This document shows, one piece after another, positions 1 to 36,440 of a stretch of DNA of 36,440 bases. The notes under the pieces were generated by a model. It ran no database searches and was not told the origin of the DNA. It saw only the letters and a program-made list of their open reading frames with translations. How positions within the stretch are numbered: the stretch's first letter is position 1; every line of letters begins with the position of its first letter. The stretch comes from Desulfovibrionaceae bacterium (lineage in GTDB: Bacteria; Desulfobacterota; Desulfovibrionia; Desulfovibrionales; Desulfovibrionaceae): NCBI GenBank assembly GCA_015233395.1, contig JADFXV010000027.1:1-36440 (forward strand), read 5' to 3'. The position numbers were made by a program, and so were the translations under genes.

Positions 1-1318
1 CGACCGCCCAGTCGTAGCGGAACTTGCACAACTCCGGGAACACGGTCTGGACAATCCGCCATACCAGCAGCCAGACGCCGATGTCCGCCCGGATCGCGCT
101 TACGGCCAAAAGGTTGCGGGTCCAGAGGTAGTGCTTGGCCGGATCGAGCTTGCCGTAAAACGGCAGGTGCCAGACGCCGGCGCCGCCGGCCTCGACCAGC
201 GAGACCCCCATCGCCTTAAGGCGCAGGCCGTATTCGATGTCGTCGCCGAGCAGGAAAAAGGGCAAAAGCAGCCCGGCCCGGCGGGCGTCGGCCACGGACA
301 GGGCGAAAAACCAGAAGCCGCCGTAGTCGATTGCGCTCGGCAGGCACAATCCGTCCAAGGCCCGGGAGCCGGACGCGTCCAGGCGATGACGCAAAGGCAG
401 GACCCGCCAGGGATGGGGACCGGGATGATCGGCGCCGGCAAAGGCCAGGGCGCCGGATTCGTAAATCTGGGTGGGCAGTTCCCAATCGAGCATGGCGCCG
501 CACACGGCCACCGGACGCTTGGCGCGGCCAAGCAGCACAATCGCGCGCAGGACGGCCTCGGTGTCGATCGCGACGTCGTCGTCCATGAGCAGCGCGTGGG
601 TCGCCCCGGGCCGGGAAAAAACCTCCAGCAGGCCCCGGGAAAAGCCCCCGGAACCGCCGGTGTTGGGGCTCGGAATCAGCGTCACCTTGGGCGAGGCGAA
701 ATCGGCGGGCGCAAGCGTGCGGCCGTTGTCCACGACCACCACTTCGACCCCGAAGCGCGCAAGATCCGGGTCGCCGGTCAATTTTCCGGCAAGCTCGATC
801 ACCGAGCGCTCGCGGCCGAAAGTGCATACGACCACGGTCAGCGCCACCGGCCGGGCGGCGGCGTTGTCGAAAAATTCCCCGCCGCAAAACGAACCGCGCT
901 CGCTCAGGCAGCGCAAGCGGACATACACCCGGCCGAGTTGTTCGTCCGGGCGAGGCGCGGGCACGTCCAGCACGGCCGGTTGCATGCCCTCGAAAACGGC
1001 CCGGGCGAGCTCGCGCGGCTCACAACCGAAGCCGCGCCGCCAGAGCGCGACCTCGAAGCGGCCGGTGAGCCGCAGTCTGACGCGCACGTCGCCCAGCTCG
1101 CAAAGCGCGCGCAGGCGGCCCTCCGGCAGGGCGTTGAAATAAGAGTCGCCGTCGATCTCCCCGCCCTCGGCGCAGGTGAAGCCGCCCGCGTCCCGGTCCA
1201 GGCGGACGTCGCCGCTGAGCCGGGCGTACAGGGGAAGATGGCGCGCCTGTTCGGGAAAGCGAAACCTGGCCAGGAGGTTTTCGCCGATCGCGCCGCCGCG
1301 CGTATCAGTCCTGTCCAT
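1..1318 (-). CDS. GlfT2-like galactofuranosyltransferase (GT2, GT-A fold), 3' end outside window
   Basis: The reading frame runs from an ATG at 1318 off the left edge without a stop (439 residues visible). Residues 1 to about 155 look like a beta-rich N-terminal domain. A GT-A domain follows, with TVVVCTFGRE near 161-170, a metal-binding DDD at 246-248 (LLMDDDV), an acceptor-side DDIEY at 359-363 and a WH pair at 383-384. The order and spacing match mycobacterial GlfT2 (DDD, then DD about 115 residues later, then a catalytic-region His 24 further on). GlfT2-type enzymes transfer galactofuranose from UDP-Galf onto a growing glycan, so a role in a surface polysaccharide is inferred. The start overlaps the stop of the upstream GT2 gene by 14 bp, indicating translational coupling as the last visible gene of the glycan operon. 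Another GT2 donor specificity is possible. Confidence 0.85.
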   Translation of the reverse strand, partial: MDRTDTRGGAIGENLLARFRFPEQARHLPLYARLSGDVRLDRDAGGFTCAEGGEIDGDSYFNALPEGRLRALCELGDVRVRLRLTGRFEVALWRRGFGCEPRELARAVFEGMQPAVLDVPAPRPDEQLGRVYVRLRCLSERGSFCGGEFFDNAAARPVALTVVVCTFGRERSVIELAGKLTGDPDLARFGVEVVVVDNGRTLAPADFASPKVTLIPSPNTGGSGGFSRGLLEVFSRPGATHALLMDDDVAIDTEAVLRAIVLLGRAKRPVAVCGAMLDWELPTQIYESGALAFAGADHPGPHPWRVLPLRHRLDASGSRALDGLCLPSAIDYGGFWFFALSVADARRAGLLLPFFLLGDDIEYGLRLKAMGVSLVEAGGAGVWHLPFYGKLDPAKHYLWTRNLLAVSAIRADIGVWLLVWRIVQTVFPELCKFRYDWAV

Positions 1319-2153
1319 CGAGCTTATGCCTTCTGGCGATACGCACCAGTTCGGAGGATTCGCGGTAGAGCCTGGCCATGTTGTCCGGAGTATGGTTGTC
1401 CACGGCGCGGTCGCGGTCGTGGACGCGCAGATTGACCAGCACCTTGGGGCAATGCGCGAACTTGGCCCCGTTCATGGCGAAGCGCAGGTACATCTCATGG
1501 TCCTGCACGGTCAGGTCCTCGCGGAAATAGCCGTATCGCTCGTGCAGGCAGCGCTTGTAGAGCTTGCCCACGCCGCACAGGTACCAGTGGCAGAAGGCGG
1601 CCTCGAAGGTGTAGTCCGGGAGCCTGAAACGCCGCAGGATGCGGCCGGCGTCGTCGACGATGTGCTGGTCGGCGTAGGCGAAATCCGCGCCGGTCCGCGC
1701 GAGCAGCCCGGCCAGCTCGGAGACCATGGCGGGCAACAGCAGGTCGTCGGAAGCGATAAAGGTGCACAGTTCTCCGGAAGCGGCGCGAAAGCCGGTGTTC
1801 AGCGCGGCGCTCAGCCCCCGGTTCTTCTCGTGGCGCAGGATCGTAAGCGAGCGGCCCTCGGCGGGGTAGCGAGGATGATAGATCCGCTGGACCTCTCCGG
1901 TCGTTTCGTCCAGGTTCGCGGCATAGGAAGTCTTTTCGCCGGCCACGGCCGCGAGATAGTCGTCGATGACCTGCGCCGTGTTGTCCGTCGAACCGTCGTC
2001 GACCACGATGATCTCCAGGTCCGCATAGTCCTGAAACCAGACCGAATCCAGGGTGATCGGCAGATACGCCCCCTGGTTGTAGGCAGGGACGACGATCGAG
2101 ACGAGCATTTCCTTCCCCCCTCGCCCGCCCGTCGGGCGGTTTTTCGCGCTCAT
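1305..2153 (-). CDS. Family 2 glycosyltransferase
   Basis: This 282-residue protein has a GT-A nucleotide-sugar fold: VSIVVPAYNQ near 18-27, VVDDGSTD near 50-57, the NRGLSAALN segment near 111-119 and the metal-site SDD at 135-137 (FIASDDLLLP). The C-terminal part carries DHEMYLR and an RVHD segment typical of polysaccharide GT2 enzymes. There is no membrane segment, so it should act at the cytoplasmic face. The chosen ATG at 2153 overlaps the stop of the upstream dehydratase (ATGA) and has GGGAGG about 10 nt before it. A second ATG at 2108, right before the conserved LVSIVVPAYN strand and preceded by GGAAGG, is equally plausible and would give 267 residues. Donor and acceptor cannot be read from the sequence. 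Confidence 0.9.
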   Translation of the reverse strand: MSAKNRPTGGRGGKEMLVSIVVPAYNQGAYLPITLDSVWFQDYADLEIIVVDDGSTDNTAQVIDDYLAAVAGEKTSYAANLDETTGEVQRIYHPRYPAEGRSLTILRHEKNRGLSAALNTGFRAASGELCTFIASDDLLLPAMVSELAGLLARTGADFAYADQHIVDDAGRILRRFRLPDYTFEAAFCHWYLCGVGKLYKRCLHERYGYFREDLTVQDHEMYLRFAMNGAKFAHCPKVLVNLRVHDRDRAVDNHTPDNMARLYRESSELVRIARRHKLDGQD

Positions 2154-3148
2154 GGGCACGAGGCCTCCCTGGCGGCCAGGGCCTGACGCTCGGAAGCGAT
2201 CATGGCTTTGACCACCTCGGGCATGGCCAGGCCGGCTTTCCAGCCGAGCAGCTTTTCGGCCTTGGAAGGATCGGCCAGGCTCGCGTGGATGTCCGCCGGC
2301 CGCAAAAGTTCCGGACGGCTGTCGACGTGGCGGGTCCAGTCCAGGCCGAGTTCGGCGAACGCGGCGGCCGTGAATTCCCGCAGGGAAAAACTGCGCCCGG
2401 TGGCGATGACGAAGTCCTCGGGCGCGTCCAACTGGAGAATGGCCCACATGGCTTCCACGTATTCCGGGGCCCAGCCCCAGTCGCGCACCACGTCGATGTT
2501 GCCCAGGCTCAGGCGCTCGCCCGAACCGGCGGCGATGCGGCAGGCGGTGGAGACGATCTTGCGGGTGACGAAACGCTCGGGCCGCAGGGGCGATTCGTGG
2601 TTGAACAGGATGCCCGAGCAGGCGAAAAGCCCGTAGGCTTCGCGGTAGTTGGCCAGGGCCCAGAAGGCGGCCGCCTTGGCCACGGCGTAAGGGCTGCGGG
2701 GCTGAAAGGGCGCGGTTTCGCCGGCCGGGACGGCCGTGTCGCCGAAACACTCCGAGGAGCAGGCGTTGTAGAAGCGGATGGGCCGCCCGAGCAGGCGCAT
2801 GAGTTCGAGCAAGTGGTAATTAGCCACGGCCACGGATTCGAACGTTTCCAGGGGCTGCTCGAAGGACAGGCCGACCGAGCTTTGTCCGGCCAGGTTGTAG
2901 ATCTCGTCGGGAGCGTTTTTGTCGATCACCTCCCATAGCCCCCGAAAATCCGTGAGCGAGGCCGAATGCACGCTCACCTTGTCCGCGACGCCAAGCGCCG
3001 CGAGGTTGGCCAGGGGCGTCCTTTGGGCGTCGCGGGACGTGCCGGCGACGGCGTAGCCTTTGGCCAGCAGAAGCCTGGCCAGATACGCGCCGTCCTGGCC
3101 GGTGATGCCGATGATCAGCGCTTTTTTAGCCTGGGGCGAAGTCTTCAT
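2150..3148 (-). CDS. gmd: GDP-mannose 4,6-dehydratase-like SDR enzyme
   Basis: This is an extended short-chain dehydrogenase of 332 residues. The NAD(P) loop GITGQDG lies at 14-20. The catalytic region has SSECFG at 131-136 and YxxxK as Y154/K158 (SPYAVAK), followed by NHESPLR, all of which are hallmarks of GDP-D-mannose 4,6-dehydratase. That enzyme makes GDP-4-keto-6-deoxymannose, precursor of fucose, rhamnose, perosamine and related sugars. The protein is about 40 residues shorter than E. coli Gmd, and the reductase or aminotransferase that would finish the sugar is not in view, so a related 6-deoxysugar dehydratase remains possible. ATG 3148 is preferred over the in-frame GTG at 3157. Its stop overlaps the next gene start (ATGA). 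Confidence 0.85.
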   Translation of the reverse strand: MKTSPQAKKALIIGITGQDGAYLARLLLAKGYAVAGTSRDAQRTPLANLAALGVADKVSVHSASLTDFRGLWEVIDKNAPDEIYNLAGQSSVGLSFEQPLETFESVAVANYHLLELMRLLGRPIRFYNACSSECFGDTAVPAGETAPFQPRSPYAVAKAAAFWALANYREAYGLFACSGILFNHESPLRPERFVTRKIVSTACRIAAGSGERLSLGNIDVVRDWGWAPEYVEAMWAILQLDAPEDFVIATGRSFSLREFTAAAFAELGLDWTRHVDSRPELLRPADIHASLADPSKAEKLLGWKAGLAMPEVVKAMIASERQALAAREASCP

Positions 3149-3209
3149 GGAGCGCACTCGAAATGATGGTTCGTCCGTTTTGCGGGTATCGCGGCCGCGC
3201 GCCCAAACG

Positions 3210-4874
3210 TCACGCCAGATACCTGTTTTCCGCGAGATAATCGATCACCCGCCGCGCCGTTTCGATGACGTCGCAAGCGGTCGTGTCCAGGACGATTTCC
3301 GCCGCTTGCGGCGGCTCGTAGGGGGCGTCGATGCCGGTCACGCCGGTCATTTTTCCGGCCCGGGCCTTGGCGTAGATGCCCTTGCGGTCGCGCCGCTCGC
3401 AGACCGCAAGCGGCGTGGACAGGTACACCTCGATAAATCCCCCGTAGGCCTCGACCTGCTCCCGGGCCGCCCGGCGCGCGTCCCGGTAGGGGGCGATGGG
3501 CGCGCAAATGGCGATGCCACGGTTTTTCGTGATTTCCCCGGCGACGAACCCTATCCGCTTGATGTTGAGAAAGCGGTGTTCCTGGGAGAAGGTCAGTTCG
3601 CTGGACAGATTTTTGCGCACGATGTCGCCGTCGAGCAAGCTCACCGGGCGGTCGCCGAGTTCCATGAATTTCACGTATAAAAGCTTGGCCAGGGTGGATT
3701 TTCCCGCGCCGGAAAGCCCGGTGATGAACACGGTGAAGCCCTGCCCGCTCCGGGGAGGATAGGCGCGGCGCAGCTCGGCCTCGATCTCCGGCAGGAGACA
3801 GCGCGCGGGAACCGGCTCGTCGAAATCCAGGCGCCTTTTCAAGGCGGCGGCGCCGAGGAACGTTTCCTCCGGATAGGCCTCCTGTTCCGGGGACACGGGC
3901 GCGATGCCGATTTCGCGCGCCGGTCCGGCCATGGCCGCAAGCGTTTCGCCCGGGGCGTAGAATGGGATCTGGCCGCTTTCCCCGAACGGATCGAGGCGGC
4001 GCTCGTCGATCAGGGTGTGCGTGCAGCCGTAATTTGCATGCACGATCGCTTCCAGCAGCGCCTGCCTGGGGCCGGCCGCGCGCACGCGCAGGGGCGCGAG
4101 GACGAGTGCGGCCAAGTCGCCCGGAAACCGCTCGATGAAACGTTTGCAACACCTGACCCGGGTGAAATGTTCCGGATTGCCGAGCAGGCTCTGGCTGACC
4201 GGCGAAAACAGCAAAATTTTGGCGCCCGCCCGCCCGGCCGCGTCCAGAAGCATCCGCTCGTCGGCGCATTGCGGCGCCCGGGAGCAGGTGAACCCGAGCG
4301 CCTTGCTCCAACCCTTGCGGGCGAAAAGACCGCGCGCCGCCCCGGGGGCCAGGCGCAACTCCCGGTAGTCGAAATGAAAGGGGGCATGCAGGCCTTCGAC
4401 CCGGCCGCCGAGATAAAATTCCCCGGTCGCGGCCAGGAATTTGTCCACGCCCGGATGCGCCCCCGGGTCGTCGGTTCCGTAGACGAGCCGGGCCTCGCGC
4501 CTCGGGTCGGGCCGCCAGATGTCCTCCACGTTCAGGACCGCCAGCATGAACCCTTCCTGGTCGCGCAGCGCAAGCAGCGCGCCGGGCTCAAGCCGGGCGC
4601 GGACGCTCGCGTCCACGTCCAGACAGATGGGCAGGGGCCAGGGACGCCCCGAGCCGAGCCGCTGCAATTCAAGGACGCTTTCGTAGTCGGCGCGCGCGTG
4701 GTAGCCGGCAAGAGGCGCGAAAGCGCCGTTCAGGAGAAGCTCCAGGTCGCACAGCTGGTCCGGGCTTAAGGTGAGCGACGCAAGATCGACCGCTAACGCC
4801 GTAAGCTCCTTGGCGCGCTCGGGGGTCGCCATGAGGCCGTGCGGGGAATCGTTGTCTGCAACCTGGTTGTCCAT
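3210..4874 (-). CDS. Fusion of degenerate ATP-sulfurylase-like domain with intact APS kinase
   Basis: This 554-residue protein has an N-terminal ATP-sulfurylase-type half (about 20-375) and a C-terminal APS kinase (about 379-554). The kinase keeps its Walker A loop (GLSGAGKST, 386-394), DGDIVRKNL, GFVAGEITKNRG and the APIAPYRDAR segment, so phosphorylation of adenylyl sulfate to PAPS is expected. The sulfurylase half keeps the fold landmarks AGPRQALLEAI and NYGCTH. However, where active enzymes have QTRN and HxxH it reads CSRAPQCADE (197-206), and the GRDHAG loop is DERRLD. Both catalytic histidines are gone. As first gene of a glycan operon it may supply PAPS for sulfation, or act on another nucleotide-linked donor, as shown for the APS-kinase-like Campylobacter Cj1415. 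The ATG at 4874 has AAGGG upstream; an upstream TTG (4892) and a downstream ATG (4832) are alternatives. Confidence 0.9.
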   Translation of the reverse strand: MDNQVADNDSPHGLMATPERAKELTALAVDLASLTLSPDQLCDLELLLNGAFAPLAGYHARADYESVLELQRLGSGRPWPLPICLDVDASVRARLEPGALLALRDQEGFMLAVLNVEDIWRPDPRREARLVYGTDDPGAHPGVDKFLAATGEFYLGGRVEGLHAPFHFDYRELRLAPGAARGLFARKGWSKALGFTCSRAPQCADERMLLDAAGRAGAKILLFSPVSQSLLGNPEHFTRVRCCKRFIERFPGDLAALVLAPLRVRAAGPRQALLEAIVHANYGCTHTLIDERRLDPFGESGQIPFYAPGETLAAMAGPAREIGIAPVSPEQEAYPEETFLGAAALKRRLDFDEPVPARCLLPEIEAELRRAYPPRSGQGFTVFITGLSGAGKSTLAKLLYVKFMELGDRPVSLLDGDIVRKNLSSELTFSQEHRFLNIKRIGFVAGEITKNRGIAICAPIAPYRDARRAAREQVEAYGGFIEVYLSTPLAVCERRDRKGIYAKARAGKMTGVTGIDAPYEPPQAAEIVLDTTACDVIETARRVIDYLAENRYLA

Positions 4875-4935
4875 GCCGCGATGCCCTTGCAAAATCCGTT
4901 CTCGATTTCCCCGGACGCGGCCCGGCCCGCCGCCG

Positions 4936-4980
4936 GAAAAAGCAAACGGCCGGAGGGACGTACGTCGCGGCCGGCCGTTT
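4936..4980 (-). terminator. Rho-independent terminator of the small lipoprotein gene
   Basis: The arms AAACGGCCGG (4944-4953) and CCGGCCGTTT (4971-4980) form a perfect 10-bp stem. Read on the minus strand the stem is followed by GCTTTTTCC. It lies just after the lipoprotein stop at 5001 and before the glycan operon start at 4874, so it separates the two units. Confidence 0.75.
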
Positions 4981-5000
4981 CGGGTGGGTTCAAACGCGCG

Positions 5001-5453
5001 CTACATCTTGTCGGAATAGATCGAGAAGACCTTCTTGATCGACTGGCCGCCCTTGGTCGTCACTTCCAGGGTCCAGTCGCCGGTGGCCATTTCGTATTCG
5101 TACTGGAAGGTGAACATGCAGTCGTAGGTTTCCCCGGCTTTCACGGTGTCCACCCGTTCGGTCTTGTGCACCACCTGGTTGCTGGCCGGATCGATGTAGC
5201 CCGGGGTGAGCGTCACGGTCTTCACGCTCATCTCCCCGCTCTGACCGGCGTCGAGCACCTTGAAACGGAATCCGAAGGTCGTGCCGAGTTTCTTGGGAGC
5301 GGCCTCGGTGGTCATGGCCAGGGCGCCGTTTTTGTATAAGCCGTAGTTGACGAGCTCAAGCTGGGGTTTGGGTTTTTCGCCGCCAAGCCCGAGCATGGAG
5401 CAGCCGGGCGCCGCAAGAACAAGCGCCAGAATCAAGAAAAGCAATCGTTTCAT
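5001..5453 (-). CDS. Small predicted lipoprotein of unknown function
   Basis: The 150-residue product begins with a lipoprotein signal (MKRLLFLILALVLAAPGC) whose lipobox cysteine is C18. The next residue is Ser, which by the E. coli rule favours outer-membrane sorting. The mature part is predicted beta-rich, with alternating hydrophobic strands such as FGFRFKVLD and WTLEVTTKGG, and resembles immunoglobulin-like small domains. It may belong to the DUF3859 group, but I cannot confirm that. The start at 5453 has GGGAG five bases upstream. Its upstream region is filled by the multi-hairpin repeat, and a strong terminator follows it, so it is probably monocistronic or reads through from the HD-GYP gene. 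Confidence 0.8.
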   Translation of the reverse strand: MKRLLFLILALVLAAPGCSMLGLGGEKPKPQLELVNYGLYKNGALAMTTEAAPKKLGTTFGFRFKVLDAGQSGEMSVKTVTLTPGYIDPASNQVVHKTERVDTVKAGETYDCMFTFQYEYEMATGDWTLEVTTKGGQSIKKVFSIYSDKM

Positions 5454-5480
5454 GGAAACTCCCGGATTCAGCCGCGAGCC

Positions 5481-5620
5481 GGACGCGGCGGTTATTAACG
5501 GGAGCAGAAAATTTCTTCATTTTCCTGCTCCCGTTTATTTGTACGGCCCCGCTCTTGGCGGGGCCAAGCGGCGTCCGCCGCTGGGAGCGTAAAGTTAAAA
5601 ACTTTACGCTCCCAGTAATA
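5481..5620 (+). repeat. Multi-hairpin intergenic repeat, copy A1
   Basis: After GGACGCGGCGG and TTATTAACGG there is a series of hairpins. The first pairs AACGGGAGCAG with CTGCTCCCGTT, capped by AAAAT-TTCTTC-ATTTT. The second pairs GGCCCCGC with GCGGGGCC. The third pairs GCGGCG with CGCCGC. The fourth is a 16-bp perfect stem whose strands start CTGGGAGCGTAAAG and end CTTTACGCTCCCAG (5581-5615). Copies B (15512) and C (22933) share the order and loop motif but have changed stems with pairing kept. It fills the space between the HD-GYP stop and the lipoprotein start. Confidence 0.9.
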
Positions 5621-5719
5621 TGAACGGAAGCGGAAAATTTCTTCATTTTCGCGCTTCCGCTTATGAGCGCGCCCCCCGCAAGGAGCGGGGCAAACGGCGT
5701 GGGCCGCGCCGCGCGCCCT
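5621..5719 (+). repeat. Multi-hairpin repeat, diverged tandem unit A2
   Basis: Directly after A1 the pattern restarts. An AACGGAAGCG...CGCTTCCG stem is capped by the same GAAAATTTCTTCATTTTC loop block, then comes a GCCCCGC/GCGGGGC-type hairpin (GCCCCCCGCAAGGAGCGGGGC). The first stem differs from A1 by paired changes (GGGAGC/GCTCCC becomes GGAAGC/GCTTCC). The terminal long stem is missing; instead there is GGCGTGGGCCGCGCC. Confidence 0.75.
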
Positions 5720-5724
5720 CGATA

Positions 5725-6807
5725 TCAACCAATTTTGTATTTGTGCTGGATTGCCAGGACGGCGTCAAGGTTGCCCAGAAACATGTCCAGGATCTGCGGA
5801 TCGAAATGCGCGCCCCGGCCCTCGGCCATGATCCGCAAGGCTTCCTCGTTGCTGAAGGCTTCCTTGTAGGGACGCTTGTTGGTGAGCGCGTCGAAAACGT
5901 CGGCCACGGCGCAGATGCGGCCGAAAATCGGGATGTCTTGGCCGGAAAGTCCGGACGGATAACCCGAGCCGTTCCATTTCTCGTGATGGGACAAGGCGAT
6001 GATCTCCCCGGCCTGGAGCACCTCCGAGGAGGAATCCTTGAGAATCTTGCCCCCGATCAGGGTGTGGGATTTCATGATCTCCCATTCCGAACCGTCGAGC
6101 GCCCCGGGCTTGAGCAGAATATGGTCCGCGATGCCGATCTTGCCCACGTCGTGCATCGGACTGGCGTGGACAAGCAGATCGATTTCCGTTTCGGAAAGGT
6201 CCAGGAACCGGCCCAAAAGCCCGCAGAAATCGCTGATGCGCTGGATATGGTCGGCGGTGTCCTTGTCCTTGTATTCCGAGGCGATGGCCAGGCGTTTGAC
6301 GGTGTCGAGGTGGGCCGCCTGGGTGTCGCGCTGCTGCTGGGCCAGATTGTCCACTGCCAGACGCAGGGCCTCGGTGCGCACGCGCACGGTTTCTTCGAGG
6401 TTGGCCTGGTAGATCTTTAAGCTGTCCTGGGCCTCCTTCATCTTGAGCAAAGAACCCATGCGCACCCGCAACTCGGTCATGTCCACGGGCTTGGCGATAA
6501 AATCGTTGGCCCCGGCCTCGACCGCCTTGAGACGGTCGTCGCGGCTGGAGAGCGCCGTGACCATGATCACCGGGATGTCGCGAGTGAAGGGCCGGGAGCG
6601 GATCCTGCGCACCACCTCGAAACCGTCCATATCCGGCATCATCACGTCCAGAAGCACCAGATCGATCCCCCCGGCGATCTTGTCCAGGGCGTCGAAGCCG
6701 TCCTTGGCCATGACCGGCTCGTGGCCGAGCTTGGAGAGCATCTTCTCCAATAGGATGCGGTTGACCTCCTCGTCGTCGGCGGCCAAAATTCTTTTGATCT
6801 CCGGCAT
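5725..6807 (-). CDS. Response regulator with HD-GYP output domain (probable c-di-GMP phosphodiesterase)
   Basis: The 360-residue protein has an N-terminal receiver domain (about 6-122) with acidic DD at 11-12, phospho-acceptor D54 and conserved K107. A helical linker of about 125-165 follows, then an HD-GYP domain. The latter has a complete metal and signature set: H187, HD at 219-220 in HDVGK, H248, HH at 274-275, and NGSGYP at 279-284. This class hydrolyses cyclic di-GMP in the cytoplasm under control of a partner histidine kinase; no kinase is adjacent. The ATG at 6807 has GGAAGG four bases upstream; a TTG one codon earlier is ignored. Confidence 0.93.
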   Translation of the reverse strand: MPEIKRILAADDEEVNRILLEKMLSKLGHEPVMAKDGFDALDKIAGGIDLVLLDVMMPDMDGFEVVRRIRSRPFTRDIPVIMVTALSSRDDRLKAVEAGANDFIAKPVDMTELRVRMGSLLKMKEAQDSLKIYQANLEETVRVRTEALRLAVDNLAQQQRDTQAAHLDTVKRLAIASEYKDKDTADHIQRISDFCGLLGRFLDLSETEIDLLVHASPMHDVGKIGIADHILLKPGALDGSEWEIMKSHTLIGGKILKDSSSEVLQAGEIIALSHHEKWNGSGYPSGLSGQDIPIFGRICAVADVFDALTNKRPYKEAFSNEEALRIMAEGRGAHFDPQILDMFLGNLDAVLAIQHKYKIG

Positions 6808-6906
6808 CAATCCTTCCTTGATCCAAAATCCAAAGCAGATTTCTTCTTACGCTTGGGCGGCCTTGTCAAGATTGACTTTTCCGCCTGACTTTTCAGCCGC
6901 GTTCGC

Positions 6907-7383
6907 TCAGTCGCCGGCGAAGGCCAAATCCTGCAACGGCGTGCGGCCGGCGAAAAACGGCGCCAGGGCTTCGCGCTCGCCGGCGGCGATGCGCAGGCCG
7001 GAAAGCGGCAGGGGCCTCTCTCCGCCGCCGTAAAGAGAAAGCGCATGGTCGATGAACGTCGCCAGGACGAAACTCGCGCCGATGGCCTTGGCCTCGCCGC
7101 CGCCCTCCTCGACCACCCTGATCTGATGGTAATGCTTGACGCGGCTCGCGTCGGACAACATGCTGCCGGTCTTGAGCAGAGTCTCCTCTACCCGGGCCGG
7201 CAGCATGGCCGCCCATTGGGCGAGATATTTGACGAACATGGGCTGGATGGCCAGGTAGTGAAACGCGTCCACCTTGCAAGCCACCGACTGCCCCGGCACG
7301 TTCAAGATATACGGCGCCTGCCGGTAACGCTCGCCAAGCGCCCTGGCGATGCGGTCCAACGACTCGTTGTGATCGACAATCAT
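6907..7383 (-). CDS. Conserved-looking protein of unknown function
   Basis: I do not recognise this 158-residue protein. It has no signal peptide or membrane segment. It is mixed alpha/beta, with a helical centre (FVKYLAQWAAMLPARVEETLL, split over about 50-71), an HYHQIRVVEEG strand region and a stretch near the C-terminus that reads like a ligand-binding or regulatory domain (IGASFVLATFIDHAL). The start at 7383 is well supported by GGAGG six bases upstream. It sits about 100 bp before the HD-GYP gene on the same strand, so co-transcription is possible. The 190-bp hairpin tract upstream separates it from the radical SAM gene. Confidence 0.7.
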   Translation of the reverse strand: MIVDHNESLDRIARALGERYRQAPYILNVPGQSVACKVDAFHYLAIQPMFVKYLAQWAAMLPARVEETLLKTGSMLSDASRVKHYHQIRVVEEGGGEAKAIGASFVLATFIDHALSLYGGGERPLPLSGLRIAAGEREALAPFFAGRTPLQDLAFAGD

Positions 7384-7412
7384 CGCGCCTCCTTTGATCG
7401 GACGGAAGAAGA

Positions 7413-7571
7413 CCAGGGGCTGCGCCCCTGGACCCCGCCCGGGGGCGATGATCGCCCCCGGACCCCCACGTCAGGGGCAGGGCCGCGCCCCCCTACCGAG
7501 GGGGTCCGGGGGGGATCATCCCCCCCGGTGGGTTGGGGGTCCAGGGGGAAGGGCTACGCCCTTCCCCCTGG
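7413..7571. repeat. Tract of GC-rich perfect hairpins
   Basis: Four strong inverted repeats occur in 160 bp: CCAGGGGC/GCCCCTGG (7413-7431), CCGGGGGCGAT/ATCGCCCCCGG (7439-7461), a CCGGGGGGGAT/ATCCCCCCCGG-type palindrome (about 7507-7529) and CCAGGGGGAAGGGC/GCCCTTCCCCCTGG (7541-7571, 14 bp, loop TAC). The second hairpin is identical to 30728-30750. The last one begins two bases after the radical SAM stop codon and may end or protect that transcript. Confidence 0.85.
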
Positions 7572-7572
7572 A

Positions 7573-8706
7573 TTACTTCCAAAACGCCCGGGCCAGCAAA
7601 TGGTTGGCCAGGCCGCCGAGTTTGCGCGGGGTATGGCCGAAGACCGCCTTCCAGACTTCGTCGGATTCCATGCACAAATAGAGCTGGCGGTCAAGTCCGC
7701 CGCGCCGGAGCAGTCCGGCGACGTGGCGGAACTGGGCCACCCGCAGCGGCCGCAGCAGCCGTTTTTTCCCGTCCAGGCCGGTGACGAACTCGCCCCCCAG
7801 GCAGCGCGGCGGCTCGGGTTGGGCGGCCAGCCTGGCGAAGAGTTCGGGCATGGTCCGAAACGACCCGAGGCTGACGTAAGCGATCTGGTCCGGCTTGAGG
7901 TAATCGAAGATCATGGCCGCGACCCGCGCGTAGCCTTCTTCCCAGCCCGGGGCCAGGATCAGGGGGTCAAAATGCAGGCAGACTTTAAATCCCGCTTCGG
8001 CGCAACGTTTGGCGGCGGCCAGGCGCTGTTCGATCCCGGCCGCGCCGGGTTCTTCGCGCCGCGTGGTTTCCGGGGTGTTGAGCGACCAGGCGGGCAGGAC
8101 CGAGCCCGGCCTCGCCGCGTCCAGCCAGGACAGATCGACGATTTTTGATTTGAGTTCCAGGCGGACGTTGTCGTAGGCGGCGAGGAAGCCGACCAGATCG
8201 CGGGAGAGTCCGGTGGCCGCCTCCAAGGCGAGCGAGTCGGTGAACTGGCCGGTGCCGACCCGGAACAGGCGGTTTTTGTCGCGGCTAAAGGCCACGTCCA
8301 GGCGGGCGAACATGGCCTCGGTATCGGCGAAGACCGTCAGCGTGCGCTCGCGGAAATAGCCTCGCAGGATGCAATAGGAGCAGGCCAGGGGACAGTTTTC
8401 GCCGATGTGGACGATGCGGTAGCCGCAGCAGCGGTAGTTTTTGGTCCCGGGGCAAGGCCGCAGGAAGCGGCCCCGGTATTTTTTGAGATGCAAGACGAGA
8501 TTGCCCGGGCCGGCGCGCTCGGGGCCGGGAGGCGCCTGGCCGCCTTCGATCACCCGCCTGGGCAGGCCGGGCAGGCGCTCGACCACTCGCTTGGCGACCG
8601 GGGTGTTGACGACCCCGGCGTCGAGCCAGATCTCGGTCAGAGCGTCAAGCCAGGGCGCGTCCGGAAGCAGGTTCGCCGGATGCGGCTTTGATGCGGCGTC
8701 GTTCAT
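7573..8706 (-). CDS. Spore-photoproduct-lyase-family radical SAM protein
   Basis: The 377-residue protein carries the SPL-type radical SAM signature C105-x3-C109-x2-C112 (NCPLACSYCILRGYF). Upstream is a second cysteine group, RPCPGTKNY and RCCGY at 83-95, also characteristic of this branch. Conserved blocks LRLELKSK-like (VRLELKSK), SLNTPE and LHFDPLIL follow. Bacillus SplB repairs the thymine spore photoproduct; this organism shows no sign of sporulation, so a related DNA-repair or unknown radical reaction is more likely. It is the last gene of a close-packed series with nrdG-nrdD and the two small secreted proteins (15 bp after the previous stop). The ATG at 8706 lacks a strong Shine-Dalgarno. 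Confidence 0.85.
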   Translation of the reverse strand: MNDAASKPHPANLLPDAPWLDALTEIWLDAGVVNTPVAKRVVERLPGLPRRVIEGGQAPPGPERAGPGNLVLHLKKYRGRFLRPCPGTKNYRCCGYRIVHIGENCPLACSYCILRGYFRERTLTVFADTEAMFARLDVAFSRDKNRLFRVGTGQFTDSLALEAATGLSRDLVGFLAAYDNVRLELKSKIVDLSWLDAARPGSVLPAWSLNTPETTRREEPGAAGIEQRLAAAKRCAEAGFKVCLHFDPLILAPGWEEGYARVAAMIFDYLKPDQIAYVSLGSFRTMPELFARLAAQPEPPRCLGGEFVTGLDGKKRLLRPLRVAQFRHVAGLLRRGGLDRQLYLCMESDEVWKAVFGHTPRKLGGLANHLLARAFWK

Positions 8707-8721
8707 GGACCGCCGGCCTGC

Positions 8722-9006
8722 CTACGTGCCGCAGCCGGAATAGGTGCTCCAGCAGGAGGAATAGCAGGCTTCAAGGTCGTACCTGGTCTTATTGAACGGA
8801 TCCTTGTCGCAATCCTCGATGCACTGTTCGTACTGGCGATGGCAGAACTCGGGCGTTTCCTCGGGATTGATCCTAGCCTGGACGATCCGGGCCGGAGACG
8901 CGGCCTGGGCGAAGCGCGGCGGGCTCTGGATCGCTCCGAAAAACGCCAGGGCGAGCGCCAGGGCGAGCGGGACGGCGGGGGCGGGCAATACCCGTTTGCG
9001 GCGCAT
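8722..9006 (-). CDS. Small secreted six-cysteine protein (helical-hairpin pattern)
   Basis: The start is placed at ATG 9006 because AAGGAG lies just upstream and a signal peptide follows; the longer frame to 9066 lacks both. The 94-residue product has a positively charged start, a hydrophobic core (LALALALAFFGA) and a likely cleavage after AQA-A near 35. The mature chain of about 59 residues has six cysteines at 55, 62, 66, 81, 85 and 92. The spacing is x6, x3, x14, x3, x6, mirror-symmetric about the middle, as expected for two antiparallel helices tied by disulfides. I recognise no named family. It is placed between the radical SAM gene and another cysteine-rich secreted protein. Confidence 0.75.
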   Translation of the reverse strand: MRRKRVLPAPAVPLALALALAFFGAIQSPPRFAQAASPARIVQARINPEETPEFCHRQYEQCIEDCDKDPFNKTRYDLEACYSSCWSTYSGCGT

Positions 9007-9037
9007 AGCGCTCCTTTGCGGCAATGTCGCGGCCGCC

Positions 9038-9364
9038 CTACTCGGTAATCGATTTTTCGATGACATCGCGCGCGACGCCCTCGGGATCCTTGCCTGGTTC
9101 GACCGCCAGGCCGGGAGACTGCGTCCCGAAGACGGCTTGCTTACCCTGCCTGACGATGCGCTTGACCGCCGTGCAGACGAGGTTGCAGCTTTTGCAGTCG
9201 TGGTTGCAAACCACGTCCGGATCGCTTGCGTCGGTGGTCACGCTGCAGATCACGGTTTTGTCCGGCCGCACGCACTGGTAGGTCGCGGCCTGGGCCTGGA
9301 CGGCGAATCCCAGGAGCAAGGCCGCGGTCAGCGCGCCCACGCCGGTCGATATTTTCGTTTTCAT
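9038..9364 (-). CDS. Small secreted cysteine-rich protein
   Basis: The 108-residue product has a clear Sec signal (GALTAALLLGFAVQAQA, cleavage near residue 26). The mature part has six cysteines at 31, 40, 53, 57, 60 and 64. The last four form CX3CX2CX3C (CNHDCKSCNLVC), a spacing that could hold a metal or two disulfides. The C-terminal 40 residues are hydrophilic and cysteine-free. GGGAGGG lies six bases before the ATG. It begins 22 bp after the nrdD stop and ends 31 bp before the next small secreted gene, so it is probably co-transcribed with nrdGD. No family recognised. Confidence 0.78.
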   Translation of the reverse strand: MKTKISTGVGALTAALLLGFAVQAQAATYQCVRPDKTVICSVTTDASDPDVVCNHDCKSCNLVCTAVKRIVRQGKQAVFGTQSPGLAVEPGKDPEGVARDVIEKSITE

Positions 9365-9386
9365 GATGCACCCTCCCTCGCTGCCT

Positions 9387-11444
9387 CTAACACACGTCGC
9401 AGGGTCCGGTGTACGCCAAACGGTCCGCGTATTCGGCCTGTTTGCCTTTGTTCCAGCGCGACACCGGGCGGTAGTAGCCGACGATGCGGGTATAGACCTC
9501 GGCCGGTTCGCCGCAGTCGGGACAGTCGTGGTGTTCGCCCCGGATGTAGCCGTGGCTTTGGCAGATGGAAAAGGTCGGGGTGATGGACAGGTAGGGGATC
9601 TTGGTCATGCTCAGGGCTTTGAGGATGAAGCTTTTGAGCGCCTTGGTGTCGGTCACCGCCTCGCCGAGGAAGGTGTGGAAGACGGTGCCGCCGGTGTAGA
9701 GCGGCTGGAGTTTGTTCTGGTGTTCCAGGGCCATGATGACGTCGTCGGAATGGCCGACCGGCAGGTTGGTGGAGTTGGTGTAATAGGGCGTGCCGTTGCC
9801 CGAGGCCTTGATGTCGGCGTACAGGGCGCGGTCGATCTTGGCCAGGCGGTAGCTGGTGCCTTCGGCCGGGGTGGCTTCGAGGTTGTAGAGGTTGCCGGTT
9901 TCTTCCTGGAAGCGGGCGGTGATGTCCCGCAGAAGATGCAGCATCCGGGTCATCAGCCTCACTCCGGCCTCGGTTTCGATGCCCTTGCCCAGGAGATTTA
10001 AGCAGGCTTCGTGGCCGCCGACCAGGCCGATGGTCGAAAAATGGCCGGCGAAGCCGTTTTTGAGATAGCGTTTGGTCCAGGGGAACATGCCCCGGTCGAG
10101 GTTGCCGCCGATCATCTTGCGTTTGAATTCCAAGGCCTGCCTGGCCAGGTGGGCGTATTCCGAGACCAGGTCGAGAAAGTCCTCCTCGCCTTGGGCGAGA
10201 TAGGCGAGCTTGGGCAGGTTGAGCGTCACCACGCCGATCGAGCCGGTCAGGTCGCCCGCGCCGAAGAGCCCGCCGGTCTTGTTGCGCAGTTCGCGCAGGT
10301 CCATCTGCAGACGGCAGCACATCGAGCGCACGTCCTCGGGATTTAAGTCCGAATTGATGAAATTCTGGAAATAGGGCGCGCCGTACTTGGAAGTCAGTTG
10401 CAGGAGCAGTTCGCCGATTTCGCTGTCCCAGGGGAAGTCCTTGGTGACGTTGTAGGTCGGAATCGGGAAGGAGAAGATGCGGCCGTGGTAGTCGCCGTTC
10501 TGCATGACTTCGAGAAAGGCCTTGTTGAACATGTCCATTTCCGGGACGAAGTCGCCGTACGTCGCGTCGATCAGCTTGCCGCCGATGATCGCCGCCTCGG
10601 CGGCGATATGTTTCGGCGGGGAAAGGTCGAAGCTCAAGTTGGTGAACGGGCTTTGCCCGCCCCAGCGCGAGGTGGTGTTCAGGTTGAAGACGAATTTCTG
10701 CACCGCCTGGCGGACCTGGTCGTAGGTTAGTCCGTCGTGGCGGATAAACGGGGCCAGGTAGGTGTCCACGTTGTTGAAGGCCTGGGCGCCGGCCCATTCG
10801 TTTTGCAGCGTGCCCAGGAAATTGACCATCTGTCCCAGCGCGGAATCGAAATGCCTGGCCGGTCCGGCGCTGGAGCGGCCTTCCAGGTTGAATCCCTCAA
10901 GCAGCAAGTCGCGCAGCGACCAGCCGGCGCAGTAGCCCGCCAGGCCAAACGACAGGTCGTGCAGGTGGAAATAGCCGTGCTCGTGGGCCGCGCGCACTTC
11001 CTGGGGATATTTTTCCAGCGCGTACCGGGCCTGGACCGTGCCCGAGAGGTGCAGCATCAGTCCCTGGAAGGAATGGCTCATGTTGGCGTTTTCCGACACC
11101 CGCCAATCGGATTTGTCCAGGTAGTCGTCGATGGTGTTTTTGATGTCCAGGTACGCGGCCTTCTGCTCGCGCAGTTCGCGGCGCTTTTCCCGGTAGATGA
11201 TGTAGCGCTTGGCCACGTTAAACAGGCGCGACTCCATAAGCGCCGCCTCGACCTGGTCCTGGACGTACTCCTGTTCCGGAGCCTCGCAGCCGGCTAATTT
11301 GGCCTCAACCTTGCCGGCCAGCCGCTTGGCCAGGATCGGGTCGCTCACTCCGTTGGCCTTGAGCGCCTTCAGGATCGCCTGGGCGATCCGTTCTTGCGAC
11401 CAGGTCTCCTCGCGTCCGTCGCGTTTGCGTATCCGCAGTGGCAT
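9387..11444 (-). CDS. nrdD: Anaerobic (class III) ribonucleoside-triphosphate reductase
   Basis: This 685-residue protein starts with an ATP-cone regulatory domain (about 1-92, IRKRDGREETW). It continues with the glycyl-radical barrel: HLHDLSFGLAGYCAG, TSRWGGQSPFTNLSFDL, MCCRLQMDLRELRNKTGG and NLPKLAYLAQGE. The C-terminal zinc site is CPDCG plus a terminal CxxC (CDVC), and the radical-bearing glycine is G656 in RIVGYYRP, 30 residues from the end. It reduces NTPs to dNTPs without oxygen, using a radical installed by NrdG. ATG 11444 has GAGGAAGG five bases upstream. It overlaps the nrdG frame by 140 bp. Confidence 0.97.
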   Translation of the reverse strand: MPLRIRKRDGREETWSQERIAQAILKALKANGVSDPILAKRLAGKVEAKLAGCEAPEQEYVQDQVEAALMESRLFNVAKRYIIYREKRRELREQKAAYLDIKNTIDDYLDKSDWRVSENANMSHSFQGLMLHLSGTVQARYALEKYPQEVRAAHEHGYFHLHDLSFGLAGYCAGWSLRDLLLEGFNLEGRSSAGPARHFDSALGQMVNFLGTLQNEWAGAQAFNNVDTYLAPFIRHDGLTYDQVRQAVQKFVFNLNTTSRWGGQSPFTNLSFDLSPPKHIAAEAAIIGGKLIDATYGDFVPEMDMFNKAFLEVMQNGDYHGRIFSFPIPTYNVTKDFPWDSEIGELLLQLTSKYGAPYFQNFINSDLNPEDVRSMCCRLQMDLRELRNKTGGLFGAGDLTGSIGVVTLNLPKLAYLAQGEEDFLDLVSEYAHLARQALEFKRKMIGGNLDRGMFPWTKRYLKNGFAGHFSTIGLVGGHEACLNLLGKGIETEAGVRLMTRMLHLLRDITARFQEETGNLYNLEATPAEGTSYRLAKIDRALYADIKASGNGTPYYTNSTNLPVGHSDDVIMALEHQNKLQPLYTGGTVFHTFLGEAVTDTKALKSFILKALSMTKIPYLSITPTFSICQSHGYIRGEHHDCPDCGEPAEVYTRIVGYYRPVSRWNKGKQAEYADRLAYTGPCDVC

Positions 11445-12123
11445 GGGAACCTTCCTCGCTGGTTTGGACGTAGGGTTGCACGGTGAGAACGTGACGATCG
11501 GGCAGCAGGGCGCGGATCGCGTCCAGATCCCGGGGACCGACCTGCGGCGTGGCAGTGGTGCGAAAGAAAAACCGCCCCGGATGGGCGACGGCCAGAGCAA
11601 ACACCCGCGTCAGGCAGGCCTGCGCCGCGACCGGGTCCAGGCGCTCGCCCGTGGCTGCGGAATATTTGGCGAAGGGCGCCTTGACGTCCACGGACACGGC
11701 GTCGACGAGCCCGGCCGCGAGCAGTTCGGCGACCACCTCCGGGCGGCTGCCGTTGGTGTCGAGTTTGACCGGCAGGCCGTAGCCCCGGAGAAACGCCAGA
11801 AAATCGGCCAGATCCGGAACCAGGGTCGGCTCGCCGCCCGAGACCACGATCCCGTCGAGCCATTTGGACCTAACCGAGAGGAGTTTGCGCACGTCCGGGG
11901 CGAAAAGCTCCGGATGGCGCTCGGGCGTCCAGGCGATCCCGGCGTTGTGGCAATGCGGGCAGCGCAGGTTGCAGCCGCCGAAAAAGAGCACGGCGCAGGT
12001 CTTTCCCGGCCAGTCGCACAGGCTCAGGCGCTCGACGCCCCGCAAGGCCGACCAAGCGGAAAAGGCGGAAGCGGAAGGACCGGCGGGGACGCAAGGAGCG
12101 GCGGAAACGAAAGGGGCTGCCAT
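11305..12123 (-). CDS. nrdG: Anaerobic ribonucleotide reductase-activating radical SAM protein
   Basis: The cluster motif C51-x3-C55-x2-C58 lies in GGCNLRCPHCHN. It is followed by VSGGEPTL, LDTNGSRPE and VDVKAPF, the pattern of the NrdG2 / pyruvate-formate-lyase-activase group. It cleaves S-adenosylmethionine to place the glycyl radical on NrdD, its overlapping neighbour. With the ATG at 12123 it has 272 residues. ATGs at 12171 and 12216 are possible but add low-complexity sequence, and no start has a strong Shine-Dalgarno. The homologous part ends near VQPYVQ; the last 46 or so residues, rich in Arg, Asp and Gln, are the nrdD start region read in another frame. Confidence 0.88.
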   Translation of the reverse strand: MAAPFVSAAPCVPAGPSASAFSAWSALRGVERLSLCDWPGKTCAVLFFGGCNLRCPHCHNAGIAWTPERHPELFAPDVRKLLSVRSKWLDGIVVSGGEPTLVPDLADFLAFLRGYGLPVKLDTNGSRPEVVAELLAAGLVDAVSVDVKAPFAKYSAATGERLDPVAAQACLTRVFALAVAHPGRFFFRTTATPQVGPRDLDAIRALLPDRHVLTVQPYVQTSEEGSHATADTQTRRTRGDLVARTDRPGDPEGAQGQRSERPDPGQAAGRQG

Positions 12124-12370
12124 GAAAAGGGGGAACCTCGTTTGCAGGGCGCGACCCGCCGCCCTGGCCATTGAAATCCACTCTACTGATCGGCTTTTTA
12201 CTCCTCGCGCCGGCATTTGTTAAGACCCGGGCGCGTTAAATTTCGTTTACTATTTCAATGATTTGCTCCTTACATGCCGGTATGATTCAGCTATTTATTT
12301 CCCTTTTCAGGGACATGGGAAGGGCGATTCTCTTTCTCACCCCCCGGAAAGTTTTTTGGAGAAGGGGGTC

Positions 12371-12410
12371 CGGGGGAGGAACCTTTTGTTCACAAAAGGT
12401 TCCTCCCCCG
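12371..12410. repeat. Perfect 19-bp palindrome, copy P1
   Basis: The arms CGGGGGAGGAACCTTTTGT and its exact complement are separated by two bases. The left flank has AAGTTTTTTGGAGAAGGGGG, and similar flanks and arms recur at 30801-30871 and, inverted, at 36411-36440. It lies in the leader region of the decarboxylase gene, between the divergent nrdG and ubiD-type genes. Confidence 0.9.
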
Positions 12411-12518
12411 GTTCTCCTCTTTCTCTCTCCTCCGCCCTCCTCCCACTCTTCTCCCTCGCCTTGTCATCGCGCCGGGGGTCGGGTACATGCGCCCTATCGC
12501 GACAACCGGAGAAACGCC

Positions 12519-13967
12519 ATGGCTTACAAGGATCTGCAAGACTTCGTCCGCGCGCTCGAGCGCCAGGGCGAACTAAGGCGCGTGCAAACCGAACTCGACC
12601 CCTACCTGGAGATCGCCGAGGTCACCGACCGCGCGAGCAAGAAATACGGCCCGGCGCTGCTTTTCGAGAACGTCAGGGGGTCGCGCGTCCCGGTGCTGAC
12701 CAACGCCTTCGGGTCGTTTGGCCGCATGCACCTGGCCCTGCAGTGCGAAAGCCTGGACGCCCTGGCCGAGACCGTGACCGAATTCATCGAGATGGAGCGC
12801 CCGGACGGGATCATCAAAAAACTCAAGCTGATCCCAAAGCTCGCCAAACTCGCGGGCATCTTCCCCAAGGAAGTGGGGAGCGCCCCCTGCCAGCAGATCG
12901 TCCAGACCGGCGACGACGTGGACCTGTCGGTCATGCCGGTTCTGACCACCTGGCCCGGCGACGCCGGGCCGTTCATCACCTTCCCCTGCGTGACCACCAA
13001 GAACCCGGAGACCGGCAAACGCAACACCGGCATGTACCGCATGCAGGTCTTCGACAAGAACACTACCGGCATGCACTGGCACCGCCACAAGGGCGGGGCC
13101 TACCACTACCACGTGGCCGAAAAATTGGGCCAGCGCCTGCCCGTGGCCGTGGCCATCGGCCCGGACCCGGCCGTGACCTACTCCGCCACCGCTCCGCTGC
13201 CCGACGACATCGACGAATTTCTGCTGGCCGGATTCCTGCGCGGCGCGCCCGTGGAGCTGGTCAAATGCAAGACCGTGGACCTGGAAGTGCCGGCCAATTC
13301 CCAGTACGTGCTCGAAGGCTACGTCGATCCCGGCGAGCGCCGCCGCGAGGGGCCGTTCGGCGACCACACCGGCTATTATTCCCTGGCCGACGACTACCCG
13401 GTCTTCCACGTCACCGCGCTCACCCGCCGCGAAGACCCGATCTACCCGGCCACGCTCGTCGGCCCGCCGCCCATGGAGGACTGCTACATGGGCAAGGCCA
13501 CCGAACGCATCTTCCTGCCGATCATCAAGAAGCAGTTGCCCGAGATCGTGGACATGAACCTGCCGCTGGAAGGCGTGTTCCACAACCTGTGCTTCGTGGC
13601 CATCGACAAGCGCTACCCGGGCCAGGCCAAAAAAGTCATGCACGCCATCTGGGGCCTGGGCCAGATGATGTTCACCAAAATCATCGTGGTCGTGGATAAG
13701 AACGTGAACGTGCAAAACACCTCCGAGGTGCTCTGGCGCCTGGGCAACAACGTCGATCCCAAGCGCGACATCGTCATCGCCGAAGGCCCGCTCGACGCGC
13801 TCGACCACGCCAGTGAGCACCCCCACTTCGGCGGCAAGATCGGCATCGACGCCACCAAAAAAGGCCCGGACGACGGCCATTTCCGGCAATGGCCCGACAG
13901 CCTGCGCATGGATGCGGCCGTCAAGGCCAGGATCGACGCGCTGTGGAGCGGGTTGGGGATAGAGTAG
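12519..13967 (+). CDS. UbiD-family decarboxylase, probably menaquinone biosynthesis
   Basis: The 482-residue protein is full length for the UbiD family. It has the N-terminal LQDFVRALERQGELRRV block, VTTKNPETGKRNTGMYR, HWHRHKGGA, and the conserved EGPFGDHTGYY segment of the prenylated-FMN/metal active site, followed by NVNVQN. UbiD enzymes decarboxylate aromatic acids with prFMN. Because the window also encodes an aminofutalosine synthase, the likely job is the late decarboxylation of the futalosine menaquinone route (1,4-dihydroxy-6-naphthoate branch); this is inference. The ATG at 12519 has GGAG at a good distance. The upstream extension to 12258 crosses a palindromic repeat and is not coding. 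Confidence 0.9.
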   Translation: MAYKDLQDFVRALERQGELRRVQTELDPYLEIAEVTDRASKKYGPALLFENVRGSRVPVLTNAFGSFGRMHLALQCESLDALAETVTEFIEMERPDGIIKKLKLIPKLAKLAGIFPKEVGSAPCQQIVQTGDDVDLSVMPVLTTWPGDAGPFITFPCVTTKNPETGKRNTGMYRMQVFDKNTTGMHWHRHKGGAYHYHVAEKLGQRLPVAVAIGPDPAVTYSATAPLPDDIDEFLLAGFLRGAPVELVKCKTVDLEVPANSQYVLEGYVDPGERRREGPFGDHTGYYSLADDYPVFHVTALTRREDPIYPATLVGPPPMEDCYMGKATERIFLPIIKKQLPEIVDMNLPLEGVFHNLCFVAIDKRYPGQAKKVMHAIWGLGQMMFTKIIVVVDKNVNVQNTSEVLWRLGNNVDPKRDIVIAEGPLDALDHASEHPHFGGKIGIDATKKGPDDGHFRQWPDSLRMDAAVKARIDALWSGLGIE

Positions 13968-14003
13968 AGGGAAAAGAAATGGAGGGGGAAGAAAAAGAGG
14001 AGC

Positions 14004-14032
14004 CGGGGGCCAATCCTTTCGGATCGCCCCCG
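14004..14032 (-). terminator. Hairpin between convergent genes, candidate terminator
   Basis: CGGGGGC pairs with GCCCCCG, and inside it ATCC pairs with GGAT around a TTTC loop. On the minus strand a CTCTTTTTC tract follows a few bases later. It lies between the stop of the UbiD-type gene and that of the sigma28-promoted gene and could serve both. Confidence 0.5.
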
Positions 14033-14066
14033 ATACACATCTTCAATGGTGTCTTTCGTTACACGA

Positions 14067-14474
14067 TCAGGAGTAGGCCTGTACTGTCGCCTTTTTAACA
14101 GCTTTGTTGGCTGCATCCAATTGGGCAGTTAGGTTGCCAACCGGATCACCGCCTTCTTTTGCAGCATCAATTTTGGCTTGCAATGATTTTTGATGAACCT
14201 GGGCAGTCTGAAGATTTTGCGCGAGTTTTTCCTTGCTTACGACGGGAGTTGTGGCTGCATCCTTCCCGATGTTCGTCTTGATCGAACCAGAAGATTCACC
14301 ACCGTCTTTTTCTCTGGGAGCCTTAGCCAATGCCTTTCCTTGTTCAGAAATTGTGACTGTATCGCCCTGAGAAGTCTCTGTTTGCGGAGCTGGCGCAGCA
14401 GATGCGGGAACAGTTGCACCAGACTGTACAGATGATTGAACCGATGAGTTGGCTAAATTTGCTACCGCGTTCAT
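14067..14474 (-). CDS. Small protein of unknown function under a sigma28-type promoter
   Basis: The 135-residue product has a Ser/Ala/Pro-rich disordered N-terminal half. A short block, DTVTISEQGKALAK, lies near 38-51, and a predicted coiled coil runs from about 80 to 130 (EKLAQNLQTAQVHQKSLQAKI). There is no signal peptide. The short block resembles those seen in small flagellar-regulon proteins of Desulfovibrio relatives, but I cannot name the family. GGAGG lies six bases before the ATG. The base composition is clearly AT-richer than the flanking genes. A near-consensus FliA promoter 60-90 bp upstream suggests expression with late flagellar genes. FlgM-like or export-associated roles are guesses. 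Confidence 0.75.
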   Translation of the reverse strand: MNAVANLANSSVQSSVQSGATVPASAAPAPQTETSQGDTVTISEQGKALAKAPREKDGGESSGSIKTNIGKDAATTPVVSKEKLAQNLQTAQVHQKSLQAKIDAAKEGGDPVGNLTAQLDAANKAVKKATVQAYS

Positions 14475-14534
14475 GGGATGCCTCCAGGTTGGATTTTAGC
14501 GAAGTCCTTCAAAAGGCATCCGCTTATGGAGAGC

Positions 14535-14561
14535 TTATCGGACAATCCCAAAGATACTTTA
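14535..14561 (-). promoter_or_regulatory. Sigma28 (FliA)-type promoter
   Basis: On the minus strand the sequence reads TAAAGTAT, 11 bases, then TCCGATAA. The enterobacterial consensus is TAAAGTTT-N11-GCCGATAA, so each element matches 7 of 8 with the exact spacer. It would start transcription near 14528, about 54 nt before the ATG at 14474. Confidence 0.7.
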
Positions 14562-14716
14562 GATGTTTTGATTCTCAATCATGATCAATATTGTTTATGT
14601 ATAATGTAAACTGCTCAATATGAGCGCCAGCTCTATCTATTAGAAAAAGTAAGATTACAAGTTTGCGGCGGAAAGTATACAATCGTGCAATCTTTTCCGT
14701 GGATCACATCGGTTCA

Positions 14717-14746
14717 TTGACACATACTAAATCTGGTACATACGTT
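14717..14746 (+). promoter_or_regulatory. Candidate sigma70 promoter of the YecA-like gene
   Basis: A perfect -35 box TTGACA (14717-14722) is followed after 18 bases by TACGTT (14741-14746), a weak -10. Transcription would begin near 14752, at the first base pairs of the folded leader. The whole interval 14562-14716 is AT-rich with no gene that I can see. Confidence 0.4.
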
Positions 14747-14749
14747 ACT

Positions 14750-14802
14750 GGCAGGCCAAGGGGGCCGGAACCCCCTTGCGGCGTGTAAAGCCGTTGCCTG
14801 CC
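14750..14802 (+). ncRNA. Structured leader: three-way junction upstream of YecA-like gene
   Basis: GGCAGGC (14750-14756) pairs with GCCTGCC (14796-14802). Inside, AAGGGGG (14758-14764) pairs with CCCCCTT (14771-14777), and CGGC (14779-14782) pairs with GCCG (14790-14793). All three helices are perfect and can form together. It lies at the expected 5' end of the transcript. Whether it is an RNA switch, a stability element or a DNA site is unknown. Confidence 0.45.
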
Positions 14803-14826
14803 CTTGATACGGATTCACATTTTTCA

Positions 14827-15453
14827 ATGGCGCCGATCATGCAGCAATCATTGACGAAACCCCTAAATGACGACGAATTGGACGATCTAGGAAGCTGCCT
14901 GGGGTCTATCCCCGCGGCGATGACCATCGAGATGTTTGACGGATTTTTAGCGGCCTTGGTGTGTTCTCCCGCGCCCGTGACGCCCAGCGTATTCATCCCC
15001 TATGTTTGGGGTGAGACCCATGAATTTCCCACCATGAAAGATGCCCGGAAATATACCGCGCTGATCATCCGCCACTGGAATTCAATCGCCAGCCGCCTGA
15101 TGTCAAATCAAACATACAGTCCTGTCTTGCTCGACAGGATGGATGGCCATCCGCTTGGAAATGAGTGGGCGAAGGGGTTCATGACGGGGGTTGAGATCGG
15201 CGGCGAAGCGTGGAAAGACCTTTTCAATAATGATGATTGCAAAGGGCGGGGACTGGCCCCGATCCTGGCTCTGGCCCAGGAACTGGGCGAGCTTGACAGC
15301 GCGCCCGCCCCTGAAGCGATTATCGGTGAAGACAAACAGCAGATGATTCTTGCAACCATCGCCCGCTTCCTTCCCGCTCTGCAACGGCGCTTTTCCAAGG
15401 GCCAGGCCGACAAATCAGCGGCTTTGCAACCCTATCCCGAGGTTCTTCTTTGA
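14827..15453 (+). CDS. YecA / UPF0149-like protein
   Basis: The 208-residue product has the family's opening pattern: a short helical start (LNDDELDDLGSCL), then MTIEMFDGFLAALVCSPAPVTPS and a Trp-containing turn (YVWGE). These match the LDGFLxAL...SGP region of YecA/UPF0149 proteins. Further on, NEWAKGFMTGVEI fits the WxxGFxxG segment. The C-terminal cysteine-rich SEC-C zinc motif of longer members is absent. Function is unknown in the family. No start has a convincing Shine-Dalgarno: ATG 14827 is chosen, ATG 14839 is nearly as good, and the TTG at 14776 would read through the structured leader. Base composition is AT-richer than the window. Confidence 0.7.
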   Translation: MAPIMQQSLTKPLNDDELDDLGSCLGSIPAAMTIEMFDGFLAALVCSPAPVTPSVFIPYVWGETHEFPTMKDARKYTALIIRHWNSIASRLMSNQTYSPVLLDRMDGHPLGNEWAKGFMTGVEIGGEAWKDLFNNDDCKGRGLAPILALAQELGELDSAPAPEAIIGEDKQQMILATIARFLPALQRRFSKGQADKSAALQPYPEVLL

Positions 15454-15511
15454 CGGCGGCGTTGCCGTGCCTGCCCGCCTCGGCGAGACGCCGGGAAAAT
15501 TCTCTCGCTAT

Positions 15512-15654
15512 GGACGCGGCGGCTGATTATTAACGGGAGCAAAAAATTTCTTAATTTTCGTGCTCCTGTTTATAAGTATAACCGCGCTGTCAGCGCGGTT
15601 AGGCGGCTTCCGCCGTGGGAGCAAAAAGTAAGATACTTTTTGCTCCCAGTAATA
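15512..15654 (+). repeat. Multi-hairpin intergenic repeat, copy B
   Basis: It has the same order as copy A1: GGACGCGGCGG, ATTAACGGGAGC, loop block AAAATTTCTTAATTTTC, a second hairpin AACCGCGCTG/CAGCGCGGTT, a third GGCGG/CCGCC, and a terminal stem GGGAGCAAAAAGTA/TACTTTTTGCTCCC ending CAGTAATA. Stem bases differ from A1 on both arms while pairing is kept. It lies between the YecA-like gene and the response regulator, both on the plus strand. Confidence 0.9.
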
Positions 15655-15756
15655 AGATGAGTCTTTGAACCGCCCCGGCAAGATCTCTTCCGGCCGCGGC
15701 CGGGTGACTGCCGTCGCCGATTACGATCCGCTCGCCGGCGACATGAGGAATCGGGC

Positions 15757-16434
15757 ATGAAAATCCTGTTGGTCGAGGACGATCTCGAAACCGCCGCATA
15801 CGTATCGGGCAGCCTCAAAGAACATGGCAACGCGGTGGAACACGCGGCCGAAGGGCGCGCGGGCCTGCTTTTGGCGGCCTCAGGCAATTATGACGTGCTG
15901 ATCGTGGACTGGATGCTCCCCGGACTCGACGGTTTGGCTCTGGTCAAGACCGTCCGCGCGGCCGGAGTGAAAACGCCGATCCTCTTTCTGACCACCCGAA
16001 GCGGCATCGACGACCGGGTGGAAGGCCTGGAATCCGGCGGCGACGACTACTTGGTCAAACCTTTCGCCTTTTCGGAGCTGTTGGCCCGCGTGAACGCCTT
16101 GTCCAGACGCCCTCCCCTGGCGGAAGACATCATCCGCTTGCGGGTCGCCGATTTGGAGATAGACATTCTCAAGCGCACCGCCACCCGCGCGGGCCATGAT
16201 CTGGGACTTAAATCGACGGAATTCAAGTTATTGGAATTCCTGATGCGCAACGCTGGCCGGATCGTGACCCGGTCCATGCTCTTGGAAAAGGTCTGGGATT
16301 TCCATTTCGACCCCCAGACCAACGTGGTCGAAACCAATATCAGCCGATTACGATCCAAAGTGGACCGGGGCTTCGAGTTCGAACTCATCCACACTGTCCG
16401 GGGAGCGGGGTACAGTCTTCGTGCGCCCGAGTAA
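15757..16434 (+). CDS. OmpR/PhoB-type response regulator
   Basis: The 225-residue protein has a receiver domain (1 to about 118) with DD at 8-9, phospho-acceptor D51 (VDWMLPGLDG), T80 and K101. A winged-helix DNA-binding domain follows (about 125-223, LKSTEFKLLEFLMRNAG, VVETNISRLRSKVD, VRGAGYSL). It should control transcription when phosphorylated by the kinase encoded directly after it, whose start overlaps its stop by 14 bp. GAGGAA lies seven bases before the ATG. The gene composition is somewhat less GC-rich than the flanking blocks. Targets cannot be read; adjacent envelope genes are only a guess. Confidence 0.95.
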   Translation: MKILLVEDDLETAAYVSGSLKEHGNAVEHAAEGRAGLLLAASGNYDVLIVDWMLPGLDGLALVKTVRAAGVKTPILFLTTRSGIDDRVEGLESGGDDYLVKPFAFSELLARVNALSRRPPLAEDIIRLRVADLEIDILKRTATRAGHDLGLKSTEFKLLEFLMRNAGRIVTRSMLLEKVWDFHFDPQTNVVETNISRLRSKVDRGFEFELIHTVRGAGYSLRAPE

Positions 16435-17830
16435 GCTTTTCAAGACAATTAGTTTCCGCCTAGCGGCCTTGTATGCCGTCCTGTTCGCTGTTTCAGCCTC
16501 GTTGCTTTTCGGGGTCATCTACTGGATCGCCAGCCAGGCGCTGCTGCGCCAACTCCAGGACGGGTTGATGCGTGAGACCTCGTCTCTGGCCGATGATCTG
16601 CAATCCGGGGGTATGAGCGAACTTGTTCGCTCCATCCAGGAACGGCTAGCCGCGCTCGATCTCCCGCCCGCCTATGCTTTGCTGTTGGACGCCTCCGGCC
16701 GCAAACTGGCGGGCAACCTCGAAAAAACCTTCCTGTTCGAGGGATTCACGACCTTGCCCGCGCCAGTTACAGTTGATCGGGGACACGGCGGCGTTGAGGA
16801 CGTTGACCATGCCATCTACGCCTTTGCCCGGGGGCTCCCCGACGGATCGTATCTGCTGGTCGGCGAGGACGGCAACCGCATCGACGAAGCCAAGCAGGCC
16901 ATTCTCCTGGCCTTTGGCTGGGGAATGGCCACGACCCTTCTACTGGCCGTGGGAGGCGGCGTGCTCCTGTCCTCGGGTTTCTTGCGGCGTATTGAGGTGA
17001 TAAATCGCACCACCCGGGCCATTGTGGCAGGCAATCTGGATGATCGCGTCCCCAGCCGGGCCACGGGCGACGAGTTCGATCAACTCGCGGCCAATTTCAA
17101 CGCCATGCTCGATCGCATCCAGATCCTCATGGAGAGCCTGCGCCAGGTGTCAAGCGATATTGCCCACGATTTGCGTTCACCCCTCCATCGCCTGCGCCAG
17201 CGTCTGGAAGGAGGGAGGGCGCACGCCAAGACCGTAGCGGAGTGTCACGAGGCGCTGGATTCGGCGCTCTCCGACACGGACAACATTCTGAGCATCTTTG
17301 CCGCAATCCTCGGCATCGCCCAGATCGAATCCGGCAACAGGCGCTGCTTCTTCGTCGATGTCGACCTCTCCGCCGTCATCGCCAACATCGCCGAGGCGTA
17401 TGGGGCCGTGGCCGAGGACCGGGGGCAGATCTTATCCGCGTCCATTACCCAAGGCTTGACGGTCCGGGGCGACCGCGCCCTGCTGACGCAGATGTTGGTC
17501 AATCTTGTAGAAAACTCCATCCGCCACTGCCCCGAGCAAGCCCACATCGCCCTGAAATTGGAACGGGACCAGAACGCCGTCGTGGTGTCGGTGAGCGACA
17601 CCGGTCCAGGCATTCCCAAAGAAGAATGGACCAATATTTTCAAGCGGTTTTACCGAATAGATCGAAGCCGTAGCACGGCCGGTTCCGGATTGGGGTTAGC
17701 CCTCGTCAAGGCGGTGGTGGACTTGCACGGCGCGATCATCGAGCTTTCGGACGAGATGCCTGGCCTGCGGGTACGCTTGCGATTTCCCGACGCGTTCAAA
17801 GCAGACTGTTCGAGTCAACCATTAAAATAG
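16421..17830 (+). CDS. Membrane sensor histidine kinase
   Basis: The 469-residue protein starts at GTG 16421, overlapping the regulator stop. TM1 is at about 14-36 and TM2 at about 161-186. Between them is a small periplasmic sensor of about 120 residues with no cysteines or recognised ligand motif. A HAMP region (about 188-240, with GDEFDQLAANFNAMLDR) leads to the dimerisation helix with phospho-acceptor H249 (DIAHDLRSPL). The ATPase has an N box (VNLVENSIRHC), DTGPGIP, FKRFYRIDRSRS and GSGLGLALVK. The arrangement matches the EnvZ/QseC type. The signal is unknown. Confidence 0.93.
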   Translation: MRPSKLFKTISFRLAALYAVLFAVSASLLFGVIYWIASQALLRQLQDGLMRETSSLADDLQSGGMSELVRSIQERLAALDLPPAYALLLDASGRKLAGNLEKTFLFEGFTTLPAPVTVDRGHGGVEDVDHAIYAFARGLPDGSYLLVGEDGNRIDEAKQAILLAFGWGMATTLLLAVGGGVLLSSGFLRRIEVINRTTRAIVAGNLDDRVPSRATGDEFDQLAANFNAMLDRIQILMESLRQVSSDIAHDLRSPLHRLRQRLEGGRAHAKTVAECHEALDSALSDTDNILSIFAAILGIAQIESGNRRCFFVDVDLSAVIANIAEAYGAVAEDRGQILSASITQGLTVRGDRALLTQMLVNLVENSIRHCPEQAHIALKLERDQNAVVVSVSDTGPGIPKEEWTNIFKRFYRIDRSRSTAGSGLGLALVKAVVDLHGAIIELSDEMPGLRVRLRFPDAFKADCSSQPLK

Positions 17831-17976
17831 AACAAATTGTCCAATGTTCGCCAACTCACTCTTCCACGGCTTAGACAGCGTATTATTTTCTTTGCTTCTT
17901 GAACGGACCCCTCTTGGGGACGGGGCGCGGCAGCCCTGGAAAAATATCCGTGGTTCCGGTTTTTCTTGACCGGTCG

Positions 17977-19293
17977 CTAAGAATAGATCGCCCGCATCGC
18001 CTCCCCCAGCGTCCGCAGCCTATGCACGTACGTATGCTCCGCCAAAACCCGCGCCCGGCCGGCCATCGCCACGGCGACGCGCTCGGACTCGTGGGAGAGG
18101 TAATAGCGCGCCAAATCTTCGACCTCTTCCGGCCCCCGGTACACGATCGCTTCCTTGCCGATCTCAAACAGTTCCGCCAACTGCTCGCGCTCGTCGGTCA
18201 AGACGAAAGCCCCGCAGGCCGGGACGTCGAACACCCGCTGGTTGACCGCGCCCTTCATCTGCTGGCTCGTGCAATTGAAATTGATGTCGCAGGCCCGATA
18301 CAAATCGGGCAGTTCCCGGTAATAGTCGACCGGGCCGCGCCAGCGCCACGTCTTGCCTCGGCCCGCCAGGCTTTCTTTCCAGCCTTCGTCGCCCACGATC
18401 AGCGGGGAAAAGGGCAAGAGTCTTTTGACCAAATTCAGTCGCGTGATGCGCGTCGCTTCCCAGGTGACAAGCAGCTCAAGCGCAAGCCTCGGCTCGTCGC
18501 CGGGCAGGGCGAGATAGGCGGCAAAGGCCTTGGGGTGGCGCGCCTTGAGCAGTTCGCGGACCTCGCGCTCGGGGCGAACGGCGTAGTCCCGGGCCAACTC
18601 GCGGTAGAGGGCGATCAGCTTGGGATGCCCGGCCAGTTTGGCGGCGTTTTGCGCCACCGGACGAACCATCGAATCGCCCACGAACGAGACGGCCGCTAGG
18701 AAAGAATCGGCGGGACTGGCGGGACTGGCGGGATCGGCCGGGCGCGGCGCAAAGCGGATCTCGTCCGTGCCCAGAGGCAGGTAGGCGACATGCTCGAAGC
18801 CGAAATCCTTCAGCCCCGGCAGCGAGCCCTTGTCCCAGGCGAAGATCGCCGCATAGGGGCTCGCCAGCTTCGAATAGTCGTGCAGGATCAGGCGCGGGCT
18901 GTCCACGAACCAGGAGGCCAGCGGCAGGCGCAGGCGCTCAAGCAAGGCGGTCAGCGCGCCTTCGCGGTCCAGGCCCAGGTGGTTGACGGTGAGCGCGAAA
19001 TCGGGCTTGAAATCGCAAACCGTCTCCAGAAAGCGTTCAATAAAGGCGGTCGCTCCCGCGCCGCTTGGGATGTCGACCGTGGCCAGGGGCCAGCGCAGCC
19101 GGCCCAGCGCGGCCTTGATCTCGCGGTACAGGAAATAGCCGCTTTGCAGCAGCAGGATGCGGGGCGCCTCGGCGGCGAATTTTTTGTAGCCGAAGGCCGT
19201 TTCAAATACCGGGCTTTGCAGGCCGCCAAGCCGCTTGCGCGCGTCCGGGGCAACGCCTGCGGCGGGTGGTGCTGGCTCGGAGGCGTTTGGCAT
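17977..19293 (-). CDS. CgeB-family glycosyltransferase
   Basis: The 438-residue protein has an N-terminal Rossmann-like half (RILLLQSGYFLYREI near 46-60; PDFALTVNHLG; LASWFVDSP). The C-terminal half has the CgeB-type signature INFNCTSQQMKG, NQRVFDVPACGAF, LTDEREQL and a final helix with HTYVHRL. This fits the DUF3880 plus Glyco_trans_1_2 pair, a GT-B fold. Members glycosylate surface structures such as spore coat or flagellin; the acceptor here is unknown. It begins 14 bp after the PsbP-like gene, as last gene of an envelope operon. A Pro/Ala-rich linker near 188-196 is low-complexity. In the 17831-17976 gap I see no gene or clear terminator. Confidence 0.85.
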   Translation of the reverse strand: MPNASEPAPPAAGVAPDARKRLGGLQSPVFETAFGYKKFAAEAPRILLLQSGYFLYREIKAALGRLRWPLATVDIPSGAGATAFIERFLETVCDFKPDFALTVNHLGLDREGALTALLERLRLPLASWFVDSPRLILHDYSKLASPYAAIFAWDKGSLPGLKDFGFEHVAYLPLGTDEIRFAPRPADPASPASPADSFLAAVSFVGDSMVRPVAQNAAKLAGHPKLIALYRELARDYAVRPEREVRELLKARHPKAFAAYLALPGDEPRLALELLVTWEATRITRLNLVKRLLPFSPLIVGDEGWKESLAGRGKTWRWRGPVDYYRELPDLYRACDINFNCTSQQMKGAVNQRVFDVPACGAFVLTDEREQLAELFEIGKEAIVYRGPEEVEDLARYYLSHESERVAVAMAGRARVLAEHTYVHRLRTLGEAMRAIYS

Positions 19294-19307
19294 CGACCTA
19301 GGCCGGC

Positions 19308-19937
19308 CTATTCAAAGGCGAAGGTCTCGACGATGGCCGTAAGCGCCGGCTTTTGTTTGGGAAAGTCGGCCGCGCTCGCGCTGTAGGAGAGCTCGAAGAC
19401 GTCGTCTCCGCGCATGGTCAAAAGCTGCACGGCCATCCAGGGGATCGCGGCGCCATCCTCTTTGTTTTGGTATTGCGAGACGATGTAAAAGGCGCTGGCG
19501 CCGCCGGCCGAGCTCTCGCCGTATTCCACGGCCTTGACGTCCGGATGCAAGGCCTTGAGCGGATGGTTTTCGGTCAGCCCGTCCAGGCCGCCGCCTTCTT
19601 CGACGCCGTTTAGGAACTGAAAGACGAATTCGGCCGGATCGGCGTAATTGGAGTCGGCCAGGGCGTAGACGCGCACGCTCACGGTCTGTCTGCCCGCGCC
19701 CGCGGCGCCGTTGTCCAGGGCCAGGACAGTGGAGGGGACGTCGCTTTGGACCTGCCGCCAACCGGTCGGATAGGTCAGGCGGAAGAGATATTTGGGATCG
19801 GAGTAGGACGCGCTTTTGCCCGCGGCCGGCTGGGCCTGGACGCTTACGGCCGCGAGCGCCAGGGCGCAGGCGGCGGCGGCGAGAAAACGCCGGGCGTAAG
19901 CGGGCGCTTTGTTCAATGCCGGCGCGGCGCTTGGCAC
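19308..19937 (-). CDS. Secreted PsbP/DcrB-like protein
   Basis: The 209-residue protein starts at GTG 19937 with GGGGG five bases upstream. A signal peptide (FLAAAACALALAAVSVQAQ) ends near residue 36. The mature part opens with YLFRLTYPTGWRQVQSD and closes with a strand-rich end (VQLLTMRGDDVFELSYSAS...IVETFAFE). These are the first and last beta elements typical of Mog1/PsbP-fold periplasmic proteins, such as DcrB-like ones, whose roles are mostly unknown. It sits between a lipoprotein gene (9 bp upstream) and the CgeB-type gene. Confidence 0.8.
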   Translation of the reverse strand: MPSAAPALNKAPAYARRFLAAAACALALAAVSVQAQPAAGKSASYSDPKYLFRLTYPTGWRQVQSDVPSTVLALDNGAAGAGRQTVSVRVYALADSNYADPAEFVFQFLNGVEEGGGLDGLTENHPLKALHPDVKAVEYGESSAGGASAFYIVSQYQNKEDGAAIPWMAVQLLTMRGDDVFELSYSASAADFPKQKPALTAIVETFAFE

Positions 19938-19946
19938 ATCGTCCCC

Positions 19947-20348
19947 CTACCTGCCCGAAGGCTTGGCGGTCTTGGCTTTGGCCGTTGCGGTCTTGGCCGC
20001 CGGGGCGGTCTTGGGCGCGGCGGCGGTCTTGGCGGCGGCCGGCTTGGACAGGGTTTTGACCTTGCCCCGCAACTCGGCGACCTGGGCCGCGCAACTATCC
20101 AATTGACGTTTCGCGTCCGCGCTTTGTTTCTGGAGCCTGTCCAGGGCGGCGGCGAGTTCCTGGTCCTTGAGGGCTAGATCGGTCTCGGCCTTGTTCTTGA
20201 GCTCGTCGAGCTGGGCGATGGCCTTGTTCTTGTCCTCGATTTCCTTCTTGAGCTTGTCGTTGCCGCAGCCGCCGGCGCACAGCGCCAAAACGAGCGCGCC
20301 AAAGACGCAAATCCGGCCGATTCCGCGCCCGGGGGCGACTTGGGGCAT
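19947..20348 (-). CDS. Coiled-coil lipoprotein with Ala/Lys-rich tail
   Basis: The start at 20348 is supported by GGAGG six bases upstream. The 133-residue product has a lipoprotein signal ending in AGGC with the lipidated cysteine at 28. A coiled coil follows (about 32-95, DKLKKEIEDKNKAIAQLDEL and on). The tail of about 35 residues is made almost only of Ala, Lys, Thr and Pro and resembles histone-H1-like or peptidoglycan-contacting tails. The plan recalls Lpp-type envelope spacers: lipid anchor, coiled coil, basic end. That parallel is inference. It is co-directional with its neighbours and 9 bp from the next start. Confidence 0.8.
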   Translation of the reverse strand: MPQVAPGRGIGRICVFGALVLALCAGGCGNDKLKKEIEDKNKAIAQLDELKNKAETDLALKDQELAAALDRLQKQSADAKRQLDSCAAQVAELRGKVKTLSKPAAAKTAAAPKTAPAAKTATAKAKTAKPSGR

Positions 20349-20419
20349 GGTGTCCTCCGAAGGTTGCAAGGGTATCGACCAAAACCGGCCGTTGCGGCGC
20401 GACCGGGACCGATCCGGCG

Positions 20420-21004
20420 TCACTTGGACTTGCGCGTCAATTTCCCCTGGTCGTAGGTCTCGTCGCGCACGAGGCTTCCGTCGGGAGCGTATTCCCGCAA
20501 CGCTCCCTGGAGCGCCTCGTGGCGGTATCCGATTTCGAGCCTGGGCTTGCCGTCCTCGTAATACATCGCGCTGTGCTCCGAAACCTTTTCCCCGCGCTCG
20601 ATAACGACCTGGGTCTGTTCTTCGGGATTGCCGTTGTCGTACCAGAGCTTTCTGGTCAGGCCCGAAGCCTCGATCACGGTCTCGGAGGCCAGGCTGCCGT
20701 TTTGGCGCCACTGCCTGACGGCGACGGTCTTGCCTGCGGCGAACCGGCGTTCGACTCGCGGCTTGCCGGTCTCGTCGCTGTCGCGGACCACTCCGGTGAA
20801 GGGAGCCGTCTCGCCCGCGACATAATACAGGCCGTCTTTTTCGACCAGCTGTCCGGACTGCGCCGTGCGCTCGGCGGCCCGGGCAAGCGGCGCCATCGGC
20901 AGGACCGGAGCAAGGCAGCACCATAAAAAGGCCGCAAGTCCAAAGCGCGCCAAGACGCTCCTCCCCCCCGCGCCGGGGAAAAAAATCCCGCGATCTTCCG
21001 GCAT
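20420..21004 (-). CDS. Secreted MORN/YwqK-repeat protein
   Basis: The start at 21004 has AGGAG five bases upstream; the longer frame to 21175 adds unlikely sequence. The 194-residue product has a signal-like segment (VLARFGLAAFLWCCLAPVLPMAPLARA, as two pieces around 16-42). Repeated strand units of about 22-25 residues follow, each with a Trp/Tyr-x-x-x-G pattern: PFTGVVRDSDETGKPRVERRF, RQWRQNGSLASETV, KLWYDNGNPEEQTQV, YYEDGKPRLEIGY and REYAPDGSLVRDETY. These are MORN-like repeats of the YwqK type. Automated tools often call such proteins antitoxins, but secretion and the absence of a toxin argue against that. It is probably first gene of the envelope operon, 71 bp before the lipoprotein. Confidence 0.78.
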   Translation of the reverse strand: MPEDRGIFFPGAGGRSVLARFGLAAFLWCCLAPVLPMAPLARAAERTAQSGQLVEKDGLYYVAGETAPFTGVVRDSDETGKPRVERRFAAGKTVAVRQWRQNGSLASETVIEASGLTRKLWYDNGNPEEQTQVVIERGEKVSEHSAMYYEDGKPRLEIGYRHEALQGALREYAPDGSLVRDETYDQGKLTRKSK

Positions 21005-21224
21005 GGCCACTCCTGCGCGCGCGCCGGGACAATCCGGGCGGTCCCTTGTCCGCAAGTCCGCATGGCCGCGCGCCGCTGCCTTCATACAACGAACGCGGAG
21101 GGGATTCAAGGCGAACGACGCCTCGGCAGGCGATCCGGCAGGCGTCTTGCATTCTTGGCTGCTTGAGGCTACCAATCCCTTGCCGGGACGACCTCGGCAA
21201 GAAAACCATGCCGCCAGAGCTTTT

Positions 21225-21692
21225 ATGAACCGACTATCGGAAAAAATCGCGGACTTTATTTCCCGCCGCTACGAGATGCTCTCCCTGGTCGGCATCTGGG
21301 TCCTGGCCGCCATGCCGGGCATGATCGTCTCCATCCAAAAGGGCGACGACTGGTACGCCTCGCTCATCGTCATGGTCATCCAGACCATGGCCTCCTTCGG
21401 ATCGATCACCATGTTCGGCGTGATCGCCCAGCTGATCTGCTACCACTACATCGAATCCGTGGAAGTCCACGAGCACATGATGGACGGCCTGTTTTTCGGT
21501 TTCCACGCCGGGCTGGTCATCTGGATCCTGTACGCCTTTTACCACATCGCCTTCGGCAAAAGCATTCCGGAGAACATCAACGTGCTGGTCGCCTTCTTCA
21601 GCGTGACCTCGCTGTTAAGCTGCATGCTCGGCATCATGGCCGGCTTTGCGATCGGCAGGTACAAGCAGCGCAAAAACGTCATCCGGTTTTAA
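21225..21692 (+). CDS. Four-helix membrane protein of unknown function
   Basis: The 155-residue product has four predicted membrane helices: LSLVGIWVLAAMPGMIVSI (about 19-38), LIVMVIQTMASFGSITMFGV (48-72), FFGFHAGLVIWILYAFYHIAF (89-110) and LVAFFSVTSLLSCMLGIMAG (120-145). The ends are basic (SEKIADFISRR, YKQRKN). Histidines near HYIESVEVHEH between helices 2 and 3 could bind a metal, though nothing else supports this. ATG 21225 is chosen because the membrane protein begins there; its Shine-Dalgarno is poor. It diverges from the MORN gene, and I recognise no family. Confidence 0.7.
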   Translation: MNRLSEKIADFISRRYEMLSLVGIWVLAAMPGMIVSIQKGDDWYASLIVMVIQTMASFGSITMFGVIAQLICYHYIESVEVHEHMMDGLFFGFHAGLVIWILYAFYHIAFGKSIPENINVLVAFFSVTSLLSCMLGIMAGFAIGRYKQRKNVIRF

Positions 21693-21776
21693 CCGGCCGC
21701 GACTGCGGGACGTTTTGCGGGGGCTTTGGGGCCTTTGGGCGGGAGAGTAGAGACGGCCGCGCGCGGCCGGGCAGCG

Positions 21777-22853
21777 TCAGCGTTCTTCGAGCATGCCGAG
21801 CCAGGCCGTGCTCCACCATTCCCCGAAACTTCTGTGCTGGTTGAACCCCGGCCCGAAACAGATCTCCGGATCATAGACGTAGAGCTTTGGCCCCTCCAGG
21901 GGCGTGAGCCAAACCGCCTGTTTGGGCGCGCACAGCACGCGGCCGCACCGCATGCGCTTGGCCTCGGCGGCGACCTTCTGGGCGTCGAAGGTGGTCGGCC
22001 GGTGGTCGTCGGGAAAGGTCAGCCGGAACCGGGGCTTGAGCCCGAGAAATTTCTCCGCCGCCCGGCTGGCGAGATGCTGTTCGGCGTCTCCGCAAACCAG
22101 GATGTACGGCTCCTCGTCGAAACCCGCGACCGGCCCCACGCCCGGCTCGCGGACCTGCCAGATCTTGAAGCTGAAACTGAAGATGGGTTTATCCAGGGGA
22201 ACCAGGCGCTCCTCGACGAGCTTGCGGCTGGCTTCGAAATCTTCGGCGTCCAGGTGCAGGACCAGGGCGTCGGCGCGCGCCAGGGCGTCCGCGCCTTCGC
22301 GCCACGGCCCCGACGGCGTCACCCGGTTCCAGGCGCTGTCGAGATCCGCCCGGCCGAGCAGGACTGCGTCGATGCCGCGCCGGGCCTCCAGGCGCGAAAA
22401 CCCGTCGTGCAGGACGAAAAGCCCGGGCTGCCAGATCTTGGCGGCGGTTTTGCCCGCCCGGGCCAGATTCTTGTCCACCAGGATCTTGGCTTCGGGACGA
22501 TACTTGGCCAGCAAAAAGGCCTCGGCCCCGGATTCGCGGAAATCCGAGCCCGGCTCGATCAAAAACGGCGACTGGGAAGGCGCCCCGCCGATCGGCGGGG
22601 TCAAAACCACCGGAAAAAGCTTCTTGGCCAGGGCCCAGCCCAGAATCCAGGCGGATAAAAGCACCCGGCCGTTCTCGTGGCGGCTGACGCCGCCGATGGA
22701 GACGCAGGGCGCGGAAGGTTTCCAGGAGTCGAGTTTGCCCTTTTGATAGCGCTTGGCGCGCAGGCCCATGCCAAAGGCGATCAGGCTGCCCAAGGGAGAA
22801 AACGGCTTTTTCGGGGCCGCGTTGGCCTGGCTGCGTTTTTTTTTGACTTTCAA
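21777..22853 (-). CDS. LpxK-like protein lacking the P-loop
   Basis: The 358-residue frame aligns in order with tetraacyldisaccharide 4'-kinase, the lipid A kinase. Where LpxK has an SVGNxTVGGTGKT loop this reads VSIGGVSRHENGRV (51-64), with Lys changed to Arg and the glycines lost. DDGFQH is LHDGFSR (148-154), and FPDHH is FPDDH (280-284). The family outline (LVDKNLARAG, PIFSFSF, VAGFDEEPYI, FRLTFPDDHR) remains over full length without frameshift, so this is a maintained, probably non-kinase homologue rather than a decayed gene. The start is a TTG at 22853 with a Lys-rich beginning and a weak ribosome site. Function is unknown; a lipid A-related or regulatory role is inference. Confidence 0.75.
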   Translation of the reverse strand: MKVKKKRSQANAAPKKPFSPLGSLIAFGMGLRAKRYQKGKLDSWKPSAPCVSIGGVSRHENGRVLLSAWILGWALAKKLFPVVLTPPIGGAPSQSPFLIEPGSDFRESGAEAFLLAKYRPEAKILVDKNLARAGKTAAKIWQPGLFVLHDGFSRLEARRGIDAVLLGRADLDSAWNRVTPSGPWREGADALARADALVLHLDAEDFEASRKLVEERLVPLDKPIFSFSFKIWQVREPGVGPVAGFDEEPYILVCGDAEQHLASRAAEKFLGLKPRFRLTFPDDHRPTTFDAQKVAAEAKRMRCGRVLCAPKQAVWLTPLEGPKLYVYDPEICFGPGFNQHRSFGEWWSTAWLGMLEER

Positions 22854-22932
22854 CGGCCTGTCCGAAAAAGGGGCGGGGACGCGCGCATCGCTCGCCCCCC
22901 GGCCCCATGGTTAAATAACCGCTCACGCCTCG

Positions 22933-23066
22933 CGGCGTTATTAACGGGAGCAGAAAATTTCTTGCTTTTCGCGCTCCCGTTTATTTGTACGGCCCCGCTT
23001 TTGGCGGGGCCAAGCGGCGTCCGCCGCCTTGAGCGTAAAGTGAATTCACTTTACGCTCAAGGCGCC
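22933..23066 (+). repeat. Multi-hairpin intergenic repeat, copy C
   Basis: GCGGCGTTATTAACGGGAGC is followed by the AAAATTTCTTGCTTTTC loop block and GCTCCCG. The second hairpin is GGCCCCGC/GCGGGGCC, the third GCGGCG/CGCCGC, and the terminal stem is CTTGAGCGTAAAGTGA with its complement around AATT. Compared with A1 the terminal stem changed GGGAGC to TTGAGC with matching changes on the other arm. It lies between the LpxK-like gene and the BI-1 gene, both on the minus strand. Confidence 0.9.
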
Positions 23067-23095
23067 ATCCCAAGCCCGGGCCCGCCCGGGACGAA

Positions 23096-23800
23096 TCAGT
23101 CGCGGCGGCTGCCGAACAGGCGCAGCAGCATCAGGAACAGGTTGATGAAATCAAGATACAAGGTGAGCGCGCCGAGGATCGTGCCGCGCCGCACGGCCAG
23201 GGCGTCGTCCGCGGGCGCGCTCTCGCCCATGACCTTGAGCTTTTGGGTGTCATAGGCGGTCAACCCGACGAACACAATCACCCCGATGCAGGAAATGGCG
23301 AAATTCACGCCGGCGCTCTTCACGAACATGTTGACCACCGAGGCCAGCACAATGCCGATCAGGCCCATGAACAGGAAGCTGCCCCAGCTCGTCAGGTCCT
23401 TGCCGGTGACCAGCCCGTACACGCTCATGGCTCCGAACATGCCGGCGCAGATCACGAAGGCGCTCACCACCGAGGCCCCGGTGTAGGCCAGGAGCACGGC
23501 CGAAAGCGTCACTCCGTTGAGCGCGCTGTAGAGCATGAAGAGCAGGCTGGCCGTCCCCCCGGACAACTTGCCGATGGCCATGCTGACGATCATGACCAGG
23601 GCCAGTTCGGCGATGATCAGGCCGAAAAAAACGCCCGGCGTTCCGAAGACGAATTGCATCGCCGCCGGGCTGGACACGGTCATAAACGCCGCCAGCGAAG
23701 TCAGGCCAAGGCCCATGGACATCCAGGCGTAGACGCCGCGCATGAAGGCGGACAAGGCGATCGCGCGGGTGCGCGGCGCGCTGATTTGATACTCGGTCAT
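23096..23800 (-). CDS. Bax inhibitor-1 / YccA family membrane protein
   Basis: The 234-residue protein has about seven hydrophobic helices spaced as in the BI-1 family, with an N-terminal hydrophilic stretch (about 1-20). Family marks are GVYAWMSMGLGLTSLAAF, YSALNGVTLSAV (for the SxxNG block), FVGLTAYDTQKLK and LYLDFINLFLMLLRLFG. Bacterial members (YccA, YbhL) sit in the inner membrane and have been linked to proton-dependent calcium leak or FtsH modulation; which applies here is unknown. GGGAGG lies six bases before the ATG. It stands alone between copy C of the repeat and the porin genes. Confidence 0.93.
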   Translation of the reverse strand: MTEYQISAPRTRAIALSAFMRGVYAWMSMGLGLTSLAAFMTVSSPAAMQFVFGTPGVFFGLIIAELALVMIVSMAIGKLSGGTASLLFMLYSALNGVTLSAVLLAYTGASVVSAFVICAGMFGAMSVYGLVTGKDLTSWGSFLFMGLIGIVLASVVNMFVKSAGVNFAISCIGVIVFVGLTAYDTQKLKVMGESAPADDALAVRRGTILGALTLYLDFINLFLMLLRLFGSRRD

Positions 23801-23944
23801 AGAAAACCTCCCGGTAAACGGATGACACTCGCGTTCATGGGCTTACTCATAATCTCGCCGGGCCGCTCTGGCAAGAGCCGGGGGAAATGCCAGGAGAAAA
23901 TCCGGTCGCGAAAGTCCAAAAGACGCGGCCCTCGGCCGGTCGAT

Positions 23945-23977
23945 AAAAAAAGCCGGGGCCCTTGCGGGCCCCGGCTG
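23945..23977 (-). terminator. Rho-independent terminator of porin 1
   Basis: On the minus strand AGCCGGGGCCC and GGGCCCCGGCT form a perfect stem around GCAA, followed by seven T residues. It sits 30 bp after the porin stop at 24007. Confidence 0.92.
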
Positions 23978-24006
23978 GGAGGATGACGCTGTAACCGGAA
24001 TCTTGA

Positions 24007-25596
24007 CTAGAACGTGTACTTGAAGCCGAAGGCCAGCTTCCAGGCGTCGCCGTAGTTGTTCACGTTCCGGGCGCCCCAAACGCTGCCGCGCAGCCCGGAG
24101 ACTTCAGCCCAACCGAGTTCGAGGATAGCGGAGAGGTTTTCGTAGATCATGTACTTGGTGTCCAAGTTCAGGCCGAACAGCCACTCGTCCGTGGTCAGGT
24201 CCTTGCCCATGACAAAGTACTCGCCGCCCAGAACGCCGCCGGCCATCGCGTTGACGGTGCGCACGTAGTTGGGGCTGTTGGTGCCGTTAGCCAGAGCCGC
24301 GGTCAGGGTGTGGCTCAGGTCTTTCATGAAGGTGATGTCCTTCAGGCTGAAAGCCAAGCCCCAGGAACCCAGCGGGTTGGCCAGCAGGGTCGAACGGGTG
24401 AAGGAGGAACCGCCGGTCTGGTACAGGAACGAAGCGCCCGGGGACCAGTACTGACGGACGACGGGCATGCGCTGGGAACCCTGGGAGAAGCTCGTCTCAC
24501 CAGTGCTCCACCAACCCATCAACTGCGGCTTCATGAAGTCGAGGCCGGCGTATTCCAGGCCGGCGTCGAGGAACCAACCGCTGCGCTGGAAGCGGGCGGC
24601 GTCGCTCTGGGCGCCGGCGCCGTAAATCACGTCGGCATAGATGTTGACCGGATCAAGAGCGGTGATGTTCAGCGGCAGGCCAGCCCAGTAGTAAGTGTTC
24701 TGGCTGTTCTTCCACATGCTGTTCTGGCCGCTCAGGGCGAAAGCCGCGACGGACTGCGCGCTCAGCAGGTTCGGAGCAAGGGCGCCGTCGTACGGGCCGT
24801 AGTTGCCGGCGGCGGTGGAGGTGCCGCCGATGTTGGCGAAGCCTTCAGTGTAGTTCGCCATGCGGCCGGCGAAAGCCACCGTGCCCCAGGGAATGGCCTG
24901 GAAGCCGTCAACCGTGATCGGGAACGCCAGGAAGAAGGCGTCCAGGGAGTCGGGGATGTAGGTGGTCGCGTTGCCGCCAAGACCGCCGCCGCCCGGATAG
25001 AAGTCGGCGCCGCCGGAGAGCAGGCGGGTGTAGCCGGCTTTGATGGCGAAGGTGTCTTTCACGACGGGAACGTCAACAACCAAGGCCGCGGCCGCGGTGT
25101 TGCCGCCCTGCGTGTCGAGCACGATGCCGCCGTTGAAGATCTTGGACTGCGGCAGAGCCAGCGGCATCCAACCGGCGGTCACCTGGACCTCGGTGGTGGG
25201 CAGCAGGAACTGCACGTAAGCCGCGTTGACGTCGATGGCGACCGGGGGGTTGTCCACGGCCAGGGTGTTACCCCAGGAAGCGTTGTTCACGCGGATGCCC
25301 AAGCGGAACTTCAGGGCCTCGGAGGCGATGAAGTCCGTCTGCAGGCGGAAGCGCTCCCAAATGGTGAAGGTTTCTTCGGAAGCGGTGGCCGGAGCGACGC
25401 CAGCGACGGCGGCGTTCGGAGCGCCGGTGAAGTAGTTCATGCCCCGGGCGTTCCAGGGAGTGAAGTTGAAGTTGGTGCGCAAATTCGCATGGATGCGGGC
25501 GTCGCCCATCATTTTGACCTCGGTGTCGGCGTTCGCGGCAACGGCCAGGCCGAGCACGAACACAAACGCCAAGGCGATCAGGGTAAAGCGTTTCAT
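24007..25596 (-). CDS. Outer-membrane porin, paralogue 1
   Basis: The 529-residue protein has a signal peptide (LIALAFVFVLGLAVAANA, cleavage near 23) and a long series of amphipathic beta strands. It ends in phenylalanine (FGFKYTF), the outer-membrane beta-barrel signal. It resembles the abundant homotrimeric porin group of Desulfovibrio. Alignment with the next gene shows near-identical blocks (GDARIHAN, FTPWNARGMNY, ALPQSKIF, LPLNITALDPVN, GLRGSVWG.RNVNN), so the two are tandem duplicates. The most variable segments, around 195-300 and 390-410, are probably surface loops. AGGAGG-like GGAGGAAAGTGA precedes the ATG. It should admit small hydrophilic solutes; specificity is unknown. Confidence 0.9.
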   Translation of the reverse strand: MKRFTLIALAFVFVLGLAVAANADTEVKMMGDARIHANLRTNFNFTPWNARGMNYFTGAPNAAVAGVAPATASEETFTIWERFRLQTDFIASEALKFRLGIRVNNASWGNTLAVDNPPVAIDVNAAYVQFLLPTTEVQVTAGWMPLALPQSKIFNGGIVLDTQGGNTAAAALVVDVPVVKDTFAIKAGYTRLLSGGADFYPGGGGLGGNATTYIPDSLDAFFLAFPITVDGFQAIPWGTVAFAGRMANYTEGFANIGGTSTAAGNYGPYDGALAPNLLSAQSVAAFALSGQNSMWKNSQNTYYWAGLPLNITALDPVNIYADVIYGAGAQSDAARFQRSGWFLDAGLEYAGLDFMKPQLMGWWSTGETSFSQGSQRMPVVRQYWSPGASFLYQTGGSSFTRSTLLANPLGSWGLAFSLKDITFMKDLSHTLTAALANGTNSPNYVRTVNAMAGGVLGGEYFVMGKDLTTDEWLFGLNLDTKYMIYENLSAILELGWAEVSGLRGSVWGARNVNNYGDAWKLAFGFKYTF

Positions 25597-25692
25597 TCAC
25601 TTTCCTCCATTTGCTGTTCAAAAACGGTTAGGCGTCATCCTGCCCTTGTGAACGCAAGGCTAAGCCAGGTAACTCAGCCTGCGTTGCAGTCC

Positions 25693-25721
25693 GATTTACT
25701 GGGCGCAAGTCGCCTCGTCAA
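25693..25721 (-). promoter_or_regulatory. Candidate sigma70 promoter of porin 1
   Basis: On the minus strand TTGACG (25716-25721), a 17-base spacer and TAAATC (25693-25698) precede the porin by about 90 nt. Upstream, 25730-25760 is very AT-rich, with TTGAC and GTCAA half-sites about 20 bases apart and an internal GTAAAA/TTTTAC dyad. The rest of 25760-25940 holds nothing I can identify. Confidence 0.5.
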
Positions 25722-25944
25722 GGTTTTTTTTGACCAAAGTAAAAAAAATTTTACCGTCAAAGAATTTTTACCGGCCGCGATCCGAGAGGACGATCGAGCA
25801 GCTTCGCGCACGATCCGTTCCCCGCCAGGCCGGACTCGCGCCATGGCAAAGCAACCGCCTATAATGACAAGGGATTCCAAAGGGCGCAGCCCTTTGGCCG
25901 CCGGAGGCGTTCCAAACCGCAATTTTCGCACCTCCCCTCGGCCA

Positions 25945-25978
25945 TAAAAAAGGCCGGAGCCCAGGCGGGCTCCGGCCG
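25945..25978 (-). terminator. Rho-independent terminator of porin 2
   Basis: On the minus strand GGCCGGAGCCC and GGGCTCCGGCC pair around GCCT and are followed by six T residues. It lies 30 bp after the stop at 26009, the same position as the porin 1 terminator but with a different stem sequence. Confidence 0.92.
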
Positions 25979-26008
25979 GAAGAACGCGGGCCAAGGGGCC
26001 GGTCGCGT

Positions 26009-27580
26009 CTAGAAGGTGTAGCGCAGGCCGAAGGCGACTTTCCAGGCGTCTCCGGCGTTGTTCACGTTGCGCGGTCCCCAGACGCTGCCGCGCAGGCCGG
26101 ACACGTCGGCCCAGCCCAGTTCGAGGATGGCGTCGAGGTTGTCGTAGATCTTGTACATATGGTCGAAGTTGACGCCGACCAGCCATTCGTCGGTGGTCAG
26201 GTCCTTGCCCATGGTGGCGTAAATGCCGCCCAGGCCCGAAGAGGCGACGGCGCGCGCCCAGGACGGGGAGTTGGTGCCGTTGACCACGGCGATGGTCAGG
26301 CGGTGGGTGAGGTCCTTGACGAACGAGATGTCCTTGAAGCTCAGCGCCAGGCCCCAGGAACCGGCCGGGTTGCACAACAGGGTGTTGCGCGTGAAGGCGG
26401 TGGCGTTTCCGGAGTACAGGAAGGAGCCGCCGACGTTCCAGAAGGAACGCGCGAACGGGATGCGCTCGGAGCCGTCGTTCAAAGAGCCGTTTTCACCCGT
26501 GCTCCACCAGCCCATCAACTGGGGCTTCATGAACGACAGGCCGGTGTATTCCACGCCCGCGTCGATGAACCAGCCGCTGCGCTTGGACTGGGAGCGGTCG
26601 TCCATGGCGCCGGCGCCGTACAGCACGTCGGCGTAGAAGTTGACCGGGTCCAGGGCGGTGATGTTCAGAGGCAGGCCGAACCAGTAGTAGCTGTTGGACT
26701 GGTTGGCCCACATGGAATTGAAACCGGAGGTGGCGGCCAGCTTCGCGCTGGCGGCGGAAACCATGTTCATGCTCACGCTGGAGTCGACTTCGCCCCAGGC
26801 CGCGGTCGGTCCGAGGGCGGTGCCGCCGAGCAGGCCGGACCAGTTCGCCATGCGTCCCGCGTTTGCATAGGAGGCCCAGGGGATGGCCTGGAAGCCGTCG
26901 ATGGTGACGGGCAGGGCCAGAAAGAAGAGGTCCACGGCGTCCGCCACCGGGGTGGTGGCGTTTGTTCCCACGCCGCCGGCGTAGAAGTCGGCCGCGCCCG
27001 AAAGCAGGCGGGTGTAGCCGGCCTTGATGGCGAAGGTGTCCGTGACCACCGGGATGTCGACCACGGCGGCGGCGGCGGAGGTGTTGCCCCACTGGGTGTC
27101 GAGGATGAGCGAGCCGCCGAAGATCTTGGACTGCGGCAGGGCCAGCGGCATGTACCCGGCGCTGACCTGGGCCTGGGTGTTCGGAATGAAAAACTTCAGA
27201 TAGGCCTGATTGACGTCGATGGCCACCGGTGGGTTGTCCACGGCCAGCGAAGCGCCCCAGGCGACGTTGTTGACCCGGATGCCGAGGCGAAACATGAGGG
27301 TTTCGTTGGCGATGAAATCGGTCTTCAGGCGAAAACGCTCCCAGATGGTGAAATTCTCTTCCGAAGCCGTGCCCGGAGAGATGCCCGCGATGGCGGCCTG
27401 GGGAGCGCCGGTGTAATAGTTCATCCCGCGCGCGTTCCAGGGCGTGAAGTTTTCGTGCGTGACGATGTTGGCGTGAATGCGCGCGTCGCCGGACATGACC
27501 ACCTCGGTCTCCGCGCTTGCGGCCGCGGCGAAGCCGAGCCCGAAAACCGCCGCCAAGGCGATGCAAATCAACCGTTTCAT
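26009..27580 (-). CDS. Outer-membrane porin, paralogue 2
   Basis: The 523-residue protein has a signal peptide (LAAVFGLGFAAAASA, cleavage near 22), repeated beta strands and a terminal phenylalanine (FGLRYTF). It is colinear with the neighbouring porin over the full length; the differences cluster in probable outer loops near 195-290 and 375-395. Start ATG 27580 has a G-rich ribosome site close by; the frame extends to 27616 without support. Its own promoter region and terminator show that it is transcribed apart from porin 1, which would allow different regulation of two pore types in the outer membrane. Confidence 0.9.
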   Translation of the reverse strand: MKRLICIALAAVFGLGFAAAASAETEVVMSGDARIHANIVTHENFTPWNARGMNYYTGAPQAAIAGISPGTASEENFTIWERFRLKTDFIANETLMFRLGIRVNNVAWGASLAVDNPPVAIDVNQAYLKFFIPNTQAQVSAGYMPLALPQSKIFGGSLILDTQWGNTSAAAAVVDIPVVTDTFAIKAGYTRLLSGAADFYAGGVGTNATTPVADAVDLFFLALPVTIDGFQAIPWASYANAGRMANWSGLLGGTALGPTAAWGEVDSSVSMNMVSAASAKLAATSGFNSMWANQSNSYYWFGLPLNITALDPVNFYADVLYGAGAMDDRSQSKRSGWFIDAGVEYTGLSFMKPQLMGWWSTGENGSLNDGSERIPFARSFWNVGGSFLYSGNATAFTRNTLLCNPAGSWGLALSFKDISFVKDLTHRLTIAVVNGTNSPSWARAVASSGLGGIYATMGKDLTTDEWLVGVNFDHMYKIYDNLDAILELGWADVSGLRGSVWGPRNVNNAGDAWKVAFGLRYTF

Positions 27581-27631
27581 GAAGCCCCCCGCGTTTTGAT
27601 TGCCCAACCGATCCAAGCCGCTGCCCCGGGG

Positions 27632-27652
27632 CTCTCACCCCTTGGGTGAGAG
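27632..27652. promoter_or_regulatory. 9-bp dyad at the predicted start of porin 2 transcription
   Basis: CTCTCACCC and GGGTGAGAG are perfect complements around CTT. The predicted transcription start near 27645 lies inside it, so it may be an operator or a leader hairpin. Confidence 0.4.
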
Positions 27653-27680
27653 GTGTAGCCTTGCCGGAGACAAATGGCAA
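27652..27680 (-). promoter_or_regulatory. Candidate sigma70 promoter of porin 2
   Basis: On the minus strand TTGCCA (27675-27680), 17 bases and TACACC (27652-27657) fit a weak sigma70 promoter, consistent with an activated gene. No better promoter is seen between 27581 and 27720. Confidence 0.4.
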
Positions 27681-27695
27681 GCAAAAACCAACCTT

Positions 27696-27715
27696 TTTTT
27701 GACGGGGGTCAAAAA
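27696..27715. promoter_or_regulatory. CRP/FNR-type dyad upstream of porin 2
   Basis: TTTTTGAC-N4-GTCAAAAA is a perfect 8-bp dyad. TTGAC-N4-GTCAA has the form bound by CRP/FNR-superfamily regulators (FNR uses TTGAT-N4-ATCAA). Its centre is about 61 bp upstream of the predicted start, the usual class I activator position. The regulator is not in this window. Confidence 0.5.
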
Positions 27716-27802
27716 TTTTATACTCTCCAGACAGATATTGGCGGATATGGGCGGATATTGAAGGAGGCGCTCGAAAGGGGTGATTCGTGAATCGACCCGA
27801 CC

Positions 27803-29506
27803 CTATTCCATCAAGACGTCCTTGACCCGCAGTTCGATGGCGTCCAGGCCTCGGTATTGGTCCAGGCGCGGGGTATGGGCCAGGGCGAGCGTCTTGCCCG
27901 GGGCCAGGGCGGCGAATTTTTCGGCCATGCGCCAGGCCTTGGCGCGCAGCTTCAGGCCCGAGGCCGGGTCGCGCAGCTCCAGCAGGAGGTGGTTGGCGCC
28001 GAATTCGCGCCGGCTCTCCAAAATCAGCCCGCCGGTCCGGAACACCGGCTCTGGATTGCCCATGCCGAAGGGCTGCATGAGGTCGAGTTCCTTGACCAGT
28101 GTATGGTCGATGGCGGAAAATTCCAGTTCCGCGTCGATGGTCAGCTTGGGCTGGGCCGGGCTGTCGCCGAGCTGGCGGCGCACGGCGGCGTCAAACAGCA
28201 GGCGCAGGTCGCCCAGCCGTTGCGGGTCCAGCGAAAGCCCCGCCGCCTGGCGATGGCCGCCGAAACCGGCCAGCGCCTCCCGGCATTCGCCAAGCGCCGC
28301 GAACAGGTCGAAGTCCGCGACGCCGCGCCCCGACCCCTTGATCAGGCCGCGCTCGTCGGCCAGGATCAAAACCGGCCGGTTGGCCGCCTCGGCCACCCGC
28401 GAGGCCACGATGCCGATGATCCCGGTGCGCCAGCCCGGGGCGTACAGCACCAAGCCCATGCGCTCGCCCTGCTCGGCCGCCTGGGCCATGGCCTGCTCCC
28501 GGATCAGCTCCTCTTCCTCGCGGCGCAGGCGGTTTTGCCGGTCAAGCGCATTGGCCAGCGGCCGGGCCGTCTCCAAATCGGCCGCCAGCAGAAGATTCAA
28601 GGCGGCGTCCGCCTCGCCCATGCGGCCGGCGGCGTTGATCCTCGGGGCCAGGCCGAAGACCACCTGCCCGGCGCCGAGCTTGGCCCGGGGGTGGAAGGAG
28701 CTGGCTTCCTTGAGCGCGTAAATGCCCGGCCGGGCGGCTTCATTGATGAGCAACAGGCCGTTTTTGACCAGCACGCGGTTGACGCCGGTCAGGCTGACCA
28801 CGTCGGCCAGGACGCCAAGCGCCACCAGATCGAGCAGCGAACGCACGTCGGCCGGTTCGCCGGGCAGCAGGCGGTTGACGGCCGCGGCCAGGAAAAAGGC
28901 CACCCCCACCCCGGCCAGATGCTCCAGGCCGCAAGGCGCAAGGCGCGGGTTGCAGACCGCCTGGGCGTCCGGCAGCGGGCCGTGGGGCAAGTGGTGGTCG
29001 GTAATCACGACCGTGAGCCCCAATTCTCTCGCCCGGGCCGCCTCGGCCGGATTGGTGATGCCGCAGTCCACGGTCAACAGCATCTGCGCCCCGGCCCGGG
29101 CCAGTTCCTCGATGCCGGCCGCGTTCAGTCCGTAGCCCTCGTCCCGGCGGTTGGGGATATGCCAGAGCGGATCAAAACCCCGGGAACGCAAAAATTCCAG
29201 CATCAGGCTCGTGGCGGTCAGGCCGTCCACGTCGTAGTCGCCCCAGACGGCCAGCCGCTTGCCCTCCGTAAGCCCCTGGGCCAGGACGCGGGCGGCCCCG
29301 GCCAGCCCTGGGATGTCCTCGGGTTTGCACAGATGGCGCAAACCCGGGCTCAGGTAGACGTCCATCGCCTCCGGGGTGGTCAGCCCCCGGTTGTAGAGCA
29401 GCCTGGCCAAAAATTCAGTGACCCCAAGCTGCCCGGCCCATTGGCTAAGCCCGGCGGGCGCGGCCTGGGGCTTGAGATTCCAAATTTTTGACAGAATGGA
29501 AGGCAT
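27803..29506 (-). CDS. recJ: Single-stranded-DNA-specific exonuclease RecJ
   Basis: The 567-residue protein is full length. The DHH domain has WGDYDVDG (D90, D92, D94), DCGI near 147-150 and the family DHH triad at 170-172 (TDHHLP). The DHHA1 region has GSGRGVADFDLFAAL and GGHRQAAGLSL, and a C-terminal OB-like domain contains FGMGNPEPVF. RecJ degrades single-stranded DNA 5' to 3' in RecF-type recombination and mismatch repair. The ATG at 29506 has AGGA ten bases before. It diverges from mqnE across 125 bp. Short GGCGGATAT direct repeats at 27735-27762 lie downstream, with no clear terminator. Confidence 0.97.
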   Translation of the reverse strand: MPSILSKIWNLKPQAAPAGLSQWAGQLGVTEFLARLLYNRGLTTPEAMDVYLSPGLRHLCKPEDIPGLAGAARVLAQGLTEGKRLAVWGDYDVDGLTATSLMLEFLRSRGFDPLWHIPNRRDEGYGLNAAGIEELARAGAQMLLTVDCGITNPAEAARARELGLTVVITDHHLPHGPLPDAQAVCNPRLAPCGLEHLAGVGVAFFLAAAVNRLLPGEPADVRSLLDLVALGVLADVVSLTGVNRVLVKNGLLLINEAARPGIYALKEASSFHPRAKLGAGQVVFGLAPRINAAGRMGEADAALNLLLAADLETARPLANALDRQNRLRREEEELIREQAMAQAAEQGERMGLVLYAPGWRTGIIGIVASRVAEAANRPVLILADERGLIKGSGRGVADFDLFAALGECREALAGFGGHRQAAGLSLDPQRLGDLRLLFDAAVRRQLGDSPAQPKLTIDAELEFSAIDHTLVKELDLMQPFGMGNPEPVFRTGGLILESRREFGANHLLLELRDPASGLKLRAKAWRMAEKFAALAPGKTLALAHTPRLDQYRGLDAIELRVKDVLME

Positions 29507-29631
29507 ACGCTGTGTGTCCTTGGTTCGGGCGCGCAGGCCGGCTCTGGCGCGGCAAGGCGATTCGTGCTACCCGCAAAACGCGGGCCGGCCGAAACATGCG
29601 GCTACCCCGAAACGCTTTCGAAGGCAAAGCC

Positions 29632-30696
29632 ATGGACACACCCCGAAAGAACGCGGACGCAAGCGGCGCCGGCCGCCGCTTCTCCCGAGGCGAGGCGCTT
29701 GAACTGGCCGGCGAAGCCGGGCTGCACGACCTGTGCGAGGCCGGCCTGCGCGCCAGGCTCGCGCGTTTTGGCCACAAGGCCTACTACGTCTACAACCAGC
29801 ACCTCAATTTCACCAACGTCTGCCGCAACGCCTGCCGCTTCTGCGCCTTCAGCAAACGCGCCGGAGAGGCGGGGGCCTACGCCATGGACCTGAAGACGGC
29901 CCGGTCCAAAATCGAAAGCCGCCTCGGCGAACCGATCCGCGAAATCCACATCGTCGGCGGACTCAACCCGGAACTGCCCTACGACTACTACCTGGACCTG
30001 GTCGAAACCGCCAAAACCGCGCGCCCGGACGCCGTGGTCAAGGCCTTCACGGCCGTCGAGGTCGCCCACCTGGCCGATACCTACGGTATCGGCGATAAGC
30101 GCGTGCTCTCCGACCTGCGCTCGGCCGGGCTGGGCATGCTGCCCGGCGGCGGCGCCGAAGTCTTCGCCCCGGAACTGCGCGCCATCCTCTGCCCGGAAAA
30201 AGTCACCGGCGCCCGCTGGCTTGCGGTGCACGAAACCGCCCACGAACTCGGCATCCCGACCAACGCCACCATGCTCTTCGGCCACATCGAGAACTGGGAG
30301 CAACGCATCGACCACCTGCTCGCTCTGCGCGACCTGCAAGACAAAACCGGCGGCTTCAACTGCTTCATCCCCCTGCCCTACCAGCCCGGCGGCAATCCGC
30401 TCGCGGCCAAAGGCCCGGACGGCGTGGACCTGATCCGCCTGATGGCCGTGTCCCGGCTCGCGCTCGACAATATCCCCCACCTCAAGGCCTATTGGGTCTA
30501 TTGCGGCGTCAAGGCCGCCCAAATGGCCCTGTGGGCCGGCGCCGACGACTTCGACGGCACCCTGATCGAAGAAAACATCGGCCACGCCGCCGGCGCCGAC
30601 ACGCCCAAGGGACTGACGGTCGCCGAACTCAAACAATACATCGCCGCCGCCGGCTTCACCCCGGTCGAACGCGACACTTTTTTCAACGAAGTGTAG
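29632..30696 (+). CDS. mqnE: Aminofutalosine synthase (radical SAM)
   Basis: The 354-residue protein has the MqnE-type signature YNQHLNFTNVC with C64-x3-C68-x2-C71 (CRNACRFC), then EIHIVGGLNPELPYDYYLDL, KAFTAVEVAHLAD, GMLPGGGAEVF and FNCFIPLPYQP. MqnE joins 3-(1-carboxyvinyloxy)benzoate with SAM to give aminofutalosine, an early step of the futalosine menaquinone pathway. The sister enzyme MqnC shares much of this, but KAFTAVEV and the length favour MqnE. The ATG at 29632 has AAGG eight bases upstream. The only other candidate pathway gene here is the UbiD-type decarboxylase at 12519. Confidence 0.92.
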   Translation: MDTPRKNADASGAGRRFSRGEALELAGEAGLHDLCEAGLRARLARFGHKAYYVYNQHLNFTNVCRNACRFCAFSKRAGEAGAYAMDLKTARSKIESRLGEPIREIHIVGGLNPELPYDYYLDLVETAKTARPDAVVKAFTAVEVAHLADTYGIGDKRVLSDLRSAGLGMLPGGGAEVFAPELRAILCPEKVTGARWLAVHETAHELGIPTNATMLFGHIENWEQRIDHLLALRDLQDKTGGFNCFIPLPYQPGGNPLAAKGPDGVDLIRLMAVSRLALDNIPHLKAYWVYCGVKAAQMALWAGADDFDGTLIEENIGHAAGADTPKGLTVAELKQYIAAAGFTPVERDTFFNEV

Positions 30697-30704
30697 AAAA
30701 CCCG

Positions 30705-30750
30705 CTGGGGCTCCGCCCCAGACCCCGCCGGGGGCGATGATCGCCCCCGG
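30705..30750. repeat. GC-rich hairpin pair shared with 7413-7461
   Basis: CTGGGGC/GCCCCAG (30705-30721) is followed six bases later by a 23-bp palindrome CCGGGGGCGAT/ATCGCCCCCGG (30728-30750) that is identical to 7439-7461. The connecting ACCCCG is also shared. It starts 8 bp after the mqnE stop. Confidence 0.85.
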
Positions 30751-30827
30751 ACCCCCGCGACGGGGGGCCGGGCTACGGGCGAGCGACCGTTCTGAAAGGA
30801 TAAAGTTTTTTGGGGAGAGGGGGGGGC

Positions 30828-30871
30828 GGGGGGGAGAACCCCTTTTGTGAACAAAAGGGGTTCTCCCCCCC
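30828..30871. repeat. Perfect 21-bp palindrome, copy P2
   Basis: GGGGGGGAGAACCCC-TTTTGT and its exact complement flank a two-base GA loop. The left flank (AAAGTTTTTTGGGGAG) matches that of P1 at 12371. Some arm bases differ from P1 on both sides. Confidence 0.9.
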
Positions 30872-30888
30872 GATTCTCCCCTTCTCCA

Positions 30889-30918
30889 ATAAAAAAGCGC
30901 GGCTTTCGCCGCGCTTTC
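30889..30918 (-). terminator. Rho-independent terminator after the SRP RNA
   Basis: On the minus strand AAAGCGCGGC-GAAA-GCCGCGC is followed by TTTTTTATT. It ends the tRNA-Ser / SRP RNA transcript. Confidence 0.92.
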
Positions 30919-31010
30919 GAGGGAAACCAGGCGCCCAAGAGCAACTGTTACCGTTGCTCCCTTTCGGGCCTGGCGGGGTTGGCAGCGCTCATGCCGCCCG
31001 GTTTCCCCGG
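30919..31010 (-). ncRNA. ffs: Signal recognition particle RNA, small bacterial type (4.5S)
   Basis: On the minus strand the SRP domain IV signature is clear: GCCAGGCCCGAAAGGGAGCA, then ACGGTAACAGTTGCTC. It has the GNRA-like tip and the asymmetric loops that bind Ffh. The ends GGGAAACC (near 31008) and GGTTTCCC (near 30921) close the long helix, giving about 92 nt. It follows tRNA-Ser by a few bases and is ended by a strong terminator. Exact ends are estimates. Confidence 0.88.
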
Positions 31011-31017
31011 GAAAAAC

Positions 31018-31108
31018 TGGCGGAGAGGGAGAGATTCGAACTCTCGGAACCGTTTTGCGGTTCACACGATTTCCAGTCGTGCACCTTCGGCCGCTCGGCC
31101 ACCTCTCC
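31018..31108 (-). tRNA. tRNA-Ser(GGA)
   Basis: On the minus strand the acceptor GGAGAGG pairs with CCTCTCC. The D arm contains GCCGAGCGGCC, the anticodon loop is CTGGAAA (anticodon GGA), a long variable arm of the serine type follows (GAACCGCAAAACGGTTC), and the T loop is GTTCGAATC. Discriminator G and an encoded CCA end it at 31018. It reads Ser codons UCC/UCU. Confidence 0.97.
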
Positions 31109-31119
31109 ACGAACTGAGG

Positions 31120-31148
31120 GCAGTAATCAATCGACCGGTCAAAAGCAA
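31120..31148 (-). promoter_or_regulatory. Candidate promoter of tRNA-Ser / ffs
   Basis: On the minus strand TTGCTT (31143-31148), 17 bases and TACTGC (31120-31125) would start transcription about five bases before the tRNA. The position is right but the boxes are weak. Confidence 0.4.
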
Positions 31149-31169
31149 GGAAAAAATCGAGGCCCGGAC

Positions 31170-32162
31170 ATGTACATCGTCACCGGCGGGGCCGGGTTCA
31201 TCGGCAGCGGCGTCGTCCACCATCTCAACCGTCTGGGCGTGGACGACATTCTGATCGTCGACCATCTGGACGGCGGCGAGAAATGGAAGAATCTGCGCGG
31301 CTTGCGCTTTGCGGACTATCTGGACCGGGCGCAATTTCTGGAACTCGCGCAGGCCTGTCGCGACCGGTTCGCGGCCAAGGCGGTCATCCATTTGGGCGCC
31401 TGTTCGGCGACCACCGAGTTTGACGCCGCCTATCTTATGGAGAACAACACCCGCTACAGCCAGATCGTGTGCCGGTATTGCCTCGCCAACTCCGTGCGCT
31501 GCATCAACGCCTCCAGCGCGGCCACTTACGGCGACGGCGCGCTCGGCTTCGACGACGACCCGGCCGGGCTCGACCGTTTGCGGCCGCTGAACCCCTACGG
31601 CTATTCCAAGCACCTCTTCGACCTGTGGGCCGCGCGCGAGGGGCTGCTTACGCGATTTGCTTCACTCAAGTTCTTTAACGTCTTCGGCCCGAACGAATAC
31701 CACAAGGGCGACATGAAAAGCGTGGTCTGCAAGGCGTACGAGCAGATCAAGGCGACCGGGACGCTGCGCCTGTTCAAGTCCTACCGGGACGGCTGCCCGG
31801 ACGGCGGGCAAATGCGCGATTTCGTCTATCTCAAGGACTGCCTGGAGGCGATTTCCTGGCTGCTCGAACACCCGGACGCAAACGGCCTCTTCAACCTGGG
31901 AACCGGCCGGGCGCGCAGCTTCAACGATCTGGCGCGCGCCGTGTTCGCGGCCATGGGCGCGCCCTACAGCGTCGAGTACATCGACATGCCGCATGCCATC
32001 CGCGACAAATACCAGTATTTCACGCAAGCCAAAATGGACCGGCTGCGCGCGAGCGGCTACGCCGCGCCTTTTACGCCCCTGGAGGACGCCGTGGCCGACT
32101 ACGTGAAGAACTACCTGGCCGCGCCCTCGCCGTATCTGGCGGACGGGGCGGACGGGGCGTAG
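31170..32162 (+). CDS. hldD: ADP-L-glycero-D-manno-heptose 6-epimerase
   Basis: The 330-residue extended SDR has the NADP loop GGAGFIGS (6-13), KWKNL near 39-43 and HLGACSATTE (74-83), all typical of HldD. The catalytic YxxxK is Y143/K147 (NPYGYSK), followed by KFFNVFGPNEYHKGDMKSV. The last is the HldD block around the second active-site lysine. It inverts C6 of ADP-D-glycero-D-manno-heptose for the LPS inner core. The ATG at 31170 begins 62 bp from the divergent tRNA. The C-terminus ends with a short Asp/Gly/Ala repeat. Confidence 0.96.
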   Translation: MYIVTGGAGFIGSGVVHHLNRLGVDDILIVDHLDGGEKWKNLRGLRFADYLDRAQFLELAQACRDRFAAKAVIHLGACSATTEFDAAYLMENNTRYSQIVCRYCLANSVRCINASSAATYGDGALGFDDDPAGLDRLRPLNPYGYSKHLFDLWAAREGLLTRFASLKFFNVFGPNEYHKGDMKSVVCKAYEQIKATGTLRLFKSYRDGCPDGGQMRDFVYLKDCLEAISWLLEHPDANGLFNLGTGRARSFNDLARAVFAAMGAPYSVEYIDMPHAIRDKYQYFTQAKMDRLRASGYAAPFTPLEDAVADYVKNYLAAPSPYLADGADGA

Positions 32163-32185
32163 GATGAAACCGGGGAGAATCGGTC

Positions 32186-33559
<1,374 letters not shown>

Positions 33560-33572
33560 GGCGTCCTCTGGA

Positions 33573-35027
33573 TTATCGCTTCGGAAACGTCATGGTGATC
33601 TTGGCGCCGCCGCCATCGGAGGCGTCCAGGGCGATCGCGGCGCCGTGGCTTTGCAGGATGGTGCTGACGATGGCCAGTCCCAGGCCCGTGCCGGTGTCCT
33701 TGGTGGTGAAGAACGGGTCCAGGAGCTTGTCCTTGACCTCGGGGTCAAAGCCCGGTCCGTTGTCGGTGAAGGTCAGGACGATTTCGCGGCCGGCGTCCGC
33801 GGCGGCGACGGTGATGTTGCCGGGTTGCGCCCGGTCTTCGGGTTTGCGGCCGGCCAGGGCGTCGATGGAGTTGGAGATGACGTTGTAGAAGGCCCGGTAA
33901 AGCAGGTCCTTGTCGCCCACGAGCGTGAGGTCCGGCGGATAGGCTTTGACCGCGGCGATGCCGTGCTCCTCGAATTTGCCTTCCAGGAAGACCAGGGCCT
34001 GGTCGAGCAGGTGGGCGGCGTCCACGGGCTCTTGCTTGGGCGGATTGGGCCTTGCGTAGTCGAGAAAGTCGCCCACGGTCTTGGAGAGCCGTTTGGATTC
34101 CTGGAAGATGGCCGTGAGCAGTTTGGTGTTGGCGTCGGTCCCGTCCTTGTTTTTTTTCAGCAGCAGTTCGGCGCTGCTGCGGATGATGCCGAGCGGGTTT
34201 CTGATTTCGTGGGCGATGCCGGCCACCACCCGGCCCATGCCGGCCAGTTTTTCGTTCAGGTGCAGTTCGCGCTCCAGCTGTTCGCGTTCCTTGATGCGCT
34301 GGGCGTTGGCCCGGTCGGCCCGGGTGATGATCATGCGCAGGATCAGAAACAGGGCCATGGACGTGGCCAGGGCGGAGATGATGATCAGGCGCTGGAAATT
34401 GACGATGTTCTGGTAATCGGCGCTGATGTCCTGGGTGAATTCGAGCACGCCCGAGATCGGTCCGGCCGGTTCGCCGATTTCCAGGCCCTGTTCGGCTCGC
34501 AGGGGATAGACGATGCGCAGCACGACGCTTCGGGGTTCGACCCCGAAATTGAACATCAGCCGCCAGGGATCGATCCGGGTGATGAGGTCGAAGGTGTGCT
34601 TGTTGTTCTGCAGGGCCTCGTCCACGGCCTCGCCCGCCAGGCCGGCCTGGCCGATCTGGTTTTTATTGGTGTCGTAGGCCACCACCTTGTCCAGGTCGAA
34701 GATGCGGATGTCGAGCACGTTGAAGCTGTGCACCGTGGACAAGATGACCTTGTCTAAGCGTTCGTACTGCGCCTTTTGCTTGAGTTCGACCCGGCCGAAT
34801 CCGATCACCGTCGGCAGGGTGAAGCGCTGGTAGATCTGGTGGTTCAGATTGACCGCCAGCAGCAGGGCGAACTTGCGCTGTTTGTCGAGCACGGTCTCGC
34901 GCGCGTAATTGGACAGAAAAAAAGCCAAAAACAGGCTGATGCCCAGAATCAGCGCGAGCGAACTCCAGGAGACGACCTTGACGATGCCGAAGGACTGCTC
35001 CGGGCCGAGCCGGACCGGACGCGGCAA
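33573..35027 (-). CDS. Membrane sensor histidine kinase (NtrB/ZraS-like)
   Basis: The 484-residue protein has TM1 at about 18-39, a periplasmic double-PAS/Cache-like sensor of about 170 residues (FNVLDIRIFDLDKVVAYDT, PISGVLEFTQDI), and TM2 at about 212-235. A helical linker leads to phospho-acceptor H273 (GIAHEIRNPLG). The ATPase has VISNSIDAL, DNGPGFD, PFFTTKDTGTGLGL. No other start fits; translation appears to begin at TTG 35027, three bases after the pgi stop, with AGGGG inside the pgi end, so it is likely coupled to pgi. Signal unknown. Confidence 0.92.
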   Translation of the reverse strand: MPRPVRLGPEQSFGIVKVVSWSSLALILGISLFLAFFLSNYARETVLDKQRKFALLLAVNLNHQIYQRFTLPTVIGFGRVELKQKAQYERLDKVILSTVHSFNVLDIRIFDLDKVVAYDTNKNQIGQAGLAGEAVDEALQNNKHTFDLITRIDPWRLMFNFGVEPRSVVLRIVYPLRAEQGLEIGEPAGPISGVLEFTQDISADYQNIVNFQRLIIISALATSMALFLILRMIITRADRANAQRIKEREQLERELHLNEKLAGMGRVVAGIAHEIRNPLGIIRSSAELLLKKNKDGTDANTKLLTAIFQESKRLSKTVGDFLDYARPNPPKQEPVDAAHLLDQALVFLEGKFEEHGIAAVKAYPPDLTLVGDKDLLYRAFYNVISNSIDALAGRKPEDRAQPGNITVAAADAGREIVLTFTDNGPGFDPEVKDKLLDPFFTTKDTGTGLGLAIVSTILQSHGAAIALDASDGGGAKITMTFPKR

Positions 35028-35030
35028 GTC

Positions 35031-36380
35031 CTAGAACCCCTGCTCGGTGCGCTTGGCCGAGAGAAAGGCGTCGAGCAGGCCTTTTTCCTCGGCCAGCCCC
35101 GGAGCCCCGAGCCTGGAATTGGCCAGACGCTTGCCGAATTCCACCGCCGGCTGATCCAGGGGATCGATGTCGAGCAGCCAGCCGGTGAGAAGCGTCGCGG
35201 CTTCGAGCAGGCCCATCAGGGCGCCCGCGCTGACGGCGTCTGCCGCGCCGAGCCTGATCTCGACCAGGGGCGTGCCGGCCCGGGACAGGGCCATGTGCGT
35301 GCCCAGGGCCTCGGCCTGGAGCAGGTCGCCGAAATGCTTGCCCTTGAGGAACGAAAACGCCCCGGGCAGGTCGTCCGGGAAGGCCGGGCCCGGTTCCTGC
35401 TTGGGACAGGTCACGAACAGACAGCCCTTGTCCTTGGGCCCGTCGAAAAACATCTGGCACAGCGAATGCTGGTCGGTCACGCCCACGGCCGCGATCGGCA
35501 TGCTGCCCTTGCCCTCCTTGCCCAGGCTTTCGGCCCACAACTGGCAGAACCAGGCGCCGAAGGTGGAAAAATGCGGGATATAGGTGAAAAAGATGAGCTG
35601 GCCCCGGCCGGCGCTCATCAGCGACCAGCTCCAGGTGGCCAGTTTCCAGGCCGGATGCTCGCTAAGCGACTTGGTCGTCACGCCGCCGCCGGCAAGCGCG
35701 CCCGTGACCGAAAGCGCGCCCTGGCACAACTGGGCGGGATCGATGCCGAGGAACATGGCCGGCAAAAGGCCCACGGCCGACAAAACCGAATAGCGCCCGC
35801 CGAGATGGGTGGGCACGGGCAAGGCGGCGATGGCGTTCTCGGCCGCCTCCTGGCGCATCAGCCCGGTTTCCCCGGTGACGATCAGGACGTGCTTGGTCCA
35901 TTTGGCGCCAAGCGCGCCGCGCAGCCAGTTGCGGGCCAGAACGTACTGGGCGGCGGTCTCGATGGTGCCGCCGGACTTGCTCACGGCCACCACCACGGTC
36001 TTTTCCGGCGGCAGCTTGGCGAACCAGGAGGTCAGCCCCGGGGCGTCGATGTTGTCGGCGATCCACAGCCACGGCCCCTTGTGGCCGGGGGCGTCCTGGC
36101 CGGGCAGGAAGGCCTTCTGCAGGGCGCGCGCGCCGAGCGCGCTGCCGCCGATGCCAAGCAGCACCATGTGCTCGAACTTGGCCAGCGCGGGCCGCAAGGC
36201 CTCAAGCTCGCCGCGCAGCGAGGGCCAATGAGGGAGATTCAAAAACGGCAGAGCGCCGCCGTCGGCCGTGGTCGTCTCCAGGTTGAGCCTGGCCGCGATG
36301 GCCTCGATCCGCGACGCCCCGGCCGAAGGCCAGATGCCCTGGGGGAAAGCGTTGGTCCAATCCAGAATATTGCCGGGCAT
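35031..36380 (-). CDS. pgi: Glucose-6-phosphate isomerase
   Basis: The 449-residue protein belongs to the short prokaryotic PGI group. Phosphate-binding blocks are LGIGGSALGARAL, VVAVSKSGGTIETAAQ and GGRYSVLSAVGL. HSLCQMFFDG carries a family histidine/glutamine region, and a late KRLANSRLG helix provides the catalytic lysine area. It interconverts glucose-6-phosphate and fructose-6-phosphate. The start at 36380 is firm (AAGGAG six bases upstream). It leads the three-gene unit pgi, histidine kinase, NtrC-type regulator. The reason for this pairing is not evident from the sequence. Confidence 0.96.
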   Translation of the reverse strand: MPGNILDWTNAFPQGIWPSAGASRIEAIAARLNLETTTADGGALPFLNLPHWPSLRGELEALRPALAKFEHMVLLGIGGSALGARALQKAFLPGQDAPGHKGPWLWIADNIDAPGLTSWFAKLPPEKTVVVAVSKSGGTIETAAQYVLARNWLRGALGAKWTKHVLIVTGETGLMRQEAAENAIAALPVPTHLGGRYSVLSAVGLLPAMFLGIDPAQLCQGALSVTGALAGGGVTTKSLSEHPAWKLATWSWSLMSAGRGQLIFFTYIPHFSTFGAWFCQLWAESLGKEGKGSMPIAAVGVTDQHSLCQMFFDGPKDKGCLFVTCPKQEPGPAFPDDLPGAFSFLKGKHFGDLLQAEALGTHMALSRAGTPLVEIRLGAADAVSAGALMGLLEAATLLTGWLLDIDPLDQPAVEFGKRLANSRLGAPGLAEEKGLLDAFLSAKRTEQGF

Positions 36381-36416
36381 TGTATGCTCCTTGGGGATGG
36401 GGAGGGACGGGAGAAC

Positions 36417-36440
36417 CGGGGGAGGAACCTTTTTTGTAAA
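36417..36440. repeat. Palindrome family, copy P3, cut by window edge
   Basis: CGGGGGAGGAACCTTTTTTGT matches the left arm of P1 with two extra T residues. The flank GAGAACC before it equals the reverse complement of the right flank of P1, so the copy is inverted. The second arm should lie beyond the window. Confidence 0.6.

Follow-up and report, generated by a model that had tools for sequence, protein, structure and literature searches.

Fusions that place a live APS kinase behind a sulfurylase-like domain without activity are already known from Thiobacillus denitrificans and Entamoeba histolytica. The two-domain APS kinase of T. denitrificans (TdAPSK; Tbd_0210, PDB 3CR8) was reportedly described by Gay, Segel and Fisher in 2009, and is not known to have ATP sulfurylase activity. 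The mitosomal E. histolytica enzyme (EhAPSK; 23VK/23VL; Hatanaka et al. 2026, PMC13213808) likewise has a dead sulfurylase-like domain before its APS kinase, and is reported to lack ATP sulfurylase activity. According to the same text, EhAPSK differs from the bacterial protein studied here in its missing substrate-binding loop, shortened linker, dimeric state and eukaryotic mitosomal setting, and fungal ATP sulfurylase (1I2D, 1M8P) shows the reverse arrangement, a live sulfurylase with a dead kinase-like domain (PMC13213808). The bifunctional enzyme of Aquifex aeolicus (2GKS), with the same domain order and fold, keeps both sulfurylase motifs (QRNHH and GRDHA).

Here we analyze a stretch of 36,440 nucleotides (the window) from a Desulfovibrionaceae bacterium (GCA_015233395.1, contig JADFXV010000027.1), in which the gene at 3210-4874 codes for a fusion of this kind. 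The original prediction described it as the reverse of the fungal enzyme, which is right as a description but not new, given the two known cases. Our search of titles and abstract openings returned no paper on this gene in sulfate reducers. To the known kind, the locus and its relatives add a broad family, recurrent loss of the sulfurylase site, evidence that selection acts on the dead domain, and Glu107 as a candidate activation contact open to testing.

The fusion gene and its two halves

The source contig (C78 of a 3.37-Mb assembly) begins with the first base of the window. On its reverse strand the fusion gene forms a single intact reading frame with no internal stops, opening with ATG at 4874, although a TTG at 4892 is a possible alternative start. 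Its features are as follows:

3210..4874, reverse strand: predicted APS kinase with an N-terminal sulfurylase-like pseudoenzyme domain, 554 amino acids (reading frame and profile matches)
4389..4832, reverse strand: PUA-like domain PUA_2, residues 15-162 (Pfam PF14306)
3864..4361, reverse strand: ATP-sulfurylase-like domain, residues 172-337, catalytic residues lost (Pfam PF01747)
4260..4289, reverse strand: TCSRAPQCAD, residues 196-205, where QTRNPMHRAH is expected (alignment to 1I2D)
3990..4007, reverse strand: DERRLD, residues 290-295, where GRDHAG is expected (alignment to 1I2D)
3285..3743, reverse strand: APS_kinase domain, residues 378-530 (Pfam PF01583)
3693..3719, reverse strand: P-loop GLSGAGKST, residues 386-394 (residue check)

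The ATP-sulfurylase match scores 87 bits against a cut-off of 24.3 and the APS_kinase match 186 bits, and the order PUA_2, ATP-sulfurylase, APS_kinase in one chain is that of the TdAPSK/EhAPSK kind. An AlphaFold2 model computed from 22 sequences (pLDDT 84) superposes on 1I2D with a Z of 42.2 (rmsd 4.8 over 537 residues) and on 3CR8 with a Z of 32.8 (rmsd 4.7 over 466 residues). Fungal ATP sulfurylase gives the top sequence score among PDB chains, and the fungal and yeast ATP sulfurylases give the top structural scores against the model; nevertheless, the combination that defines the fungal allosteric enzyme, a live sulfurylase with a dead kinase, is not that of the window protein. A pseudogene or sequencing artefact is ruled out by the uninterrupted frame together with codon-level purifying selection, the latter observed in relatives, as the window gene has no partner close enough for such a measurement.

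None of the eight catalytic residues of the Penicillium chrysogenum ATP sulfurylase (1I2D, in its own numbering) is kept, the substitutions being Q197T, R199S, N200R, H203Q, H206D, R290E, D291R and H292R. The predicted loss of the sulfurylase motifs is thereby confirmed, the CSRAPQCADE then cited being the TCSRAPQCAD stretch shifted by one residue. Such complete loss sets the protein apart even from 3CR8, which resembles it in domain order, intact kinase and defective sulfurylase motifs (QARQPMHRAQ, GGEHQP) yet keeps four of the eight (Q197, R199, H203 and H292), and from the Aquifex enzyme, of whose two motifs it retains neither. The comparison with Sats proposed in the original prediction gave the same picture: of the 21 stand-alone Sats compared (one from the same genome, the others from relatives, with frames taken by tblastn), 20 have all eight residues at the same columns, and hence the loss is not alignment noise. 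An earlier extraction that required the letters RNP or GRD, and was therefore biased toward intact Sats, had given 18 of 19. The single exception among the 21, L129 (G013:C82), carries HTSSVPHMGH and GKNHAH instead of the usual motifs. The Sat of the same genome is a separate, intact gene on contig C105 (QLRNPMHRSH, GRDHAG); this gene and the organism's kin in Desulfobacterota suggest that the host is a sulfate reducer.

That the catalytic histidines might be supplied from elsewhere in the chain had been named as grounds for discarding the prediction. By alignment, the five histidines between residues 150 and 345 offer no replacement: H167, H236 and H286 are histidines in 1I2D as well, and the counterparts of H163 and H279 there are Asn and Arg. 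On the basis of this alignment, a bifunctional enzyme with displaced histidines was rejected. Replacing one histidine of the HNGH motif by alanine is enough to eliminate the ATP sulfurylase activity of human PAPSS1 (PMC11697783).

The kinase half retains the P-loop, LDGD, R420, R434, N437, R495, K498 and Y501. It shares 59% identity with 3CR8, 53% with the Entamoeba enzyme (23VK), 49% with that of Aquifex and 47% with the dead kinase of 1I2D; on the kinase tree EhAPSK sits among long branches and joins no supported group. At the level of sequence, the combination of an apparently live kinase with an apparently dead sulfurylase half is thus borne out. The only other APS_kinase match of the genome, on contig C44, has MDERRG where LDGDxVR is expected, and its substrate is probably not APS. 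This second protein (C44:12759-13247; L090:9185-9802) is 205 residues long and lies beside a same-strand gene of 455 amino acids; low-scoring APS_kinase matches like it, of about 65-80 bits, occur in many relatives.

Decay and retention of the sulfurylase-like domain in relatives

Fusions, full-length or cut by contig ends, were recovered in 45 of 149 genomes (the genome itself and 44 from its family and order), and in 34 of the 395 genomes of a phylum sample at an E-value of 1e-80. For residue counts we used the 89 fusions with both motif blocks, leaving out the incomplete L022 and L024, the Sat L002, the PDB references, and the duplicates L001, L026, L079 and L080. One relative carries a fusion copy (G129:C29:14686-16371) with stop codons in its kinase half, which has apparently decayed.

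In all 89 the kinase P-loop K and S, the D, three R, the N, K and Y are identical, and the FS-phenylalanine is F in 82 and Y in 7. The sulfurylase residues present a different picture, with Q197 kept in 57, R199 in 35, N200 in 29, H203 in 84, H206 in 44, R290 in 16, D291 in 57 and H292 in 68. The five core residues Q, R, N, H and H survive together in only four fusions (L109, L113, L119 and L120), three of which also keep R290. At least one of the five core residues is thus missing from 85 of 89, and the window protein is the only fusion with none of the eight. Mean entropy is 1.89 for the sulfurylase catalytic columns versus 1.77 for the rest of the domain, as against 0.07 versus 0.76 for the kinase catalytic columns and their domain; on average, then, the former are no better conserved than their surroundings, although H203 is well kept.

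A tree of 92 rows, computed with the motif columns removed and rooted by our own choice on the Aquifex row, places L109, L119 and L120 with an alphaproteobacterial row in a basal group beside the fungal and Aquifex references, with the remaining fusions branching beyond it. Each of the eight catalytic columns changes 4 to 16 times on this tree (R199 10 times, H206 and R290 8 times each). The window protein is a long branch next to G008 and G049, whose motifs are likewise degenerate (TDCHL/TDCHW). In this same whole-protein tree 3CR8 falls among Desulfobacterota rows as a long branch beside another long one, so its place is unsure.

Among 20 close pairs of relatives, dN/dS was 0.03-0.32 for the sulfurylase-like part (19 pairs with a value, one being saturated), 0.05-0.48 for the N-terminal part (20 pairs) and 0.01-0.12 for the kinase (19 pairs); L029 and L046, the pair with the TDCHL and TDCHW motifs, gave 0.13 for the sulfurylase-like part. 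These low values imply that the dead domain performs work protected by selection, at least in these relatives.

A candidate for that work comes from a residue aligned with E90 of the Entamoeba kinase, for which the offset of the Entamoeba chain was set by its P-loop (V317):

4554..4556, reverse strand: Glu107 codon, aligned with Entamoeba APS kinase E90 (alignment)

In EhAPSK, E90 and Y133 of the dead domain make contact with the partner subunit's kinase; deletion of the domain lowers kcat about 100-fold, E90A lowers it about 50-60-fold, and the point mutants overall lower it 21- to 60-fold (PMC13213808). The same text relates that kcat/KM was largely unchanged, since KM dropped as well, and that EhAPSK without the domain aggregates, so the boost may in part be an effect on stability. 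It further describes the dead domain of TdAPSK as a hexamer stabilizer (PMC13213808); EhAPSK being a dimer and TdAPSK a hexamer, the role of the domain may differ between members.

All 89 fusions have Glu at the column of Glu107, as does 3CR8. The residue there is Lys in 2GKS and Asp in 1I2D, and only one of the 21 Sats has Glu, the alignment of the Sats being less sure because their loop differs in length. Pro251 is found in 89 of 89 fusions versus 1 of 21 Sats (1I2D also has Pro), and Cys284 in 87 of 89 versus 2 of 21. Since the three basal fusions with an intact-looking catalytic site have Glu107 too, the residue is no mark of dead domains alone; rather, it suggests that the contact came before the catalytic loss.

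By analogy with EhAPSK, the bacterial dead domain would activate its kinase. We tentatively extend this idea, at slightly less than even odds, to Desulfobacterota-type fusions at large: the sulfurylase-like domain would be a general activator of the kinase through the Glu107 loop, by a contact older than the decay of the site. Such a contact would have arisen in a domain that was still catalytic, freeing the sulfurylase site to decay repeatedly, and the window protein, with none of its eight residues left, would be the end point of that decay.

Genomic context of PAPS supply and use

Downstream of the fusion gene, and after a gap of about 60 bases, further genes run in the same direction off the contig edge:

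2150..3148, reverse strand: GDP-mannose 4,6-dehydratase-like SDR, next gene downstream (Pfam PF16363, 350 bits)
1305..2153, reverse strand: family 2 glycosyltransferase, with a 4-base overlap with the dehydratase gene (Pfam PF00535)
2..1318, reverse strand: family 2 glycosyltransferase-like, cut by the contig end, with a 14-base overlap (Pfam PF13641)

The dehydratase reaches 318 bits with the NCBIfam gmd model, under its cut-off of 415. The proposed surface-glycan operon is consistent with the Gmd-like dehydratase and the two glycosyltransferase genes, but the visible operon, up to the contig end, contains no sulfotransferase, and the arrangement is not common to the nearest relatives (L060, L072). 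Scans for promoters and terminators of the operon gave nothing above chance level, and the hairpin between the upstream lipoprotein gene and the fusion gene folds no better than shuffled sequences (z -0.18).

The original prediction suggested looking for a sulfotransferase beyond the left edge. The window starts where its contig does, and a search with its first 300 bases found no overlapping contig end; contig C113, which bears a sulfotransferase match, was considered as the continuation and fits in direction, but was dropped for the same lack of overlap. The best match of these 300 bases elsewhere covers 44 bases at 93% and falls within a gene close to where C92 begins. By eye, the opening gene of C92:1-8000 (L151:9-1838 and on) resembles the cut glycosyltransferase at 2-1318, and the nucleotide-sugar and additional glycosyltransferase genes behind it make up a second glycan cluster. 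Elsewhere in the window, 24007-25596 and 26009-27616 (reverse strand) are adjacent paralogues of about 530 amino acids with signal-peptide-like starts, by eye porin-like; 11305-12216 and 9387-11444 (reverse strand) look by eye like an anaerobic ribonucleotide reductase activase (NrdG-like) followed by the reductase (NrdD-like), with the NrdG-like frame extending about 140 bases beyond the likely ATG of the NrdD-like gene.

A CysQ-cluster gene (3'(2'),5'-bisphosphate nucleotidase) directly adjoins the fusion at 14 of 49 loci, a count that excludes L077, L080, L081, L082 and L084, whose anchor was lost to a wrong gene call; one of these 14 neighbors, tested with NCBIfam, scores 274 bits against a cut-off of 228.8, and six are also above the CysQ cut-off. 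Sugar-nucleotide genes recur nearby, with a GalE-like gene within two genes at 7 loci, a UDP/GDP-sugar dehydrogenase next door at 5 and ManC next door at 4. Stand-alone APS kinase matches also lie directly beside CysQ in three genomes (G108:C14:334767-336088, G112:C1:2276383-2277478 and G100:C15:54651-55971), of which G108 and G112 also carry a fusion-CysQ pair.

In the genome itself we found a CysQ-like gene on C55 (218 bits, below the 228.8 cut-off) and two sulfotransferase-family matches: a 705-residue protein on C113 (L089:9532-11649) with a long TPR array followed by a Sulfotransfer_3 domain, and a 267-residue protein on C149 (L150:2172-2975) whose sequence includes HIPKTAGTTL and matches Sulfotransfer_2 weakly (35 bits against a cut-off of 22). 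Across genomes, sulfotransferase matches are commoner with the fusion (31 of 45) than without it (38 of 104; Fisher p 3e-4), as is CysQ at 150 bits or more (24 of 45 versus 24 of 104; p 5e-4), both values being uncorrected for kinship and the fusion class counting also the genome itself, fragments at contig ends and a single copy with stops (G021, G106, G143, G129). Fourteen of the 45 fusion genomes are without a sulfotransferase match and 21 without a strong CysQ. Eleven of the 45 show no APS_kinase match at 1e-10 other than the fusion, and eight of these 11 have a sulfotransferase match, with at most 23 candidates scored per genome. Physical proximity is rare: only four of the 45 genomes (G108, G012, G053, G112) have a sulfotransferase match 6-12 kb from the fusion. 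A motif scan of the loci, which overlooked the G108 sulfotransferase found by other searches, was convincing in L023 only; L089 also matched, and the short or misplaced hits in L069 and L073 were taken as chance.

The PAPS source for sulfation suggested in the original prediction thus draws indirect support from the adjoining CysQ genes, from the Sat, CysQ-like and sulfotransferase matches of the same genome, and from the eight genomes in which the fusion as sole APS_kinase match is accompanied by a sulfotransferase.

Proposed function and its implications

We posit, with a probability of about 80%, that the window protein is a kinase producing PAPS from the APS of a separate Sat, that its pseudoenzyme domain serves activation or assembly, and that the PAPS probably goes to sulfation. 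The C-terminal domain would phosphorylate APS to PAPS, while the N-terminal sulfurylase-like domain would make no APS, this being supplied by the separate Sat of the cell; the pseudoenzyme domain would be retained because it holds the oligomer and speeds the kinase, through a contact with the partner subunit centered on the Glu107 loop. The PAPS may go into sulfation, with a glycan or lipid as the probable acceptor, and CysQ would clear the PAP that is formed. A hexamer is known for 3CR8; for the window protein we infer the activity, oligomer, activation mechanism and sulfated product.

Fungal ATP sulfurylase uses its dead kinase as a PAPS sensor, and by the same logic the old ATP/sulfate pocket of the sulfurylase-like domain might bind APS, PAPS or a nucleotide sugar and tune the kinase. 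Purifying selection on the domain is compatible with such a ligand-sensing role, as is the near-fixation of positions in or near the old site (H203 in 84, H286 in 88 and Cys284 in 87 of 89 fusions). However, conservation of the eight catalytic columns does not on average exceed that of the remaining domain, substitutions at them recur across the tree, H203 too is lost in the window protein, and the linker narrows the pocket of the Entamoeba enzyme (PMC13213808); we hence consider this role unlikely.

As an alternative, the original prediction offered a kinase acting on a different nucleotide donor, for example the phosphoramidate compound, taken to be CDP-linked, that Campylobacter Cj1415 handles. 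Beyond the glycan-gene neighbors, it could appeal to one substitution in the kinase half:

3339..3341, reverse strand: Val512 codon, giving VTG in place of the FTG of 3CR8, 2GKS and 1I2D (alignment)

Val512 replaces an aromatic residue that stacks on APS. Nevertheless, 44 of the 89 fusions have V at this column, 43 have F and 2 have Y, with at least 7 changes between F and non-F on the tree, including a return to F inside a V group (L086-L088), and we rejected VTG as the mark of a new substrate. The remaining checked APS-kinase residues are kept, the kinase is 59% identical to an APS kinase, and the CysQ neighbors point to a 3'-phosphoadenosine product; comparisons confined to 3CR8, the Entamoeba and Aquifex enzymes and 1I2D gave no evidence for a CDP-linked substrate, and we consider this reading highly improbable. 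Highly improbable, too, is a true bifunctional PAPS synthase performing the sulfurylase step with other residues: the predicted fold appears intact and the best NCBIfam model is that of the bifunctional enzyme (NF004040), but the score of 620.9 bits is below the cut-off of 669, HxxH and both sulfurylase-site arginines are absent, no residue of the eight and no replacement histidine was found by alignment, and the loss of activity on a single His-to-Ala change in the human enzyme (PMC11697783) and the reported lack of sulfurylase activity in EhAPSK (PMC13213808) speak against it.

The reading as a PAPS-making kinase with a pseudoenzyme domain bears on annotation, in that the curated name calls the fusions bifunctional, while 85 of 89 are without at least one of the five core sulfurylase residues; predictions of which sulfate reducers produce PAPS, and of the substrate it comes from, depend on this distinction. 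The presence of Glu107 in all 89 turns a result from a single amoeba into one that can be tested on bacterial enzymes, and may explain why selection keeps a dead domain of about 370 residues. If the domain is indeed a general activator of its kinase, these fusions would mirror the fungal ATP sulfurylase and represent a rule rather than the curiosity of a single amoeba, and many genes annotated as bifunctional PAPS synthases would code for kinases only.
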